Assembly (NCBI RefSeq): GCF_017873855.1
Contig: NZ_JAGGKR010000001.1
Span: 806,001 to 870,000 of the forward strand
DNA length: 64,000 bases
From: Methanolinea mesophila
GTDB lineage: Archaea > Halobacteriota > Methanomicrobia > Methanomicrobiales > Methanospirillaceae
Direction: 5' to 3'
The notes below the pieces were generated by a model. The model ran no database searches. It saw nothing but the letters and a program-made list of their open reading frames with translations, and was not told the DNA's origin. Both the position numbers and the translations under genes were made by a program. Below, in pieces: positions 1 through 64,000 of this stretch. Numbering within the stretch: the first letter of the stretch is position 1; the number at the start of each line of letters is the position of its first letter.

Positions 1-539
1 CACTCAAAGGGCTCACCGACCTCGACCGCCTTCAGAAGGGGTACCTTATCTATCACGGGCTGCTCCGCACTCCCGTGGCAACCCTTGTCGGGCAGGTTCG
101 GTTGAACAATATCCCCACCCCTGTGAGCACTGAATTCTTTGCGCAGAGCGCCGACGCCCACATCGTGCTCGGCCATATCTCTTCGGAGGAGTATACCTGC
201 GATACCCCGGACCGGAAGGAGAGGGACGTACTTTCAGCGAGCCGCCGTCTCGCCCGCGTGGTCTGCGCAGACCTCGACGAGATCGGGATGGACGGGGCTT
301 ATCAGGTGGCGCTATCATTCTGGGAGGAACAAAAACGCCGGATTAGGGAAGGAATTCTCGCAGCGGGAGGCGATCCGGAGAACGGGGAGAGTACCCCGGT
401 GCTGTATGCGGGGATCGGATCCCGGCTGCTCCTTCGCCAGTGGGGAGGGATCGATCTCGCCGGTGTTATCGGGAGCTATGCCGACGCCCTTCCCGCGTAC
501 GCAGTCCGGGAGGTGGCGTTACGAGACCGTATATTTTAG
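1..539 (+). CDS. mfnF: MfnF-like methanofuran biosynthesis protein, C-terminal fragment
   Basis: The reading frame is open from base 3 of the window to TAG at 537-539, so the N-terminus lies outside. About 178 residues are visible. The stretch EEYTCDTPDRKERD followed by RRLARVVCADLDEIG resembles the C-terminal half of the archaeal 'H4MPT-linked C1 transfer pathway protein' family, whose characterised member MfnF couples the furan and tyramine-glutamate parts of methanofuran. The nucleotide-binding N-terminal motif that would confirm the family is not in the window. A GTG at 75 is internal and should not be taken as the start. The family call is from memory of the motif and is moderately sure. 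Confidence 0.6.
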   Translation, partial: LKGLTDLDRLQKGYLIYHGLLRTPVATLVGQVRLNNIPTPVSTEFFAQSADAHIVLGHISSEEYTCDTPDRKERDVLSASRRLARVVCADLDEIGMDGAYQVALSFWEEQKRRIREGILAAGGDPENGESTPVLYAGIGSRLLLRQWGGIDLAGVIGSYADALPAYAVREVALRDRIF

Positions 540-544
540 CCCTG

Positions 545-757
545 GTGCTTCTTGCAGGGTCCCTGACGGTGACGGTTCTCCTCTATGCCGCGGGATTTCC
601 CTTCTTCTTCCTGTTTCTGATGATTCCCATCATTCCGTTCGTTTCGCAGAAAAAAAAGGTTCACCGGTGCCCCGCATGCGGGTTCGCCACCGCCGATCCC
701 GCGGTAGGGTTCTGTCCGTACGACGGGACGCCGCTATCGCCGGGTGCCGATGATTGA
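545..757 (+). CDS. Small membrane protein with C-terminal zinc ribbon
   Basis: The frame encodes a very hydrophobic segment of about 35 residues, probably one long or two short membrane helices, followed by KKKVH and a four-cysteine zinc ribbon (CPACGF at the start, FCPYDG at the end), then a short acidic tail. The basic residues between helix and ribbon suggest that the ribbon is cytoplasmic. No ATG sits near the start of the coherent protein: GTG 545 is proposed, whereas ATG 440 would add an Arg-rich stretch that looks like a shadow of mfnF. It closely follows mfnF and may be translationally coupled to it. Function unknown. Confidence 0.5.
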   Translation: MLLAGSLTVTVLLYAAGFPFFFLFLMIPIIPFVSQKKKVHRCPACGFATADPAVGFCPYDGTPLSPGADD

Positions 758-1243
758 GAGGGAGATGAGCGAACGGGGGATCTTGAGCCCGAACATCTCG
801 GTGGTCGCGATGGGGCCGAACGTTCTCTCCGCGTAATTCAGGACCGTTCCCCGGTCGATGACTATCCCCATCTCGCGCATTACCCTGCCGGCCCGGTTGT
901 AGGGCATATTCTGAGAAAGTACGATGCAGAGATCGACCACCGGGGAACCCATCCGCGTGTCCGGGTAGAACGGCGAGCGTGCCGGGGAGACGGCCCCGCA
1001 CTGCCTGCACCGGTAACGTTTCACCTTCACCCTGATCTCCCGGGTCCCGTTCTCGGTTGCGAGGGTGGCGAACTTCCGCTCCTTCGTATCGTATCCCGAA
1101 AGCGCTCCGCTGCCGCATACAGGGCACGAGTCGAGCCGGGAAAATTCGATCCCGTCCACCGCCGCGAACCCGGTCTGGACCAGGGCGATGAGCATGGGCG
1201 GGACCCTGGCGCGGTTCACGCACACCCCCCCGCATCCCCACAT
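734..1243 (-). CDS. Zinc-ribbon protein with transposase-like helix-turn-helix region
   Basis: The minus-strand frame gives 169 residues from ATG 1243, or 153 from ATG 1195, where the coherent part MLIALVQTGF begins. A central four-cysteine zinc ribbon (CPVCGSG then CRQCGAVSP) is followed by a helix-turn-helix-like segment around MGIVIDRGTVLNYAE. This arrangement resembles the DNA-binding N-terminus of several transposase families, but no DDE or HUH catalytic region follows and no terminal inverted repeats were seen. It could be a domesticated or decayed transposase N-terminus or a stand-alone DNA-binding protein. Its 3' end overlaps the convergent zinc-ribbon gene by 24 nt. Confidence 0.5.
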   Translation of the reverse strand: MWGCGGVCVNRARVPPMLIALVQTGFAAVDGIEFSRLDSCPVCGSGALSGYDTKERKFATLATENGTREIRVKVKRYRCRQCGAVSPARSPFYPDTRMGSPVVDLCIVLSQNMPYNRAGRVMREMGIVIDRGTVLNYAERTFGPIATTEMFGLKIPRSLISLSIIGTRR

Positions 1244-1364
1244 TTTCCGGATATCTCGACCTCTTTACCAATTCCAGACATATTCATGGGTTTTTCCTGC
1301 ATTACGCTGTCCCTTCCGCGCACCATTACCCACCAATATTCATCAATTTTTGAGATGTTAATCA

Positions 1365-1413
1365 TTATTGTTAAATATCGTCCGGGTCGAGATCTCTGTG
1401 TTCGAGGAATACC
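1365..1413 (+). promoter_or_regulatory. Probable fdhAB promoter and ribosome binding site
   Basis: The AT-rich sequence TTAAATAT at 1371-1378 lies about 40 nt before the fdhA ATG, so transcription would begin near 1400 with a very short leader. GAGG at 1404-1407 is a plausible ribosome binding site. The wider region 1320-1378 is markedly AT-rich against a GC-rich background. This is inferred from sequence only. Confidence 0.45.
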
Positions 1414-3480
1414 ATGGACATGAAGTATGTACAGACAACCTGTCCCTATTGCGGGACCGGATGCACGTTCAACCTCGTGGTCAGGGACGGGAAAGTGATC
1501 GGTGTCGCCCCGTATCACCGTTCGCCCGTCAATGAAGGCAAGGTCTGCCCTAAGGGGACCTATGCACACGAGTTCGTCAACCACCCCGACCGTCTTACCA
1601 CCCCGCTGATCAAGAAGGACGGCAAGTTCGTCGAGGCGAGCTGGGACGAAGCGATCGACCTGATTGCCAAGAAGTTCAAGCAGTACAAGCCCGACGAGTG
1701 CGCCTGTCTCTCATCTGCACGTGTCTCCAACGAGGAGAACTACGTCATGATGAAGTTCGCCCGCGGTGTGATGAAGACCCGGCACATCGACCACTGTGCC
1801 CGTCTCTGCCATGCGTCGACTGTCGCAGGGCTCGCGGCGACATTCGGCTCCGGCGCGATGACCAACTCCATCCTGGACATCGCAGAATCCAAGTGTATGT
1901 TCATCCTCGGGAGCAACACGTTCGAGCAGCACCCGCTTATCGGCCGAAAGGTCATGCAGGCCAAGATGAAAGGGGCAAAGCTGATCTACGCAGACCCCCG
2001 GTATACCCCCACCGCGAAACAGGCCGACCTCTATATGCAGTTCCGCTCTGGCTCAGATGTGGCCATCCTCAACGGCCTGATGCAGGAGATCATCAAGAAC
2101 GGCTGGGAAGACAAGGAGTTCGTCAAGAACCGGACCAAGGACTTCGACAAGCTGAAAGAAGAGGTCATGAAGCCGGATTACTCATTGGAAAACGTTTCCA
2201 AGATCTCCGGGATCCCGGTCGCCCAGCTCAAGACTTGTGCAGAATGGTTCGCGAAGGCGGAGTCCGCTTGCATCCTCTACTCCATGGGCATCACCCAGCA
2301 CACCGTGGGGGTTGACAACGTCAAGTCCGTGGCCAACATCCAGATGCTGACAGGGAACCTGGGCAAGCCCGGCGCCGGCGTGAACGCACTCCGTGGCCAG
2401 AACAACGTGCAGGGCGCCTGCGATATGGGAGCGCTCCCCGTGGTGTTCACCGGGTACCAGAAGGTCATCGACGAGGCCGCCCATAAGAAGTTCGCCGATG
2501 CATGGGGATTCCCCGACGGCATCTGCGAGCCCAAGAACGGGTACGAAGTCACTACCATGATGGACGTGCTTGCCGACAAGCCCGGCGAGCTGAAGTGCAT
2601 GTACATCATGGGCGAGAACCCCATGATCTCCGACCCGGACCTCCACCACGTGGAGAAGGCGATCAAGAACCTCGAGTTCCTGGTCGTACAGGACATCTTC
2701 ATGACCGAGACCTCAGAGCTCGCCGACGTGGTCCTCCCCGCGACCTGTTACGCAGAAAAGGACGGGACCCAGACCAGTACCGAGCGCCGGGTCCAGATGT
2801 GGAGAAAGGCACAGGACGCACCCGGGCAGGCCAAGCTCGACTGGGAGATCACCTCCATGATCGCCGCGAAGATGGGATACGGGAAGCAGTTCGCGTGGAA
2901 GAGCGCCGAGGAGATCTTCAACGAGATCGCCAAGGTCACCCCCTCCTACGGTGGAATGAACTATACCCGGCTGGGAAGGCCCGAAGCGCTCCACTGGCCC
3001 TGCCCCACCGCGGAGCACCCGGGTACCCCCATCCTGCACAAGGAGAAGTTCGCCCACCCGGACGGCCTGGGACAGTTCTTTGCCTGTTCATGGAAGCCCC
3101 CGGCAGAGGTCCCCGATGCGGAATACCCGTACATCCTTACGACCGGCCGTTGCATCTGGCACTGGCACACCGGCACGATGACCCGGCGTTCCAAGGACCT
3201 GGAGGCGGAAGAGCCCACCGGATGGATCGAGATCAATCCCGAGGACGCCAAGGTACTCGGCGTCCAGAACAAGGAGATGGTGAAGGCCATCACCCGGCGC
3301 GGAGAGGTCAAGGTCCCTGCCCGGGTCACGAAGGACATCATGAAAGGCGTGATGTTCATGCCGTTCCACTTCAAGGAGTGCGCGGCGAACGTACTTACCA
3401 ACAACGCGCTCGACCCCATCGCCAAGATCCCCGAGTTCAAGGCGTGTGCGATCCGGGTTGAAAAGATCAAGGAGGCCTGA
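1414..3480 (+). CDS. fdhA: Formate dehydrogenase alpha subunit (molybdopterin, F420-type)
   Basis: The protein has 688 residues, the normal length for methanogen FdhA. An N-terminal [4Fe-4S] motif is formed by C10, C13, C17 and C45. The active-site segment DHCARLCHAST places Cys132 at the position that is selenocysteine in enzymes such as E. coli FdhF, so this is the cysteine form. Molybdopterin-dinucleotide binding regions follow to the C-terminus. With FdhB it oxidises formate to CO2 and reduces F420 in the cytoplasm, supplying electrons for methanogenesis. ATG 1414 is chosen because of the GAGG site; ATG 1420 is possible. fdhB starts 2 nt after the stop, so the two form an operon. No fdhC transporter is nearby. 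Confidence 0.95.
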   Translation: MDMKYVQTTCPYCGTGCTFNLVVRDGKVIGVAPYHRSPVNEGKVCPKGTYAHEFVNHPDRLTTPLIKKDGKFVEASWDEAIDLIAKKFKQYKPDECACLSSARVSNEENYVMMKFARGVMKTRHIDHCARLCHASTVAGLAATFGSGAMTNSILDIAESKCMFILGSNTFEQHPLIGRKVMQAKMKGAKLIYADPRYTPTAKQADLYMQFRSGSDVAILNGLMQEIIKNGWEDKEFVKNRTKDFDKLKEEVMKPDYSLENVSKISGIPVAQLKTCAEWFAKAESACILYSMGITQHTVGVDNVKSVANIQMLTGNLGKPGAGVNALRGQNNVQGACDMGALPVVFTGYQKVIDEAAHKKFADAWGFPDGICEPKNGYEVTTMMDVLADKPGELKCMYIMGENPMISDPDLHHVEKAIKNLEFLVVQDIFMTETSELADVVLPATCYAEKDGTQTSTERRVQMWRKAQDAPGQAKLDWEITSMIAAKMGYGKQFAWKSAEEIFNEIAKVTPSYGGMNYTRLGRPEALHWPCPTAEHPGTPILHKEKFAHPDGLGQFFACSWKPPAEVPDAEYPYILTTGRCIWHWHTGTMTRRSKDLEAEEPTGWIEINPEDAKVLGVQNKEMVKAITRRGEVKVPARVTKDIMKGVMFMPFHFKECAANVLTNNALDPIAKIPEFKACAIRVEKIKEA

Positions 3481-3482
3481 AA

Positions 3483-4718
3483 ATGGTAGCGAAAGGCGAC
3501 ATGGTCTATGCCTGGACCAGCGACGCAGACATCGCAAAGAAGGCGGAGTGCGGCGGAGCGGTGACCGGCCTGCTCAAGTTCGCCCTCGAGAAGAAGATCG
3601 TCGATGCGGTCTTTGCCATCAAGAAGGGTCAGGACATCTATGATGCGGTGCCCACCCTTATCACCGACCCTGCAAAGGTCGGCGAGACCGCGGGATCCCT
3701 GCACACCGGGACCCTGCTCATGTCCAAGCTGGTAAAGAACTTCCTTGACGGGGCACGCGACATGAAGATCGCCATGACCGTCAAGGGCTGCGACATGATG
3801 GGGCTCTACGAGCTTGCCAAGAGGCAGCAGGTGAACCTCGACAACATCATCATGATCGGGGTCAACTGTGGAGGCACGGTCAGCCCCATCACCGCCCGGA
3901 AGATGATCAGGGAGAAGTACGGCGTCGACCCTGACACCGTACACAAGGAAGAGATCGACAAGGGCCAGTTCATCATCGAGTACGAAGGAGGCCACAAGGG
4001 CATCTCCATCGACGAGCTTGAAGAAGAGGGCTTCGGCCGCCGGTCCAACTGCCGCCGGTGCAAGCTGAAAGTCCCCCGTCAGGCGGACCTCGCCTGCGGG
4101 AACTGGGGAGTCATCGGCGAAAAGGCCGGCAAGGCCACCTTCGTCGAGGTTGGAAGCGAGAAGGGCGCCATGCTCCTTGACCAGGCTATCAAGGCCGGGG
4201 CCATCAAGACCGAGAAGGCCGACCCCAAGGGGATCGAGATCCGGAAGAAGGTCGAGAACGCGATGCTCAAGCTCGGCGACAAGTGGCGGGCACGGGACTT
4301 CGAAGCGCTCGGGAACGGAAAGGAGCGTCTGGAGACGATCGTGAAAGAGACCGGACGCTGCATCAAGTGCTACAGCTGCATCAACGCGTGCCCGATCTGC
4401 TATTGCGTGGAGTGCAGCACCAAGAAACCCTACCTGGTGCCCCCGGGAGAGGTCCCGCCGAACTTCATGTTCCACCTCATCCGGTTCGCCCACATCGCCG
4501 ACTCCTGTGTCAACTGCGGCCAGTGCCAGGAGCTCTGCCCCATGGAGATCAGGAACTCGCTCTTCATGCACGCCCAGCAGGTCGAGCTGGAGAAGATGTT
4601 CGGGTACACCCCCGGTGTCGACATGCACCTGCCCCTCCTCGCCCTCGTGGACGAGAAGGAGGAGCGGGAAAGGCTCCACGGGACCGGAAGCGACCAGATC
4701 TTCGATATCTTCAAATAA
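3483..4718 (+). CDS. fdhB: Formate dehydrogenase beta subunit (F420-reducing, FrhB family)
   Basis: This 411-residue protein belongs to the FrhB/FdhB family that holds FAD and iron-sulfur clusters and passes electrons to coenzyme F420. The N-terminal part carries the family's conserved glycines and cysteines, including NCGGTVSP and RRSNCRRCKLKVPRQADLA-type segments. Two ferredoxin-like cluster motifs follow, CIKCYSCINACP from about residue 293 and CVNCGQCQELCP from about residue 342. It starts 2 nt downstream of fdhA and must be cotranscribed with it. A T-rich run (4721-4738) just after the stop may end transcription. Confidence 0.95.
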   Translation: MVAKGDMVYAWTSDADIAKKAECGGAVTGLLKFALEKKIVDAVFAIKKGQDIYDAVPTLITDPAKVGETAGSLHTGTLLMSKLVKNFLDGARDMKIAMTVKGCDMMGLYELAKRQQVNLDNIIMIGVNCGGTVSPITARKMIREKYGVDPDTVHKEEIDKGQFIIEYEGGHKGISIDELEEEGFGRRSNCRRCKLKVPRQADLACGNWGVIGEKAGKATFVEVGSEKGAMLLDQAIKAGAIKTEKADPKGIEIRKKVENAMLKLGDKWRARDFEALGNGKERLETIVKETGRCIKCYSCINACPICYCVECSTKKPYLVPPGEVPPNFMFHLIRFAHIADSCVNCGQCQELCPMEIRNSLFMHAQQVELEKMFGYTPGVDMHLPLLALVDEKEERERLHGTGSDQIFDIFK

Positions 4719-5083
4719 TCCAAATTTTTTCCTCTTTTCCGGCGATTTTCCGTATCTGTCCCCATCTGCACCGGATTCGTATCCTATTCCTGTCCATGTG
4801 GACAGATCCGGGCACTCCTGTTTCCCTGGATAACGACCCGCTGTCACCGGCGACTGCATCCGGGGGTCGGCCGGAAGCCCCCGCCGTCCTCATGTACCGG
4901 CGGATTATCACAAGTGCCGTAAATTACCGCGGAAAATTGTAAAATCCATTGTCTACACCACCACCTCCCGCACCCGGGTTCTCCGCGGGAGTCCCGGTGT
5001 CTTCGCCCTGTCGTAATGTGAGGGCCCGGAGGAGTCATTATATAGAGCAATGGAGTATGGGGATAGCGTAGGTTGTGTTCGCT
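4719..5083. other. Intergenic region, fdhB terminator and promoter of the ferritin-like gene
   Basis: The first 20 nt after fdhB are T-rich, consistent with archaeal termination. No convincing reading frame or repeat is seen in the middle part. Near the right end, ATTATATAG at about 5037-5045 is a good TATA box placed about 40 nt before the next gene. Confidence 0.5.
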
Positions 5084-5539
5084 ATGACACCTGAAGACTA
5101 TCGTAAGATCCTCTCGCTCGCGATCGACCGGGAGGTTGAATCGTATACCTTTTACCGGGGTATCTCGGACAAAGTGAAGGATAACAATCTGAAGAAACTC
5201 TTCAACGAGCTTGCAGGCGAGGAGACCAAGCACCGCCAGTTACTCGAAGGCCTGATGTCCAGGGATGTGAAAGAACTCAAATTTTCAGCAGCCAAGGACT
5301 ATAAGATCGCCGATCAGATGGCAGCCCCGAAACTTTCGATGGATCTGAAACCCATCGACGGCATCGTGCTCGCGATCAGGAAAGAGCTCGAGGCTATGCA
5401 GATGTATACCCAGCTCGCGGGCCACAGCACCGATGCAGGCCAGAAGAAGATGTTTACCGAGCTGGCCACCATGGAACGGGGGCACAAGGCCCGGTTGGAA
5501 GACCTCTATACCGAGATGGCCTTCCCCGAAGTCTGGTAA
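5084..5539 (+). CDS. Rubrerythrin-like ferritin-family protein
   Basis: The protein has 151 residues from ATG 5084; GTG 5075 would add three. It is predicted to be an almost entirely helical four-helix bundle. Metal-binding features of the ferritin-like family can be seen: an early acidic pair in REVESYTFYRG, EETKHRQLLEG in the second helix, and MERGHKARLED in the last helix. It lacks the C-terminal rubredoxin domain of classical rubrerythrin. Such proteins are thought to act in peroxide detoxification or iron handling in anaerobes. A TATA box at about 5037-5045 gives it its own promoter and a leader of 10-20 nt. Confidence 0.8.
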   Translation: MTPEDYRKILSLAIDREVESYTFYRGISDKVKDNNLKKLFNELAGEETKHRQLLEGLMSRDVKELKFSAAKDYKIADQMAAPKLSMDLKPIDGIVLAIRKELEAMQMYTQLAGHSTDAGQKKMFTELATMERGHKARLEDLYTEMAFPEVW

Positions 5540-5652
5540 CACCTCTCACCCTTTTTCTTTCACCCTGGTACCTGGATCCGGCGGGGAATTTCCTGGAGGC
5601 ACCCGTTATTTAACGGCCCGGAGCGTTGTTCATTTGGAAAATATTATTAAAA

Positions 5653-5723
5653 CACGGGCGTGGTTGACACCATTACCACGCCGCATTCTTAGGGGCTTCG
5701 CCCCCGATAAGGACCCGCCCGTG
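5653..5723. terminator. Nested inverted repeats between convergent genes
   Basis: Three hairpins are nested or adjacent. An outer pair CACGGGCG (5653-5660) matches CGCCCGTG (5716-5723). Inside, GGCGTGGT (5657-5664) pairs with ACCACGCC (5675-5682). Next comes GGGGCTTCGCCCC (5692-5704), which shares its core with repeat family R4. The element lies between the ferritin-like gene and the oppositely oriented ClC gene, so a two-way terminator is plausible. It might also be a worn repeat copy. Confidence 0.4.
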
Positions 5724-5735
5724 TGCCGGAACAGT

Positions 5736-7574
5736 TCAGCCGGATCCCGAAGGCCGCGAATTTTCCGACTCTTTCTCACCGTGCAGCGCTTCCAGCCGGC
5801 GCCCGTAGCCCTCCATGATATCGGTCGTGGTGATGAACCCCACGAGCCGGTCGCTTCCCCGGCCCGCGACTACCGGGAGATGATGGATGCGGTGCTCGAT
5901 CATGAGTTTCAGGGCGGTCTCGAGGGTATCCTCCGGGGTGACCGTGACCACGGTCCGCTCCATGCAGCTCCCGATACCTTCGTGACCTTTCCCTCTGGCT
6001 TCCATCTTCCGCAGGTCGCCGACGGTCACGATCGCCTTCAGGTGGTCGTCCTGCAGCACGGGGAACCCCGTATGCCAGGTCTGGTCGATCAGGCCCATCA
6101 CCGTGGCGCAGTCCTGGTCCGCGCTCACCGAGATGACCTTCTCACCCGGGGTCATGACGGAGGAGACGCGGACGTCGTCCAGGATCTCGACAAGGTACTC
6201 TCCGCGGTGGGCCCCGGAATCGGCCTTGGTCTCCACCTGTTCCCGGTAAATGGTCTTCCCTGCGGTGATAACCGCGGCGATCCCCACCGACGCCATGGAG
6301 GGGATGAGGAGCGAGAAGTTCCCGGTCATCTCCACCACCATGATCATTACCGCAATGGGGGCGTTCGAGACCGAACCGAAGAGCGCGATCATCCCTACCA
6401 CCACGAAAGCGGGGACCGTGGCGAGGGGAACGTATTCGGGGGCAAGAATGTGGAGCACCGTGCCGAGCGAACCGCCGACCGCCGCCCCGATGAAGAGCCC
6501 CGGCGCGAACACCCCGCCGCTCCCGCCTGAACTGATGGTCAGGGACGTCGAAATTATCTTGAGGAACGGCATCACCAGCAGGACCGAGAGGGGGAGAAGG
6601 GTGAAGATTGCGAGCTGCATGAACCCGTAGCCCGAGCCCAGGGATGCCAGTGCCGGGACGAGCCCGCCGGGGACGAAATAGGCGAGAATCACCACCATGA
6701 GCCCGAGAAGCCCTGCTCCGAACGCGGGCTTGAGGTAGGGGGGGATGTGGTATTTTTTCCAGAGCGCCGTGAACTGGTCTCCCGACCAATAGAAGAACCA
6801 GACATAGAGCATTCCCATGAGTGCGCAGACCACCCCGAGGAGGATGAAGAACGGGATCTGGGGGATATCCCATTCGATGTTTCCGGTAAGGAAGACCGGT
6901 TCGAACCCTATAAACGCCCCGAAGATCGAATACCCGATGATCGAGGCCAGGAACGCCGGGATGATGGCGTCGGACTCGAAGTCCCTCTTATAGAGGATCT
7001 CGCCCGCGAGGATCGCACCCCCGAGAGGGGCCTTGAAGATGGTCCCGATCCCGGCGCCGATCCCGGTCGCGATCGCGATCCGCCGTTCCCGATCGGAGAG
7101 ATGGAGGAGGTCCGCCATGATCGAACCGAACCCGGCGGATATCTGTGCCGTCGGCCCTTCCCGTCCGGCGCTTCCCCCGGTGGAGATGGTGATGATGGAG
7201 GTGACCGCCTTGAGGAGCGGGATCCTCCATCGGATCCTGCCGTCCCCGTGGAAGGCCTTGATCGCCGCGTCGGTGCCGTGCCCGGCCGCCTCAGGTGCAA
7301 ACCTCCAGATGAGCAGGCCCGATGCGAGTCCTCCGAGGGTAATGATCGGGAGGATCAGCCAGATATGCAGCGGAGGGGTCCAGTTCGAGACCTCCTGAAG
7401 GGTCATACCTTCGGCGGGCATGTGGTATCCGAGGATCACCGTCGCGACGAGGCTGATTGCCGCTTTCAACCCGACAAAGAACAACAGGGAACCAAAGCCT
7501 GATATGATCCCGATAAGGATGGCGATCAGGAGGGTCTTTTTGAACCTGGAAAGCCGCTCGGGATCGACTGCCAT
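5736..7574 (-). CDS. ClC-type chloride channel or antiporter with CBS domains
   Basis: The 612-residue protein has a hydrophobic core of roughly ten or more helices (about residues 15-440) and a C-terminal pair of CBS domains (about 470-595), the usual layout of long ClC proteins. Selectivity-filter segments are present: GSAGREGPTAQ, with the gating glutamate of the GREGP motif, and GVFAPGLFIG. The glutamate at the gate suggests that exchange of chloride for protons is possible. CBS domains usually bind adenine nucleotides and regulate gating. The gene stands alone on the minus strand, starting at ATG 7574, with a convergent neighbour downstream. Confidence 0.92.
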   Translation of the reverse strand: MAVDPERLSRFKKTLLIAILIGIISGFGSLLFFVGLKAAISLVATVILGYHMPAEGMTLQEVSNWTPPLHIWLILPIITLGGLASGLLIWRFAPEAAGHGTDAAIKAFHGDGRIRWRIPLLKAVTSIITISTGGSAGREGPTAQISAGFGSIMADLLHLSDRERRIAIATGIGAGIGTIFKAPLGGAILAGEILYKRDFESDAIIPAFLASIIGYSIFGAFIGFEPVFLTGNIEWDIPQIPFFILLGVVCALMGMLYVWFFYWSGDQFTALWKKYHIPPYLKPAFGAGLLGLMVVILAYFVPGGLVPALASLGSGYGFMQLAIFTLLPLSVLLVMPFLKIISTSLTISSGGSGGVFAPGLFIGAAVGGSLGTVLHILAPEYVPLATVPAFVVVGMIALFGSVSNAPIAVMIMVVEMTGNFSLLIPSMASVGIAAVITAGKTIYREQVETKADSGAHRGEYLVEILDDVRVSSVMTPGEKVISVSADQDCATVMGLIDQTWHTGFPVLQDDHLKAIVTVGDLRKMEARGKGHEGIGSCMERTVVTVTPEDTLETALKLMIEHRIHHLPVVAGRGSDRLVGFITTTDIMEGYGRRLEALHGEKESENSRPSGSG

Positions 7575-7831
7575 ATGTGATCAGGGTTGTCCCGCATCCA
7601 CCATAAACGGGTAAGAACCGGGCCCGGCGGAGAGGCATTTTCTTATTCAGGCCACGCGGTGAGAATATCGGTAGTACACCGGCGGATCCGGATTCCAAAA
7701 AAAATCATTTGATTTTTCCGGAGGTATAACTGCATTCCGTTATTTTTTCAGACGCGGGGAACGCGGGCTGTCCCGGGGGTGGCGGTACCGGGATGTTACC
7801 GGGAGAAAACGGGAGGATAAAGCGTTACCGG

Positions 7832-9124
7832 TTACGGTTTCCGTTTTCTCGTATAGACGTAGTATCCGGCGACCACTATCACCGCCCCGATGATACTCAG
7901 AAGGATTGGGTTTGCAAGCACGCGGTCGATCCCTTCCCGCGGCTCCACGGTGACACGGACTTTCAACGGATCAGAGATCAGGCTGTTCCCCAGGCTGTCC
8001 CTGTACCGGACCTCGGAATCAAGCCCGAAGTCCTTGATCGTCGCGGATTTATCGACGCTGACCTGGAACCGGGCCGTGGCCCGTTCCCCGGGTGCGAGGT
8101 CTCCGAGGACCGCGGTGTCGGTCGCGCTGCTGAATGGGTCGGTCGCGCTGAGCCGGGCCTGTGCGCTGTACACCATTCCAGCCCCGGTATTCTCATAGAC
8201 GACCTCAAGGGTGCCCGAATCGCCGGGTTTCATCGTCGCCGGGGGGGATACCACCGTGAACTCGATCTTACCCTTCACCGGTACGCCCGCGCTCACGGCG
8301 TCCGAGCTCACCGTGTCCTTGTTCTCGTCCTGATAGGTGACCACCACATCGATCGGGTAGGACTGCGCACCCGCACCTTCGAGGACCTTCACCTTGTAAC
8401 GGCACTCCGCAACTGCGCCCGGGGGAAAATCCCCGATATAGACGCTGCTGGTCATGGGGACCACGGGTGAACTGCCGCTTCTCGATATCTTCGCCACGGT
8501 TGCCTGCCCGTCGAGGTATCCCGCGTTCCGGATCTTCAGGGTCACATAGCCCTCCCCTCCTGCGTAGAGGTCTTCCGGAAGCACCTCGATCACCTCGGGA
8601 TTGACTTCCGCCTTGATCGTGAGCGGAAGGTCCAGGGTCTCGTTTACCGTGCGATAGTGGTAGATCGCATCGTCATTCCCGATCTGCTCGACGAAATAGA
8701 GATAGGTGTAGCCTACCTGTACCGGGAGGGTATACCGGCCCGCAACCGCATCCGGATTTATTTTTACGGAGAAGGGGACCGTTGCAGTAGATCCTCCCGG
8801 AATATCCCCGATCATCTGGGAATCCGACTTCACCGTGACCGGGGCGTCTCCCGCCTGCAGATCGACGGTGACCATACGTGCCTGGTTGGGAAGGTCTTCG
8901 GCAGAGCTGGAGGTCCCGGTGAGTTTCACCTCGTTTAAGCCCTGGTTCTTGATCACCACGTTCAGGGTCACGTCCTCTGCGGGCGAGAACAGGGTATCCC
9001 CGGAAAGCGAGAGCGAGAGATCCGGGGAACCGGAGAGGTACGTGGTGCCCGCCATTCCCGGTCCTGCAAGCAGGAGGAGCGCTGCGGCAAGGATGAGCAC
9101 AGAACGAAAAATACTAGGCCTCAT
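7832..9124 (-). CDS. Exported CARDB/S-layer-like surface protein
   Basis: ATG 9124 is preferred because it begins with MRPSIFRS and a classic signal peptide (hydrophobic run ending near AGPGMAG); the frame is open further upstream but that part is low in sense. The mature region is rich in beta-strand patterns with repeated 'NVVIKNQG / LKIRNAG / VVYENTGAG' segments, typical of the Ig-like CARDB and COG1361 repeats found in archaeal surface proteins. A single C-terminal membrane helix followed by YTRKRKP anchors it, with the bulk outside the cell. The 430-residue protein is monocistronic. Its ligand or role is unknown. Confidence 0.75.
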   Translation of the reverse strand: MRPSIFRSVLILAAALLLLAGPGMAGTTYLSGSPDLSLSLSGDTLFSPAEDVTLNVVIKNQGLNEVKLTGTSSSAEDLPNQARMVTVDLQAGDAPVTVKSDSQMIGDIPGGSTATVPFSVKINPDAVAGRYTLPVQVGYTYLYFVEQIGNDDAIYHYRTVNETLDLPLTIKAEVNPEVIEVLPEDLYAGGEGYVTLKIRNAGYLDGQATVAKISRSGSSPVVPMTSSVYIGDFPPGAVAECRYKVKVLEGAGAQSYPIDVVVTYQDENKDTVSSDAVSAGVPVKGKIEFTVVSPPATMKPGDSGTLEVVYENTGAGMVYSAQARLSATDPFSSATDTAVLGDLAPGERATARFQVSVDKSATIKDFGLDSEVRYRDSLGNSLISDPLKVRVTVEPREGIDRVLANPILLSIIGAVIVVAGYYVYTRKRKP

Positions 9125-9465
9125 GAGTACGGTCCTTGTGTTGTTATTTTTGTAACAACATTTTAGCTGGTAAAATAAATATACATTATCCTGTTGCATT
9201 CCGTCTGCCGGGGCTGATGCTGGAGAGCCGAGAGTATCATGCCCCTTTCCGCGCCGGGATTCTTCCCGCACCCCCTTCGGATCCGCCGGGGCAGGCCAGG
9301 CAGTCATCCCCTGTGATGGGGCGACATCGCTCGGCAAGGTTCGTCACTTCGGAGACAGTGACCTGCCCCCGGTCTCCTTTACGCTATTCCGCCATCGGCG
9401 AGCTTCGCATCATCGAAGAGCGTGACATCCAAGCATTTTTCATCCGGAATGCCGAACCGGGATCC
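9125..9465. other. Divergent intergenic region with minus-strand promoter
   Basis: The AT-rich stretch 9150-9190 carries a TATA-like sequence for the surface-protein gene on the minus strand (TATATTTAT, read on that strand, near 9174-9182), and AAGGA close to the start may be its ribosome site. On the plus strand the cupin frame is open back to about 9136, but the translated sequence before ATG 9466 has no recognisable character. No repeat or RNA gene is seen. Confidence 0.4.
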
Positions 9466-9813
9466 ATGACAGGCGCGAGGGATGAGGCAAAGGGAGACGA
9501 CCTGAAACGAAAGGTGCTCAGCCCCGGGAACATGGTCGCGTACCAGGAGGGCTCGGTCGTGAGCCGGATGCTGGCGTATAAAAGATCGGGGACCGTGACC
9601 CTCTTCGCCTTCGACGCCGGAGAAGGGCTTTCCGAACATACCGCACCCTTCGATGCCATGCTGCAGGTGCTCGAAGGGGAGGCGGGGGTCACCATAGAGA
9701 AGGAGGATTTCCGGGTGAAGGAAGGAGAGCTGATAATCATGCCCGCGGGAATCCCTCACGCGGTCCACGCGAACACCAGGTTCAAGATGATGCTCACCAT
9801 GATTCACGAATAG
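9466..9813 (+). CDS. Single-domain cupin protein
   Basis: From ATG 9466 the protein has 115 residues, the usual size of a one-domain cupin. The first cupin motif is represented by GEGLSEHTAPFDAMLQVLEG and the second by LIIMPAGIPHAVHA, so the expected metal-binding histidines and glutamate are partly present (H in SEH, H in PHAVHA). The sequence before 9466 in the same frame is Pro/Arg-rich and does not look like protein, which is why the later start is chosen. Such small cupins often bind a metal or small ligand; the substrate cannot be told from sequence. Confidence 0.75.
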   Translation: MTGARDEAKGDDLKRKVLSPGNMVAYQEGSVVSRMLAYKRSGTVTLFAFDAGEGLSEHTAPFDAMLQVLEGEAGVTIEKEDFRVKEGELIIMPAGIPHAVHANTRFKMMLTMIHE

Positions 9814-9986
9814 CGGCGGGAGACGCCCTTTTTTGTGATGTTACTGTACTGGAGACTGGTAACTCCTATGGGAGCAGGTGCTGACCGGCAGTGGGTCCCA
9901 GGAAATCTTTACTTTTCGTGGAATTTCTGTGGCAATATCCCCAGATCACGGGTGGATACTCAAAAAAACAACGCAGGAGAAATTGT

Positions 9987-10397
9987 TCATGCGTATCCGC
10001 TGATATCGTAATTGATCGCCGTGGAGCTTTTCACGCAGTCCTCCCCGTTTTTCAAGCCCTCCTCGATCATCCGCCTGAGCAGGGTGGGATACACCGCACC
10101 CACCATGTCGGCGACCGGCCGGCCGCTGCAGAAGAACTTGAACGTCGGGGTCCCCCGGACCCCGAACCGCTCTGCGGTCCAGATATTGTTGCTGATATCG
10201 ATCCGGGCGAACGTGACCTCTCCTGCAAATTCCTTTGCGTACTGCCTGAAATACGGCTCGATGCTCCTGCAGAAAGGGCACCCCGGGGAATAGAACATTA
10301 CTATCGCGGGCTTTTCCCCCCTCTCCACCACCTTTTCGAAGCTCCTGTCCGTGACCTCCACCAGTTCTTCTTCTGCCATCGATCGTCCCGACTCCAT
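9987..10397 (-). CDS. Thioredoxin-fold protein with CPFC active site
   Basis: The 136-residue protein has the thioredoxin fold signature: YSPGCPFC near residues 36-43 with redox cysteines C40 and C43, and a cis-proline segment RGTPTFKFF. The C-terminus carries an extra cysteine (GEDCVKSS). CPFC is not the classical CGPC, so it may be a distinct thiol reductase or a thioredoxin-like protein with another target. ATG 10397 starts the frame; ATG 10379 is an alternative with a better upstream GGGA. A small cysteine-rich frame ends 15 nt upstream on the same strand. Confidence 0.82.
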   Translation of the reverse strand: MESGRSMAEEELVEVTDRSFEKVVERGEKPAIVMFYSPGCPFCRSIEPYFRQYAKEFAGEVTFARIDISNNIWTAERFGVRGTPTFKFFCSGRPVADMVGAVYPTLLRRMIEEGLKNGEDCVKSSTAINYDISGYA

Positions 10398-10412
10398 ATG
10401 GCAGCTTCTTTC

Positions 10413-10595
10413 TTAAAAAACTGTGGCCGGAGCCCGGGGATGATGTTCGATAAAACCGGATCCTGCCGGTGCGGAACCGAAGGCGAAGTGAACGCAGTCC
10501 CGGTTCTTCATGCAGAACCAGTGCAACTTCCCATTCCGGCTGATAAGGGTCGGACACGAATCCGGCGTGCACGGGGCCGGGAATTCCCGCCTCAC
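10413..10595 (-). CDS. Possible small cysteine-rich protein upstream of the thioredoxin-like gene
   Basis: A 60-residue frame begins at GTG 10595 and ends 15 nt before the thioredoxin-like start. It contains four cysteines in PAPCTPDSCP, HWFC and NRDCVHF, a composition unlike random frames in GC-rich DNA, and a TATA-like sequence (TATTATAC on the minus strand) lies just before it. No family is recognised. A different minus-strand frame is also open over this region, so the assignment is tentative. If real, it could be a redox or metal-binding partner of the CPFC protein. Confidence 0.38.
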   Translation of the reverse strand: MRREFPAPCTPDSCPTLISRNGKLHWFCMKNRDCVHFAFGSAPAGSGFIEHHPRAPATVF

Positions 10596-10694
10596 GTATA
10601 ATATACCGGGCCGGTATCGTACCAGAGGGTTCCCTCTCCAATCTGACCCGGAAACGGAAAAAATCCCTCTTAATAAGTATCCCGAAATGCGGTC

Positions 10695-11159
10695 TTACCC
10701 CTTCGGGGCACGGACAAATGTCTTTTCAACCCAGGCGGTTATCTGGTCCCTGAGCCGGCGGAATTCATCCCGGACCTTCTCTTCATCGTCGCCGTGTTCC
10801 GGGGAGCTCGGGAACGGGTGATGGAGATGGTGCGTCCCGCCGGGAAGGACCGGACACACCCTGCCGGCATCGTTACAGACCGTTACCACGTAGTCGAACT
10901 GTTCTCCCCGGAACTGGCGTATGGACTTGGAATAAAGTCCCTGTGTGGAAATTCCCGCTTCTTCGAGGACTGCGACTGCTCTCGGGCTTACCGTCGCGGA
11001 GGTGATCCCCGCGGAAAAGACCTGATAGCGGTCGCCTGCGAGGTGGCGCAGGACCGCCTCCGCCATCTGGGACCGGACCGAGTTGTAGGTGCACAGAAAA
11101 ATAACCCTGGTGTTTGTGGCCCGGTCCTGTTCTTCAACGGTCGGGGCGGGCACATCCAT
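10695..11159 (-). CDS. ArsC-like arsenate reductase / low-molecular-weight phosphatase family protein
   Basis: This 154-residue protein starts with a CX5R phosphate-binding loop, CTYNSVRSQMAE, and has a later cysteine pair in VVTVCNDAGRVCPVLPG, the pattern of thioredoxin-coupled arsenate reductases. The loop has Val where many ArsC proteins have Cys (NSCRS), but the CX5R geometry is intact. Its ATG shares one base with the phoU stop codon, so it is the last gene of the phosphate-uptake operon. That place fits either removal of arsenate taken in by the phosphate transporter or dephosphorylation of a regulator. The reductase role is an inference. Confidence 0.8.
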   Translation of the reverse strand: MDVPAPTVEEQDRATNTRVIFLCTYNSVRSQMAEAVLRHLAGDRYQVFSAGITSATVSPRAVAVLEEAGISTQGLYSKSIRQFRGEQFDYVVTVCNDAGRVCPVLPGGTHHLHHPFPSSPEHGDDEEKVRDEFRRLRDQITAWVEKTFVRAPKG

Positions 11160-11818
11160 CACCGGATCTCTATTCGCTCTCCGGTCACCATGTAGTGGAC
11201 CTTCTCCGCGATCTTGCAGGAATGGTCCGCGCTGCGCTCCAGGTACCGGGCGACCATGAGGTAATTGGTGCACCGGGTGATCGTCCGTGGGTCCTCCATC
11301 ATGTAGGTTATCCCGTCCCGGAATATGGTATGGCGGAGTGCGTCGACGCGATCGTCCCGCGCCGAGTGATGGGCGATCAGGGAGACATCTCCCGTGTCGT
11401 ACGCCTGGATCGCGTCGTGGATCATGGAGAGGACCAGTTCGCTCATGTGGGGCAGGGAGAGGGCCCTCACCAGGTCTTCGAATCGGGAGTCCTCCGGGGT
11501 CTTGATCACCACGTTGGCGATATCCTTGCCGTACCTGCCGATCCTTTCCGCGGCGGATATGACTTTGAGGGCGCACGCGATTGCCCGCATGTCCTTCGCC
11601 ACCGGCTGGTACCGGGCGATAAGCTGGTAGACCTCCTCCTCCAGGGTATCGTTCTTCTCCGAGAGCAGGGTCTTTCGCTCCTTTACCTTCATCGCAAGGT
11701 TGCGGTCGTGTTGTTCGAGTGCGGTCATGGAGTCGCGAAGCATCTCCTCCGCCATGGCGGCCATGGAGAGGATATGGGTCTTCGTGTCCTCCAGTTCAGC
11801 GTGAAATTTTTCAGACAT
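11159..11818 (-). CDS. phoU: Phosphate transport regulator PhoU
   Basis: The 219-residue all-helical protein has the two PhoU repeats; each contains an acidic metal-binding signature, for instance MEDPRTITRCTN in the second. Length and position in a pst operon match bacterial and archaeal PhoU, which moderates phosphate uptake by acting on the Pst transporter. It lies between pstB (7 nt gap upstream) and the ArsC-like gene (1-nt overlap). A second, larger PhoU-domain protein with an AbrB-like N-terminus is encoded divergently at 15654, so the two PhoU proteins probably have separate jobs. Confidence 0.92.
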   Translation of the reverse strand: MSEKFHAELEDTKTHILSMAAMAEEMLRDSMTALEQHDRNLAMKVKERKTLLSEKNDTLEEEVYQLIARYQPVAKDMRAIACALKVISAAERIGRYGKDIANVVIKTPEDSRFEDLVRALSLPHMSELVLSMIHDAIQAYDTGDVSLIAHHSARDDRVDALRHTIFRDGITYMMEDPRTITRCTNYLMVARYLERSADHSCKIAEKVHYMVTGERIEIR

Positions 11819-11825
11819 GGTCTCC

Positions 11826-12590
11826 TCAGCCGAATCTTCCTGTAATGTAGTTCTCGGTCAGTTCCAGTCCCGGGTGCTCGAATATCTGCGAGGTCTCCCC
11901 GAACTCCACCAGTTCGCCGAGATACATGAACCCCGTGTAATCGCTCACCCGGGACGCCTGCTGCATGTTGTGGGTGACGATGACCACGCAGTAGTTCTTC
12001 TTCAGTTCGTCGATCAGCGCCTCGATCTTCGAGGTCGCGATAGGGTCGAGCGCCGAACAGGGCTCGTCCATAAGGATGACCTCGGGCTCGACGGCCAGGG
12101 TCCTGGCAATGCAGAGCCGCTGCTGCTGCCCGCCCGAGAGGCCCATCGCGGATTCGTGGAGCCTGTCCTTCACCTCTTCCCAGAGGGCTGCGTTCCTGAG
12201 GCTCTTCTCCACGATCCCGTCCAGTTTTTTCCGGTCGTTGATCCCGTGGACTCGCGGCCCGTAGGCGACGTTCTCGAAGATCGACTTGGGAAAGGGGTTG
12301 GGCTTCTGGAAGACCATCCCGATCATTCTCCGGATGTCCACCGGGTCGGCTCCGGAGCCGTAGATATCCCTTCCATGGTACAGGACCTTCCCCTTGATCC
12401 TGCACCCGTTCACCAGGTCGTTCATCCGGTTGAAGCACCGGATCAGGGTGGACTTGCCGCATCCCGACGGTCCTATCAGTGCGGTCACTTTCCGGTCCGG
12501 CACCCGGATGGAGACCTTTTTCAATGCCTTGCTCTCCCCGTAATAGAGGTCAAGTTTTTCGGTTTCCAGTATAATGGAGCGGTTGTTCAT
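11826..12590 (-). CDS. pstB: Phosphate ABC transporter ATP-binding protein PstB
   Basis: From ATG 12590 the protein has 254 residues, the standard length for PstB. Walker A is GPSGCGKS, the signature is [16 protein letters not shown] and Walker B is [13 protein letters not shown]. The start [18 protein letters not shown] matches the family; a longer open frame to 12917 is only a shadow of the permease gene. PstB powers high-affinity phosphate import with the PstCA permease and PstS. It begins 5 nt after the permease stop codon. Confidence 0.96.
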
Positions 12591-12595
12591 TGTGT

Positions 12596-14581
12596 TCACC
12601 AGCGGAGTGTCTTTTGGTAGTGGTGCCGTATGACGATGGCAACAGAGTAGATGGCGATGACCAGCATGAGGAGGACCAGGGCGGTGGTATACTGGTTCGC
12701 CTGGGCATTTGGCACGTTGGTCGCAAGAATATAGAGATGGTAGGGGAGGGCCATCACCGGCTCGAAGAGCGAGGTCGGCAGGAACCGCTGCGAGAAGACC
12801 ACCGCCGTGAACAGTATGGGGGCGGTCTCTCCCGCGGCCCGTCCTATGGAGAGGATTGCACCGGTGATAATCCCGGGCATTGCCGGAGGGATGACCACCC
12901 GGCGGATGGTCTGCCATTTCGTGGCGCCCAGCGCGAGGCTTCCCTCCCGGATCGCGTGCGGGACCCCTTTTAATGCCTCCTCGGTGGTGCGGATGATGGT
13001 GGGGAGGACCATGAGCGCGAGGGTAATCTGGCCCGCGATCAGGGATACCCCGAAATTGAGGTATAACACCAGGAATGCGAAGCCGAAGAGACCGAAGACG
13101 ATAGAGGGAGTACCGTTCAGGAGATCCGCTCCGGTGCGGATGATCCTGGTGATTGTTCCTTCGCGGGTGTACTCGGTAAGGTATACCGCGGCTCCGACCC
13201 CGAGAGGAAGGGAGATGGCGATAGCGCCCAACACCAGGTAAAGCGTTCCCACGATCGCCGGGAAGATCCCGCCCGCCCGGCCGAGATCACGGGGAGACTG
13301 GGTGAGGAAGTCCCAGGTGAGATTGACGATTCCTTTTGAGATTATATCCCAGAGGATGATCCCCAGGACGACCAGCACGATGATAATGGAAAGGGCGATT
13401 AGTGCGAACGCGATCTTCTGCACGAGCCGTGACGAAAGGCGTTTCCGGCTGGTGGCGATCCCTCCGACAACCCCGACGGTGAGCATTGCCGCTCCCGCCC
13501 GGGAGAAGAGGAACATCAGTCCCGTGAGCAGGGCTGCCCCGATCCAGGGGGTAACGTTCCGGACTCCGCCTAACCATCCGGACCGGTCCATGGCACAGGA
13601 GAGCGCGTTCTTATTTCTTTTTTTACCGGAAGGCATCTGTTTCTCCCTGATCCGGCCGAGGATTCCCCTCGCGATAAGGTTGACCCCAAGGGTGATCATC
13701 AACAGGACCACCGCCACCCCGAAGAGGGCGTGGAAGTGCATGCTGCCGATGGCAACCTCCCCCATCTCGATACCGAGCGTCCCGGTAAGGGTCCGGATCG
13801 GTGAGAGCATGTTCCATAGAGGGGACGGGATGATCGCTGCGTTCCCCGTTACCATCAGCACCGCCATGGTCTCCCCAAGCGCCCTGCCCATGCCCAGGAT
13901 GATTGCAGCAGTGATGCCGGAGAGCGCACCGGGGACAATAACCCGGGAAATGGTCTGCCAGTGGTTGGCGCCGACGGCGAGGGACCCTTCCTTGTACTCG
14001 CGGGGCACGCAGGCGATCGCGTCCTCGGAGACACTGATAATTGTAGGAAGGGCCATGATGCCGAGAAGGAGCGAACCCGCCAGCCAGGTCTGCCCGGTAG
14101 GCACGTCGAAGGTGACGCGTATCCAGTCCGTAAGCACCACAAGTCCGAAGAACCCGAAGACTACCGAGGGAATGCCTGCCAGCAGTTCGATTGCCGGTTT
14201 TACCACTGCCTTCACCCGGGCGGGTGCGAGCTCCGAGATATAGATCGCGCTGCCGATTCCCAGTGGGATGGAGATCGCCATGGCCCCGATCGTCACCAGG
14301 AGGGTATCGACGATGAGGGGGAAGATGCCGTACATCGGCGGGTTTCCGGTGGGGTTCCACGACATTCCCGTTATGAAGTCCCAGAACCCGACCTGGAGGA
14401 ATATGGGATACGCGTCCCAGAAAAGGAAGACAAAAATGAAAAAGATGACGATGACCGCAAAGATCGCACAGAAGAACCAGATCGACTTGAGGATGGATTC
14501 TTTGATGTGCATTCCATTCCATTTTGCGGGTGACGGAGCGCCCGTTACGCTCATGCCTGAAGCTTCATCATTTCCATCCAT
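12596..14581 (-). CDS. pstCA: Fused phosphate ABC transporter permease PstC-PstA
   Basis: A single uninterrupted frame of 661 residues encodes both permeases. Residues 1 to about 315 form PstC (six helices, inner-membrane loop motif [14 protein letters not shown]); the second half is PstA (motif [14 protein letters not shown]). The joining segment is basic (GKKRNKN) and includes extra hydrophobic stretches ([15 protein letters not shown]). An internal ATG at 13636 has a good ribosome site (GGGAGAAACAG just before it), so PstA might also be made separately. Start ATG 14581 is chosen for the AGG-like site before it. In most genomes pstC and pstA are separate genes. Confidence 0.9.
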
Positions 14582-14612
14582 GGTAACCTTTTTTGATAAA
14601 ATGGTGAAAGCC

Positions 14613-14629
14613 GGCAGGATTCTCCTGCC
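14613..14629. other. Hairpin between pstS and pstCA
   Basis: GGCAGGA (14613-14619) pairs with TCCTGCC (14623-14629) around a three-base loop. It lies in the 69-nt gap between the pstS stop and the pstCA start. Such hairpins often protect or end part of a polycistronic message, allowing more binding protein than permease to be made. The structure is seen; the role is inferred. Confidence 0.5.
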
Positions 14630-14650
14630 AGGGCTCATTCAACCTGCGTT

Positions 14651-15535
14651 TCAGGTCAGGGAAACGTATCCCTCTTCCGCAACGATAGCCTGTCCTTCAG
14701 GGCTCTGGATATAGTCGAGGTAGTCCTTTGCCAGGCCCTGCGGGGCTCCCTGGGTGATCATGAGCAGGGGACGGGAGATCGGATACTGCCCGCTCTTCAC
14801 ATTGGCGACAGTCGGCTCGATCTTATTCCCGTTCGCATCCAGGTCGAGGGCCTTTACCGAATCTGTCAGATATCCGATGCTTATGTACCCGATAGCTCCC
14901 GGAGTCTGGCCTACCGAGAGCAGCACACCCCCGTTGGAGTTCTGCTCGAGCATGGTGGGGGCTGCGTTCTCTTTTTTCAGCACCATCTCGGTGAAGAACG
15001 ACCTGGTGCCGGACGCACTGTCTCTTCCTATCAGCACGATGGTCTCATCCGGGCCACCGACCTCTTTCCAGTTGGTGATGTTGGCCTGGTAAATAGCCTT
15101 GATCTGGTCGAGAGTGAGTGAGTTTACGGTATTCGCCGGGTTGACGATGACCGCGATGCCGTCACCTGCGACGGTGGTCACCACGAGGTTGGGGTATTTT
15201 GTCGTCTCTTCGGTCGTCAGCTCCCGGGAAGACATCCCGATATCGGTGGTGCCTTCTCCGATCGCCTGGACGCCGACACCGGACCCGCCGCCCGAGACCT
15301 TGATATCAACATTGGAGTGGGCGTCCATGTAATCCTCTGCCGCACTCTGGGCGATGGGTAATACGGTGGTCGACCCTGTTACGGACAGGGATTGAATGCC
15401 CCCGGCCGCAGCAGGGGTGGGGGTTTTTTCCGCACTCGCGGGAGCCTGCGTGCACCCGCAGAGGCACAGGGCGAGGACGAGCAGTGCTGCCAGCCCAAGA
15501 ACGATGTACCCGGTTTTTTTCGGTTGTACTGCCAT
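14651..15535 (-). CDS. pstS: Phosphate-binding lipoprotein PstS
   Basis: The 294-residue protein begins with a lipoprotein signal peptide (hydrophobic run then LCLCGC, with the lipid-anchored cysteine near residue 28) and a Pro/Thr-rich tether. The mature part has the phosphate-binding-protein signature VTGSTTVLPIAQSAAEDY and the ligand region GRDSASGTRSFF. It captures phosphate outside the cell and hands it to PstCA. It is the first gene of the operon pstS-pstCA-pstB-phoU-arsC. The promoter lies in the 118-nt gap shared with the divergent regulator. Confidence 0.95.
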   Translation of the reverse strand: MAVQPKKTGYIVLGLAALLVLALCLCGCTQAPASAEKTPTPAAAGGIQSLSVTGSTTVLPIAQSAAEDYMDAHSNVDIKVSGGGSGVGVQAIGEGTTDIGMSSRELTTEETTKYPNLVVTTVAGDGIAVIVNPANTVNSLTLDQIKAIYQANITNWKEVGGPDETIVLIGRDSASGTRSFFTEMVLKKENAAPTMLEQNSNGGVLLSVGQTPGAIGYISIGYLTDSVKALDLDANGNKIEPTVANVKSGQYPISRPLLMITQGAPQGLAKDYLDYIQSPEGQAIVAEEGYVSLT

Positions 15536-15653
15536 GGTGTTCCATGAAAAATCGACACGGGTTCATATACTGTTTTTCGAAATAAACTATATCAGTATAT
15601 ATAGGATATAGTGCAAGATAGAGGAGTATAGGAAATCGGGTGAACGCCGGGGA
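15536..15653. promoter_or_regulatory. Divergent pst / regulator control region with inverted repeat
   Basis: This AT-rich gap carries TATA-like sequences for both directions: CATATACTG near 15564-15572 for pstS and TATATATAG near 15596-15604 for the regulator. A perfect 7-bp inverted repeat, CTATATC (15587-15593) and GATATAG (15605-15611), surrounds the second one. A regulator bound there could block both promoters. The repeats are seen; the operator role is inferred. Confidence 0.5.
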
Positions 15654-16673
15654 ATGGGAAATACGATGGAAATCCGGAAAGTGCAGATAACGGGAGGGTC
15701 TTCGTACGTAATCACCCTCCCGAAGGACTGGGCCGAGTCGCTGAAGATCAAGAAGAACGATCCCCTCGGCCTGGTTGTGCAGCCCGACGGGACGCTGCTC
15801 GTCACCAAGGACATCACCGAGGTCCAGGTGCAGAGAGCGAAAAAGTTCGACGTGACCGCGATCCACGAACCTGCGTTCCTATTCCGCCTCCTGATTGCGA
15901 GTTATATCGCCGGCTACACGACGATCGAGATCACCTCCAAGAACCGGCTCCCTGCCTCGGTGAGGATGGTAGTCCGGGATTTCACCCAGATGACGATCGG
16001 ACCGGAGGTGGTAGAAGAGACCGACAATTCGGTGGTGCTGAAAGACCTCTTAAATCCCCTGGAGATGCCGTTCAATAACACGATCAAGCGGATGTACGTC
16101 ATCGTCAAGAACATGTACCTGGATGCCATGAACGTCCTGGAAACGAGGAACCCGAACCTTGCCGACGACGTCGCCGCGAGAGACAACGACGTCGACAGGC
16201 TCAACTGGCTCGTGGCGCGCCAGACCAACATCATCCTGAAGAATGCGAACCTCTCCCGGAAGATGGCGGTCTCAACCAGCATGGTGATCAACACGTACGT
16301 CATCTCCCGGATCATCGAACGCATCGGTGATCACGCGGTACGCTGGGTTGACAATGCCCGTAAACTCCCCGAAGGGGAACTCCCGGAGGACCTTATCGAG
16401 GCGGTCCGGAAGGCGAGCGGGATTTCCCTTTCCCTCTTTGACAAGAGCATCGTCTCCTACTTCCAGTCGGATATCAGGGAGGCGAACAAAAACATCGAGC
16501 AGGTAGGTGCGCTGGAAAGGGCCTGCGAGGAGATCAATGCGCTCGCGATGAGCCAGGAGCCCCTGACGGCCATTTCGCTGCGAAACATCGCCGAGAGCAT
16601 CCGCAGGGCCGGGGAATACTCCGGGGACATCTCCGAGAACGTAATCAATTACCTCGTGGAATCGAAGATCTGA
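15654..16673 (+). CDS. AbrB-like / PhoU-domain phosphate regulator
   Basis: The 339-residue protein opens with a SpoVT/AbrB-type swapped-hairpin DNA-binding domain (MEIRKVQITGGSSYVITLP, about residues 5-55) followed by helical PhoU-like repeats to the C-terminus. This architecture is common in archaea next to pst operons and is taken to be a phosphate-responsive transcription regulator, unlike plain PhoU. It is transcribed away from pstS and shares the control region containing a perfect inverted repeat. ATG 15654 or 15666 may start it. A role in autoregulation and pst repression is inferred from context. Confidence 0.85.
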   Translation: MGNTMEIRKVQITGGSSYVITLPKDWAESLKIKKNDPLGLVVQPDGTLLVTKDITEVQVQRAKKFDVTAIHEPAFLFRLLIASYIAGYTTIEITSKNRLPASVRMVVRDFTQMTIGPEVVEETDNSVVLKDLLNPLEMPFNNTIKRMYVIVKNMYLDAMNVLETRNPNLADDVAARDNDVDRLNWLVARQTNIILKNANLSRKMAVSTSMVINTYVISRIIERIGDHAVRWVDNARKLPEGELPEDLIEAVRKASGISLSLFDKSIVSYFQSDIREANKNIEQVGALERACEEINALAMSQEPLTAISLRNIAESIRRAGEYSGDISENVINYLVESKI

Positions 16674-17037
16674 ACACAATTTTTCCTCTTCGATACAAAG
16701 AAAACCTCACAGTCCGGTGGACATCCGACCGGATTCCCCGAATTATACCGGATCTTCCGAAGTACATTCCAGTGAGGATGACGGAATGAGATGGGGGGGC
16801 ACCGGACCGGGGATATTCTGGTGATCCGAGGTCGACACGGTCCCAGCCCGCTCCGCTCCCTTCATTCGATCTGAAAGTGAGAGTTGATCCGGCTACCTCT
16901 ATATATTTGATGAGACCTATTGAGACCTGGGTTCTTCCTGCGGGGCCCGGGCGGCAGGAGTGTTCGTCCTGAAAAAAAATCCCCGTATACGGAGATCAAC
17001 AAGTATTCCCCCGATATAAACCCCTTTCCCTCCTCCC
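16674..17037. other. Convergent intergenic region with terminator-like elements
   Basis: No convincing gene is seen. The GC-rich hairpin TCCTGC (16936-16941) with GCAGGA (16954-16959) is near an A8 run (16972-16979), which reads as T8 on the minus strand and would end the membrane-protein gene. A 10-bp palindrome CCGTATACGG lies at 16982-16992. Confidence 0.4.
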
Positions 17038-18033
17038 TCACGCGGTGCCATAGGGAGGTGCAATCGCCGCGAGTACCGCGAGTGCGGGTCCTACCAGGAT
17101 GCCGGCCCAGAAGACGAGACCAAGCCCCGCGATGACCAGCATCCCGATCCTTTGCGCGAACCCCGGGGCTCCATCTGCGCGAAGACTGAACACGAACGCT
17201 CCCGCACCCAGGGCAAGGGGAATCCCCGCAAAGATCAGGGTAAGACCGGCTCCGGAGTCCCAGCCGGTGACGGAGAGTGCGATCCCCATCTCCGCGAGGA
17301 CGAGGAGCCCGCTCCCCACGTAGAGCGCTCCGGCGCCCATTCCGGACCACCCGTATATTCCGGGGGTATTCCGGGATTCTTTTTTATTTCTCCATAACAG
17401 GAACCCCATTACGAGAAACCCGATACCGTAGGGGATTACGAGGAGGAACGGGGACTGGCCCTGCCAGAGCCGGATCCTGGCTACCTCCACCGGAATGCCC
17501 AGCCATTCGGCGGGAGAAAACTCCTCGAGATACCCGGTGGCCAGGATCGTGCGTCCGGCAGACGGAGCGGATATTACCGCGTAATACACGCCGTCCACCG
17601 GTGCAGGCCCCTCCAGCGATGAGATCTCGTACATTGCCATCGGGGTGAACGGTTCATAGGTGGCACGGAGCGGGAGCGCTCCGGGAACCCCCAACACCTC
17701 GTATCCCGGAGGGAGATCGATGCCCGGGGGCACCACCTCGCCGGTCCTGTTCCCGGGGACGAGGAGGGAGAGCATGGGAAGGAATCCGGGGTCCGGGGTG
17801 GAGAGGGAGAAGACCATGGAGTCTCCCCGTGCAAACTCCAGCCGGTAGTACTCCATCCCGCCCGGGGATCCGGCCGTCCCGTACCAGGCATACGATTTCG
17901 CGTTGTCGGGGACGACGGCCGCCCCCTGCACGGACGTCCCCCCGGGAGCGAGCACGGGCACGTGTGCCGCCGCGCCGGCCACGCAGCATGCGGTTGCGGC
18001 CAGCAGGACCACCACCAGGATCCGCAGTTCCAT
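17038..18033 (-). CDS. Exported multi-helix membrane protein of unknown function
   Basis: The 331-residue protein begins with a signal peptide (ILVVVLLAATACCVAGAAA), then an extracellular beta-rich domain of about 180 residues, and ends with about five membrane helices separated by a short basic loop (WRNKKESRN). The outer domain contains SYAWYGTAGSPGGMEYYRLE, reminiscent of pre-peptidase-like sugar or protein binding domains, but no family can be assigned firmly. It is monocistronic on the minus strand and faces away from the RLAN operon. No catalytic motif is visible. Confidence 0.65.
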   Translation of the reverse strand: MELRILVVVLLAATACCVAGAAAHVPVLAPGGTSVQGAAVVPDNAKSYAWYGTAGSPGGMEYYRLEFARGDSMVFSLSTPDPGFLPMLSLLVPGNRTGEVVPPGIDLPPGYEVLGVPGALPLRATYEPFTPMAMYEISSLEGPAPVDGVYYAVISAPSAGRTILATGYLEEFSPAEWLGIPVEVARIRLWQGQSPFLLVIPYGIGFLVMGFLLWRNKKESRNTPGIYGWSGMGAGALYVGSGLLVLAEMGIALSVTGWDSGAGLTLIFAGIPLALGAGAFVFSLRADGAPGFAQRIGMLVIAGLGLVFWAGILVGPALAVLAAIAPPYGTA

Positions 18034-18422
18034 GGGGGTTCTTTTACCCTGCGTGGCGAAAAAATTTGTCCTCCCGGGAGGAGAAGAAACTGACTGATTT
18101 CCCCGTCGGACTCCGCTCAGGCGTGAATACCTTTAACCTATGAAGGCGAGATCAGCTGTGGAATGATTCTCCCCCCGCGGGGGAGTGAACGACATGCTCA
18201 CGCAGGACGACGAGGAATCAGACGGCGATTCCGATCATTGTCGGAATATTTCATCCTCTACGGGATGCAGGATAACCACGACGAACACCCTCTCTTCTCG
18301 GATTATTAAAGAACCTGGCTTACCCTCCGACGGGACAATATATCATTACCGCCAGGGGAGAGAAAAAAACGGCCAGCCGCTCCCGGGGCCGGGATCAGGG
18401 CAGGATCTCCAGGGAGTGAACA
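18034..18422. other. Divergent intergenic region with promoter of the RLAN operon
   Basis: Two AT-rich sequences, TTATTAAAG near 18302-18310 and CAATATATC near 18336-18344, are candidate TATA boxes for the operon beginning at 18423; GGGAG at 18412-18416 is its ribosome site. A short plus-strand frame (18185-18433) is Ser/Thr/Asp-rich and not convincing. CCCCCGCGGGGG (about 18172-18183) is a palindrome of unknown meaning. Confidence 0.4.
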
Positions 18423-19070
18423 ATGGGCACTAGGAAGGACCCCCCGCTCGTGAAGGACCAGACCTACATGGTCCGCCGGGAGGGAGTGACCCACGTGGTG
18501 AGCGAGAACTACTCCTACAAGAGCGACACCTACTATACCATCCTCTCCCAGGAGATGAAAGGGGTGGCGATCGCGCCAACGAGCCAGTCGGTGCTGGACG
18601 CGGGCGTGGTCCCCATATGCCTGGAGAAGGCCCGGCTCGCGGGTATCAGGGTCTGCGAGTGGGGAATCTCCCATTCCTACGTCCCGTTTCCCGCACTCCT
18701 CTACGGGATCAATTATTTCGCCACGTCTTCGGACTACCACCCGGTCGCGGGCCCCGACGAGACCAAAGCGGCGATAAAACACGTGACCAACTGTGGAAAA
18801 TATCCCTTCTGCTACCAGGGGCTCGGGGATGGGGACTACATCCACCGGGTCCACTCCGTATTCGGGAGGGTCACCACCGAAGACCCAGGTCTCTCCCGCC
18901 TCGCAGGAGAGATCTACGACCTCTTCGGAATCCCCCTCCAGACCCTGGTGGTCCGTGAGAGGGCTGGGGAATATGCGTTCTCTTCCCTTGCTCCGTGCCG
19001 TTACTCGGCCCTCTCCCGGGATGAGAAGACGCTGCTCCATGCATATATCGAACGCCAGGAGTTCCTATGA
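18423..19070 (+). CDS. RLAN domain protein (RimK-like ATP-grasp N-terminal domain as separate gene)
   Basis: This 215-residue protein has the pattern of the RLAN domain, normally the N-terminal half of a RimK-type ATP-grasp enzyme: VVSENYSYKSDTYYTILSQE near residues 25-45, and FGIPLQTLVVRERAGEYAFS near the end. It contains conserved Cys/His positions (CEWGISHSY, NCGKYPFCYQG) that might bind a metal. The ATP-grasp part follows as a separate gene through an ATGA overlap, so the usual fusion is split here. The start ATG 18423 has a GGGAG site. It probably shapes substrate recognition for the ligase; its substrate is unknown. Confidence 0.72.
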   Translation: MGTRKDPPLVKDQTYMVRREGVTHVVSENYSYKSDTYYTILSQEMKGVAIAPTSQSVLDAGVVPICLEKARLAGIRVCEWGISHSYVPFPALLYGINYFATSSDYHPVAGPDETKAAIKHVTNCGKYPFCYQGLGDGDYIHRVHSVFGRVTTEDPGLSRLAGEIYDLFGIPLQTLVVRERAGEYAFSSLAPCRYSALSRDEKTLLHAYIERQEFL

Positions 19071-19939
19071 GCAGGCTCGGCATATTTGTGGACAGAAAGA
19101 CCCTCTCTTCAGCCGAGCAGCTCACCGCCCTCATCCACTGCCGGGACGTGGCAGAGGCGATGGGGCACTCCGTGGAGTTCATCTTCCCGGTGGACATCCA
19201 CCGTATCCCCCAGATGGACGCCCTCTTCATCCGGGCACGGACCGACCCGATGAACGTCACCTACGTCGCCGCCAGGATGGCCAGCTTCCATGACATCCCG
19301 GTGATCGACGACCCACGGTCTATCCGGGTCTGCTCAGATAAGATCAACATGTACTGCCAGCTGATGAAGAAAGGGGTCTCGATCCCCCGGACGATCTTCC
19401 TCTCCCGTCACGAGCTCTCCCCGGAAAAGGCGGAGGAGCTCTTCGGTGAGCTGGGACGCCCCCTGGTGATAAAAGAGCCGTCCACCTCGTTCTCTCTCCG
19501 GGTCGAGAAGGTGCAGGACACGGCGGAGTTCATGCGGGTCTCCCGGAGGTTTTCCAAGCTCTCAGACTGGATCGTGGTCCAGCAGTTCGTGGAGAGCCAG
19601 TACGACTGGAGGATCGGGGTGCTCGGCGGGGAACTGCTCTATGCCTGCAAGTACACCATCCCCACCACCACGTTCAAGATCCAGGCCTCCGTGAACGGGC
19701 ACGTGGTCTATTGCGACGTGCTGAGCGTCCCCCCGGAGGAGATCCCTCCCGACGTGCTCGACCTCGGGCTCGAGGCGGGGAACGCGATCGGCAACGGGCT
19801 CTACGGGGTGGATATCAAGAAGGCCGACGGGCACGCCTGCGTGATCGAGGTGAATGACAACCCCTCCCTGGAGAGCGGGGAGGACGCGCACTATCCCCTG
19901 GTCTACCGGAAGATCGTCGGGCACCTCCTGGGAGCGTGA
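19067..19939 (+). CDS. RimK-type ATP-grasp ligase
   Basis: The 290-residue protein has the ATP-grasp signature: LVIKEPSTSFSLRV for the nucleotide-binding lysine, DWRIGVLGGELLYACKY in the central domain, and VIEVNDNPSLESGEDA with the metal-binding Glu/Asn residues near the end. RimK-like enzymes join an amino acid to a carboxylate activated by ATP. It overlaps the RLAN gene by 4 nt (ATGA) and is followed by the YkgJ-type gene after 2 nt. Together with the GCS2-type ligase this suggests two amide-forming steps in one pathway. The substrate cannot be read from sequence. Confidence 0.88.
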   Translation: MSRLGIFVDRKTLSSAEQLTALIHCRDVAEAMGHSVEFIFPVDIHRIPQMDALFIRARTDPMNVTYVAARMASFHDIPVIDDPRSIRVCSDKINMYCQLMKKGVSIPRTIFLSRHELSPEKAEELFGELGRPLVIKEPSTSFSLRVEKVQDTAEFMRVSRRFSKLSDWIVVQQFVESQYDWRIGVLGGELLYACKYTIPTTTFKIQASVNGHVVYCDVLSVPPEEIPPDVLDLGLEAGNAIGNGLYGVDIKKADGHACVIEVNDNPSLESGEDAHYPLVYRKIVGHLLGA

Positions 19940-19941
19940 AC

Positions 19942-20439
19942 ATGGACGAGGACTGGCTGCTTACCGCCGAGGCCATCTGTTGTGACTGCGGGGGGCGGTG
20001 CTGCCACGGCGCCCACCCGCCGCTTTCCCCCTCCCGGAGGACCCTTATCACCTCCCGGGGCGTGGGAAACGGGAACATCGAGTTCACGGGATACCACCGG
20101 ATGGCGGTTGACGAACGGGGCTGGTGCACCATGTTCCGGGAAGGGAGGTGCGCAATCCACTGCATCAAGCCCGAGACCTGCATCGCGGGCCCGTTCACCT
20201 TCGATATCAGGGACGGGATGCTCGAGATCTACTTGAAACACGAGGGCATCTGCCCCCTCGCGGGGTTGTTCCGGCGGACTCCGGGGGCGTACAGGGTCCA
20301 TTACGACCGGGCTGTCCATGAGATCTCCCGCCTGGTCAGGGATCTCCCGGCGGCCGAGCTCGCAATAGTGCTCCGGATCGATGAACCCGAGACCGATAAG
20401 GTGGCAGAGATCCCCCTGGAGGCGTTCTCACGGAACTGA
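19942..20439 (+). CDS. YkgJ-family cysteine-cluster protein
   Basis: From ATG 19942 the protein has 165 residues. The N-terminal CCDCGGRCC and the later RCAIHCIKPETCIAGP and HEGICPLAG segments form the cysteine cluster of the YkgJ/Fe-Zn-chelating family, thought to bind zinc or iron. It sits between the ATP-grasp and the GCS2-type genes, so it may act on, or deliver metal to, their product. The GTG at 19936 lies within the ATP-grasp gene and is a less likely start. Function in this operon is inferred from position only. Confidence 0.82.
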   Translation: MDEDWLLTAEAICCDCGGRCCHGAHPPLSPSRRTLITSRGVGNGNIEFTGYHRMAVDERGWCTMFREGRCAIHCIKPETCIAGPFTFDIRDGMLEIYLKHEGICPLAGLFRRTPGAYRVHYDRAVHEISRLVRDLPAAELAIVLRIDEPETDKVAEIPLEAFSRN

Positions 20440-21545
20440 TCGGCACCGAGCATGAATACTCCATCAACGGCCCTGATTATACCCCGTTGCCTTGTTCCGA
20501 TACGATTCTCGCGGAAGTTGCAGGATACCCTGCGGACGAGACCCCGTTCTCCGGGGTGCTGCTCGGAAAAGAACTGCAGAAGACGGTGATCGAGTTCATA
20601 CCGCCGGCACCGGCCCGGAACGTCCCCGAACTGGAGGCGAGCCTCCTCCCCGGTATTGAGGGGTTCTTCTCCCGCTTCGGGTCCCGGTACTCCCTGCTCG
20701 GCCTCGGCATGCACCCCCTGCTCACTCTGGACCAGACCTCGGTCTGGGACCACGGGGAGCATGAGTACTACCAGGCCTACGACCGGATCTTCGGGCTCCG
20801 CCAGCACGGGTGGCTCAATATCCAGGCGCTGCAGATCAACCTCTCCTACCGGGACACCGGCCACCTCGTGTGGCTCTACAACCGTGTGAGGGCGCTCATT
20901 CCATACCTGGTCGCCATCACCGCGGCATCACCCTTCGTCGAGGGAAGACCTACCGGCCTTGCGGATAACCGGCTCCGGTATTACCGGGAGAACCAGGCGA
21001 GGATCCCGGAGATCTGCGAGAACATCATCCCGGAACGGCTGCGATCCCTCCAGGACTATCTCGATTCCCTGGAGCGGATTTACGGTGCGCTCCGGCGTCT
21101 CGACGGGGATATCCTCTGCGACGAGTGGGTCGCCTCCCGGGGGCTGATCGTCCGTTTCTCCCGCCCCTGCATCGAGATCAAGGCCCTGGACGAGCAGGAA
21201 TGCGTGCGATCCGACATGGCGGTCTGCGCATTCGTCCGGGCGCTGGTGTCCTGCCGGGACCTGTCACTGGAGGAGGACCGCGACGCCCTCGTGGAGCTCA
21301 CCGGGAAGGCGATGGAAGGCGGGACTGCCGCACTTCGCCCGGAACTCCGCGCCCTGTACCGGAAGGCCTGCAGGGCCGCGACGGACGAGGAGCGAAGGTA
21401 CCTTCCCTACATAGAGAGGAGGATCGAGTCCGGAAGCCTGGCGGAACAGATGGTGAGGGAGGCACGGAACGAAGGCTCGATCAGGGCCCTCCTCCCCGGG
21501 CTCGCAGGGTCGCTCCGGACAAACGAACCGTGGATCAGCCGGTGA
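20436..21545 (+). CDS. GCS2-family glutamate-cysteine ligase-like enzyme, non-canonical start
   Basis: The protein matches the carboxylate-amine ligase (GCS2) fold: IGTEHEYSIN with the metal/glutamate-binding ExE motif at the very N-terminus, LGLGMHPLLT, and NIQALQINLSY in the middle. The conserved start IGTEHEYS lies upstream of TTG 20487, the first usual initiation codon in this frame, and no ATG, GTG or TTG precedes it. The only plausible start is CTG 20436, whose last two bases form the stop of the previous gene (CTGA overlap), with GGAGG at 20418-20422; ACG 20430 is the alternative. Length would be 369 residues. It probably makes a gamma-glutamyl or similar amide bond. Confidence 0.82.
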   Translation: MIGTEHEYSINGPDYTPLPCSDTILAEVAGYPADETPFSGVLLGKELQKTVIEFIPPAPARNVPELEASLLPGIEGFFSRFGSRYSLLGLGMHPLLTLDQTSVWDHGEHEYYQAYDRIFGLRQHGWLNIQALQINLSYRDTGHLVWLYNRVRALIPYLVAITAASPFVEGRPTGLADNRLRYYRENQARIPEICENIIPERLRSLQDYLDSLERIYGALRRLDGDILCDEWVASRGLIVRFSRPCIEIKALDEQECVRSDMAVCAFVRALVSCRDLSLEEDRDALVELTGKAMEGGTAALRPELRALYRKACRAATDEERRYLPYIERRIESGSLAEQMVREARNEGSIRALLPGLAGSLRTNEPWISR

Positions 21546-22839
21546 CCGCACCTTTTTTCTTGAAGAAATATGCGATAAGCACTCCGATAACAATGATCCC
21601 GACGCCCAGGGCGATCACCGGGAGAGTGAGCTGGGCGATCATGAATACGCTCGACAGGATTCCCAGGACCGGGAGGACCGGGAGCCGTCCGATCGCGAGG
21701 GGGATGCGGAACGGCCGCTCGAGGCCGGGACTCCTGTACCGGAGGACGATAACCGTCGCGTTGATCACCAGGAAGGTGACGAAGAGGAGGAAATTGGTCA
21801 CGTTGGCGACCATGCCGAGGTCCCCGGGGACGGTGAAGCATATCGCCGCCACGCTGACCCCGAGCACCGCCACCCAGGGAGTCCTTCTCCCGGGGTGGAC
21901 GAACGCGATCTGTTCCGGGAGAGAGCCCGCGCTTGCCATCCCGTAGGTGATCTGGGAGGCCGCGAGGAGCATCAGGAGCACGGTGTTGGAGGTGGCGAAG
22001 AGGGCCACCACCGAGATCACCACCGAGGCGTCGGCCCCCCAGGCGGCCCCGGCTACGGTGACGAACGGCGCATCGGATGCAGACAGGGCCTCCCATCCCA
22101 CCACGCTCACCGCGGAGATTGAGACCAGCACATAGAGCACGATGCAGATCCCGATCGCGAGCATGAGCGCCCGGGGAATCACCGTGGCCGGTTTCCTGGT
22201 CTCGTCCGCGAACTTCACCATCTCCTCGAATCCCATGAACGCGAAGAAGACCAGTGCCGCGGCGGAGAACAGGCCCTGGACCCCGAGCGGCATCTCCAGG
22301 TAGTCGATGCTCCCCAGGAACGGGATTCCGGCAATGATGATCGCCACCAGCCCGCCCGCCTCGACAATGGTGAAGGAGATCGCCAGCCAGGCGGTCTCCC
22401 GGATCCCGTAAAGGAGGATCGCCGCCAACACGAGGATGATCCCCACCCCCGGGAGGAACGCGGGCATGGGGAACAGCGCCTGGAAATAGCCGGAGAACGC
22501 GATGGCCACCGTCGCAGCACCCACCACCCCGGAGAAGATGATCAGCCACCCGATGAGGAATGCTGCCTCGGGCCCGAACCCCTGCCGGGTATACTCGTAC
22601 TCGGCGGCGGCCCGGGGATACATCGAAGAGAGTTCGGCGTAGGAGAAACAGGTGAGCAGGGCCACCACGGCGGAGAACCCGAACGCGAGCCAGACCGCGT
22701 TCCCGGCGAGCCCTGCGGCCTCGCCGATGAGGGCGTAGATCCCCGCCCCGAGAATAATTCCCACCCCGGCCGCGGTGACCTGGAGCAGCCCGAGCTCGCG
22801 TTTCAGTGCCGGCCGGGCAGGGGGGCTCCCTCCTGTCAT
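21535..22839 (-). CDS. APC-family amino acid permease
   Basis: The 434-residue protein has about 12 membrane helices and the unwound first-helix motif GVGIILGAGIYALIG typical of the APC superfamily, plus the GFEEMVKFADE segment found in helix 6-7 of cationic or branched amino acid transporters. It carries an amino acid across the membrane, probably by proton coupling. Its stop overlaps the convergent GCS2-type gene by 11 nt; being on the other strand it is not part of that operon, although a functional link to the ligases is possible. ATG 22839 is the start. Confidence 0.9.
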   Translation of the reverse strand: MTGGSPPARPALKRELGLLQVTAAGVGIILGAGIYALIGEAAGLAGNAVWLAFGFSAVVALLTCFSYAELSSMYPRAAAEYEYTRQGFGPEAAFLIGWLIIFSGVVGAATVAIAFSGYFQALFPMPAFLPGVGIILVLAAILLYGIRETAWLAISFTIVEAGGLVAIIIAGIPFLGSIDYLEMPLGVQGLFSAAALVFFAFMGFEEMVKFADETRKPATVIPRALMLAIGICIVLYVLVSISAVSVVGWEALSASDAPFVTVAGAAWGADASVVISVVALFATSNTVLLMLLAASQITYGMASAGSLPEQIAFVHPGRRTPWVAVLGVSVAAICFTVPGDLGMVANVTNFLLFVTFLVINATVIVLRYRSPGLERPFRIPLAIGRLPVLPVLGILSSVFMIAQLTLPVIALGVGIIVIGVLIAYFFKKKGAVTG

Positions 22840-23019
22840 CGTTTCACCATGGGAGCGCCGGGCAAAAGAGTTTATCCCCGTTCACCGGGGTAAGAGGGGG
22901 GAGGAAGCATGCAGGCGCGGGAAGTATCCTGATAAGGATGATTGATCGGATCAGTGGCTGGCAGTCTGGAAAATTCTCCCGGTTGAATTGCAGAGAATCA
23001 CGGGATGTGAAAGATATCA

Positions 23020-23650
23020 GGACAAACGACAGTCCGGGCATATCCCGCTGGGGCGCCACAGCGGCGGGGCAGAGCCCCTGGAGTGTCATATAGTTCAAAT
23101 TCAGTTTTTTTGGTTTTCCTGACCTCCTTTCTTCGTGACGTTCTTGGGGGCTTCGCCCCCGCCACTGCGGCAGCCCCCGGCGCGATATCTCTAGCAAAAG
23201 TTTGAACCGGAGGGTAGGTCCAGAATGGTGTGCTGGATATCGGTGAGTTCACGCTCACTAAAGTCTAAAAAATTCTTAGGCCTAACGATAGTCCGGGTAT
23301 ATCCCGTTGGGGCGCCACAGCGGCGGGGCAGAGCCCCTGGAGCGTCATAATTCGAATTCAGTTCTGAAGATTTTTTGAATCCTCTTTTTGTGAAATTCCT
23401 GGATTAGGTAATGTAAATGTAATCTTCTAGCGTGAACATCCCATTTTTATGACGTTCTCGGGGGCTTCGCCCCCGCCACTGCGGCAGCCCCCGGCGCGAT
23501 ATCTATGATAAAAGTTTGAACGGTAGGGTAATGTCCGGAATCCATCGTCAATACAAGCCACAAAAAGATTGGGCCTAACCACAGACCAGGCATATCCCGT
23601 TGGGGCGCCACAGCGGCGGGGCGCAGCCCCTGGAGCGTCATAGGCAATCT
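23020..23650. repeat. Tandem R4 repeat array with inverted halves
   Basis: Three units are seen. In each, half A (about 51 bp, cores at 23039-23090, 23298-23349 and 23590-23642: TATCCCGTTGGGGCGCC ... GGAGCGTCAT) is followed in units 1 and 2 by half B (23135-23189 and 23449-23504: GACGTTCTCGGGGGC ... GCGCGATATCT). B is close to the reverse complement of A, so each unit can form a long hairpin. The flanks AAAGTTTGAAC...GGGTA and CCTAAC.ATAG also recur, giving unit lengths of about 260 and 290 bp. It fills the gap between the permease and the diadenylate cyclase gene. Related halves occur at 50871 and 62231-62489. Confidence 0.85.
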
Positions 23651-23702
23651 CTCTTCTTCGACCAAATTGAGAATAAAGTGCAAACCGCCCAAATCAGCCC
23701 GA

Positions 23703-25370
23703 TCAGGCGATCTCCTGGATCATCCGCCCGTTCCGGAAGATGGAGATCTTTCCCCCGCTCTGGGACACCACGATCCCGATCGCCCCGGTCACCATGGTGA
23801 TCGCCGCCACCGAGGAGTGCCGGGTTCCGAGCCCCTTCGGTATCCCCACCTCGTGGGTATCGATGGTGATGTACCGGGCCGCGGCCTCGATAAGACCGTC
23901 GCCCCGGACCACGAACGCCCCGTCCAGCTGGGCGAGCTCTTTGACGTTCTCCTTGATGTCGTGGTTCACGATCATCCGGTCTTCGGTGCGGTGCCCTGCG
24001 AAGGGGTTCAGGATCAGCTGCTTCGACTTCTGGAGCACATTCTCGGTATCCCCGATGATGAACGCCGTCCCGAGCTGTTTGCCTTCCCGTCCCTCCTTGG
24101 CGATCTCCAGGCAGATGTTGAACACCGCGTCGAAGACCTCGTCGGTGATGTCGGTCCCGGATATCACCCGGTCCTTCCACATCGCGGTGCTGATCCTTTT
24201 CCGGTCTCTGCCGGAGTGGTCGGTGATGTCGTGCCCGATGCACACGATCTCCCTGATCCGCCCGTCAGGTTCGCGGACGGCCCTGTTCACCCAGGCGATC
24301 CATACCGGTTCCCCGTCGCGGAGGACCATCTCGTTGATCCGGATGGCGGAGTTCTCGCCGTTCATGTGCATGTCCTGCACGAACCCGGTCACCTCAAGGT
24401 TCCGCCGCCCCTCGGGTATCAGGGTCCCGACCACGTTCTTCCCCATGATCTCCGGGGCCGAATAGCCGAAGAAGGACTGGGCGAACTTGTTGAAGAAAGT
24501 GATGGTGCCCTCCGGATCGAGCTTCATGATGATGCTCCCCGAGCTTTGCAGCATCTCCCGGTAGCGGAGGTCGCTCTCCTTGACCATCTCCTCGAGGCGG
24601 ACCTTCTCGCTCTGGTCCTCGCATACCAGGACCTGTCCACGGGAGTGGTCGTGGAGGTCGGCGAGCCGGATCCTGGTCCTGCAGGGTATCACCGTTCCGT
24701 CCTTCTTCTTCATCCGGGTATCGGAGAACCCCCAGCCCTCCTCGTCCACCCGGATGGTCATCTCCCGGAACGCACGGTCGCACTCTTCCTTGTCGGGGAA
24801 AAGCGAGAGCGCGGACTTCCCGGCGAGCGCTCCCTCCTCGTATCCCAGGCCCCGGGTCATGGCGCCGTTCACCCAGTCGAGGACCGAGGAGTGCATCTGG
24901 CATACCCACAGGGGGGTGGCGTTCAGGATCGCGTCGAGGGTGTCGCACCGGGCGGAGAGGTCCCGTTCGATCTTCTTCCGCATCACGGCCTGGTGCACGA
25001 GGTCGCGGAGTTCCGCAACCTGGGGCCGCGAGCTGCCCCTTGGGAGGGGGGACTCCCCTGCGGCGTTAAGGTCTTCCAGCACGAGCCGGTCGCCCCGTCG
25101 GGAATAGAGGATGAAGGGGCTGGTGCTCCCCTGGGACTTCAGGAACCGGAGGAGCTCTATCCCGTTCATGTCGTCGAGGAACTCTATCCCGTTCACCTCG
25201 GGGATCTGGTAATATGAGACGATGATGTCGTAATTCCTGTTCTTCAGGATCTCCAGGGCCTGCTTCACGGAATGTACCGCATCCACCCTCACCTCGCCCA
25301 TCTTCGCGAGGTACGACCGGGCCCCCTCGATGAGTTCGGTGTTATCGTGTACCAGCAGAACCGTGATCAC
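23703..25370 (-). CDS. Receiver-like / PAS / PAS / diadenylate cyclase (DacZ-type) protein
   Basis: GTG 25370 is chosen because the receiver fold begins there (MITVLLVHDN); TTG 25403 is possible. The 555-residue protein has a receiver-like domain (1-110) with acidic residues but Tyr in place of the phosphoacceptor Asp (VSYYQIP, where active receivers have VSDYQMP), two PAS domains (about 145-255 and 275-390), then a DAC domain. The latter shows QLDGAFVVRGDG (DGA motif near residue 483) and GTRHSS (near 515-520; the third residue of the canonical RHR is Ser). It would make cyclic di-AMP from two ATP in response to a sensed signal. The gene is alone on its transcript. Confidence 0.88.
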   Translation of the reverse strand: MITVLLVHDNTELIEGARSYLAKMGEVRVDAVHSVKQALEILKNRNYDIIVSYYQIPEVNGIEFLDDMNGIELLRFLKSQGSTSPFILYSRRGDRLVLEDLNAAGESPLPRGSSRPQVAELRDLVHQAVMRKKIERDLSARCDTLDAILNATPLWVCQMHSSVLDWVNGAMTRGLGYEEGALAGKSALSLFPDKEECDRAFREMTIRVDEEGWGFSDTRMKKKDGTVIPCRTRIRLADLHDHSRGQVLVCEDQSEKVRLEEMVKESDLRYREMLQSSGSIIMKLDPEGTITFFNKFAQSFFGYSAPEIMGKNVVGTLIPEGRRNLEVTGFVQDMHMNGENSAIRINEMVLRDGEPVWIAWVNRAVREPDGRIREIVCIGHDITDHSGRDRKRISTAMWKDRVISGTDITDEVFDAVFNICLEIAKEGREGKQLGTAFIIGDTENVLQKSKQLILNPFAGHRTEDRMIVNHDIKENVKELAQLDGAFVVRGDGLIEAAARYITIDTHEVGIPKGLGTRHSSVAAITMVTGAIGIVVSQSGGKISIFRNGRMIQEIA

Positions 25371-25464
25371 TTCGGCTGTCCCCCGGACCCGTCGCCGGGC
25401 CAAAATATGAGATAAATTAGGATGGATCAGGATTAAATAATTATTGAACCGCTGGTTTCAGTTC

Positions 25465-26868
25465 TTACGACCTGTAATTCCTTTTTTTCCTTCGGCTGTC
25501 GGGGTACCGGCCCTGGCTCCGGGACGGGCCCGGCCTGCTTTTCCCCGCTTCCTGCCCTTCTTTCTTCGGTTCGCCGCCGAGCGGGGCCATCTGTATCTTC
25601 ATCAGTGCCGCCGCAACGTCGAGCGAGGTGAAATCGTCGCCCATAAGCTGCTCCACCCTGGGGATGTAGGGTTCGAGCCCGCCCTTGTCCATCTCGGCCC
25701 GGACCCGGGTGAGGAGCTTCGCCGCCCGCTGCTCGGCGATCTGGTTGTCGGTGGGGATGGGGTGGGGCATGATCCGGATCTTGGCGAACTTCTGGATATC
25801 CTTTAATTTCCAGACCTCTCTCCCGGATACGAAGGTAATCGACCGCCCGCTCCTTCCCGCACGCCCGGTCCTCCCGATCCGGTGGACGTAGTACTCGGGG
25901 TCCTGGGGGACGTCGTAATTGACCACCAGTTCCACCTGCTCGATATCGATCCCCCGGGCGGCCACATCGGTCGCGATCAGGATGTCGGTCGACCCGGCCC
26001 GCACCCGGGTCATGACGCGTTCACGCTGCGTCTGGTTCATATCGCCGTGGAGCCCCTCGGCCTGGTAGCCCCTGGCCTGGAGGGTGCTCACCACCTCGTC
26101 CACCTTCCGTTTGGTGTTGCAGAAGACCAGGGTGAGCCGGGGGTTGTAGAAGTCGATCATCCGGGAGAGGGCCTCGGGCTTCATGGGGTCCCCCACCTCG
26201 AGATAGCGCTGCTCGATCCCCGGCACGGTAAGCTGCTCGTGAAGCACCTTCACCGGGAACGGCTGGTTCAGGTACTTCTCCGCGAGCTGCCGGATCTCCG
26301 GGGAGATCGTGGCCGAGAAGAGCACCGTCTGCCGGTCCTTCGGGAGCCTCCGGAGAATTGCCTCCACGTCGTCGGAGAACCCCATGTCGAGCATCTCGTC
26401 CGCCTCGTCGAGGACCACCATCCTCACCTGGTCGAGCCGGATGGTACCCCGCTGCAGGTGGTCGAGCAGCCGTCCGGGGGTGGCGATCACCACCTGCACG
26501 CCCTTCCGGAGCGCGGCGAACTGCCGCTCGATGGGCTGGCCCCCGTAGACCGGGATTACACTCATATTTTTCAGGTGAATCGCCAGCCTCCGGAGTTCTT
26601 CCGACACCTGGATAGCCAGTTCCCTGGTCGGGCAGAGCACCAGGGCCTGGATCGCGGGTTTTGCCACGTCGACTTTTTCCAGCAGGGGAATTCCGTACGC
26701 GGCGGTCTTTCCCGTACCGGTGTGGGCCTGTCCTATCACGTCACGCCCGTCCCTCACCGCGGGTATTGCCAGGGACTGGATAGGGGTCGGCTCCTCGAAC
26801 CCCATCTCCGAGACCGCTTTCTGGAGCGGCAGGGAAAGGCCGAGATCTTCGAATGATAATGTCTTCAT
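25465..26868 (-). CDS. DEAD-box RNA helicase
   Basis: The 467-residue protein from ATG 26868 has all core motifs: Q motif region GFEEPTPIQ, Walker A AHTGTGKT, VLDEADEMLD, FSATISPE, and HRIGRTGRAGR in the second RecA domain. A basic, low-complexity C-terminal tail (about 440-467) is typical of RNA chaperone helicases of the CshA/DeaD kind. It unwinds structured RNA, for instance in ribosome assembly or at low temperature. The downstream diadenylate cyclase gene has a separate promoter region (25371-25464). ATG 26883 would add five residues. Confidence 0.94.
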   Translation of the reverse strand: MKTLSFEDLGLSLPLQKAVSEMGFEEPTPIQSLAIPAVRDGRDVIGQAHTGTGKTAAYGIPLLEKVDVAKPAIQALVLCPTRELAIQVSEELRRLAIHLKNMSVIPVYGGQPIERQFAALRKGVQVVIATPGRLLDHLQRGTIRLDQVRMVVLDEADEMLDMGFSDDVEAILRRLPKDRQTVLFSATISPEIRQLAEKYLNQPFPVKVLHEQLTVPGIEQRYLEVGDPMKPEALSRMIDFYNPRLTLVFCNTKRKVDEVVSTLQARGYQAEGLHGDMNQTQRERVMTRVRAGSTDILIATDVAARGIDIEQVELVVNYDVPQDPEYYVHRIGRTGRAGRSGRSITFVSGREVWKLKDIQKFAKIRIMPHPIPTDNQIAEQRAAKLLTRVRAEMDKGGLEPYIPRVEQLMGDDFTSLDVAAALMKIQMAPLGGEPKKEGQEAGKSRPGPSRSQGRYPDSRRKKRNYRS

Positions 26869-27008
26869 CGCCCGTTCCACCATATATATTCAGGGCGATT
26901 CATTTCTCTTCTCATCTTATAACATCTACTCCTGCAGTTAATGCGTCGCGGGCCTGCTTATAAGGTTCCTTTAGGGATGATCGGGATCAGGGAAACGGGA
27001 GGTCCCCG

Positions 27009-27100
27009 CCTGTAACTCATTCATGACTCCACAAATTCTCATTCGCGGGAAATGGGGGTCACTCCTGTAAGTCATCCATAAATACTCATATCGCGAAAGA
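27009..27100 (+). promoter_or_regulatory. Imperfect direct repeat and TATA box upstream of the CopB-type ATPase
   Basis: Two related copies, 27009-27050 and 27064-27100, begin with CCTGTAA and contain GTCAT/CTCAT and end with a TCGCG core. The second copy includes CCATAAATAC (27075-27084), a fitting TATA box that would start transcription within about 10 nt of the ATG at 27110. A repressor bound to both copies would cover the promoter, as expected for metal-induced efflux genes. Binding is inferred. Confidence 0.4.
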
Positions 27101-27109
27101 ATACCTCAT

Positions 27110-29107
27110 ATGGCCGGGGATATGAAGATGGGAGCCGGTAAAGGCATGAGGATGGCCTCCATGCATCAGGTGATGGCCACCGATTTCCGGAATCGGTTCA
27201 TCGTCTCGGTGATCCTCACCGTCCCTATCCTGGCACTCTCCCCCCTCATCCAGCAGGCGCTGGGGTTCTCCCTCCGTTTCGAGGGGGATGCCATCGTCCT
27301 CTTCCTCCTCTCCACCGCGGTGTTCTTCTACGGCGGCTGGCCGTTCTATTCCGGGCTGGTGAAGGAGCTCCGCCGGCGCCAGCCGGGGATGATGACCCTG
27401 ATCGGAGTAGCCATCATCGTGGCGTACGTGTATTCCAGCATCGCCCTGTTCGAGGCGTTCGGGATCTCGGGGGCGATCTTCTTCTGGGAGCTCGCTACCC
27501 TGATCGACATCATGCTCCTCGGCCACTGGGTGGAGATGCGGTCCGTAATGGGCACCTCCCGGGCGCTCGAGGAACTGGTAAAGCTCCTCCCTTCCCAGGC
27601 ACACCGGGTGCGGGACGACGGGAGCGAAGAGGATGTTTCCCTCGAATCGGTCCGGTCAGGGGAGCGTGTCCGGGTAAAACCGGGAGAACGTATCCCTGTC
27701 GACGGGGAGGTGGTGTCCGGGGAGACCAGCGTCGACGAGTCGATGCTCACCGGGGAGTCGGTCCCGGTGTACAAGGGAACCGGGGACGAGGTGATCGGGG
27801 GGTCGGTGAACGGTGACGGGTCGATTGTGGTCCGGGTGACGAGGACAGGGGAGAGCTCGTACATCTCTCAGGTGATCGACCTGGTCCGTTCGGCCCAGAC
27901 CGCCCGTTCGAGGACCCAGAACCTCGCCGACCGGGCGGCGAAATGGCTGACCATCATCGGTCTTTCGGCCGGGGCGATCACGCTCGTGGCATGGTTCCTG
28001 GTCGCCGGGCAGCAGTTCGTCTTCGCCCTCGAGCGGAGCGTGACGGTGATGGTGATCACCTGCCCCCACGCGCTCGGGCTCGCTATCCCCCTGGTAGTGG
28101 CGGTTTCCACCGCGCTCGCCGCACGGCACGGCTTCCTCATCCGGAACCGCACCGCGTTCGAGAACGCCCGGAGGCTTCAGGCAATCATCTTCGACAAGAC
28201 CGGGACCCTCACCCTCGGAGAGTTCGAGGTCACCGACGTGATCCGCCTGGGGGGTCTCTGCGACGAGGCCGTGCTCCGGGACTATGCCGGCTCGCTCGAG
28301 TCCCTCTCCGAGCACCCCATCGGGAAGGCAATCGCCAAGGCGGGAAAGACCCGCTATGATGTGGATGAGTTCAAATCCATGCCCGGCAAGGGCGTCACCG
28401 GGACGATTGACGGGCACAGGGTGATGGTAGTCAGCGGCATGCACCTTGAATCCCTCAAAAAAACCGTATCTGATGCCCGGATCGACGAGACCGCGGCCAA
28501 AGGGCGGACCGTGGTCTATGTTCTGATCGATGACGAACTTTGCGGGGCGATCGCGCTCGCGGACATCGTCCGCCCGGAATCTAAGAACGCGATCGCACAA
28601 CTGAAGGACATGGGGATCGAGTGCCTGATGGTTACCGGGGACCGGAAGGAGGTGGCGGAGTACGTCTCCCGCGAGCTCGGGATGAGCGAGTACTTCGCCG
28701 GCGTCCTCCCCGATAAGAAGGCCGAGAAGGTCCGGGAGATCCAGGCCCGCGGCCTTCTGGTGGGAATGGTCGGTGACGGGGTGAATGACGCCCCCGCCCT
28801 CGCCGAGGCGAACGTGGGGATCGCCATCGGGGCCGGGACGGACGTGGCCATCGAGGCGGCCGACATCGTGCTCGTCCGGAGCAACCCCGACGACGTGGTC
28901 TCGGTGATCAAGCTCGGGCGTGCCACCTACCGTAAGATGGTGCAGAACCTTCTCTGGGCAACGGGGTACAACGCGGTCGCGATACCTCTCGCGGCCGGGA
29001 TACTCTACGGAGAGGGGATCCTCTTATCGCCGGCGGCAGGTGCGGTGCTTATGTCGGTTTCGACGGTTATCGTGGCGGTGAACGCGAGGCTGCTAAGGTT
29101 TGAGTGA
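27110..29107 (+). CDS. copB: CopB-type heavy-metal P-type ATPase
   Basis: The 665-residue P1B ATPase has a Met-rich N-terminus with no metal-binding HMA domain, TGES near residue 213, the transmembrane motif CPH (about residues 318-320), DKTGTLT with the phosphorylated Asp near 362, [10 protein letters not shown] near 402 and GDGVNDAP near 554. CPH, instead of CPC, is the hallmark of the CopB subgroup, which exports copper or silver. It works in the cytoplasmic membrane. The gene has its own promoter with a repeated putative operator and no companion chaperone nearby. Substrate choice between Cu(I), Cu(II) and Ag cannot be decided. Confidence 0.9.
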
Positions 29108-29237
29108 AATTTGAGAGATTTGAAGAAAGCGCTATTTCTATTAGTTGTTATTGAACCCAGAAGGCAAATTCCGGGCCAAAGTGCAACATGAAATTCCTAT
29201 CTCATTCCCTGATCTTTCAATTATGATTTAGTCCCTA

Positions 29238-29286
29238 GATCCGCCGCCGGGGCCCCCTTCGGGGGCGGCGGCGTTCATCCCCTATA
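29238..29286 (+). repeat. R2 dispersed repeat, solitary copy
   Basis: GATCCGCCGCCGGGGCC followed by CCTTCGGGGGCGGCGG forms a strong GC hairpin between two convergent genes. It matches the other R2 copies but lacks both the second half and a partner R1. The rest of the 29108-29343 gap is AT-rich and without recognisable content. Confidence 0.75.
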
Positions 29287-29343
29287 ACTACTGTATTCTG
29301 ATGTTCAGATAAATTCTAAATAATTGAATTCCCTCAATCTCAT

Positions 29344-31065
29344 TCACCATGGGAATATCTTCAGAAAGATCAACCGGGTCCAGTTCGTCACCGGGAGCCA
29401 GAAGTGGTAGTGCTCTAACAGGGTTGTTGTGAAACGGTATCCCACGATCGTGTACCATATCAGTCCGGAGGCGAAGAGCACCGGGATGAGATACCACAGC
29501 CATTCCTTCTTTACCTTCCCTAAAATTACAAGGATAACCGCAGTTGCAACAATGATCAGGAAGGTATAATTTATCCAGGCCTGAACCTGGAGCTGCTTCA
29601 CCATACTGTTCCCGATGAATGCCTGGAGGACAATAAACGCCAGGGGCAGGGTCACCAAACCTATCCAGACGAACGATTCGAGGGTCTTTTTCAGATCCTT
29701 TTCTTCAAACCCGATCTTTTTTAAGAGAGAGCATCCAAGAATCGCCAATGGTATATAAATCGGGGAGAGGTAGCGAATATCCGGAATAATTCCCCCATCA
29801 GTTCCAAGGAATGCAATGCTCCTCATGTAGGGAAATAAAACCCCCAATGATACAAGGAACATGATGATTACAATCGTCCGATCCTGAGAATTGCCAAAAT
29901 AACGCCTCTTCTTGATGAACAAAACCGTGAGCCAAATGATCAGGATCACTGCCATGAAGGCGAATGGAGATACTTGAAATATACCGGCAGCAATCGGTGT
30001 TTTTGGATCGAAAAATATCCTATAAAGGCCGGGAAAAAACGTTATAGGGTTTAGAAAATTTAGGGAATATTGTGAGATAATAAGATTTCCCATCACATCA
30101 ATAGAGTTTTCTGTTCCTGCTTGAAAACCAATTGTAAAAGGATTAGTGAAAGGGTTTCCTGTTAATCCATAATTATTGATGAATAGGGGCAATGCCCCAA
30201 AAATTGAGGCGAATCCACACAAAAAAGTCTTCAGCTCTTCTTTGATTCCCTTTCTATATGCTATCACCAAGCCTGATATGATAAACAGGATAAGGAGCCC
30301 AAAACCCAACTCAGGCCGTACCCATGCCGTCCATCCGATAGCAATGTAGGATGACATGAGATTGAGGTACGAACCCTTCTTTACAAACCGAATAAGGAAA
30401 AAAAGAGCAATTAGGAAAAACAATAAAGCGAGGATGTGATCCTTTGCAGTACTCGACCAGAAAAGATAGGAAGACCCGGAGAGTACCGCGATGAACCCGA
30501 AGACCCCCCACCAGTCGTTTTCGAAGACCTCGCGAAAGATTAGGAAAACCATCGGCATCGAGAGCGCAAATAGAATGTGATTAGTGAACACCAATGCAGC
30601 CAGTTCCGGGAATTCTTTCCAGACAAACGGCTGATATAACCACATATTTAAGACGAATAAGACAAGGGCTGAAAGTAGTAGCCCATACGTCCAAGGAATC
30701 CCTTTATAGCGAGCATATTGGGAAAACGAGGTCTCAATAAGTATGATGAATAGAACGACAAGCGCCAACCAAAGAACATTCACGAATAAACGGAACGAAT
30801 CCCCGAACAGGGAGAATAAAATGTATACCGGGGCGGAAACTATTGAAAATGCAAGAGTATATGATAGAACATTGCCATGTCCCATGGCATATGGAGTCTG
30901 GCCATACGGATAGTATCCATGTAAAAGGTCTGCACCAATAACGAGATGGTTCAACTGATTGGCAGATATCCACTCATCATTAAGGTAAAAACGAGGATAC
31001 CCAAAAAGAATTGATATCATCAAAGTAAACAGGAAAATTAAAAAAATAATCCTGAAGTAACGCAT
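29344..31065 (-). CDS. GT-C-like multi-helix membrane glycosyltransferase candidate
   Basis: The 573-residue protein has about 12 or more hydrophobic helices. After the first, the loop FYLNDEWISANQL carries a Asp-Glu pair like the catalytic loop of GT-C (dolichyl-phosphate sugar) transferases; a late hydrophilic region IRYLSPIYIP is also typical of the class. The gene is much richer in A and T than the rest of the window and uses different codons, as does its upstream neighbour, a type IV pilin (46-nt gap, same strand). Glycosylation of the pilin is a reasonable guess. It might instead be a lipid-modifying or a non-enzymatic membrane protein. Confidence 0.6.
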   Translation of the reverse strand: MRYFRIIFLIFLFTLMISILFGYPRFYLNDEWISANQLNHLVIGADLLHGYYPYGQTPYAMGHGNVLSYTLAFSIVSAPVYILFSLFGDSFRLFVNVLWLALVVLFIILIETSFSQYARYKGIPWTYGLLLSALVLFVLNMWLYQPFVWKEFPELAALVFTNHILFALSMPMVFLIFREVFENDWWGVFGFIAVLSGSSYLFWSSTAKDHILALLFFLIALFFLIRFVKKGSYLNLMSSYIAIGWTAWVRPELGFGLLILFIISGLVIAYRKGIKEELKTFLCGFASIFGALPLFINNYGLTGNPFTNPFTIGFQAGTENSIDVMGNLIISQYSLNFLNPITFFPGLYRIFFDPKTPIAAGIFQVSPFAFMAVILIIWLTVLFIKKRRYFGNSQDRTIVIIMFLVSLGVLFPYMRSIAFLGTDGGIIPDIRYLSPIYIPLAILGCSLLKKIGFEEKDLKKTLESFVWIGLVTLPLAFIVLQAFIGNSMVKQLQVQAWINYTFLIIVATAVILVILGKVKKEWLWYLIPVLFASGLIWYTIVGYRFTTTLLEHYHFWLPVTNWTRLIFLKIFPW

Positions 31066-31111
31066 TATATTTGAAAATTGCTTTAAAAAAAGATAAAATT
31101 AGTGAATGGAA

Positions 31112-31540
31112 TCAATACTGTCGGTCAAACAGAACTTGTGAGGATCCGTCGTCAAACAGACCGGTAACAATGAACCGGTTTCCACTGAGAGTATCCCCGC
31201 CCTGAGTATAAAGCACTGAACCAACCACAACTGTTCCGCCGGTCGTTGTTGCTGCACCACTCGTTGCGGAAACAGCGAAGAATTTGTAAGTAGTTCCTCC
31301 GTCAACTGAATACTTCAAGTTTGAAATGGTCGGAATATCGGTTCCACCCTGTACGGTTACAACACCAAGTCCGGCCGCATTCTGAGTAACAGTCAGCCCC
31401 ACATTCTTGGAAGATCCCGTGGTTCCCGCAAGTCCGAACACGAATGCCGCAATGACCGCCGCCAGAATGACGGTGATCGCGACCATGAGGATAACACCGA
31501 TGACCGGTGATACCGCCTCGTCATTTCGAATAGTCTTCAT
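31112..31540 (-). CDS. Archaeal type IV pilin-like protein
   Basis: The 142-residue protein has the class III signal of archaeal pilins: a short charged leader MKTIRNDEAVSPVIG followed by a long hydrophobic helix (VILMVAITVILAAVIAAFVFG). Cleavage is expected near the conserved DEAVSPVIG. The mature part is Thr/Gly/Ser-rich with beta character (GGTDIP, SVDGGTTY), normal for archaeal pilin subunits. It is exposed outside the cell after assembly; no pilus assembly ATPase or platform gene is in the window, so it relies on machinery encoded elsewhere. It is followed by the GT-C-like gene. Confidence 0.88.
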   Translation of the reverse strand: MKTIRNDEAVSPVIGVILMVAITVILAAVIAAFVFGLAGTTGSSKNVGLTVTQNAAGLGVVTVQGGTDIPTISNLKYSVDGGTTYKFFAVSATSGAATTTGGTVVVGSVLYTQGGDTLSGNRFIVTGLFDDGSSQVLFDRQY

Positions 31541-31786
31541 AACACAACACCTTGATTGGTTTTACCAGTAATGCCCGCACGCGCGAACATGACACTGTAG
31601 TTGGTAATTTTTTTGGTATCTATTTAAACGTTGTTATCGCAGGACCAAGGATTCCGATGGAAGAGTATTAATGAAGGTGAAAATAATAGCAAATCCGGTG
31701 ATTTCGTGGAGCCTGGCGAGGAGAAGAAAGGCATTATAGGTGTAAATGAAGGAAAAGGAGCCAGAACAGAAAGTGAGGGGTGGATA

Positions 31787-33181
31787 ATGGTCCGGATCGC
31801 CGGAGATGCACCCGAACGCGGATTCCAGCAGGGATTTCTGCTCGCTTCCGAGATCCGCGGCGTGATGCGTTCCCTCCGGTACCTTACCTATATTGATACC
31901 GGTAAGGAATGGGAGTTTTTCGTGAACGCCGCCAGGAAATTGTTCGCTCCCCACCTGGGCCTGGAATATACCGAAGAGCTGAAGGGGATGGCCGCCGGCC
32001 TTGAGGCGGCACGCGAGGCAGATCACGACTTAGTTTCCGCGGAAACCCCGGCCCCCGGGTACCCTGTCCTGGGAGCCGGCGGTGCGATTACTTCTTCTGT
32101 GGAACGTGAAACGGACCCGGCGGCCGGGATCTCCTGGCTCGACCTCCTTGCCTGGAACGGGTATATCGAACTTCTTGACTACTGGTGGCCGAAACAGCGG
32201 GAAGGGCAGTACCGGCCGGGGAGTATGGTGGAGCACGGCGGATGCAGCGCGTTCATCGCCACGGGTTCGTGCACATCCGACGGGAAGGTGGTGATGGGGC
32301 ATAACTCGTGGGACAACTTTGAGACGGGACAGTTCTTCAACGTCATCCTCGACGTCCGCCCGGACGAGGGGAACAGGATCCTGATGCAGTCACCCCCGGG
32401 GTCCCTCCACAGCGCCACCGACTTCTTTCTTACCGGCGCGGGGATCGCCGGGTGCGAGACGACCATCGGCGGGTTCCGGGAGTACGACCCGTCCGGCGTC
32501 CCGGAATTCATCCGGGTCCGGGATGCGATGCAATACGCCGGTTCCCTGGACGGGTTCGTTGAGAAGATGGTCGACGGGAACAACGGAGGCTATGCCAACG
32601 GGTGGCTCCTTGCCGATACCCGGTCCCGGGAGATCCTCCGGCTCGAACTCGGGCTGCAGTACAATTCGGTGGACAGAACGAAGGACGGGTATTTCATCGG
32701 GTGCAACGCCCCGTTCGACCCGAGGATCCGGAACCTCGAGTGCGAGAACTCGGGGTTTGCGGATATCCGCCGGCACCAGGGTGCGCGTCAGGTCCGGCTT
32801 ACCCAACTTATGGAGGACCACTACGGGAAGCTTGATTGCGAGCGGGCGAAGGCGATCCTGGCCGACCATCACGATGTATACCTGGGCCGGGACAATCCCT
32901 GCTCCAGAACGGTCGACGGCCATTACGAGCTCGATTCCAGAGACGTGATGAGCCAGTCGGGCCGACCCCTGCCCTTCCAGCCGAGGGGGACCGTGGACGG
33001 CAAAGTGATCGACAGCTCACTTGCCGCCGACTGGTCGTTCCTGGCCCGCTGGGGGAACTCCTCCGGGATGCCATTTAATGCAGGAGAATTCATCGACCGC
33101 CACATCCAGTGGCGGCACCTGGACGGCTACCTGATGGACAGGCCGGAGCGCCCGTGGGTGAAGATAAGGGGTGGAGAATAG
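31787..33181 (+). CDS. C45-family Ntn-hydrolase (acyltransferase/autoproteolytic peptidase type)
   Basis: From ATG 31787 the protein has 464 residues. It carries the C45 / phospholipase-B-like pattern: MVRIAGDAPERGFQQG at the start, the nucleophile region GGCSAFIATG (Cys153), GKVVMGHNSWDNF, and later ANGWLLADTRS. These enzymes cleave themselves before the cysteine and then hydrolyse or transfer an acyl or amide bond. GAGGGGTGG just before ATG 31787 supports this start; the frame is open to TTG 31631. A TATA box TATTTAAA lies at 31621-31628, giving a leader of about 140 nt with a short frame (31671-31739). No signal peptide is seen, so it is cytoplasmic. Confidence 0.78.
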   Translation: MVRIAGDAPERGFQQGFLLASEIRGVMRSLRYLTYIDTGKEWEFFVNAARKLFAPHLGLEYTEELKGMAAGLEAAREADHDLVSAETPAPGYPVLGAGGAITSSVERETDPAAGISWLDLLAWNGYIELLDYWWPKQREGQYRPGSMVEHGGCSAFIATGSCTSDGKVVMGHNSWDNFETGQFFNVILDVRPDEGNRILMQSPPGSLHSATDFFLTGAGIAGCETTIGGFREYDPSGVPEFIRVRDAMQYAGSLDGFVEKMVDGNNGGYANGWLLADTRSREILRLELGLQYNSVDRTKDGYFIGCNAPFDPRIRNLECENSGFADIRRHQGARQVRLTQLMEDHYGKLDCERAKAILADHHDVYLGRDNPCSRTVDGHYELDSRDVMSQSGRPLPFQPRGTVDGKVIDSSLAADWSFLARWGNSSGMPFNAGEFIDRHIQWRHLDGYLMDRPERPWVKIRGGE

Positions 33182-33251
33182 GTTATCCTCTTCGTTCTCT
33201 TATTGTTGAAATCACATTTTAATTAGCAGTTAGATGAAAACAGGATATCTC

Positions 33252-33307
33252 CCACCCCGCTTCGCGGGGTCGGCGCGACGCCTCGTTGGGTCGCGCCTGG
33301 GCCATTT
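33252..33307 (+). repeat. R1 dispersed repeat, copy a
   Basis: CCCCGCTTCGCGGGG followed by TCGGCGCGACGCC, GTTGGGTCGCGCC and TGGGCCATTT. It contains two hairpins (CCCCGC/GCGGGG and GCGCGAC/GTCGCGC). It lies between the convergent C45 hydrolase and sensor-kinase genes and is followed by R3a and R2b. Confidence 0.85.
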
Positions 33308-33414
33308 CGGGCGGTTCCTTGTCCTTTCCCAATTACGAACTAATGGCGATTCGTTTTCGGAGAACCTTCAAAAACAGCGAAACCATCTCTGGAATCAGGA
33401 TATGTATCGCGTTA

Positions 33415-33518
33415 ACTGCCTCTCCCCTCGGGAGAGGAGGAGGCCGGCCCGCAGGGTGACGAACAGAGGGGATACTCGCCTATCCCCGGAGTGAGGTAAG
33501 GGCGGGGGAGTGGGGCAT
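33415..33518 (+). repeat. R3 dispersed repeat, copy a
   Basis: The core ACTGCCTCTCCC...GGGAGAGGAGG, GGCCGGCCC and GGGCGGGGGAGTGGGG recurs at 51018-51120. Its outer CCTCTCCCCTCGGGAGAGG pairs into a hairpin, and the end is G-rich. It is inserted between the R1 and R2 copies at this place. Confidence 0.8.
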
Positions 33519-33536
33519 TAATAATAAAATTGAAAC

Positions 33537-33600
33537 AGGGGCACCCTTCGGGGGTGGCGAAACCATCGCATGGGGTTTAGGGGCGACAGCCCCCCCCAAT
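33537..33600 (+). repeat. R2 dispersed repeat, partial copy b
   Basis: GGGGCACCCTTCGGGGGTGGCG, then TGGGGTTTAGGGGCGACAGCCCCCC. The first part lacks the GATCCGCCGCCG head of the full copies, but the second half is well kept. Confidence 0.75.
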
Positions 33601-33653
33601 AAAATACATTACCTCGACACGATCGGGCAAAAAAATGAGACAATAACGAAGAA

Positions 33654-34691
33654 TTACCCCTTCTTTCTCAAAAACCGGCCAGGGACCGTCAGCACGAATC
33701 GCCCGCCAGTGACGCCGTCCTCCCTGATCGAGATCCCGGAGAGTGCGAGCAGCTCTCTCACCAGCCACAATTCGATTCCAGCCTTTCCATGACCCCGTTC
33801 GAATATGAGATCCCTCTCCTCAGAAGGAACCGGCGGCGCGAAATCCTCCACGATGATGTTGAATCCATCAGGGGTATTCCCCGCCATTATTTTCACCGGT
33901 ACCGTAGGTCTCCTTGCGAGGGCAATGTACTGGATTAGTCGTTCAATCGTTTCCTCAATCGAAGGATGGGCGAAGATCTCCCAGCGCTCCGGGAGCGGGG
34001 TGAGCACGAAATGGTCCTCTCCGATCTTGTTGACGACATTCCCCAGAATCGTTTCGAAATCGAGCCAGCGCGGGCCTTCTTCCCCGATGTCCTGGTATTC
34101 ACGGGTGAACTCGATGAGGCGCTGGATCTTCTCCCCCGCCGTGATCTCCTTCCCGATGAAGTCCCTGAACTTGTCGTCGGTGGTCAGGTCCTCGGAAAAC
34201 TGGAGGAACCCTATGAGGATGGTGAGCTGGTTCAGGATATCATGGCGGATTTCCGCGTTGAGGTGGCGGAATTTCTGTCCAATCTCGAGCAGGCCATCCT
34301 CATAGCGCCTTTGTTCCGTTACGTCCCTGACATGGAGGAGCACTCTGTCCGGGGTCTCCCCCGGTCCGGCCGCAAGAATGCTGTACTCGATTCTCCGTTC
34401 CTCACCTTTTAGAACCAGATTCCCGCTCTCCCTGCAGCAGGGTCCTTTTACCGGAGGGAGGATCCCGGCGAGGACCACCCCGGGGATCACGGGGCGCTCC
34501 TCCCCCGATGGAGGGAGCCCGAACCATTCCTCTGCCGCCCGGTTCCAATCCAGGACGTTTCCGTCCCGGTCTGCGATCACCACCGGTTCGGGGAACAACT
34601 CGCCTGTCAGCCTGCACCATTGCTCGTTCATACGCCACCCTGATTCATGCACCGAAACCTTCTCCTGCGGGTATATTACCTTGGTGCTCAT
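33654..34691 (-). CDS. PAS-domain sensor histidine kinase
   Basis: The protein of about 345 residues has an N-terminal PAS domain (PVVIADRDGNVLDWNRAAEEWFG), a phospho-acceptor region AEIRHDILNQLTIL with the likely phosphorylated His, and a C-terminal HATPase region that looks reduced, with FERGHGKAGIELWLVRELLALSGI standing for the G boxes. It has no membrane helix, so a cytoplasmic signal is sensed. No cognate response regulator is next to it. ATG 34691 is preferred, but GTG 34724 and ATG 34631 cannot be excluded. The ligand is unknown. Confidence 0.85.
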   Translation of the reverse strand: MSTKVIYPQEKVSVHESGWRMNEQWCRLTGELFPEPVVIADRDGNVLDWNRAAEEWFGLPPSGEERPVIPGVVLAGILPPVKGPCCRESGNLVLKGEERRIEYSILAAGPGETPDRVLLHVRDVTEQRRYEDGLLEIGQKFRHLNAEIRHDILNQLTILIGFLQFSEDLTTDDKFRDFIGKEITAGEKIQRLIEFTREYQDIGEEGPRWLDFETILGNVVNKIGEDHFVLTPLPERWEIFAHPSIEETIERLIQYIALARRPTVPVKIMAGNTPDGFNIIVEDFAPPVPSEERDLIFERGHGKAGIELWLVRELLALSGISIREDGVTGGRFVLTVPGRFLRKKG

Positions 34692-34837
34692 CTTGCTTTC
34701 GACCCGGTTCCGGATGGAGCACACCCGTCCTCGCCGCCAGAATCGCAGCTCATATTAAACCAGAGTAAATTGTAAAAGGAGGATATTGGAGAGAATGATG
34801 AAGAGCACGCATTCACCTGCATTTCCGAAGTGAGACA

Positions 34838-35641
34838 CTACTTTTTACGGTGCCCCGACGGCTGGACCATGGCGTTGCCGCTCCGGCTCGTCACTGCACA
34901 CTCGATGGCGTCGGTGACGAATTCCTTGGCCTTCCGGAACGAATCTTCCATCCCGCCTCCCGAGGTAAGATAGGCAGTAAGTGCGGCTGAAAAACAGCAC
35001 CCCGATCCATGCACCTGGCAGGGGATACGCGGGGCGGAGAGGATTTTTTCGGTCCCTTCCCCGGCGAGCAGGTCGGACGAACGATCCCCTTCCATGTGCC
35101 CCCCCTTGATGATCACGAACTCGGGGCCGAGGGCCAGTATTTTCGAGGCTGCGTCACGGGCCTCGTCCATCGAAGAAATCCTTTGAATACCCGCGAGAAG
35201 ACAGGCCTCGGGGATATTCGGGGTAACCACCGTGGTACGGGGGAGGAGCGTAGCCTTCAGCGCTTCAATTCCCCGGGGGTCGAGAAGGGGATACCCGCTC
35301 GTGGAGATCATGACCGGGTCTACTACCAGGAGCGCATCTGCCGGGAGCGCGTCTGCCACCGCCTCTACCTGCCCGCCAGAACCCAGCATCCCGGTCTTGA
35401 ATGCTCCGATCGGGAAATCTTCTATCACCGCTTCCAGCTGGAGCCTCACCAATGACGAGGGGACGAGATGCGTTCCTTTCACCTCCCGGGTGTTCTGGGC
35501 GGTGACCGCGGTGAGGACTGATACCCCCCACACTCCGAGGGCGGCGAAGGTCTTGATGTCTGCCTGGATCCCCGCCCCTCCTCCAGAATCCGACCCTGCG
35601 ATAGTACAGGCAACCGGCAGCGTCCTCGTCTCCATCACCAT
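34838..35641 (-). CDS. thiD: Hydroxymethylpyrimidine/phosphomethylpyrimidine kinase ThiD
   Basis: The 267-residue protein starts MVMETRTLPVACTIAGSDS and carries the PfkB-related ThiD motifs SGGGAGIQADIKTFAALG, MLGSGG and HGSGCCFSAALTAYL (catalytic region near the C-terminus). It phosphorylates hydroxymethylpyrimidine twice to the diphosphate for thiamine synthesis. The upstream frame to 35695 is open but the family start is at 35641. It is not next to other thi genes. The region upstream contains an odd degenerate tandem repeat, not an identifiable TPP riboswitch. Confidence 0.93.
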   Translation of the reverse strand: MVMETRTLPVACTIAGSDSGGGAGIQADIKTFAALGVWGVSVLTAVTAQNTREVKGTHLVPSSLVRLQLEAVIEDFPIGAFKTGMLGSGGQVEAVADALPADALLVVDPVMISTSGYPLLDPRGIEALKATLLPRTTVVTPNIPEACLLAGIQRISSMDEARDAASKILALGPEFVIIKGGHMEGDRSSDLLAGEGTEKILSAPRIPCQVHGSGCCFSAALTAYLTSGGGMEDSFRKAKEFVTDAIECAVTSRSGNAMVQPSGHRKK

Positions 35642-35696
35642 TGATGGGGAGTTAATCCCACTCAATGTTTCCCATGCCAGCTGAAGACCAATCAAA

Positions 35697-36020
35697 CAGA
35701 AAGGAAGAGTCCGGTTCTTGCAGAAGTGGATCGATTCCAGTAGAGAGAAGGATTTGGGTCCGGGGGGATGAACAGATCACGTCCTGTAGAAAGAAGAGTC
35801 CGGGTCCAGCTAAAGAAAGGGACCAGGGTTTCAGGTGAGAGAAGGATAAGGTTCCGCAGAGGGAGAGACAACCTCCATAGAGGCAGGATCATTTCCGGTG
35901 GAGGAGAGACCAGGTCCGGTGAAATGGAGACATCACATCCCGGGCAGAGAGAAAAAACCTGATCCGGTTGAGATGAGGGATGGGGTTTCCGATGGAAAGT
36001 CAAGATCGGAAGTGTTATAC
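35697..36020. repeat. Degenerate short tandem repeat, about 21-26 bp per unit
   Basis: About 13 units with a purine-rich core and a common end, roughly GAGAGAAGGA then a few bases then TCCGGT, follow each other (examples at 35736-35761, 35801-35820, 35838-35858, 35897-35919, 35940-35965). Units vary too much for recent expansion. The array lies between thiD on the minus strand and the TPR gene on the plus strand, in the upstream region of both. Confidence 0.6.
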
Positions 36021-36073
36021 TCTTCCCCAAAGGAGATCGAGGATCATCCGATCGCATTCCAGGGGTTTTTATT

Positions 36074-37033
36074 TTGACCGAGCGTAGTGACCCGTTATCT
36101 CCACAGGAAGAAGAGGCCCGCCTTTTTTGCAGGGAAGGCATCCGCCTTACCCGGAGGGGCGAGTACGACCAGGCGCTGCGCTGGTTCTCCAGGTCACTTG
36201 CCAGCGACCCTTCCTGCGCCGACGCGTGGACTGCCCGGGGGGTCGCGCTCGGGAAGATGGGCAGGTTCGAGGAAGAGATCGAGTCCTGTGAGCAGGCCAT
36301 CGCACTCAACCCCCGCCTCTCGATGGCGTTGGTGCATAAAGGATTCGCCCTGGGGAAGATGGGAAAGTTCAAGGAGAAGATTGCCTGCTGCGAGGAAGCC
36401 CTGAAGATTGACCCCGCGAACGCGATGGCCTGGAACGCCAAGGGACACGCCCACGGCGAACTCGGGGATTTCGAAGAGGAACTCAGGTGCAGCGAGATCG
36501 CGCTCTCGCTCCGCCCCCGCTACCTTGGCGCGTGGATGAATCACGGGTACTCCCTGATGATGCTCCGCAGGACACCAGAGGCGATATCATCGTTCTCACA
36601 GGCGATCTGCCTGTTCCCGGGATACTTCTCCGCGTGGGTGAACAAGGGCATCGCCCATGTAATCGCCGGAGAGCCGGAGAAAGCCCTGGAATCGTTCCAT
36701 AAGGCCGAACAGCTCCGCCCGGGGAACGGCAGACTCTGGTTCTGGAAGGGGATCTCCCTCTCTATGACCGGGGAATATGGGGAATCCGCACGGACCATGG
36801 AACTGGTGACAAAGGCCGAACCCCAAAACGCGGACGCGTGGGTGGTCCTTTCTAACTGCTACCTGATGCTCGGAAGGGTCGAGGACTCGGTGCGCTGTTT
36901 CTTCACTGCGTACAAAATCGACAAGGACGACCTGACACACTGTTTCTCCCGGAGCGTGTCCCTCATCCGGGACAGGAATTTCAAGGAGGCACGGCGCTCC
37001 TTAAACGATGCATTCGGGATCCTCGCCCGGTGA
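36074..37033 (+). CDS. Tetratricopeptide repeat protein
   Basis: The 319-residue protein is made almost wholly of TPR units, about eight, for example DAWTARGVALGKMGRFEEEI, MAWNAKGHAHGELGDFEEEL and SAWVNKGIAHVIAGEPEKAL. There is no enzyme domain or membrane helix, so it is likely a cytoplasmic scaffold for protein-protein contacts. The start is a TTG at 36074; no ATG or GTG is found in the early repeats. An AT-rich stretch TTTTTATTTT just before it may be a promoter giving an almost leaderless message. Partners unknown. Confidence 0.85.
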   Translation: MTERSDPLSPQEEEARLFCREGIRLTRRGEYDQALRWFSRSLASDPSCADAWTARGVALGKMGRFEEEIESCEQAIALNPRLSMALVHKGFALGKMGKFKEKIACCEEALKIDPANAMAWNAKGHAHGELGDFEEELRCSEIALSLRPRYLGAWMNHGYSLMMLRRTPEAISSFSQAICLFPGYFSAWVNKGIAHVIAGEPEKALESFHKAEQLRPGNGRLWFWKGISLSMTGEYGESARTMELVTKAEPQNADAWVVLSNCYLMLGRVEDSVRCFFTAYKIDKDDLTHCFSRSVSLIRDRNFKEARRSLNDAFGILAR

Positions 37034-37368
37034 TCCACACCGGTGTCAAGTATAAAAATGCTTCGTAAATGGTCTGTTTTAACCAACAGGCTCATATACT
37101 CTTGTTACCTGGTATAGGTTTATGTGATAGGGATACAAATAGAAGAAGCGAGTCTGTCCGGCGAGCTGCCCGGTATCAGGACACCCTGAATGATGAAAGG
37201 CCCCCCTCAAGGGGGATACTTTTCATCTTCCGGGGTGCGCCTCTTCCAGGCGCTCAAATATTTCCGGACGCTTCACGGGCCCGGTCCATGATGGACGCGG
37301 GGAGCCCGCACCCAGAAGACCAACCCCCTCCGGGCGGGGATCGTATATGCCCGGACACGGACACTACC
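37034..37368. other. Intergenic region with small hairpin
   Basis: The first 100 bases are AT-rich (several TATA-like stretches such as AAGTATAAAAA at 37058-37068). A hairpin CCCCC-TCAA-GGGGG lies at 37202-37215, possibly a terminator. The frame upstream of ATG 37369 is open but has no protein-like character. Confidence 0.4.
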
Positions 37369-37821
37369 ATGACCTCACGAATGCATGCAGCCCATACCAC
37401 GTGTCCCGCCTGCCGGGAAGAGGTATACCTGGATGAACTGGTGAAAGGACGGTGCCCACTCTGCGGGTGTACCCTCGAGGAGTGCGACGACGGAGAGAGC
37501 GAAGGCGAGGAGTTGATCGAGCGGTGCGACTTCTCCTGGCTGGTCTTCAATTACTTTATCTTCAAGAAATTCGACGACATGGGGGTCTCCCCCGTGCAGA
37601 TCATGCAGTTCCTCTCCAATTACGAGGAGCCGTGCGTCCAGAACTTCTCCGGGACCGAGACCTCGTTCGAGTTCGAGCTTCCCTCCCGGTTCATCGACCG
37701 GGTCCGGCCGAAAAAATGCGGGGCCTGCGGGAAGATCTATTTCCGGGGCGGGAAGAAGATCGTCCGCGGTGACCTGGCCCGTCCGGGGCTGCAGCACTCG
37801 TATCGCTGCCCCCGGTGTTAA
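37369..37821 (+). CDS. Protein with two zinc-ribbon motifs
   Basis: The 150-residue protein has one zinc ribbon at the N-terminus (TTCPACREEVYL then RCPLCGCTLEEC) and one near the C-terminus (KKCGACGKIYF then YRCPRC), with a 90-residue middle region rich in aromatic and acidic residues (SWLVFNYFIFKKFDDMG, FLSNYEEPCVQNFSG). ATG 37369 is chosen because the preceding frame (to 37069) has no protein-like character. It may bind nucleic acid or another protein. No family is recognised. Confidence 0.7.
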   Translation: MTSRMHAAHTTCPACREEVYLDELVKGRCPLCGCTLEECDDGESEGEELIERCDFSWLVFNYFIFKKFDDMGVSPVQIMQFLSNYEEPCVQNFSGTETSFEFELPSRFIDRVRPKKCGACGKIYFRGGKKIVRGDLARPGLQHSYRCPRC

Positions 37822-37952
37822 ATTTTTTTAATTCGTGGAATTTTCAATAGTTTTGAACTTTTCACGGAAACTTCGATAAATGCACTTTTTACGAGTTTCG
37901 GGAGTGATTTCACTTGAAAAGTCTGCTGATAAACGAATAACGAAGATAGATT

Positions 37953-38009
37953 CCCACCCCGCTTCGCGGGGTCGGCGCGACGCCTCGTCGGGTCGCGCCT
38001 GGGCCATTT
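37953..38009 (+). repeat. R1 dispersed repeat, copy b
   Basis: Nearly identical to R1a (one difference in the core: CTCGTCGGG in place of CTCGTTGGG). It begins a paired R1-R2 unit between the zinc-ribbon gene and proS, which converge. Confidence 0.85.
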
Positions 38010-38115
38010 CAATTGCACACCTCATTACTCAATTGTGAAAGAAAATTCGCAACACAATTCCGGTATCTATCCAATATCCTTCAGTTTCTAGGGAGAGAGA
38101 AACGATAAACCACCA

Positions 38116-38184
38116 GATCCGCCGCCGGGGCGCCCTTCGGGGCCGGCGGAACCGTCGCGTGGGGGTTTGGGGGCGACAGCCCCC
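38116..38184 (+). repeat. R2 dispersed repeat, full copy c
   Basis: GATCCGCCGCCGGGGCGCCC, GGGGCCGGCGG, GTGGGGGTTTGGGGGCG and ACAGCCCCC in order. The first half forms one hairpin, and the second half a second hairpin (GGGGGC / GCCCCC). Starts 106 bases after R1b ends. Confidence 0.85.
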
Positions 38185-38250
38185 AATTTTCTAATATCTA
38201 TTTACACCCTAGAACATCTTCTAAAAAAGACTTGTTAAAATTAGTTTTCT

Positions 38251-39690
38251 TTAATACGCCTTCCCCACGAGCGTCCCGGTCCCTTCCTTCCCGCAGATCA
38301 CGCATATCCCGTGTACAGGAGGAATCGCTTCAGACCGGACCTCGGTGCCAAGGACGCTCGCCCCGGTCTTCTCCTCTATTGCGTCCGCACACCCGCGGTC
38401 GCCGCACCAGGGGACCACCGCCACGCCGGTCTCGAGTGCGTTCACTAACTCCTGGATCCCGTTCACGACCGAGATCTTCGCCCTGAACTGCTCCAGTGCC
38501 CGCTCCTCGAGTTCGGCGGTGAATGTAGCGAGCCGTTCGGCGACCCCGTCGACAAGGCCCTCCATGGGGATCGCGCCCTTGTGCCCGAGCCTGGTGACCG
38601 CCGTAACCTGGCCCGCGTCGATATCCCGGGGGCCGACTTCCAGCCGGAGCGGCACGCCCCGCATCTCCCAGTAGTAATATTTCGCCCCGGGCCGGAGGTC
38701 GCGGTCGTCCCGTTTTACCCGGAAACCCGCAGCGAGGAGTCGTTCCTCGATCTCCTTCACCGCGTTCGCCACCTCGTCCTTGCGCTTCCCGATGGTGATC
38801 GGGACCAGGACCACCTGCACCGGTGCGACCGCCGGAGGCAGCACCAGGCCCTTGTCGTCTCCGTGGACCCCGATCAGTGCGGCGATGCACCGCTCGGAGA
38901 TGCCGTAGCAGGTCTGGAACGCATACTGCTGTTCCCCCTGCACGTCCTCGTACTGGATGGAAAACGTCCGGGAGAAATGATCGCCCAGGTGGTGCACGGT
39001 CCCGCTCTGCAGGGTCTTCCCGTCGGGCATGATCACGTCCACCGCAATAGTGTGGTCCGCCCCCGGGAACTTGTCCCAGTCCGGCCTCTTTGAGACGATC
39101 ACCGGGATGCAGAGCGTCCTGTAGAACTCCTTGTAGAGACCAATTGCAGTCTGCACCTGTGCCTCGGCATCGTCCCACGTGGTATGGACCGTGTGGGCCT
39201 CCTTAAACGAGGTGATCTCCCGGAGCCTTATGAGCGGCCGGGTATGCTTTGTCTCGTACCGGAAGGTATTCACGATCTGGTAGATCTTCAGCGGGAGGTC
39301 GGCATGGGACCGCACCCAGAGGGAATACATGGGATAGATAGCACACTCGCTGGTGGGGCGGAGCGCCAGTTTGACATCCATGGGCGTGAGCCCCCCGTGG
39401 GTAACCCAGTAGACCTCCTCCTCGAACCCTTTGATGTGCTCGGCTTCTTTCGCAAACTCGGTCTCCGGGATGAGCAGCGGGAAGAGGGCCTCCTGGTGTT
39501 CCCGGTCCATGATGGAACGGAGCCGGTCGTAGACGTTTCTCCGGAGAGAGAACCCGAACGGGTACCAGACGTAGATGCCCTTGACCGGGTAGCGGACATC
39601 CATGATCTCCGCCCGCCACAAAAGTTCGTTATACCAGGCGCTGAAGTCGTGTATCCCGGGGAGTGCCCCCATTTCCTCTTCCATGCCCAT
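38251..39690 (-). CDS. proS: Prolyl-tRNA synthetase (archaeal/eukaryotic type)
   Basis: The 479-residue class II synthetase has [16 protein letters not shown] (motif 2 region), a typical anticodon-binding domain and the C-terminal zinc domain with [12 protein letters not shown] and [10 protein letters not shown], ending in the conserved Ala-Tyr. These are traits of the archaeal/eukaryotic ProS, not of the bacterial one. It charges tRNA-Pro; one such tRNA gene is at 63525-63598. It lies 6 nt downstream of the SpoIIM-like gene on the same strand, so they may be cotranscribed. Confidence 0.96.
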
Positions 39691-39696
39691 TGCTCC

Positions 39697-40263
39697 TCAA
39701 GCTACAAATTGTAGGATATATGGCGTAATAAAAGCCTCTACGAGGGCTGCAACCGCGACCAGGGGGATTACTATAGTGAGGAAATGCTTCCCCACGGCCT
39801 GTGCGGTTGCTACGGCATCGCCCCCGCCGGTGAGTTCCTTCCACATCCCTCCCGCGAGGGTGAACCCCAGGGCCCCGGCGATGATGAAGGCGGGGATCTC
39901 GAAGATCCCGTGGGGAACTATGGCGGCCGCCACGTAGAGCAGCCCCTTTTCACCGGTGACCAGCTGGAGGATGGCCCCGATCACGAGCCCGTTCGTGCCT
40001 ATCACGAAGAGGGTGAACAGCCCGAAAGTCGCCCCCCCGAGGAAGAGGAGGACGCAGGCCTGGAGGTTGTTCAGGAAGAGATTTCCTGCGAGGAGGAGCG
40101 GTTCGTCGGTCATCAGTTCCCCCATAATCGCCTCGCGGAAGAGGTCGAGGAACTGCTGGCCGACCTCAGGGTTCGCCGCGGCGATCAGGATGCCCCCCGA
40201 AAGGCACAGGGCGAAGAGGAATGCCGTGAATCCCAGGTTTTTCCAGATCGCCGGTTCAGACAT
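39697..40263 (-). CDS. SpoIIM / DUF95-family membrane protein
   Basis: The 188-residue protein has about five hydrophobic helices and the family segments NNLQACVLLFLGGATFG and IVPHGIFEIPAFIIAGALG, which are the signature of the stage II sporulation protein M (SpoIIM) family. In archaea, where there is no sporulation, the role is unknown, perhaps in membrane organisation or as a small permease. It overlaps the DUF63 gene by 8 nt and precedes proS by 6 nt. No catalytic residues stand out. Confidence 0.87.
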   Translation of the reverse strand: MSEPAIWKNLGFTAFLFALCLSGGILIAAANPEVGQQFLDLFREAIMGELMTDEPLLLAGNLFLNNLQACVLLFLGGATFGLFTLFVIGTNGLVIGAILQLVTGEKGLLYVAAAIVPHGIFEIPAFIIAGALGFTLAGGMWKELTGGGDAVATAQAVGKHFLTIVIPLVAVAALVEAFITPYILQFVA

Positions 40264-41101
40264 AGAGGACCATCCTCACCATGTCCCTGATCCCCGGGGC
40301 GAGCCCGACGGTGATCATGGCCAGCACGATCAGGTGCCAGAGGACCGGCGCACCCTCGTGCCTGAACCGCTGGAGGATGTAGATCCCGGGGAAGAGTACC
40401 AGGAGCTTCAGCGGGTACATCACGAATGCCGTTCCGGTGAGGGCGATGAGGTTCGAGCCCACGACGTGAACCTCCATGTAGTGCAGGGGGTGGATATCGA
40501 TCCCGTAGCTGGTCGCGCTCGCATCGAGCAGCTGCCCGAAGATAAGGGCGAGATAGAGGGGGTCGCTCGCATACTCCCACTTCAGCAGGTACCGCATCGC
40601 CGCCCAGACCAGGAACGAAGATACCACGCCCATGGCCAGTATGGTGAACAGCACGTTCAGTGCGATGATCCCCCGCGAAAGCCCGAACGCGGTAAGCACT
40701 CCCGCGACCAGCACGCACCCGGCGACCCCAATCCCTGCATAGTAGGGGATATAGTCCTTGATTACGCCCATTTTCTCGAGCGAATAGGTGACCCCGAGCG
40801 CGATCGCGGTAACCGCGAAGAGCACGAAATAGATCAGGGGGGTGATGAGCAGGTACTGGAAGTCCGAGGTGATCATCCCGGTGTCCTGGACCACGCGGGT
40901 GAGGCCTCCCAGCACCACGAAGGGCAGGGTGGCGATCACGAACCGGCCGTTAATATCGATCTTCGACCAGACGAGCCACCTGTACACCAGGTAAATCGCG
41001 ATAAGAAGCACAATCGCGTAGGTAGTGGTGTCGACGACATTGTAGGGCTGGCCGAAACGTATGGGATCGATGTAGTATTTGTAGATGAATTCCCTAATCA
41101 T
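40256..41101 (-). CDS. DUF63-family integral membrane protein
   Basis: The 281-residue protein from ATG 41101 has about eight membrane helices, and its N-terminal YYIDPIRFGQPYNVVDTTTY and central QLLDASATSYGID are the landmarks of the archaeal DUF63 family. Function is unknown; the family is widespread in methanogens. Its start is only 12 nt from the divergent egsA start, so its promoter must lie inside the egsA 5' region (a possible TATA, TTTATTA on the minus strand, near 41126-41132). Confidence 0.88.
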   Translation of the reverse strand: MIREFIYKYYIDPIRFGQPYNVVDTTTYAIVLLIAIYLVYRWLVWSKIDINGRFVIATLPFVVLGGLTRVVQDTGMITSDFQYLLITPLIYFVLFAVTAIALGVTYSLEKMGVIKDYIPYYAGIGVAGCVLVAGVLTAFGLSRGIIALNVLFTILAMGVVSSFLVWAAMRYLLKWEYASDPLYLALIFGQLLDASATSYGIDIHPLHYMEVHVVGSNLIALTGTAFVMYPLKLLVLFPGIYILQRFRHEGAPVLWHLIVLAMITVGLAPGIRDMVRMVLYV

Positions 41102-41113
41102 TCTCTGATCTAA

Positions 41114-42193
41114 ATGGGCACGGAGGGTAATAAAGTACTGAAGAGCAAACAATTCGACAAATCACGGTGGTTGCAGCTCCCCCGGGACGTGGTGATCGGC
41201 CATGATGCCCTCTCCCAGATCGCCACGGTGGCGGGAGACCTCCGCCTCGGCTCTTCTGTGCTGGTGGTCACCGGGAGCCATACCGGTGAACTCGCCGGGA
41301 AGAAGGTTATCTCGCTTCTCTCCGGAGATTACACGGTTTCAACATTCGTCTCCGATACCCTGGATATGGAAGTGATCGCCAGGGCTGAAGCCGCCGCGGA
41401 GAAGGCGGACTTTCTCGTGGGTGTCGGGGGCGGGAGGGTGATCGATACCGCGAAGATCGCGTCCTATAACACAGACAGGCAGTTCATCAGCGTCCCCACC
41501 GCCGCATCCCATGACGGGATCGCCTCTGCCCGTGCCTCCGTCTCTTCGGGCGACGGGAACGTCTCCCTCCAGGCCCACCCGCCGATCGCGGTGGTCGCCG
41601 ATACGGGGGTAATCGCCGCCGCCCCCCATCGCCTCCTCGCATCCGGGTGTGCGGACATCATCTCCAACTATACCGCCATCCTCGACTGGGAGCTCGCTCA
41701 CCGCCTTCGGGGGGAGGAGGTCTCCGAGTATGCCCTCGCACTCTCGAAGATGACCGCCGAGCAGGTGATGGAGCATGCCGGCGCGATCAAGCCTCACCAG
41801 GAGGAGACCGCCTGGTTCGTGACCAAGGCGCTGGTGGCCTCCGGTGTCGCCATGAGCATCGCGGGATCCTCCCGCCCGGCGAGCGGCGGTGAGCACAAGT
41901 TCGGGCACGCCCTCGAACGGCTTGCTCCGGGAAAGGCGCTCCACGGCGAGGCCTGCGGTATCGGGACCATCATCACCATGTACCTCCACGGGGGCGACTG
42001 GCGGGCGATTCGCGCCGCACTCAGGGCGATAGGTGCCCCGATAACCCCGCGGGACCTGGGGATCGAGGACCGGATCTTTGTGGAGGCCCTCCTCATGGCA
42101 AAGACTATCCGTCCGGAACGATTCACTATCTTAGACATGGGGCTCTCTCCCGAAGCGGCGGAAGACATGGTGAGAATGCTGTACCAGGAGTGA
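41114..42193 (+). CDS. egsA: sn-Glycerol-1-phosphate dehydrogenase
   Basis: The protein of up to 359 residues has the EgsA fold: GVGGGRVIDTAKIAS for NAD(P) binding, SVPTAASHDGIASARAS, and the zinc ligands expected at ISNYTA (Asp), GGEHKFGHALE (His) and LHGEACG (His). It makes the glycerol-1-phosphate backbone of archaeal lipids. ATG 41114 opens the frame, but the family-conserved part starts near WLQLPRDVVIG, so the true start may be downstream (for example TTG 41173). It is followed 2-10 nt later by the UPF0179 gene. Confidence 0.95.
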   Translation: MGTEGNKVLKSKQFDKSRWLQLPRDVVIGHDALSQIATVAGDLRLGSSVLVVTGSHTGELAGKKVISLLSGDYTVSTFVSDTLDMEVIARAEAAAEKADFLVGVGGGRVIDTAKIASYNTDRQFISVPTAASHDGIASARASVSSGDGNVSLQAHPPIAVVADTGVIAAAPHRLLASGCADIISNYTAILDWELAHRLRGEEVSEYALALSKMTAEQVMEHAGAIKPHQEETAWFVTKALVASGVAMSIAGSSRPASGGEHKFGHALERLAPGKALHGEACGIGTIITMYLHGGDWRAIRAALRAIGAPITPRDLGIEDRIFVEALLMAKTIRPERFTILDMGLSPEAAEDMVRMLYQE

Positions 42194-42203
42194 AGTGGCG
42201 GAT

Positions 42204-42650
42204 ATGGTCGAGCCGAAACCGAAAGTAACCCTGATCGGGGCGGAACTGGCACAGCAGGGGCTGGAGTTCGTGTATGAAGGGGAGATCGAGGAGTGCGCAC
42301 CCTGCTCGCTCAAAAAAACCTGCAATAACCTGAAGAGAGGCAAAAAATACCGTATCGTGGGTATCCGTCCGACAAGGCACCCCTGCCAGGTGCACCTGAA
42401 CGGGACCCGGGCGGTCGAGGTTCTGGAGTCGCCCATCCCTGCCCTGATCAACGCGGACATGGCGATAAAAAACACCCGGATCCAGTACGAGTTCTCCTGC
42501 ACCCGGACCACCTGCAGCAACTTTGCGCTCTGCCACCCGGAAGGGATCGTCGAGGGCGACCGGTACGTGGTGATCGAGGTGCTCGGACAGGCTGCCGAAG
42601 CCTGCGAGAAGGGCCGGGCCCTGCAGATGGTCGAGCTCAGATCCGCGTGA
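42204..42650 (+). CDS. UPF0179-family cysteine-rich protein
   Basis: The 148-residue protein from ATG 42204 (GTG 42195 would add three residues) has the cysteine pairs of the UPF0179 family: CAPCSLKKTCNNL and CTRTTCSNFALCHPEG, plus RPTRHPCQVH. The cysteines suggest an iron-sulfur or zinc site. This family is archaeal, often in methanogens, with no known function. It is transcribed with egsA, 10 nt downstream. The R1-R2 repeat pair follows it. Confidence 0.88.
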   Translation: MVEPKPKVTLIGAELAQQGLEFVYEGEIEECAPCSLKKTCNNLKRGKKYRIVGIRPTRHPCQVHLNGTRAVEVLESPIPALINADMAIKNTRIQYEFSCTRTTCSNFALCHPEGIVEGDRYVVIEVLGQAAEACEKGRALQMVELRSA

Positions 42651-42711
42651 TTTTTTCTGATTCTATTTTTTGAAGCAAATTACAGTTTGATGATATTTTT
42701 ATGAAGATATT

Positions 42712-42768
42712 CCCCCCCCGCTTCGCGGGGTCGGCGCGACGCCTCGTCGGGTCGCGCCTGGGCCGTTT
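42712..42768 (+). repeat. R1 dispersed repeat, copy c
   Basis: Matches R1b closely, with a longer C run at its start and GGGCCGTTTTT at its end. Lies between UPF0179 and the convergent ADP-ribosylglycohydrolase gene. Confidence 0.85.
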
Positions 42769-42831
42769 TTAATAGCATCTTGATATCTGATAATTCATCA
42801 GGCACTACGCATCTCAATGATTTATTCCTTT

Positions 42832-42900
42832 GATCCGCCGCCGGGGCGCCCTCCGGGGGCGGCGGAACTATCTTGTGGGGGTTTGGGGGCTACAGCCCCC
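42832..42900 (+). repeat. R2 dispersed repeat, full copy d
   Basis: A full-length copy with GATCCGCCGCCGGGGCGCCC, GGGGGCGGCGG, GTGGGGGTTTGGGGGC and ACAGCCCCC. It begins 63 bases after R1c ends. Confidence 0.85.
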
Positions 42901-42923
42901 ATATTGCATTTTTCTTCCTTTTC

Positions 42924-43805
42924 TCACCGCTCCGAAACCGCCCATAGCCGCCACGCGATCTCCAGCAACCCGGGCAGGTCTTCCAGGGCGGACAGCCAGC
43001 GGACCGGTATCGCCGAAAGCCCGTAGGTCGCCCCGGCAAGTGCCCCGCAGCAGGCCCCCACGGTGTCCGCATCCCCTCCCATGTTCACCGCTGTCACCAG
43101 TGCCTCCTCGAACGACCGGGTTGTCATGAAGGTGTGGACGGCGGCATGGGTGGCAAGCAGAGCGTCGAGAGAAGGAACGGGTTCGTGGGAGAGGAAACTC
43201 CCCAGGTATCCGGCCACCTCCCGGTTTCCACAACGCCGGAGTGCACGGTTGAACGCGAACTCCCGGGACCTCCCCCGGCAGAGCTCGCTCACCATGCGGT
43301 TGAGCCATGCCGAGCAGGCGCAGGCGACCGGGTCGGGGTGGGTGAGCCGGGAACACTCGAGGGAAAGCGGCTCTAGTTCGGGGCCGTTCGAGAACACCCC
43401 GAGGGGGGGCCCCCTCATCACGCTCCCGTTGCTCCGGCTACCCTGTATACGGTCGATCTCCCGTGCGGCAGCGAACGGTTCCCAGCCTGCCCTGGCCATG
43501 AGGAAGACCCGGGATGAAGTCGGTCCGAAAGCCCACGGATATTTGAGGTAACCTGAAACAAGCCTCGATATGAGGTCATAAGGACATAACCCGCGACACG
43601 AGGCCAGGGATTCGGCAAGCGCGAAGGCCTGGATGCTGTCGTCGGTGATTTGGCCGGCGGAACGGGGGAAAAATCCACCGGGCTCCATTTCTGTGAGTTT
43701 TTTCCGTGGAGGGGGGAGCCCTTCCAGGGGCGCACCCAATGCGTCCCCGATCGCGAGCCCAATCAGGGCTCCTCCGGAGTACGAATAACCGGATATAAAG
43801 ATCAC
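42924..43805 (-). CDS. ADP-ribosylglycohydrolase family protein
   Basis: The protein of about 293 residues has the DraG/ARH signature: GLAIGDALGAPLEG at the N-terminus, ITDDSIQAFALAE for metal binding, RSNGSVMRGPPLG, and NMGGDADTVGACCGALAGA at the C-terminus. Such enzymes remove ADP-ribose from proteins or small molecules through two Mg ions. GTG 43805 is proposed, as there is no ATG near the conserved beginning; the frame is open to 43865. The start lies close to a TATA-like sequence, so the exact beginning is doubtful. It is divergent from the UPF0058 gene. Confidence 0.85.
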   Translation of the reverse strand: MIFISGYSYSGGALIGLAIGDALGAPLEGLPPPRKKLTEMEPGGFFPRSAGQITDDSIQAFALAESLASCRGLCPYDLISRLVSGYLKYPWAFGPTSSRVFLMARAGWEPFAAAREIDRIQGSRSNGSVMRGPPLGVFSNGPELEPLSLECSRLTHPDPVACACSAWLNRMVSELCRGRSREFAFNRALRRCGNREVAGYLGSFLSHEPVPSLDALLATHAAVHTFMTTRSFEEALVTAVNMGGDADTVGACCGALAGATYGLSAIPVRWLSALEDLPGLLEIAWRLWAVSER

Positions 43806-43859
43806 CAATAAACTATATGTCGTAACGAAAAGAGTAGTGATTTGAAGAAAGGTGATTGT

Positions 43860-44123
43860 GTGCAAAAAGAGGAACTACTCCATCTCCACATGCTGATGAT
43901 TCATATCAAGAGGTACTTCGAAACGGTCACCAGCGAAGAAATTCCGACGAAAAACTACAATTCCCTTGAGATCTCTCCTGTTCATATTCACAAAAACAAG
44001 AAATGCCACAAGGATGCTATTCTCACCCTCGGCGACGAGATCGTCACCAACATCCGGGGCAGCCACCCCATGGCGGTCGAGTATGCACCCGAGGTCGCAA
44101 CTGAAAAGGTCGCAGCCGAATAA
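43860..44123 (+). CDS. UPF0058-family small helical protein
   Basis: From GTG 43860 the protein has 87 residues (MQKEELLHLHMLMIHIKRYF), preceded by AAGGTGA as a ribosome site; a TTG at 43842 could add six residues. It has the characteristic UPF0058 pattern of an amphipathic helix, SPVHIHKNKKCHKDAILTLG, and a basic middle. The family is restricted to archaea, its role unknown. A TATA box ACTATATG near 43812-43819 serves it. The Elp3 gene follows 9 nt after the stop. Confidence 0.85.
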   Translation: MQKEELLHLHMLMIHIKRYFETVTSEEIPTKNYNSLEISPVHIHKNKKCHKDAILTLGDEIVTNIRGSHPMAVEYAPEVATEKVAAE

Positions 44124-44132
44124 TAGTATGGT

Positions 44133-45707
44133 ATGAGTGGTGCGGAGATTTACCGGGAGATCATCTCCCAGCTTTTTTCCCGTTCTCTTTCCCCCGGCGA
44201 TATTACCCGCATCAAGATCGCGGTCTGCCGCAAGTATTCCCTTCCGGAGGTCCCGAAAAACTCCGCGATCCTCGCTGCCGCATCTCCCGAAGAGCGCGAG
44301 CGGCTTCGCAGGATCCTGCAGGTAAAGCCCGCCCGCACGATCTCCGGGGTGGCCCCCGTGGCGGTGATGACCTCCCCGTACCCCTGCCCCCACGGGAAGT
44401 GCCTCCCCTGTCCCGGCGGGCCCGAGCACCCTTTCGGGTCGCCCCAGAGCTACACCGGGGAGGAGCCCGCCGCCAAACGGGCGAGGGACCATAATTACGA
44501 CCCGTTCGACCAGGTCCGGGCCAGGCTCTCGCAGTTCGAGGTACTCGGCCACCAGGTCGACAAGGTGGAGCTGATCGTGATGGGGGGGACCATGACCGCA
44601 CGCCCCGAGGAGTACCAGGAATGGTTCGTCACGGAGTGCGTCCGGGCGATGAACACCTACCGGGGGCCGGTTGCAGGGGTGGGCGGAGACCTTCCGGAGA
44701 TCTTCCGGCAGAACGAGTATTCCCCGGTCCGTTGCGTGGCGATCACCTTCGAGACACGCCCCGACTGGTGCCGGGAAGAGCACATCCGCCGTATGCTGCG
44801 CCTTGGGGTGACCAAGGTGGAACTCGGGGTCCAGGCACTGGACAACGAGATCCTGGCGTTCAACCGGAGGGGGTGCACGGTCGAGGACACGGTGGAGGCG
44901 AACCGCCTGCTCCGCGACGCAGGGCTCAAGGTGGGTTTTCACGTGATGCCGAACCTCCCGGGGAGCACCCCGGAGACGGACCGGGAGATGTTCCGGCTGC
45001 TCTTCGACGACCCCCGGTTCAGACCGGATTTCCTGAAGATCTATCCTACGCTTGTTACTCCGGGCTCGGAGATCGAGAAATTGTGGCAGGACGGACTGTA
45101 CCGGCCGTACTCCGAAACGGAACTGATCGACCTTGTGGCCTACGGGAAGAGCCTCCTTCCCGAATATGTGCGTCTTCAGCGGATCCAGCGGGATATCCCC
45201 GCGGAGCTGATAGTCGCCGGGTCGAAGCACAGCAACTTCCGGCAGCTCGCCGCCGGACGGCTGCACGAACTGGGCGGGACGTGCCGGTGCATCCGCTGCA
45301 GGGAGATCGGGCGGAAACCCTCGGAAGAGGTGCCGGAGCTACGGGTGAACCGCTACGAATGCACAGGAGGCACGGAACATTTCATCCAGTTCGTCTCCGG
45401 GGACGCCCTGGTAGGGTTCTGCCGCCTGAGGACAGGTGGGTCCCGGTTTATGGGGGAGGTCCGGGACGCCGCCCTCATTCGCGAGCTGCACGTGTACGGG
45501 AGCGTCGTCCCGTTGGGAGTGTCCCCGGAGCCCGAACAGCGGCAGCACAGGAAGTTCGGGCACCAGCTCCTCTCGCACGCCGAGGAGATCGCAGGCCAGG
45601 AAGGGTATCGGGAGATCGCGGTGATGAGCGGGATCGGGGTCCGCCCTTATTACCGAAGATACGGCTATGAACGACGCGGGCCCTATATGCATAAGGACCT
45701 TCCATGA
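44133..45707 (+). CDS. elp3: tRNA uridine-34 modification enzyme Elp3
   Basis: The 524-residue protein has an N-terminal tRNA-binding region, a radical SAM domain with the unusual Elp3 cysteine cluster (YPCPHGKCLPCPGG near residues 83-96) and a C-terminal GNAT acetyltransferase domain with FGHQLLSHAEEIA and GVRPYYRRYGYE. It attaches a carboxymethyl group to U34 of tRNAs, using acetyl-CoA and SAM, and acts alone in archaea. It starts 9 nt after UPF0058 and overlaps priS by 4 nt (ATGA), as part of a long operon. Confidence 0.95.
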   Translation: MSGAEIYREIISQLFSRSLSPGDITRIKIAVCRKYSLPEVPKNSAILAAASPEERERLRRILQVKPARTISGVAPVAVMTSPYPCPHGKCLPCPGGPEHPFGSPQSYTGEEPAAKRARDHNYDPFDQVRARLSQFEVLGHQVDKVELIVMGGTMTARPEEYQEWFVTECVRAMNTYRGPVAGVGGDLPEIFRQNEYSPVRCVAITFETRPDWCREEHIRRMLRLGVTKVELGVQALDNEILAFNRRGCTVEDTVEANRLLRDAGLKVGFHVMPNLPGSTPETDREMFRLLFDDPRFRPDFLKIYPTLVTPGSEIEKLWQDGLYRPYSETELIDLVAYGKSLLPEYVRLQRIQRDIPAELIVAGSKHSNFRQLAAGRLHELGGTCRCIRCREIGRKPSEEVPELRVNRYECTGGTEHFIQFVSGDALVGFCRLRTGGSRFMGEVRDAALIRELHVYGSVVPLGVSPEPEQRQHRKFGHQLLSHAEEIAGQEGYREIAVMSGIGVRPYYRRYGYERRGPYMHKDLP

Positions 45708-46852
45708 AGGCGGCGACCCTTGAGTTCCTGAAACAGCGTTTCTCGGCCTACTACCAGTCGGGAAACCTCCTCGCGCCACCTTCGATGGAAGAACGGGAAT
45801 GGGGGTTCATCTTCTTCGACCCCGAGTACCCCGAGATCCGGATGCGCAGGCACATGGGATTTCCCCGGAAGGACGAGCTCTTCACCTACCTCCGGACCAT
45901 GGCGCCCGCTCACGCCTACTACTCAAGCGCGTATTACGCCATCCCCGACGCCCCCACCATGGACCAGAAACAGTGGCTCGGGGCGGACCTCATCTTCGAC
46001 CTCGACGCGGACCACATCGTCCGGGGCCCGTATGACATGATGCTCGCCCGGGTCAAGGAAGAGACTGAGAAACTGCTGGAGATGCTCATCGGCGAGCTGG
46101 GAGTCGCCCCGCACACCATCGACCTGGTCTTCTCCGGGGGAAGGGGCTACCACGTCCACGTTCGGGACGTGGAGACACGGAACTGGGGGAGCAACGAGCG
46201 GAGGGAACTGATCGATTACGTCTGCGGGATCGGGCTCGACCCGGTGATGGTCCTCGGCCGCGAGACACATTCACCCCGCGGGTGGTACATGCGTTTTATA
46301 GCATCGCTGCAGGAGTACCTTCTGTGGCTCCGGGAGATGGAGGCCGAGGCGAGGATAAAAGAAGTCTCCGCCCTGGAGGGAGTGGGAAAAGTGTCTGCAG
46401 AGGAGCTTGAGGGGAGAATAGACGAGATACTCAAGGGTCTCTCCGGTCACCCACCAGTGCTGAACGTGCGCGATCCCCTGGTGGCCCGCCTGGTCAAGGG
46501 GCTCACCCGCACGAAAGAGGGGAAGTTCGCATCACTGCTCCGCGAAAAGGCCGCGCTCGCAGACGAACCGGTGACTACCGACATCAAGCGGCTCATCAGG
46601 CTGCCCTCCTCGCTCCACGGGGGGAGCGGGTTCCGGGTGACCCCGGTCCCTGTCCGGGAGATCTCCCGTTTCGACCCGTTGGTCGATGCGGTGGTCTTTT
46701 CTGACCGGAAGGTGAACGTGGACCTTACGATGAAGCTCTCCATGAGCCTCCTCGGCAGCCGGTACGACCTGGAGAAGGGGATCAACCAGGTCCCCGAAGC
46801 GCTCGCGGTCTTCCTCTGCTGCCGGGGCGTGGCCGAGATAGGAGGCGGATGA
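45704..46852 (+). CDS. priS: DNA primase small (catalytic) subunit PriS
   Basis: The 382-residue protein has the archaeal/eukaryotic primase catalytic core: IFDLDADHIV with the metal-binding aspartates (about residues 97-101), LVFSGGRGYHVHV and the SLHGGSGFR region. It makes RNA and DNA primers for replication, with a large subunit PriL encoded elsewhere. It overlaps Elp3 by 4 nt and the GINS gene by 4 nt, joining modification and replication genes in one transcript. Confidence 0.95.
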   Translation: MKAATLEFLKQRFSAYYQSGNLLAPPSMEEREWGFIFFDPEYPEIRMRRHMGFPRKDELFTYLRTMAPAHAYYSSAYYAIPDAPTMDQKQWLGADLIFDLDADHIVRGPYDMMLARVKEETEKLLEMLIGELGVAPHTIDLVFSGGRGYHVHVRDVETRNWGSNERRELIDYVCGIGLDPVMVLGRETHSPRGWYMRFIASLQEYLLWLREMEAEARIKEVSALEGVGKVSAEELEGRIDEILKGLSGHPPVLNVRDPLVARLVKGLTRTKEGKFASLLREKAALADEPVTTDIKRLIRLPSSLHGGSGFRVTPVPVREISRFDPLVDAVVFSDRKVNVDLTMKLSMSLLGSRYDLEKGINQVPEALAVFLCCRGVAEIGGG

Positions 46853-47478
46853 CGGTGCACCTCGACGAGCTCCGCAGCGTGCTCCTCTCCGAACGGGAGA
46901 CCGGGCGGCTGATCCAGATAGTCCCCGACCTCTACGACTCGACCCTGGAGGAACTGGGGGAGATCACGCGGGACGTCTATTCGCAGGAGGACCCGTTCTC
47001 CGACAGGACCCGGATCCTTATCGAGCGGGTGGGGAGTATCCGGGAAACCCTGTGTGACATTTTCCGCATCCGGGCAGGCAAGATCGTGGCACTGGCCCAG
47101 ACCCAGCAGGAGGGCGGGTACATCGACCGCGACGAGATGAAGAAGATGCTCCCCGCGGAACGGGAGATGTTCGACCAGATCGCCATGGCCATGGAGCAAT
47201 GCCGGTGCAGGCTTGTCGGCGGCCAGCACCCGGCCCTCTCCGAAACGGAAGAGGTGGAGGGAGGGGTCCCTCCGATCGAGGTCTGCGAACCCTCGCCGGT
47301 GCCGGAACCGGCTGCCCCGGCGTATGTCCTCACCCGGGTGCTTGCCGATATGGAACCCTTCATGGGTGTCGACGGCAGGATCTATCACCTCCAGAAGGAG
47401 GATATCGTCACTCTTCCCCGGAGGAACGCGGAAGTCCTTTGTGAACGCAACATAGTGTTAAATATGAATCTCTCCTAA
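46849..47478 (+). CDS. GINS-family DNA replication factor (Gins51-like)
   Basis: The 209-residue protein has an all-helical A domain with [19 protein letters not shown] near its start and the smaller B domain at the C-terminus ([20 protein letters not shown]), the order of the Gins51/Gins15 type. A flexible, Pro/Glu-rich linker connects the two. GINS associates with Mcm and GAN (Cdc45-like) in the replisome. It is next to priS (ATGA overlap), a conserved archaeal arrangement. Which of the two GINS types it is was judged from domain order only. Confidence 0.85.
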
Positions 47479-47519
47479 TAATACAGGTATTCGCGAGGGC
47501 GCACAAGAGGCGGAATCAC

Positions 47520-47798
47520 ATGAAGATGCCAGCAAAATTCAAGACATACTGCCCCCATTGCAGAAATCATCAGCTGCACGAGGTAGAGAAGGTAAAGAAG
47601 GGCAAGACGACGGGACTCCACTGGATCGACCGGCAGAAGGCCCGGAGAAGCCATGTGGGCAACCGTGGGAAGTTTTCCAAGGTGCCCGGCGGGGACAAGC
47701 CTACGAAGCGGATCAATGTCCGCTACCGTTGCAAGGTCTGCGGGAAGGCTCACCTGAGAGCAGGTTACAGAATATCCAAATTCGAACTGACGGAGTGA
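47520..47798 (+). CDS. rpl44e: Ribosomal protein L44e (eL42)
   Basis: The 92-residue protein begins [17 protein letters not shown] and has the zinc-binding pairs CPHC and CKVC with the usual basic core ([18 protein letters not shown]). It is a large-subunit protein of archaeal and eukaryotic ribosomes near the E site. A TATA-like CTAATAATAC at 47474-47483 may give it an additional promoter separate from GINS. S27e follows 5 nt downstream. Confidence 0.97.
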
Positions 47799-47803
47799 AT
47801 TTC

Positions 47804-47992
47804 TTGGTACGACAGCTCAGAGAGAACCGGAGCAAGTTCCTGAAGGTAAAATGCCCGGACTGCGAGAACGAGCAGATGGTCTTCGAGAAGGCCAGCACTG
47901 TGGTCGACTGCGTGGTCTGCGGCAAGGTACTCGCGGAACCTTCCGGTGGAAAGGCAACCATTAAGGCTGATATCCTCGGAACATTCGAGTGA
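47804..47992 (+). CDS. rps27e: Ribosomal protein S27e (eS27)
   Basis: The 62-residue protein starts at TTG 47804 ([19 protein letters not shown]) and has the C4 zinc finger of S27e (CPDC, CVVC) and a conserved core. TTG as start is supported by the family N-terminus and CGGAGTG upstream. It is placed, as in many archaea, between L44e (5 nt upstream) and aIF2-alpha (7 nt downstream). It is part of the small ribosomal subunit. Confidence 0.95.
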
Positions 47993-47999
47993 GTGCGTT

Positions 48000-48788
48000 A
48001 TGAGCGAGAGGGCGTGGCCTGAGGTCGGGGAACTGGTGGTCTGCACGGTCCGGGACGTGAAGGACTTTGCGGCATTTGTCAGCCTGGACGAGTATGGAGA
48101 CAGGGAAGGGCTGATCCCCATCTCGGAGGTGGCCACCGGCTGGATCAAGTATATCCGGGACCATATCCGGGAGGGGCAGAAGGTGGTCTGCAAGGTCCTC
48201 TACGTGGACCGGAACCGGGCGCACATCGACCTCTCGCTCAAGGACGTGAACGAGCACCAGCGGCGGGAAAAGATCCGGGAATGGAAGAACGAGTCCAAGG
48301 CAAAGAAGTGGATCGGGTTTGCCGCCAAGGCGTCCGGGGAACCGGCAGAGAACATCGAATCCGCCTTATATAAAAAATACGGCGACCTCTATTCTGTTTT
48401 TGAAGATATCGCCACCTCGGGTGAGAAGGTGCTGGATAAGACCGATCTCTCCCCCGGTGTGGCGCAGGCGCTCGCAAAGGTCGCCTCCGAGAATGTCAAG
48501 GTCCCCCGGGTCACGGTGAGCGGAAACCTCGTCCTCACCTCCACCAAGCCCGACGGGGTCAATATCATCCGCAGGGCGCTTCGGAGCGCCGAACCGAAGA
48601 TCCACGACGCGGATATCGAGATCCTGTACGTAGGGGCCCCCATCTACCGGATCAAGGTCACCGCACCCGATTACAAGAAGGCCGAGAAGGCCATCGAGAA
48701 GGCAGCCTCGGCGGCGATCGGGGTAGTCGAGCGGGCCGGCGGCGAAGGCAAGTTCGTCAAGAAACCCAAGTCGGGCAAGGCGGCATGA
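48000..48788 (+). CDS. eif2a: Translation initiation factor aIF2 subunit alpha
   Basis: From ATG 48000 the protein has 262 residues: an S1-type OB fold at the N-terminus (GELVVCTVRDVKDFAAFVSL, IPISEVATGWIKY), a helical middle and the C-terminal alpha-beta domain (IEILYVGAPIYRIKVTAPDY). It forms, with the beta and gamma subunits encoded elsewhere, the factor that brings initiator tRNA to the ribosome. It overlaps the nop10 start by 4 nt (ATGA). Confidence 0.96.
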   Translation: MSERAWPEVGELVVCTVRDVKDFAAFVSLDEYGDREGLIPISEVATGWIKYIRDHIREGQKVVCKVLYVDRNRAHIDLSLKDVNEHQRREKIREWKNESKAKKWIGFAAKASGEPAENIESALYKKYGDLYSVFEDIATSGEKVLDKTDLSPGVAQALAKVASENVKVPRVTVSGNLVLTSTKPDGVNIIRRALRSAEPKIHDADIEILYVGAPIYRIKVTAPDYKKAEKAIEKAASAAIGVVERAGGEGKFVKKPKSGKAA

Positions 48789-48946
48789 GCGGCAGGATAC
48801 GGAGGTGCCCGGAGGACGGGACCTACACCCTGAAGCTCAGCTGTCCCCGCTGCGGCACCGCCACGGTCACGGTGCACCCGGCACGATTTTCACCACAGGA
48901 CCGTTACGGGCATTACAGGAGGATTGCCCGATCATGGACGACATAA
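48785..48946 (+). CDS. nop10: Ribosome biogenesis protein Nop10
   Basis: A 53-residue protein begins at the ATGA overlap with aIF2-alpha: MSGRIRRCPEDGTYTLK, then the zinc pair CPRCG and a basic helical tail (RFSPQDRYGHYRRIA). This is the H/ACA ribonucleoprotein component Nop10, which holds Cbf5 for pseudouridylation of rRNA. It is in the usual archaeal place between aIF2-alpha and the PAC2-family gene. It overlaps the next gene by 13 nt. It is easily overlooked because of its small size. Confidence 0.93.
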   Translation: MSGRIRRCPEDGTYTLKLSCPRCGTATVTVHPARFSPQDRYGHYRRIARSWTT

Positions 48947-49689
48947 CCTTTGGTTTTCTGGATACCGTTACAAAAGAGGAACTCCGGCCCCGTATCCTGA
49001 TCGAGGGGCTCCCGGGGATCGGGCACGTGGGGAAGCTGGTCGCCGAGCACATGATCCAGGAGCTCGGGGCAGTGAAGGTGGGAGTGATCGAGTCGGTCTT
49101 CTTCCCGCCCCAGGTGATCATCGAGGAGAACGGCACGGTCCGGCTCGCGAACAACGAGCTGTTCTACTATCCCGACGGCGAACGGGGTATCCTGTTCCTG
49201 GTGGGAGACTTCCAGAGCACCTCTGCCGAAGGGCACTACTTCCTCAGCGATGCCTACCTGGACATCGCCCAGGAGCTCGGCGTCGAACGGATCTACACCC
49301 TGGGGGGCTACGGAGTGGGCCACCTTGTTGAGGAGCCCCGGGTTCTCGCGGCGGTGAACCACGATTCCCTGCGGGAAGAGGTGGAGAACGCGGGAGGCAC
49401 CTTCGGCAGGGATGAGCCCGGCGGAGGGATCGTCGGTGCCGCGGGCCTGCTCCTCGGCATGGGGGCACAGCGCGGGATGGAAGGGATCTGTCTCATGGGG
49501 GAGACCTCGGGCTACCTGGTGGACCCCAAGAGCGCCGCAAGCCTGCTCCGGGTGCTCACCGGCCTGCTCGGCATGGAGATCGACCCCACCCAGCTCCAGC
49601 AGCGGGGCGCGGAGATGGAGCACATGCTCCAGAAACTTATCGAGGGAGAGCGGATCACCGAGGGTGACGAGCTGAGGTATTTCGTGTGA
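48934..49689 (+). CDS. PAC2-family protein (proteasome assembly chaperone-like)
   Basis: The 251-residue protein from ATG 48934 has LIEGLPGIGHVGKLVAEHMI near its start, GGYGVGHLVEEPRVL in the middle and GETSGYLVDPKSAASLL, all typical for the archaeal PAC2 family. Eukaryotic PAC2 helps assemble the proteasome; the archaeal members are thought to act similarly. It overlaps nop10 by 13 nt and EndoQ by 4 nt (GTGA), so the genes from L44e to EndoQ form one compact block. Confidence 0.9.
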   Translation: MDDITFGFLDTVTKEELRPRILIEGLPGIGHVGKLVAEHMIQELGAVKVGVIESVFFPPQVIIEENGTVRLANNELFYYPDGERGILFLVGDFQSTSAEGHYFLSDAYLDIAQELGVERIYTLGGYGVGHLVEEPRVLAAVNHDSLREEVENAGGTFGRDEPGGGIVGAAGLLLGMGAQRGMEGICLMGETSGYLVDPKSAASLLRVLTGLLGMEIDPTQLQQRGAEMEHMLQKLIEGERITEGDELRYFV

Positions 49690-50825
49690 AGGTCTATTGC
49701 GACCTTCACATTCATTCCTGTTTTTCAATCGCCACATCCCGCACGATGACACCGGTCGCATTGACTGCAGCGTGCAGGGAGAAAGGAATCTCTGTCCTGG
49801 GGAGCGGAGACGCACTCCATTCCGGCTGGAGAACGTGCTGGGAGCGCGTTCCCTTTGACGAGACCGTGCTGGTGGTCCCCACCGCCGAGGTGGAAGATTC
49901 CGACCGGGTGCACCACCTGATCCTGATGGAGTCGTTCCGGGAGTTCGGGGAACTCGAAGCACTTCTCGCCCCGTACAGCAGGGACATCGCCACCAACGGG
50001 AGACCCAGGGTAAGGCTTCGGGGCGGGGAGATCGCGTCCATGGTGCACGGTCTTTCGGGCCTCATCGGTCCCGCTCACGCATTCACCCCCTGGACCTCGC
50101 TTTACGCCTCCTTCGACCATCCGTCCGAGTGTTACGATGAAGAACGGCCGGATTTCGTGGAACTCGGCCTCTCCGCCGACAGTTCCTATGCCGCCGCTAT
50201 CCCGGACCTTATCGGTCTACCTTTCCTCTCGAACTCCGACGCCCACAGCCCCGACCCGCTCCGTATCGGGAGAGAGTTCTTTGGAATCGACCTTCCGGTG
50301 CGCACTGCAGGAGCGGTCCTCGAAGAGATCAGGAAAGGCCGGATCCTGATGAATGCCGGGTTCTTCCCCGAGGAGGGTAAGTACAACCGCACCGCATGCG
50401 TGCGGTGCTATCGGCAGTTCTCCCTTGATGGGGCGGTCGCTCACCGGTGGAAGTGCCCCGACGACGGAGGGAGGATCAAGAAGGGAGTGGCCGACAGGGT
50501 CCGGGAGCTCTCCTCCGGAACAGCCGGGACCCGGCCCCCCTACCTTCATCTTCTTCCCCTGGCCCAGGTCATCCAGGTCCTCGAAGGGGCCTCATCCCCC
50601 CGCATTAAACGAGTTCAGGAACGATACCGGGATCTCATCGACCGGTTCGGAAACGAGATCTCAATCTTAGCGGAAATCCCTGCGGCCGAGCTTGCCGAGT
50701 ACGACCAGGGGGTCGCCCGGGCGGTAAGGGCGCTCCGGGAGGGGGACGTGGTGCTTCATCCCGGCGGGGGTGGGAAGTACGGTACGTTTTCTTTCCGGGA
50801 TGGGGTGAAATCGGGGCATGTGTAG
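49686..50825 (+). CDS. Endonuclease Q (PHP-type DNA repair nuclease)
   Basis: The 379-residue protein starts with GTG 49686 and has the PHP domain metal ligands DLHIHSCFS, HHLILME, GPAHAFTPW and LSNSDAHS, followed by a zinc site CVRCYRQF with RWKCPDDGG in the middle. This is the EndoQ family, which cuts 5' of deaminated bases (uracil, hypoxanthine) and abasic sites in DNA. It is the last gene of the information-processing block; the repeat cluster 50871-51441 follows. Confidence 0.9.
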   Translation: MKVYCDLHIHSCFSIATSRTMTPVALTAACREKGISVLGSGDALHSGWRTCWERVPFDETVLVVPTAEVEDSDRVHHLILMESFREFGELEALLAPYSRDIATNGRPRVRLRGGEIASMVHGLSGLIGPAHAFTPWTSLYASFDHPSECYDEERPDFVELGLSADSSYAAAIPDLIGLPFLSNSDAHSPDPLRIGREFFGIDLPVRTAGAVLEEIRKGRILMNAGFFPEEGKYNRTACVRCYRQFSLDGAVAHRWKCPDDGGRIKKGVADRVRELSSGTAGTRPPYLHLLPLAQVIQVLEGASSPRIKRVQERYRDLIDRFGNEISILAEIPAAELAEYDQGVARAVRALREGDVVLHPGGGGKYGTFSFRDGVKSGHV

Positions 50826-50870
50826 AACCCAGTGTTTTCCAAACGTCCTGCATCCTTGGCTTACCCGAAA

Positions 50871-50923
50871 CAGACGCTCCCAGGGGCTGTCGCCCCTGCC
50901 GCTGCGGCGACCCCAACGGGATA
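50871..50923 (+). repeat. R4 half element, inverted orientation
   Basis: GACGCTCCCAGGGGCTG, CGCCCCTGCCGCTGCGGCG and CCCCAACGGGATAG. It is related to the reverse complement of half A in the 23-kb array. It begins the repeat cluster after the EndoQ gene. Confidence 0.75.
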
Positions 50924-51017
50924 GAACCTAGACCTGTGGATGGAATTTTTTTTCCAGTGGGCGTTTGAACTGTCCCTAACGGATATTCCCAGCCGTTTTA
51001 TCGAAGCTACTCCTAAA

Positions 51018-51120
51018 TACTGCCTCTCCCGGAGGGAGATGAGGAGCCCGGCCCGGGGGTGGCGAGCGGAGGGGTACCCTGCCTTATCCGCGGAGCGAGG
51101 AGAGGGCGGGGGAGTGGGGT
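51018..51120 (+). repeat. R3 dispersed repeat, copy b
   Basis: ACTGCCTCTCCC, GAGGAGCCCGGCCCGG and GAGGGCGGGGGAGTGGGG as in R3a, about 70-75 per cent alike by eye. Here it precedes the R1-R2 pair; at 33 kb it sits between them. Confidence 0.8.
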
Positions 51121-51226
51121 CGAATCATTCCATTTGGAACAGGATCCTCGGGCGGCAGAACCACAACAGGATACACCTGGACTATTCGGTGTTTTCGAAT
51201 TTCCTCCTAACTGAATGAAGATTTTT

Positions 51227-51283
51227 CCCACCAGGCATCGCCGGATCTACGCGACGCCTCCTCGGGTCGCGCCTGGGCCATTG
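51227..51283 (+). repeat. R1 dispersed repeat, diverged copy d
   Basis: The second half ACGCGACGCCTC, CTCGGGTCGCGCC and TGGGCCATT is well kept, while the CCCCGCTTCGCGGGG hairpin is worn to CCAGGCATCGCCGG. R2e follows 112 bases later. Confidence 0.8.
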
Positions 51284-51395
51284 TTACGGTATTGTCACCC
51301 GAAGACATATGGGAACCACGCCCATTCATGAGGATCTTCTTCAAGGTTCGTTGAATGAGACTGGATGTCTTTACCTCTTAACAGCCCTGTGATCT

Positions 51396-51441
51396 GATCC
51401 GCCGCCGGGGGCGCCCTCCGGGGACGGCGGCGTTAAGCCCC
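51396..51441 (+). repeat. R2 dispersed repeat, first-half copy e
   Basis: GATCCGCCGCCGGGGGCG, CCCTCCGGGGACGGCGG and GTTAAGCCCC. As in R2a, the second hairpin is missing. The remaining bases up to the ferredoxin gene show no gene or further repeat. Confidence 0.75.
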
Positions 51442-51726
51442 ATCTGATGGATTGCATTTAGATGCTCCAAGTTGCTCCAATAGCGCCCCTCCCATTCCGG
51501 CGAAATATCTCGACTTAAGAACTTATCCAGGCTCTCTGTAATGCAGATATCTCCGCAAAATACCCGGCCGGGTCAAATCCTCCCTCCACAACTTCTTCGC
51601 CGGGGGAACAAGATGTTGCAGACGCAACAAATACCCTTCTTAACCGGGAAATCCCTCTAGCTCTCTCATGTACCGGATTTGACCGGACTTTTTCCAGAGA
51701 AAACAATAAGGTTCTCCCCCGCGAAC

Positions 51727-51906
51727 ATGATCAGGATGTTGCAGGTTCATCGAGATGTATGCGGATACTGCGGGTGTTGTGTCTCGGTCTGTCCCGAGGG
51801 GTCGCTGGAACTGATCGACGCCTACCTTGAGGTGGGCGACACGTGCACCGGGTGCGGGATATGCGCCAAGGTCTGCCCGGTAGGGGCCCTCGAGGTGATC
51901 AAATGA
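51727..51906 (+). CDS. Two-cluster [4Fe-4S] ferredoxin
   Basis: The 59-residue protein from ATG 51727 has two cysteine groups, [12 protein letters not shown] and [12 protein letters not shown], for two [4Fe-4S] clusters. It carries electrons in the cytoplasm. Its stop overlaps the geranylgeranyl reductase start (ATGA), so it is the likely electron donor for reducing the lipid chains. The frame is open to 51679 but the region before 51727 has no ferredoxin character; ATG 51736 is an alternative. Confidence 0.93.
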
Positions 51907-53099
51907 GGGCAGGATATGACCTCCTTGTCGTCGGAGGCGGACCGGCGGGTGCGCTCGCTGCCAGAACCGCGGCCGAGAAGGGATTTTCGGTCCTCCTGGT
52001 GGAGAAACGGCCGGCGATAGGCGCCCCCGTGCGGTGCGCGGAAGGGATCGGGAAGGAGGCGCTCGCCGAGTTCATTGAACCCGACGAACGCTGGGTCTCC
52101 GCCGAGCTCAAGGGTGCCGAGATCGTCGCCCCCGACGGGACGACGATGCGGCTCGAGTCGGAAATGGCGGGGAGCAAGGTCGGGTATATCATCGACCGGA
52201 AGATCTTCGATCGCGACCTGGTCTGGCAGGCCGCGGAAGCCGGGGCCGAGATCTCGGTCAAGACCCGGGCCACAGCACCCATCATGGCCGGAGGGGCGGT
52301 CAAGGGCGCGATGCTCGACGTCTGCGGTTCGATGGTCAAGGTCGACGCCGATATCGTCATCGCCGCCGACGGGGTTGAGTCGAAATTCTCCCGCTGGTGC
52401 GGCATCGACACCACGGTGCCCGTGCGGGAGATCATGAGCTCCTGCCAGTACCTGATGACCGATATCGATATCGACCCCACGGTGACGGCATTTTACCTGG
52501 GCAACGAAGTCGCTCCCGAGGGGTACCTGTGGGTGTTCCCCAAGGGAGAACGCTCCGCGAACGTGGGGATCGGGATCTCCGGGAAAAAGAGCGGTCAGGG
52601 GCACCGGGCAAAGGACTACCTCGACCGGTTCGTGTCCGGCCACTTCCCGAACGGGAAGACCATCGAGTGCATCGTCGGCGGGGTATCCGTCTGCGAACCC
52701 CTGCCCTGCACAGTTGCCGACGGGCTCATCATTACCGGGGATGCGGCCAGGGTGGTGGACCCGCTCACTGGCGGCGGTATCTATAACTCGATGTTTACCG
52801 GGAGGCTTGCCGCCGAGGTGGCGGAGAAGGCTATCTCCAAGGGCGACTTCTCAAAGGAAAAACTAATGCCCTACGACGAGGGCTGGAGGAACTCGAAGAT
52901 GGGCCAGACCATCGCCCGGAACTACCAGATCAAGGAGTACCTCATCAAGCTCTCGGACGAGAAACTGAACGCCATAATCCAGACGGCAGCAATGATGAAC
53001 CTGAAGGACTTCTCCACACTCTCGCTGATAAAAGAACTGATGAAGCGGAACCCCCGCCTCGTGGTCGAACTGGCCGCGTTGAAGGCCTCACTCAGGTGA
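51903..53099 (+). CDS. Digeranylgeranylglycerophospholipid reductase (GGR family)
   Basis: The 398-residue flavoprotein has the FAD-binding motif [14 protein letters not shown] at its start, [10 protein letters not shown] and the later [14 protein letters not shown]. These match the geranylgeranyl reductase family, which saturates the double bonds of archaeal lipid chains. It is coupled to the ferredoxin gene through ATGA. Its 3' end overlaps the convergent TrkA gene by 12 nt. Methanogens may have several paralogs, so the exact substrate is not certain. Confidence 0.92.
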
Positions 53100-53756
53100 C
53101 TTGCGGAGCTGCCTGTTGAGGAGTTCCAGGCAGTCGTTCTCCGCCTCTTTTTTCGTAAATACGGTGATGGTGTCCCCGGGCCGGATCTTGACCGTTCCGC
53201 TGGGAATTATCAGCTCCCCGCCTGCCCTGCGGATGGCGATGAAGACGAAATCCTTCACCTTCAGCTCCCTGATCTCGTGGTCCACGATCGGGGCCCCCTT
53301 CTCCGCCACCACCTCGAATATGGTCCCCCCGGGGATCGAGGCCAGTTGCTGCAACTGGGGGTTCTTCGCCCAGTAGTAGAGGCGGTTCGCCACCAGCTCG
53401 TCGGGGTTCTCGCTGATCTTCACCCCGACCTCCTTGAACAGGTCCGAGTGCTCCTTCTGGTTGACGATGGAGACCACGATGGGGACCTTGAACCTCTTTG
53501 CGAGCCAGCAGGTCATCAGGTTCACCGAGTCGTCGCTGGTAGTTGCCACCAGGGCGTCCGCCCGGTCGATCCCCGCGTCCTCCAGGATGGACTTGTCCGT
53601 CGCATTGCCGGTGATGGCAAGTACATCGTAGTGTTCGAGCATCTCGCCGGCCCGTTGTTCGTCGCGGTCGATGATCACCACGTTGTTCCCGTGTTCAACC
53701 GCCAGCGCGGTAAGGCTCCGCCCTATTCCCCCGAGCCCGACGATGATGATGTACAT
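53088..53756 (-). CDS. TrkA-type potassium transport regulator (RCK protein)
   Basis: The 222-residue protein has a Rossmann RCK-N domain ([34 protein letters not shown]) that binds NAD(H) or another nucleotide, and a C-terminal RCK-C domain (about residues 140-220). It gates a potassium channel or transporter, such as TrkH, not encoded in this window. Some RCK-C domains bind cyclic di-AMP, which could link it to the diadenylate cyclase at 23.7 kb; this is a guess. It is alone on the minus strand. Confidence 0.92.
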
Positions 53757-53813
53757 ACGTACGGGTTACCACCATTGCCATTGAAATAATTTGCGCATCG
53801 ATACTAAGATCAC

Positions 53814-54449
53814 GTGTTCTGTGGCGTGGACGAAGCGGGCAAAGGAGCGGTGCTCGGCCCGATGGTGGTCGCGGCAGTGGGGTGCGAAGACCCCGGAGAG
53901 GTCGCCTCCCTCGGGGTGCGGGATTCCAAGCAGCTGACGCCGGCGAGACGGGAAGAACTGTGCGCGGTGATACGGGCCCAGTTCCAGGTCGCGGTGCTGG
54001 TCATCCCCCCGGACCGGATCGATCACCGCGGTGGAACCATGAACCGGCTGATGGTCCACGCCCATGCGCAGGTGATCGGTGAACTGCGCCCGGATACCGC
54101 CTACGTGGATGCCTGCGACGTGATCGCCGCCCGGTACGGATGCATGGTGGGGAACAGGCTCGAGTTCCCCTGCAGGGTCATCGCCGAGCACCATGCGGAC
54201 GAGAACCGCCCCCTGGTCTCGGCCGCGAGTATCGTCGCCAAGGTCACCCGCGACGCGGCGATCGCCGAGCTCTCCGCCATCCACGGGGAGATAGGCAGCG
54301 GGTATCCTTCCGACCCGGCGACCGTCCGTTACCTGGAGGCCTTCATCAGGTCTTCCGGGTCTCCTCCCCCGTTCGCCCGGAAGACCTGGACAACGGTCCA
54401 CAACCTCATCGCGAAGGCGGAACAGGCAACGCTCCCGGATTTTTCCTGA
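53814..54449 (+). CDS. rnhB: Ribonuclease HII
   Basis: The 211-residue protein from GTG 53814 begins MFCGVDEAGKGAVLGPMVV, with the acidic DEAGKG motif, and has the further catalytic residues in YVDACDVIA and VAEHHAD-type segments, with SAASIVAKVTRD. It removes RNA from RNA-DNA hybrids and single ribonucleotides from DNA. The family usually reads DEAGRG; the Lys variant is common in archaea. The S2P-type protease gene follows 52 nt later. Confidence 0.95.
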   Translation: MFCGVDEAGKGAVLGPMVVAAVGCEDPGEVASLGVRDSKQLTPARREELCAVIRAQFQVAVLVIPPDRIDHRGGTMNRLMVHAHAQVIGELRPDTAYVDACDVIAARYGCMVGNRLEFPCRVIAEHHADENRPLVSAASIVAKVTRDAAIAELSAIHGEIGSGYPSDPATVRYLEAFIRSSGSPPPFARKTWTTVHNLIAKAEQATLPDFS

Positions 54450-54501
54450 TCAGGTGCCCTGGTCACCAAGATTATGTATTTTCCGGGGTAATACTGGAGG
54501 A

Positions 54502-55797
54502 ATGTATGAATGGGTCTATGTCGTCATCCTGCTGGTGGCGGCCTATGCCGCGGTGGCCTGGTATGTCCATTACAGGAACCCCTCCCCCGGGAGGTTCTCG
54601 TTCTACGGGCCCATTCTTGCCGTCAAGACCTCGAAAGTCGGGTTCCTTGACCGTTTCACCGTAATTTCCACGTTCCTCCGGGTCTATTCCACCATCGGGG
54701 TGGCCATGGTGGTCCTGATCTCGGCGACCATGGTCGTGCTCCTCTTCTTCTCGCTGCAGATGACCCTGGTCGTGCAGCCGGAGCCTACCGGCATCTACGC
54801 TCCCCAGAACCTCCTGCTCATCCCGGGGATCAACGAGTACGTCCCGGCGACATTCGCGGTATGGTTCGCCCTGGTCCTGGCCATCGCGGTCCACGAGTTC
54901 GGGCACGGGGTCCTCGCCAGGGTGGAGAAGATCAGGGTCAAGGCAATGGGGGCACTCATCCTGGTCATCCCCATCGGGTTCTTCGTCGAGCCGGACGAGG
55001 AGGAGATGGAGAAGGCACGGGGCATTTCCAGAGTAAGGGTGTTCGGGGCGGGCATCACCAACAACGTTGTGGTGGGGGCGATCTGTTTCGTGCTCATGAT
55101 CCTGCTCGTGGGGGCCGCGGTCCCCACCACCGAGCCGGTGATCCAGGGAGTGTACCAGAACTATTCCGCCTACCTGGCCGGCGTCCCTGCACCCTCGGTG
55201 ATCACCGCGATCAACGGCACTCCGGTGGAGACCCGGGAGCAGGTTTCGGCAATCCTGAACACGACCCATCCCGGACAGGACCTTACGCTCTCTGTCGATT
55301 ACGAAGGGCAGCCGGCAACGTACAATCTCACTTTGAGCGAGTGGCCGGAGGGAACGGAGGGGAGGACGTCCGGATTTTTGGGGATCTACTATTACCAGCC
55401 GGACCTGGTGATCCAGACCGTGAGCGACAGCCTCAATCCCCTGGGGATGCTCCGGTTCCTGATCGTCCCCTTCGACACCTCGATGACCGGCCAGCAGCTC
55501 AGCATCCTCGCCTTCGACACCCCTGACACCCAGTTCTACGAGGTACCGGTTCCCGGGTTCTGGGTACTCGTCCATATACTCTTCTGGAGCGGGTGGATCA
55601 ACATCAATCTCGGGATATTCAACGCCCTTCCCATGATCCCCCTGGACGGGGGTTATATCCTCAAAGAGGGCGTTGACCGGACTCTGGAGAAGAGGGGTCT
55701 CTCCCGGTATGCACCCTCGGTCACCTCGGCGATATCGGCGCTGATACTGGTCCTGCTCGCATCCCTGATTATGCTCCCCTATCTCCTTCACGCCTGA
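54502..55797 (+). CDS. Site-2 protease family membrane metalloprotease
   Basis: From ATG 54502, preceded directly by GGAGG, the protein has 431 residues. It has about six membrane helices, the zinc-binding HEFGH motif (AIAVHEFGHGVLA), a central PDZ domain (about residues 210-300) and the second metal motif FNALPMIPLDGG. Such enzymes cut membrane-bound substrates within a helix, often regulators. The target in this organism is unknown. The frame upstream to 54454 is open but lacks a plausible start. Confidence 0.92.
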   Translation: MYEWVYVVILLVAAYAAVAWYVHYRNPSPGRFSFYGPILAVKTSKVGFLDRFTVISTFLRVYSTIGVAMVVLISATMVVLLFFSLQMTLVVQPEPTGIYAPQNLLLIPGINEYVPATFAVWFALVLAIAVHEFGHGVLARVEKIRVKAMGALILVIPIGFFVEPDEEEMEKARGISRVRVFGAGITNNVVVGAICFVLMILLVGAAVPTTEPVIQGVYQNYSAYLAGVPAPSVITAINGTPVETREQVSAILNTTHPGQDLTLSVDYEGQPATYNLTLSEWPEGTEGRTSGFLGIYYYQPDLVIQTVSDSLNPLGMLRFLIVPFDTSMTGQQLSILAFDTPDTQFYEVPVPGFWVLVHILFWSGWININLGIFNALPMIPLDGGYILKEGVDRTLEKRGLSRYAPSVTSAISALILVLLASLIMLPYLLHA

Positions 55798-55920
55798 ACC
55801 GGCATCCCCCGGTCGGGCCCGGATTTACTCCGGAAAACGCACTCTGTGGTCATAAGCGAACGTATAAGTTGTTTTCACTGCTATCGTACAGCACTCATAC
55901 CTGCCGGAAGAGTAAGAACC

Positions 55921-57150
55921 ATGCCTTTTCACCTCAGACCCTGCCGGAAGGCCTATGCCAACGAGACCCAGCGTACCGTCCCCCCGGAAGAGACGCTTGC
56001 CCGGGTAGAGAAGACGATGCCCGCTGCAGGGATCACCCGGGTGGCCGATATCACCAGCCTTGACAGGGTGGGGATCCCGGTCTTCTCCAGTATCCGTCCG
56101 ACGGCCCAGAACGGGGCTATCTCGGTGTACAACGGTAAAGGGGCAACACCGGTGGAGGCCAGGGTCTCGGCGATGATGGAGGGGCTCGAGCGGTATTCCG
56201 CCGAGGTCGGGGACCGGAAACTCAGGGTGGCCCGCTATTCCGATCTCCTCGGCGAAGGGTCCCGGGCAATCGACCCCGCCGACCTGATCCTTCCCATGAG
56301 GACAGACCCTGATATGGCGGTCCCCTGGATCACCGGGTTCGACCTCGTCTCGAGGGAAGAGGTGTTCGTCCCCGCCAGTGCGGTCTTCCACCCGCTGCCG
56401 AAAGAATACGCGCAGCTCTTTCGCACCTCCACCAACGGGCTTGCCTCGGGGAACACCCGGGAGGAGGCGGTATTCCACGCCCTGATGGAGGTGATCGAGC
56501 GCGACGCCTGGTCGCTCGTCGAGGTCCGCCGCGATACCGGTCCCCGGGTGGTGGGGATCAACGACGGACTGGCCGGAGACCTCCTCTCCCGGTTCTCGTC
56601 CGCAGAGGTGGAGGTGACCGTCAAGGACATCACCAGCGATATCGGGATCCCCACCATCGCCGCGGTCTCCGACGATACCAGGCTCCGCGACCCGGCGCTG
56701 CTCACCATCGGGATGGGCACCCATACCAGTGCCCGTATTGCGGTCCTCCGGGCCCTCACCGAGGTCGCCCAGAGCAGGCTCACCCAGATCCACGGAGCCC
56801 GGGAGGATACTACCACCGCCGATATGCGCAGGCGGCTCGGGTACGAGCGGACGAGAAGGCTGAACCGCTATTGGTTTGACGCGGGCCGTGACGTGGAGTT
56901 CTCCACGCTGCATTCCTACGACAGCGACGATTTCCTCAAGGACATCTGTTTCTCCCTGGACCGGCTGAAGGAGGCGGATCTCGACAGGGTCATCGTCACC
57001 GACCTCACCCGGCCCGAGACCGGGGTCCCGGTGGTCAGGGTGATCGTGCCGGGCCTCGAGTGCTACGCGATGGACCAGGACCGCATCGGCAGGAGATGCA
57101 CCAATGCAAGGAATAGTCGTCTTTCTGGGGCCAAGCCTTCCCAGGGATGA
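55921..57150 (+). CDS. ycaO: YcaO protein for McrA glycine thioamidation
   Basis: The 409-residue protein starts MPFHLRPCRKAYANETQR and has the ATP-binding residues of YcaO proteins in SIRPTAQNGAISVYNGKG, ARVSAMMEGLERYSAE and FHALMEVIERDAWSL. With TfuA it forms the thioglycine in the active site of methyl-coenzyme M reductase, a modification shown in methanogens. The tfuA gene overlaps it by 47 nt. TATA box GTATAAG near 55862-55868 serves the pair. The earlier open frame is a shadow. Confidence 0.93.
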   Translation: MPFHLRPCRKAYANETQRTVPPEETLARVEKTMPAAGITRVADITSLDRVGIPVFSSIRPTAQNGAISVYNGKGATPVEARVSAMMEGLERYSAEVGDRKLRVARYSDLLGEGSRAIDPADLILPMRTDPDMAVPWITGFDLVSREEVFVPASAVFHPLPKEYAQLFRTSTNGLASGNTREEAVFHALMEVIERDAWSLVEVRRDTGPRVVGINDGLAGDLLSRFSSAEVEVTVKDITSDIGIPTIAAVSDDTRLRDPALLTIGMGTHTSARIAVLRALTEVAQSRLTQIHGAREDTTTADMRRRLGYERTRRLNRYWFDAGRDVEFSTLHSYDSDDFLKDICFSLDRLKEADLDRVIVTDLTRPETGVPVVRVIVPGLECYAMDQDRIGRRCTNARNSRLSGAKPSQG

Positions 57151-57763
57151 AGCGGCGGGAATCCTTCCTGCCTCGTACCTCCCCCCCGCCCGCCGGGGGG
57201 ACATCCCCGGGGCGGTCGAAGAGGGAGCCCGGCTTATCGGGCTTATCGACGGAGTCTTTTTCCAGGACTGTTCGGTAGGCCACCGGGAGATCCTGGACGC
57301 GATCTCCCGCGGGGTGCGGGTAGTCGGGGCCTCGAGCATGGGCGCCCTCCGTGCCGCCGAGCTCGATACCCTGGGCATGGAGGGGGTGGGAGAGGTCTAC
57401 CGGCTCTACCGGGACGGCACCCTGATATCCGACGATGAGGTGGCTCTCGTGTTCGATCCGGAGACCGGAATTGCCCTCTCGGAACCCCTGATCAACATCC
57501 GGTGCACGCTCCGTGATGCGGAGAAGAAAAAGGTCGTCGACTCAGCAACGGGAGACCGGATCCTCTCCCTTGCCCGGTCCGTCTATTTTCCGGAGAGGAC
57601 CTGGGACCGCATTCTCGAGCTGGCCGAAGGTCAGGTTGATCCCGGGACGCTCCGCCGGTTCTCCGGTTTTGTCACGGAGCACCCTGTGGATCAGAAACGG
57701 GACGACGCGATCGCCGCCCTTCACCGGATCAGGGAGATCGGGCGCGAACTGGATCTTTTATGA
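57104..57763 (+). CDS. tfuA: TfuA-like protein, partner of YcaO
   Basis: The 219-residue protein has the TfuA core: VFLGPSLPRDEA near the start, LIGLIDGVFFQDCSVGHREIL and GASSMGALRAAELDTLGM, which are very conserved. It is required with YcaO for McrA thioamidation, probably delivering sulfide. It starts inside the end of ycaO (47-nt overlap), indicating tight translational coupling. The C-terminal 90 residues are helical and less conserved. Confidence 0.93.
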   Translation: MQGIVVFLGPSLPRDEAAGILPASYLPPARRGDIPGAVEEGARLIGLIDGVFFQDCSVGHREILDAISRGVRVVGASSMGALRAAELDTLGMEGVGEVYRLYRDGTLISDDEVALVFDPETGIALSEPLINIRCTLRDAEKKKVVDSATGDRILSLARSVYFPERTWDRILELAEGQVDPGTLRRFSGFVTEHPVDQKRDDAIAALHRIREIGRELDLL

Positions 57764-57814
57764 AAAAAACAGGCAGCGTCGGCATGTCTTTCCGGGGACT
57801 GCCGCTATCGCATA

Positions 57815-59302
57815 TCAGACGTGAGGTATCCGGGTATGCCCGGAGATCTCCGAGCTGGTCGTGCAGATGTCCCTGATGGAGAGCCCGTGGACGTCGTCGT
57901 TTCCCGTAAGCCGGGCGAAATCCTTCAGCTCCTCGATTGATACCCTCAGGTAGTTCTCCAGTCGTACGGCCGATTTTTCTATATCGAATCTCTCCCGCAG
58001 CAGCGGGTCCTGGGTGGTCACCCCTTCCGGGCATCTCCCGGTGTCGCATATGCGATGCTGGCGGCAGGCGCAGGCCATCAGGGCCGCGCTCCCGATGGCG
58101 ACAGCGTCCGCTCCCATTGCAAGCGCTTTCGCAAAATCCGACGAGACCCGCAGACCCCCCGTGATCACCAGGGATACGCCGTCCGCCCCCTCCCTGTCGA
58201 GGAACTCGCGGGCCCTGCAGAGTGCAAAGATGGTTGGGACCGAAGTCGCGGCCTTTACGAACTTGGGGGCAGCCCCGGTCCCTCCCGGCCTCCCGTCGAT
58301 GGTGATGAAATCCGGTTCCGCGAAGAGTACCGCCGTGAGGTCGGCCTCGATATCCCCCGCGGCGATCTTTACCCCGATCGGCCTTCCGCCTGACATCTCC
58401 CGGAGCCAGCGCACCTTCTCCAGGAGGTCCTCTTTTGAGCGTATGTCCGGGAACGTCGCCGGGCTGACGATGTCGACCCCCGGCGGATATCCCCGGACCC
58501 GGGCGATCTCAGGGGTCACCTTGTCGGCCCGCAGGCGGGCGCCCAGGCCCGGTTCCGCTGACTGCCCTATCTTGATCTCCACGGCATCCGCGGTTCTGAG
58601 GTTCGATGCAGTGATTCCGTACCGGTTAGGGACATACTCGAGGATGTAGCGGTATGCCTCCCGCCTCGCATCTTCCAGGATCCCCCCCTCTCCGGAACCC
58701 ATGGCGGTCTTCACCGCCGCGCTCCCCCGGGCGATCGCGATCTGCCCCTCCCTGGAGAGGGCTCCGTACGACATATGGCTCACGATAACCGGTGCCTCGA
58801 GGACCATCGGGATCCGTGCCCGCGGACCAATTACTGTCCGCGTTGTGACAGCGTGCCCGGCATCGAGGGGTATCCTCGCGATTTGGGCCCCTTTTATTAG
58901 GATCTCATCCCATGAAATGACCCGTTTCCTTGTTCGCATAGGCTCGAGCCGGGATCTCCCCGATATCGCCATCTCGCGGATATCCTCAAGATATTCCTCA
59001 GGTCCTCTTTCCCAGGGGACTATTTCTTCAGCGGTCGACCGCCCCGAGGCCCGGGGCGGGGTGGCGGGCTCCACCACACCCGTTGCCCCGCATACAGGAC
59101 ACCTGAAGACAGGTGATATCGGGGCGATCACACGTTCCCCGGGGAATGGCAGGAGATGAGACTTGTCGGCGGAACATACCGGGCATTTCCAGCCCTCGGG
59201 TAGTGCTTCGGGGAGGGTGCCCGGAGATATCGCGGCTTTCGGGTTCCCACGTTCGGAGTCGTACTCGAATTGCCTGCAGACCTCGCACCGGAAATGTACC
59301 AT
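57815..59302 (-). CDS. Glutamate synthase-like FMN protein with N-terminal rubredoxin domain
   Basis: The 495-residue protein has a rubredoxin-like domain at its start (FRCEVCRQFEYD with CPVCSADKS), a second short zinc ribbon (FRCPVCGATG), and then the archaeal GltB FMN-binding barrel (SHMSYGALSREGQIAIARG, IDGRPGGTGAAP) with the iron-sulfur segment CACRQHRICDTGRCPEG. It lacks the amidotransferase domain. It may pass electrons from rubredoxin to a glutamate-synthase-like reaction. ATG 59302 is preferred; a TATA at 59331-59338 on the minus strand gives a leaderless or near-leaderless message. Confidence 0.88.
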   Translation of the reverse strand: MVHFRCEVCRQFEYDSERGNPKAAISPGTLPEALPEGWKCPVCSADKSHLLPFPGERVIAPISPVFRCPVCGATGVVEPATPPRASGRSTAEEIVPWERGPEEYLEDIREMAISGRSRLEPMRTRKRVISWDEILIKGAQIARIPLDAGHAVTTRTVIGPRARIPMVLEAPVIVSHMSYGALSREGQIAIARGSAAVKTAMGSGEGGILEDARREAYRYILEYVPNRYGITASNLRTADAVEIKIGQSAEPGLGARLRADKVTPEIARVRGYPPGVDIVSPATFPDIRSKEDLLEKVRWLREMSGGRPIGVKIAAGDIEADLTAVLFAEPDFITIDGRPGGTGAAPKFVKAATSVPTIFALCRAREFLDREGADGVSLVITGGLRVSSDFAKALAMGADAVAIGSAALMACACRQHRICDTGRCPEGVTTQDPLLRERFDIEKSAVRLENYLRVSIEELKDFARLTGNDDVHGLSIRDICTTSSEISGHTRIPHV

Positions 59303-59739
59303 CGGATTTGTCACACTCCATGTTGTTCGGTATTAATTTTTTCTCCCCGGAAACGTCCGGTGATATTCCCCGCCAGTGCAGGGAAATCCCTGTCCATGCG
59401 GGAGGACCACATAAACTCCGGACACTATTCGTGTGACAGCTGCCTGAAGGGTTCACCTCTTCCCCCGTGCAGTGTGCCGAACAAAGATATACGAAAGGAC
59501 CAGGTCGGGTTTCATGAAAGGCTTTGTAAAAATCATGCGTTTCATTGATCTCCTCAAGCCTCCCGTCACTTCGCGGTGCGGGGACCGAAAAGACCGTCCG
59601 GGTATACTGGCGGGGAGCTTCGGCAGTGAGGCCGGCGCCTTTCCTCACAACCCGGAAACCCGTTCCCTTCCAAGGTTCCGGATGTGGTTTTTTTAGTTCG
59701 GCGGAGAAGCGGAGGGAGTCAGCCGTGGAAAAATAGAAA
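59303..59739. other. Intergenic region with promoter of the glutamate-synthase-like gene
   Basis: The AT-rich 59327-59343 is the likely promoter of the minus-strand gene. The remaining 400 bases contain several open frames, none longer than 92 residues and none protein-like. A T6 run near 59689-59694 (plus strand) is close to the 3' end of the SPFH gene. No repeat family is seen. Confidence 0.4.
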
Positions 59740-60882
59740 TTATTTCTGTTTCACATCGGGAGGCGGCGGCGTGGACCCGCCTTCGTCCTCCATGTCCGAT
59801 GCCATCTCGTCCTCGCTGATCTTCCGCTTCTTCCCGATGTCCTTGAGCTCCTCGACCGAGACCTCGGTCTTGATCTCCCGGTCCATCTCGCGTAAGATCT
59901 CCTTGACCTCCTCGGTGGTGGGAATGTTCCCGAGCACCTCCTCGGGGGGTATCGTGGTAACCGCAGGTTCTTCGGGCATCTCCTCGGTGGCACCGATGAA
60001 CCGGGCGGCCTGCTTCATCAGGCTGGAGATCTCGAAGGGGAAGATGATCTTGGTCGCCTGGCCGGAGGCCATGGTCTTGAGCGCATCGAGCGAGAGGACG
60101 GTAATGGCACGCTTGTCGAGCGGCTGGGACCCGACGGAGATGATCCGGAGCCCCTGGGCCTCCCCCTGGGCCTTAAGGATGAGGGAGATCCGCTCCCCTT
60201 CCGCCCGGAGCACCCTGCTCTGCCGGTCGCCCTCCGCTTCGAGGATCATGGACCTCTTGGTCCCCTCCGCCCGGAGGATCGCAGACCGCTTCTCTCCGTC
60301 TGCCCGGAGGATTGCCGCTCTCCTCGCCCGCTCGGCGGCGGTCTGCTCGGTCATCGCCTGCTTGACCGCACCGACCGGGTCGACCGTCTTGATCTCCACC
60401 CGTTCCACCTTTACCCCCCACTGGTCGGTCTCACGGTCGAGCGTGTCCCGGAGCCGGGTATTGATCACGTCCCGGTTGTAGAGCACCTCGTCGAGCTCCA
60501 TGTCCCCGATGATCCCGCGCAGGCTCGTCTGGGCGAGGGCCACGGTGGCCATGCGGTAGTTTGAGACCTCAAAGTAGGCCTTCTCCGGATCGACGACCCT
60601 GATATAGACGATCGCGTCCACGTTCGTGGGGGAGTTGTCTTTGGTGATCACTTCCTGGGAGGGGACGTCCATCACGGTCGTCCGGAGATCCAGCTTGATC
60701 ACGTTGGTGACCAGGGGGACCACCCAGCGGAACCCCGGGTTCATCCGGCCGATATATCGTCCAAGGCGTATCTGCAGCCCCTGCTGGTACGGCTGGATTA
60801 TTACCACCCCCCTCGCGAATATGATCACGATCGCGACGATCAGGAATATTGTGACCAGTGTTGTGGTCAGATCAAATGCCAT
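59740..60882 (-). CDS. SPFH/stomatin-like membrane scaffold protein
   Basis: The 380-residue protein has one N-terminal membrane helix (about residues 8-28), the SPFH domain (GVVIIQPYQQGLQIRLGR, SQEVITKDNSP, TSLRGIIGDMELDEVL) and a long helix made of five near-identical 11-residue units (RAAILRADGEK, RSAILRAEGTK, RSMILEAEGDR, QSRVLRAEGER, ISLILKAQGEA). The acidic C-terminal tail is low in complexity. These proteins oligomerise into membrane microdomains. It is immediately downstream of the NfeD gene (1-nt gap), its standard partner. Confidence 0.93.
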   Translation of the reverse strand: MAFDLTTTLVTIFLIVAIVIIFARGVVIIQPYQQGLQIRLGRYIGRMNPGFRWVVPLVTNVIKLDLRTTVMDVPSQEVITKDNSPTNVDAIVYIRVVDPEKAYFEVSNYRMATVALAQTSLRGIIGDMELDEVLYNRDVINTRLRDTLDRETDQWGVKVERVEIKTVDPVGAVKQAMTEQTAAERARRAAILRADGEKRSAILRAEGTKRSMILEAEGDRQSRVLRAEGERISLILKAQGEAQGLRIISVGSQPLDKRAITVLSLDALKTMASGQATKIIFPFEISSLMKQAARFIGATEEMPEEPAVTTIPPEEVLGNIPTTEEVKEILREMDREIKTEVSVEELKDIGKKRKISEDEMASDMEDEGGSTPPPPDVKQK

Positions 60883-60883
60883 C

Positions 60884-61345
60884 TCATTTCACCTCTTGCA
60901 CCACGATGTGTACTCCTTCCGATTTCACCACCCGCACTTTGCTCCCCACGGGGATAATCCCTTCCTCGCTCCGGGCGCTCCAGTCCTGCCCTGCAACCCT
61001 GACCTTGCCTGAAAGGCTGTCCGGGATGACCTTCACCAGGACCAGCCCCTCGAGTCCCACGAGGGAGTCCCGGCTGATCGTTGTCGGGGACAGCGTGTCG
61101 GGATTGATCTTCTTGTAAATCCAGATGGTCACTATGGAAGCAGCGATTGTCAAAATAACCGCCACAATAAGACCGAATGGGGACGAGAAGATGTCGATTC
61201 CCAGCACGAGCAGTATCCCGAGGATGATCATCACCGTCCCGGGGACTGCGATAAAAAACCCGGGATTTATTGCCTCGGCGACCAGGAACAGCGTGCCGAC
61301 CACGATCAGCAACCAGCCAAATGAGAGACCGAGCACATCGACCAT
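60884..61345 (-). CDS. NfeD-family membrane protein
   Basis: From ATG 61345 the 153-residue protein has three to four membrane helices (SFGWLLIVVGTLFLVAEA, IAVPGTVMIILGILLVLG, LIVAVILTIAASIVTIW) and a C-terminal OB-fold domain (LVGLEGLVLVKVIP, VRVAGQDWSARSEEG) typical of NfeD. It is the partner of the SPFH protein, which starts one base after its stop. It lacks the serine protease domain of long NfeD forms, so it is the short type. Confidence 0.9.
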   Translation of the reverse strand: MVDVLGLSFGWLLIVVGTLFLVAEAINPGFFIAVPGTVMIILGILLVLGIDIFSSPFGLIVAVILTIAASIVTIWIYKKINPDTLSPTTISRDSLVGLEGLVLVKVIPDSLSGKVRVAGQDWSARSEEGIIPVGSKVRVVKSEGVHIVVQEVK

Positions 61346-61495
61346 GAAAAAACATAGCCCCGGTAAGATTAAAATCCTATTCGAAGAAAAAACACGACAG
61401 TTGCGCGGGATCCGGAGCACGCCGGTATTTCCTATTCCCCGCGCCGAAACGCGAATTCGCTAAATATAATAACTTTCCCGGAGTACCAAATCTAC

Positions 61496-62101
61496 ATGAC
61501 ACACTCCATTCCGGCGAAGATCGTCGGGTTCCTCTTCCATCCTGCCGAGTCCTTCCGCGAAGTGAAGGATGAGGATATCAACCCTACACTGAAGTATTTC
61601 GGTGCAATCGCATTCTTTTATGCGCTATTATTCACCATCATGACCACGCTGGAGCTGATTCCCCTGCACCCGATCGTCACCGCGTTCGGGGTGTCCCCCG
61701 AGGGGGGGTTGGTCGGTGCGTTACTATTCGTCCTCGTCCTCATCATCGTCTTCGCCATGACGTTCATCTTCGCGTTCCTGTTCGGGGCGTGGCTGCACCT
61801 TTTCGCGTGGCTCCTCGGGGGGAGAAAGGGGTTAATGCAAACCGAGAAGTCGACGTTCTACGGCCTGACGCCACTCCTGATCATCGGCTGGATACCCGTG
61901 ATCGGGGGCATTATCGGCGGCATCTGGTCGCTCGTCCTGGAAATCATCGGGCTTAAGGAGTTACAGGGTATCTCTACAGTGAAAGCAGCCGTGGCGGTTA
62001 TCCTGGCGATTGTTATCGCGTTCATTATTATCGCAGCACTCTTCGGTGCCGTGTTCATGGCAGCCGTTTCCCAGGGCATAACCACGCAGCCCCTGGTCTG
62101 A
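61496..62101 (+). CDS. Yip1-domain membrane protein
   Basis: The 201-residue protein has five predicted membrane helices and the Yip1-type N-terminus KIVGFLFHPAESFREVKDEDI followed by LKYFGAIAFFYALLF. In archaea the function of this family is unknown; the eukaryotic relatives act in membrane traffic. TATA box CTAAATATAATAA at 61461-61473 gives an almost leaderless message. The gene is divergent from the NfeD-SPFH pair, so a shared membrane role is possible. Confidence 0.88.
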   Translation: MTHSIPAKIVGFLFHPAESFREVKDEDINPTLKYFGAIAFFYALLFTIMTTLELIPLHPIVTAFGVSPEGGLVGALLFVLVLIIVFAMTFIFAFLFGAWLHLFAWLLGGRKGLMQTEKSTFYGLTPLLIIGWIPVIGGIIGGIWSLVLEIIGLKELQGISTVKAAVAVILAIVIAFIIIAALFGAVFMAAVSQGITTQPLV

Positions 62102-62230
62102 ATATTTTTTTCTCCCGGAAAATTACCGGGTTTTTTGAATCCTTCGCGATTTCCCCTGATTTGCCGCTTCGGCAGTCTCATTTTATTATAAGACCCCGTC
62201 TCTAACCGCAGATGAAGAGAGATCATGGAG

Positions 62231-62489
62231 TATGACTCTCCAGGGGCTCTGCCCCGCCACTGCGGCGCCCCAACGGGATTTGCCTGCATAGGTCCAGGAT
62301 CTTTTACTTCTTCGATATTCAGCGATATTAGACCAGGATCCACTATGCAGGAGATATCGCACCGGAGGCTGCCACAGTGGTATGAGAATAGCATTTTCTC
62401 TGGAGTAATCAGCCCGGGTCACCCTTCTACCGGAGATAGCGCGCCGGGGGGATCGTGGTGGCGGGGGCGAAGCCCACGAGAATGTCAGG
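62231..62489. repeat. R4 repeat, reverse-oriented unit with worn copies
   Basis: Half A', 62231-62282 (CAGGGGCTCTGCCCCGCC ... CCCCAACGGGATT), a worn B' at 62350-62390 (GAGATATCGCACCGGAGGC) and a better B' at 62433-62489 (GAGATAGCGCGCCGGGGGG ... GCGAAGCCCACGAGAATGTC) are in the reverse sense to the 23-kb array. It lies between the Yip1 gene and the convergent DUF89 gene. Confidence 0.75.
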
Positions 62490-62566
62490 ATAAAAAAACT
62501 CAATTCACGGAAAAAACGAAAAATCCGGTGGATAATCTCCTTGTTGTACCGCACGGGATTGAGGAC

Positions 62567-63445
62567 CTAGTCTTCCCTTAACATGGCGACCTTCGACCCC
62601 CGGGGTACGCCCACCTCGTCGGCGATGGGGTCACATTTCACCGACATCAGGTACGCGACCGGCGGGAGATCGGTGTACTCGGAGAACGACTCGTAATTCG
62701 CCATCCCCTTGGAGATGATCAGGGTGCACTCGTCCATGGCACGGACCAGGTCCGGCGGCCGGAGGTCCATCCGCACCCCGAGTTCGCAGCCGCATCCCGT
62801 GGTGGTGATCCGGTCGACGAACCGGGCGAGGTGGAGATCGTCCGCCTCCTTCCTGGTGGCGTCGTTGAGGATGGGGGCGTCCCGCACCGCAAGGGTGACG
62901 TGGGATCCTCGCCGGTGGAGGTCCTCAAGGAGGAGCCGGTCGAATACGATCTCACCGCAGTTGTCGGTGAAATACACCACCTTCCCGATCTTTTCCAGGA
63001 TCCGGTCAGTATCGTCAACGGCGAGCCCGACCGAGAACTCCTTTTCAAAAAACCGGGAGAAATCGTCGGTGACCTGGTGGAACTTCACCCCGTAGTCGAA
63101 CGTATTCCCGATGATGCTCGCGAGCACGATATCGCGGAATGTCCGCAGCCGGGGCCGGAACTCCCGGCAGACCTCCAGGGCCTGGCGGGTGCTCTCTGCC
63201 TTGAGGACGGCGAACGGGTCCTCGTTCCCGAGCATCCCGTAGGCGCAGCGATGCACGGTGCTCGCGATCATGGGGTGAGTCAGGGGTTGGCCCCTGATCT
63301 CATCCAGGAGGCGGGCGCAGGCCCCGACCGTCTCTTCCGTACGCGATTCCCCCGCCCCGCACAGGCTGCATTCCAGGCGGACCCTGGAAAGAAGACAATC
63401 GAAGCACCGTTCGTCAAAACGCATCCGACAGACCTCGCATGCCAT
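62567..63445 (-). CDS. DUF89/ARMT1-like damage-control phosphatase family protein
   Basis: The protein of up to 292 residues has a cysteine-rich start (MACEVCRMRFDERCFDCLLSR is split over two starts: ATG 63445 or ATG 63424) and the DUF89 core: GNTFDYGV, VVYFTDNCGEIVFDRLLLE with Asp/Asn metal ligands, LAVRDAPILNDAT and LIISKGMANYESF. The family removes phosphate from damaged or side-product metabolites such as abnormal sugar phosphates. It is alone on the minus strand downstream of the tRNA-Pro gene. Substrate unknown. Confidence 0.9.
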   Translation of the reverse strand: MACEVCRMRFDERCFDCLLSRVRLECSLCGAGESRTEETVGACARLLDEIRGQPLTHPMIASTVHRCAYGMLGNEDPFAVLKAESTRQALEVCREFRPRLRTFRDIVLASIIGNTFDYGVKFHQVTDDFSRFFEKEFSVGLAVDDTDRILEKIGKVVYFTDNCGEIVFDRLLLEDLHRRGSHVTLAVRDAPILNDATRKEADDLHLARFVDRITTTGCGCELGVRMDLRPPDLVRAMDECTLIISKGMANYESFSEYTDLPPVAYLMSVKCDPIADEVGVPRGSKVAMLRED

Positions 63446-63524
63446 GAAAAACGGCGGTGCCGTCTGTTCATAGCTCTGTAGAAATATAGGCTGCGTGAAT
63501 CATGTAGTTTATGAGAAATAGAAA

Positions 63525-63598
63525 TGGGGCCACTGCGATTTGAACGCAGGTCAGAAGACCCCCAGTCTCCTAGGATGGCCAGGCTACCCTATGGCCCC
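63525..63598 (-). tRNA. tRNA-Pro (anticodon GGG)
   Basis: Read on the minus strand, the sequence folds into a tRNA: acceptor stem GGGGCCA/TGGCCCC, T arm CTGCG-TTCAAAT-CGCAG, anticodon stem GGAGA/TCTTC with loop CTGGGGG, so the anticodon is GGG for proline. The D arm (GGGTAGCCTGGCCATCC) is present with a weak last pair. The discriminator base is A and CCA is not encoded. It lies just after a T-rich stretch on the minus strand that could end its transcript. Confidence 0.93.
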
Positions 63599-63743
63599 GC
63601 TCTTACCTTATTCGACCAGATCCCTTATCTAATTTCTCTTACGAAAATCCGGGCGTCAGGAGAACAACCAAGGATAAGAAATATCTACGAGGGGATTACT
63701 CTTCTGTATACCAGGATTTACGGGCCTCGCCGGGTGAGCGGAG

Positions 63744-64000
63744 ATGTTAAAAGAGAAAATTCAGGATTTTATCGAGAAGGTAAAGACAATTGAGGGCGTT
63801 TCGGACTGTGCCCTGGTGTCGAGGGACGGCATAATGCTCGGGAACTCAATGAGCGCGGAGTTCAACGAGCCGTGGTTCGCGGCGATGAGCGCAACGCTCT
63901 TCGCATCCGCGGAATCGGCATCGGGGATCATCAAAGTTGCCGCCCCCGAGCGGGTGACCCTCACCTCGAGAGAGGGGTCGGTCGCGGTAATCGGGGCAGG
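63744..64000 (+). CDS. Roadblock/LC7-domain protein, N-terminal part
   Basis: ATG 63744, preceded by GGAG, opens a frame to the window edge: MLKEKIQDFIEKVKTIEGVS then CALVSRDGIMLG and SGIIKVAAPERVTLTSREG. This is the roadblock/LC7 fold, often found in archaea as a partner of small GTPases (MglA-like). The remaining part and any GTPase gene lie outside the window. The frame has no stop up to base 64000, with about 85 residues visible. Confidence 0.85.
   Translation, partial: MLKEKIQDFIEKVKTIEGVSDCALVSRDGIMLGNSMSAEFNEPWFAAMSATLFASAESASGIIKVAAPERVTLTSREGSVAVIGA

Follow-up and report, generated by a model that had tools for sequence, protein, structure and literature searches.

An archaeal gene cluster joining an RLAN protein of ATP-grasp-like predicted fold to two putative amide-bond ligases and a cysteine-cluster protein

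The stretch of the Methanolinea mesophila genome analysed here (64,000 nucleotides; hereafter, the window) contains four tightly packed plus-strand genes that encode an RLAN protein, a RimK-type ATP-grasp ligase, a cysteine-cluster protein of the CxxCxxCC/YkgJ type and a GCS2 carboxylate–amine ligase. On the basis of conserved gene order and a nested distribution, the four form a genuine functional unit: RLAN and ATP-grasp make up its core, to which a second ligase and, optionally, a putative metal-cluster protein are added. We suggest, with a probability of roughly 0.5, that the cluster makes a small peptide of gamma-glutamyl type, or an amino-acid amide, in two steps.

The RLAN gene (18423–19070; 215 amino acids; an open reading frame matching PF14401 with E = 2e-8 and 34.3 bits versus a cut-off of 25) overlaps the ATP-grasp gene (19067–19939; 290 amino acids; PF08443, E = 1e-8, above the Pfam cut-off) through an ATGA at 19067. 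The ATP-grasp stop codon ends at 19939 and, after a 2-nt gap, the ykgJ gene follows (19942–20439; PF03692, E = 2e-6, 28.9 bits versus a cut-off of 23) with an ATG at 19942, or alternatively a GTG at 19936, and the GCS2 gene (20436–21545; 369 amino acids; PF04107, E = 5e-35, 121.6 bits versus a cut-off of 21) probably overlaps the ykgJ stop. An APC amino acid permease (AA_permease_2; 21535–22839, minus strand) lies convergent to these genes, outside the conserved core. The four reading frames, their domain calls, the overlap, the gap and the convergent permease are thus all as the initial annotation had placed them. Its further proposal of a CTGA junction at 20436 also agrees with our reading of the GCS2 start. 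The first ordinary start codon in this frame (TTG at 20487) would cut off the motif GTEHEYS, in which G, E and E are invariant across 18 relatives, and relatives mostly start with ATG one or two codons ahead of the equivalent motif, where the codons here read ACG GAA CTG ATC. Given that it retains the invariant motif, the start is most plausibly CTG 20436, for which a GGAGG inside ykgJ (20418–20422, plus strand) is a possible ribosome-binding site; a less likely alternative is an ATG start obscured by a base error. In the source genome (2.66 Mb, two contigs), GCS2, RLAN, this clade's ATP-grasp and this YkgJ subfamily are each present once. A scan with a sigma-70 promoter model, which does not apply to archaeal promoters, gave no match.

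The RLAN protein, which the initial annotation had regarded as an accessory domain, appears from its predicted structure to be more than that, as the predicted fold is itself ATP-grasp-like. In a Foldseek comparison of the AlphaFold2 model (47 sequences, mean pLDDT of 90) with the PDB, the best 50 matches were all of the ATP-grasp fold, led by LysX/ArgX, PsnB and RimK (best E = 2.9e-9 and probability 1.00, for a predicted model), and a second aligner (VIA) superposed nearly the full domain (Z of 12.7, rmsd of 4.7 A over 194 residues). Unexpectedly, the predicted fold resembles that of complete RimK/LysX-type ATP-grasp enzymes, yet the likeness does not extend to the catalytic residues: across 21 diverse RLAN sequences only Y30, Y37, E44, P52, G74, P128 and P171 are invariant, so that none of the catalytic Lys, Asp and Asn of ATP-grasp enzymes is among them and a single Glu (E44) lies in the N-terminal half. 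Because profile–profile comparison (hhalign) detected no RLAN/ATP-grasp homology, returning probabilities of 1–4% that are hardly above a GCS2 control, the fold assignment derives from one predicted model. Given the combination of an ATP-grasp-like predicted fold with no invariant ATP-grasp catalytic residue, the model suggests that RLAN is a degenerate, non-catalytic ATP-grasp-like partner subunit (that is, a pseudo-ligase), and the most economical reading would be a strongly diverged, shrunken ATP-grasp that has lost ATP binding and partners the active subunit. A literature search by accession and related terms found no paper describing the domain.

The two putative ligases have intact catalytic positions in sequence alignments, consistent with the earlier claim of two enzymes that form amide bonds. 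In the ATP-grasp protein, K92, K136, D249, E261 and N263 are invariant in 19 sequences, including one from Legionella; we take the lysines to be the two that contact ATP and the other three to be the metal triad. Its nearest solved structures are RimK, LysX and ArgX, and although it shares subfamily and catalytic residues with these and with MptN and CofF, it differs from all of them in being coupled to RLAN by gene content. The GCS2 protein retains motifs of the GxExE, KELQK..E, Q/N, SPxxEG and ExxxxDxQE types, together with additional invariant Glu, Gln, Asn and Arg positions, and its profile aligns with plant glutamate–cysteine ligase from the first motif on (GTEHE corresponding to the first strand of the plant enzyme). 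Both proteins fall far under every NCBIfam equivalog cut-off: the ATP-grasp scores 75.6 bits against 143.4 required by TIGR00768 (RimK family alpha-L-glutamate ligase) and 50.7 against 350 for MptN, and GCS2 reaches no cut-off among the glutamate–cysteine ligase and YbdK equivalogs (best TIGR02050, 45.1 versus 176.4 bits). A replacement of MptN, CofF or LysX was considered and rejected on these low scores; it is further disfavoured by the presence of the genes in Methanomassiliicoccales, which are known to lack the methanopterin-dependent pathway.

The YkgJ-type protein has eight cysteines that are invariant in 15 sequences, with the spacing CxxCx3CC, and beside them a motif, KPETCxAGPFTFD, that is conserved across archaeal families. 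It shares the cysteine cluster with FliB and other YkgJ/CxxCxxCC proteins, and FliB, with a PF03692-like motif of the form CX4CX3CC, binds [4Fe-4S] (PMC8598068). In contrast to those proteins, the cluster's YkgJ forms a separate subfamily by its spacing and additional motif, and for its predicted fold (AlphaFold2 model, pLDDT of 91) no match among solved structures in the PDB was listed. By analogy, we infer that it may hold a metal or Fe–S site, and the invariant cysteines fit the earlier supposition that the protein probably binds metal.

Conservation of the neighbourhood in relatives, whose absence the initial annotation had named as evidence against its proposal, was evident: among the best 80 GTDB loci, RLAN, ATP-grasp, YkgJ and GCS2 stand in the same order and on the same strand in 59, and several of the other 21 are interrupted by contig ends. 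Relatives of the GCS2 protein (45–66% identity) occur in Methanoregulaceae, a Methanothrix-type family, Archaeoglobi, Methanomassiliicoccales and one Methanoperedens metagenome-assembled genome (MAG). The linkage survives rearrangement, given that Archaeoglobi have two pairs (RLAN/ATP-grasp and YkgJ/GCS2), mostly within about 4 kb and in other orders or strands, and that in a Methanoperedens MAG (locus L011) the ligases are encoded on opposite strands. Five Methanomassiliicoccales genomes have just YkgJ–GCS2 at the locus; every one of them carries RLAN elsewhere, adjoining ATP-grasp in those examined.

The distribution across 393 Halobacteriota genomes (strong hits; E < 1e-50 for GCS2 and YkgJ) is nested. 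YkgJ was found in 48 genomes, GCS2 in 51 and RLAN in 57; every genome with YkgJ has a GCS2 of this clade (48 of 48), all but one with GCS2 have RLAN (50 of 51, the exception being 73% complete), and seven have RLAN without GCS2. The unit is present in 25 of 33 sampled Methanoregulaceae and in twelve genomes of the Methanothrix-type family, and the eight Methanoregulaceae genomes that lack GCS2 lack RLAN and YkgJ too. Fisher tests of co-distribution gave p = 2e-54 with genomes as the unit and 8e-17 with genera, values that ignore relatedness and, since the sampled genomes are related, overstate independence. The claim that the genes must work together is therefore upheld by the conserved neighbourhood and nested co-distribution, but 'must' overstates the case for YkgJ: several genomes lack it while having both ligases (G049, G068 and the genomes of loci L007, L011, L024, L038 and L048 have GCS2 and RLAN). 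RLAN and ATP-grasp also stand by themselves in Methanocella and some other genomes. From this pattern we suggest that RLAN/ATP-grasp would carry out the basic step, with GCS2 acting next and YkgJ as a dispensable extra; nesting alone is no proof of step order.

Given a homologous set in bacteria, this kind of system is already known, and the archaeal form is a variant in which RLAN has been split off and YkgJ added. A Legionella adelaidensis plasmid (NZ_LR134436) carries a fused RLAN–RimK, GCS2 and an N-formylglutamate amidohydrolase (FGase) in one run, and a Thermoplasmatota genome encodes a fused RLAN–RimK and GCS2 pair. RLAN and ATP-grasp are homologous between the archaeal and bacterial sets (36% identity over 270 amino acids), as is GCS2 over its full length (27–32%), and the genes are adjacent in both, in line with the earlier mention of similar bacterial gene sets, which holds for Legionella and Azospirillum. 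The sets differ in that RLAN is a stand-alone gene here but shares a single chain with RimK in bacteria, and in that the archaeal cluster has the CxxCxxCC protein where the bacterial set has the amidohydrolase. The only FGase of the source genome lies at C1:9860, about 816 kb from the cluster, and none was found in the genomes taken as Archaeoglobus, Methanothrix and Methanocella. Such bacterial sets were reportedly predicted by Iyer et al. in 2009 to be peptide- or metabolite-making systems.

The proposed synthesis would proceed by two consecutive ligations, much as glutathione is assembled elsewhere. RLAN and the ATP-grasp protein would act as one ligase, in which RLAN may hold the substrate or shape the active site while the RimK-type subunit would activate a carboxylate with ATP and join it to an amine. 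GCS2 would then add glutamate through its gamma-carboxyl in an ATP-dependent manner, like glutamate–cysteine ligase, and YkgJ, through a metal or [4Fe-4S] site held by its cysteines, might provide an optional last modification or a metal or redox step. A bolder version, which we hold only tentatively and consider clearly less probable, has RLAN, as a degenerate ATP-grasp subunit, and the RimK-like ligase bound as an obligate pseudo-heterodimer that acts with GCS2 and an Fe–S YkgJ to make an undescribed gamma-glutamyl cofactor or metallophore-like metabolite in methanogens and Archaeoglobi. Methanoregula- and Methanothrix-type archaea are the source of much wetland and digester methane; if the cluster does make a small molecule, they would possess an undescribed metabolite, and should RLAN prove to be a pseudo-ligase, a structural function open to testing could be assigned to a domain known only by name, for bacteria as well. 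A precursor peptide (that is, a RiPP or graspetide system) was considered and rejected: no conserved small open reading frame was found, and the gap in Methanothrix contains only a C-terminal extension of ATP-grasp and short non-coding sequence.

Our best guess places a gamma-glutamyl compound ahead of protein tagging and a thiol system. In the former of these rivals, a protein would receive glutamate or a peptide tag from the two ligases and YkgJ would serve as a redox switch, a logic like that of RimK on ribosomal protein S6 or of PafA. RimK, LysX and ArgX, the closest structures to the ATP-grasp protein, have S6 or the carrier protein LysW as their targets, and the cluster includes no separate enzyme for making a substrate, both of which favour tagging; but the cluster has neither a conserved small protein nor a ribosomal gene, the Methanothrix gap holds only the extension and non-coding sequence noted above, and GCS2 is of the GshA/YbdK type rather than PafA. 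Transporters also recur in several lineages, which favours a small molecule over tagging: a CitMHS/ArsB-type transporter adjoins GCS2 or ATP-grasp on the same strand in Archaeoglobi and at loci L119, L125 and L014 (the proteins of L119 and L121 are 34% identical). We regard tagging as a rather unlikely rival. Less probable still is a low-molecular-weight thiol, itself partly a special case of a gamma-glutamyl compound, for which GCS2 would make gamma-Glu-Cys, ATP-grasp would extend it and YkgJ would partner the thiol in redox or metal chemistry. The glutathione pathway (plant or haloarchaeal GCL with GshB) likewise combines a GCS-fold gamma-glutamyl ligase with an ATP-grasp ligase, and the GTEHE motif and SPxxEG region of the cluster's GCS2 align with plant GCL; however, the ATP-grasp here is RimK-like and not GshB, RLAN and YkgJ are extra, and all known GCL/YbdK equivalog cut-offs were missed. 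A review reports GshA-family hits in methanogens and Archaeoglobi and GshA/GshB-like pairs in Methanobacterium (PMC7278568), whereas a survey cited in the same review detected no GSH and no gamma-Glu-Cys in five methanogens of unstated identity. The seven genomes that have RLAN and ATP-grasp without GCS2 are likewise contrary to a GshA-first pathway.

The least probable rival to the gamma-glutamyl reading, in our judgement, is an osmolyte or stress peptide (a dipeptide, zwitterionic or amidated, formed in response to salt stress) with the permease and a PAS-DAC (cyclic-di-AMP) protein as parts of the same response. The latter is encoded beyond the permease (23703–25403) on the strand opposite to the cluster, and the two are conserved neighbours in Methanoregulaceae: the permease adjoins the cluster in about 17 distinct loci and the PAS-DAC protein is common to about 20. 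Against this, the cluster showed neither an amidase nor an aminotransferase, and because both neighbours are on the other strand and confined to one family, the arrangement may be plain synteny. The neighbourhood behind the suggested tie between permease and cluster is seen in Methanoregulaceae only, and the CitMHS/ArsB-type link spans more lineages; transporters vary by lineage, which counts against the gamma-glutamyl reading. GNAT N-acetyltransferases, which would suit a modified dipeptide of the osmolyte kind, are, like C39 domains, not in the archaeal cluster itself; they adjoin RLAN/ATP-grasp in Methanoperedens-like loci and in Azospirillum, where the GNAT is fused to a C39 peptidase domain.

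A Thermoplasmatota genome encodes RLAN fused to RimK, as in bacteria, together with GCS2 (locus L142, 5140–7859). Given this bacterial-type fused pair and the presence of a GCS2 of the cluster's kind in only 2 of the 145 Thermoplasmatota genomes sampled (the L142 genome being one of them), the distribution suggests that these genes were gained by lateral transfer.

In Methanoregula sp. SKADARSKE-2 (L081, 3991–7008; L124, 4720–7737), RLAN, ATP-grasp and GCS2 each carry frameshifts and YkgJ is whole, which reflects either gene decay or long-read errors. In a Methanomicrobiales MAG, about 3.3 kb of additional DNA, perhaps an insertion, separates ATP-grasp from YkgJ (L014, 1221–4561). In Methanothrix (L037, L053, L059 and other loci), the ATP-grasp protein is extended at its C-terminus by about 50 conserved residues (GFEGEYGLGA...YKIDF), which the Methanoregulaceae proteins lack. 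For GCS2 in the window, translation apparently starts at a CTG (within 20430–20438), the closest near-cognate start that retains the catalytic N-terminal motif.

Beyond the permease, a protein that combines response-regulator, PAS and DAC (DisA-type diadenylate cyclase) domains (window 23703–25403, − strand), possibly engaged in cyclic-di-AMP signalling, is a neighbour kept in about 20 Methanoregulaceae loci. In Methanoperedens-like loci, a DUF2111 gene adjoins GCS2 or GNAT/ATP-grasp (L011, 5515–5940; L117, 3392–3796; L118, 4053–4457).
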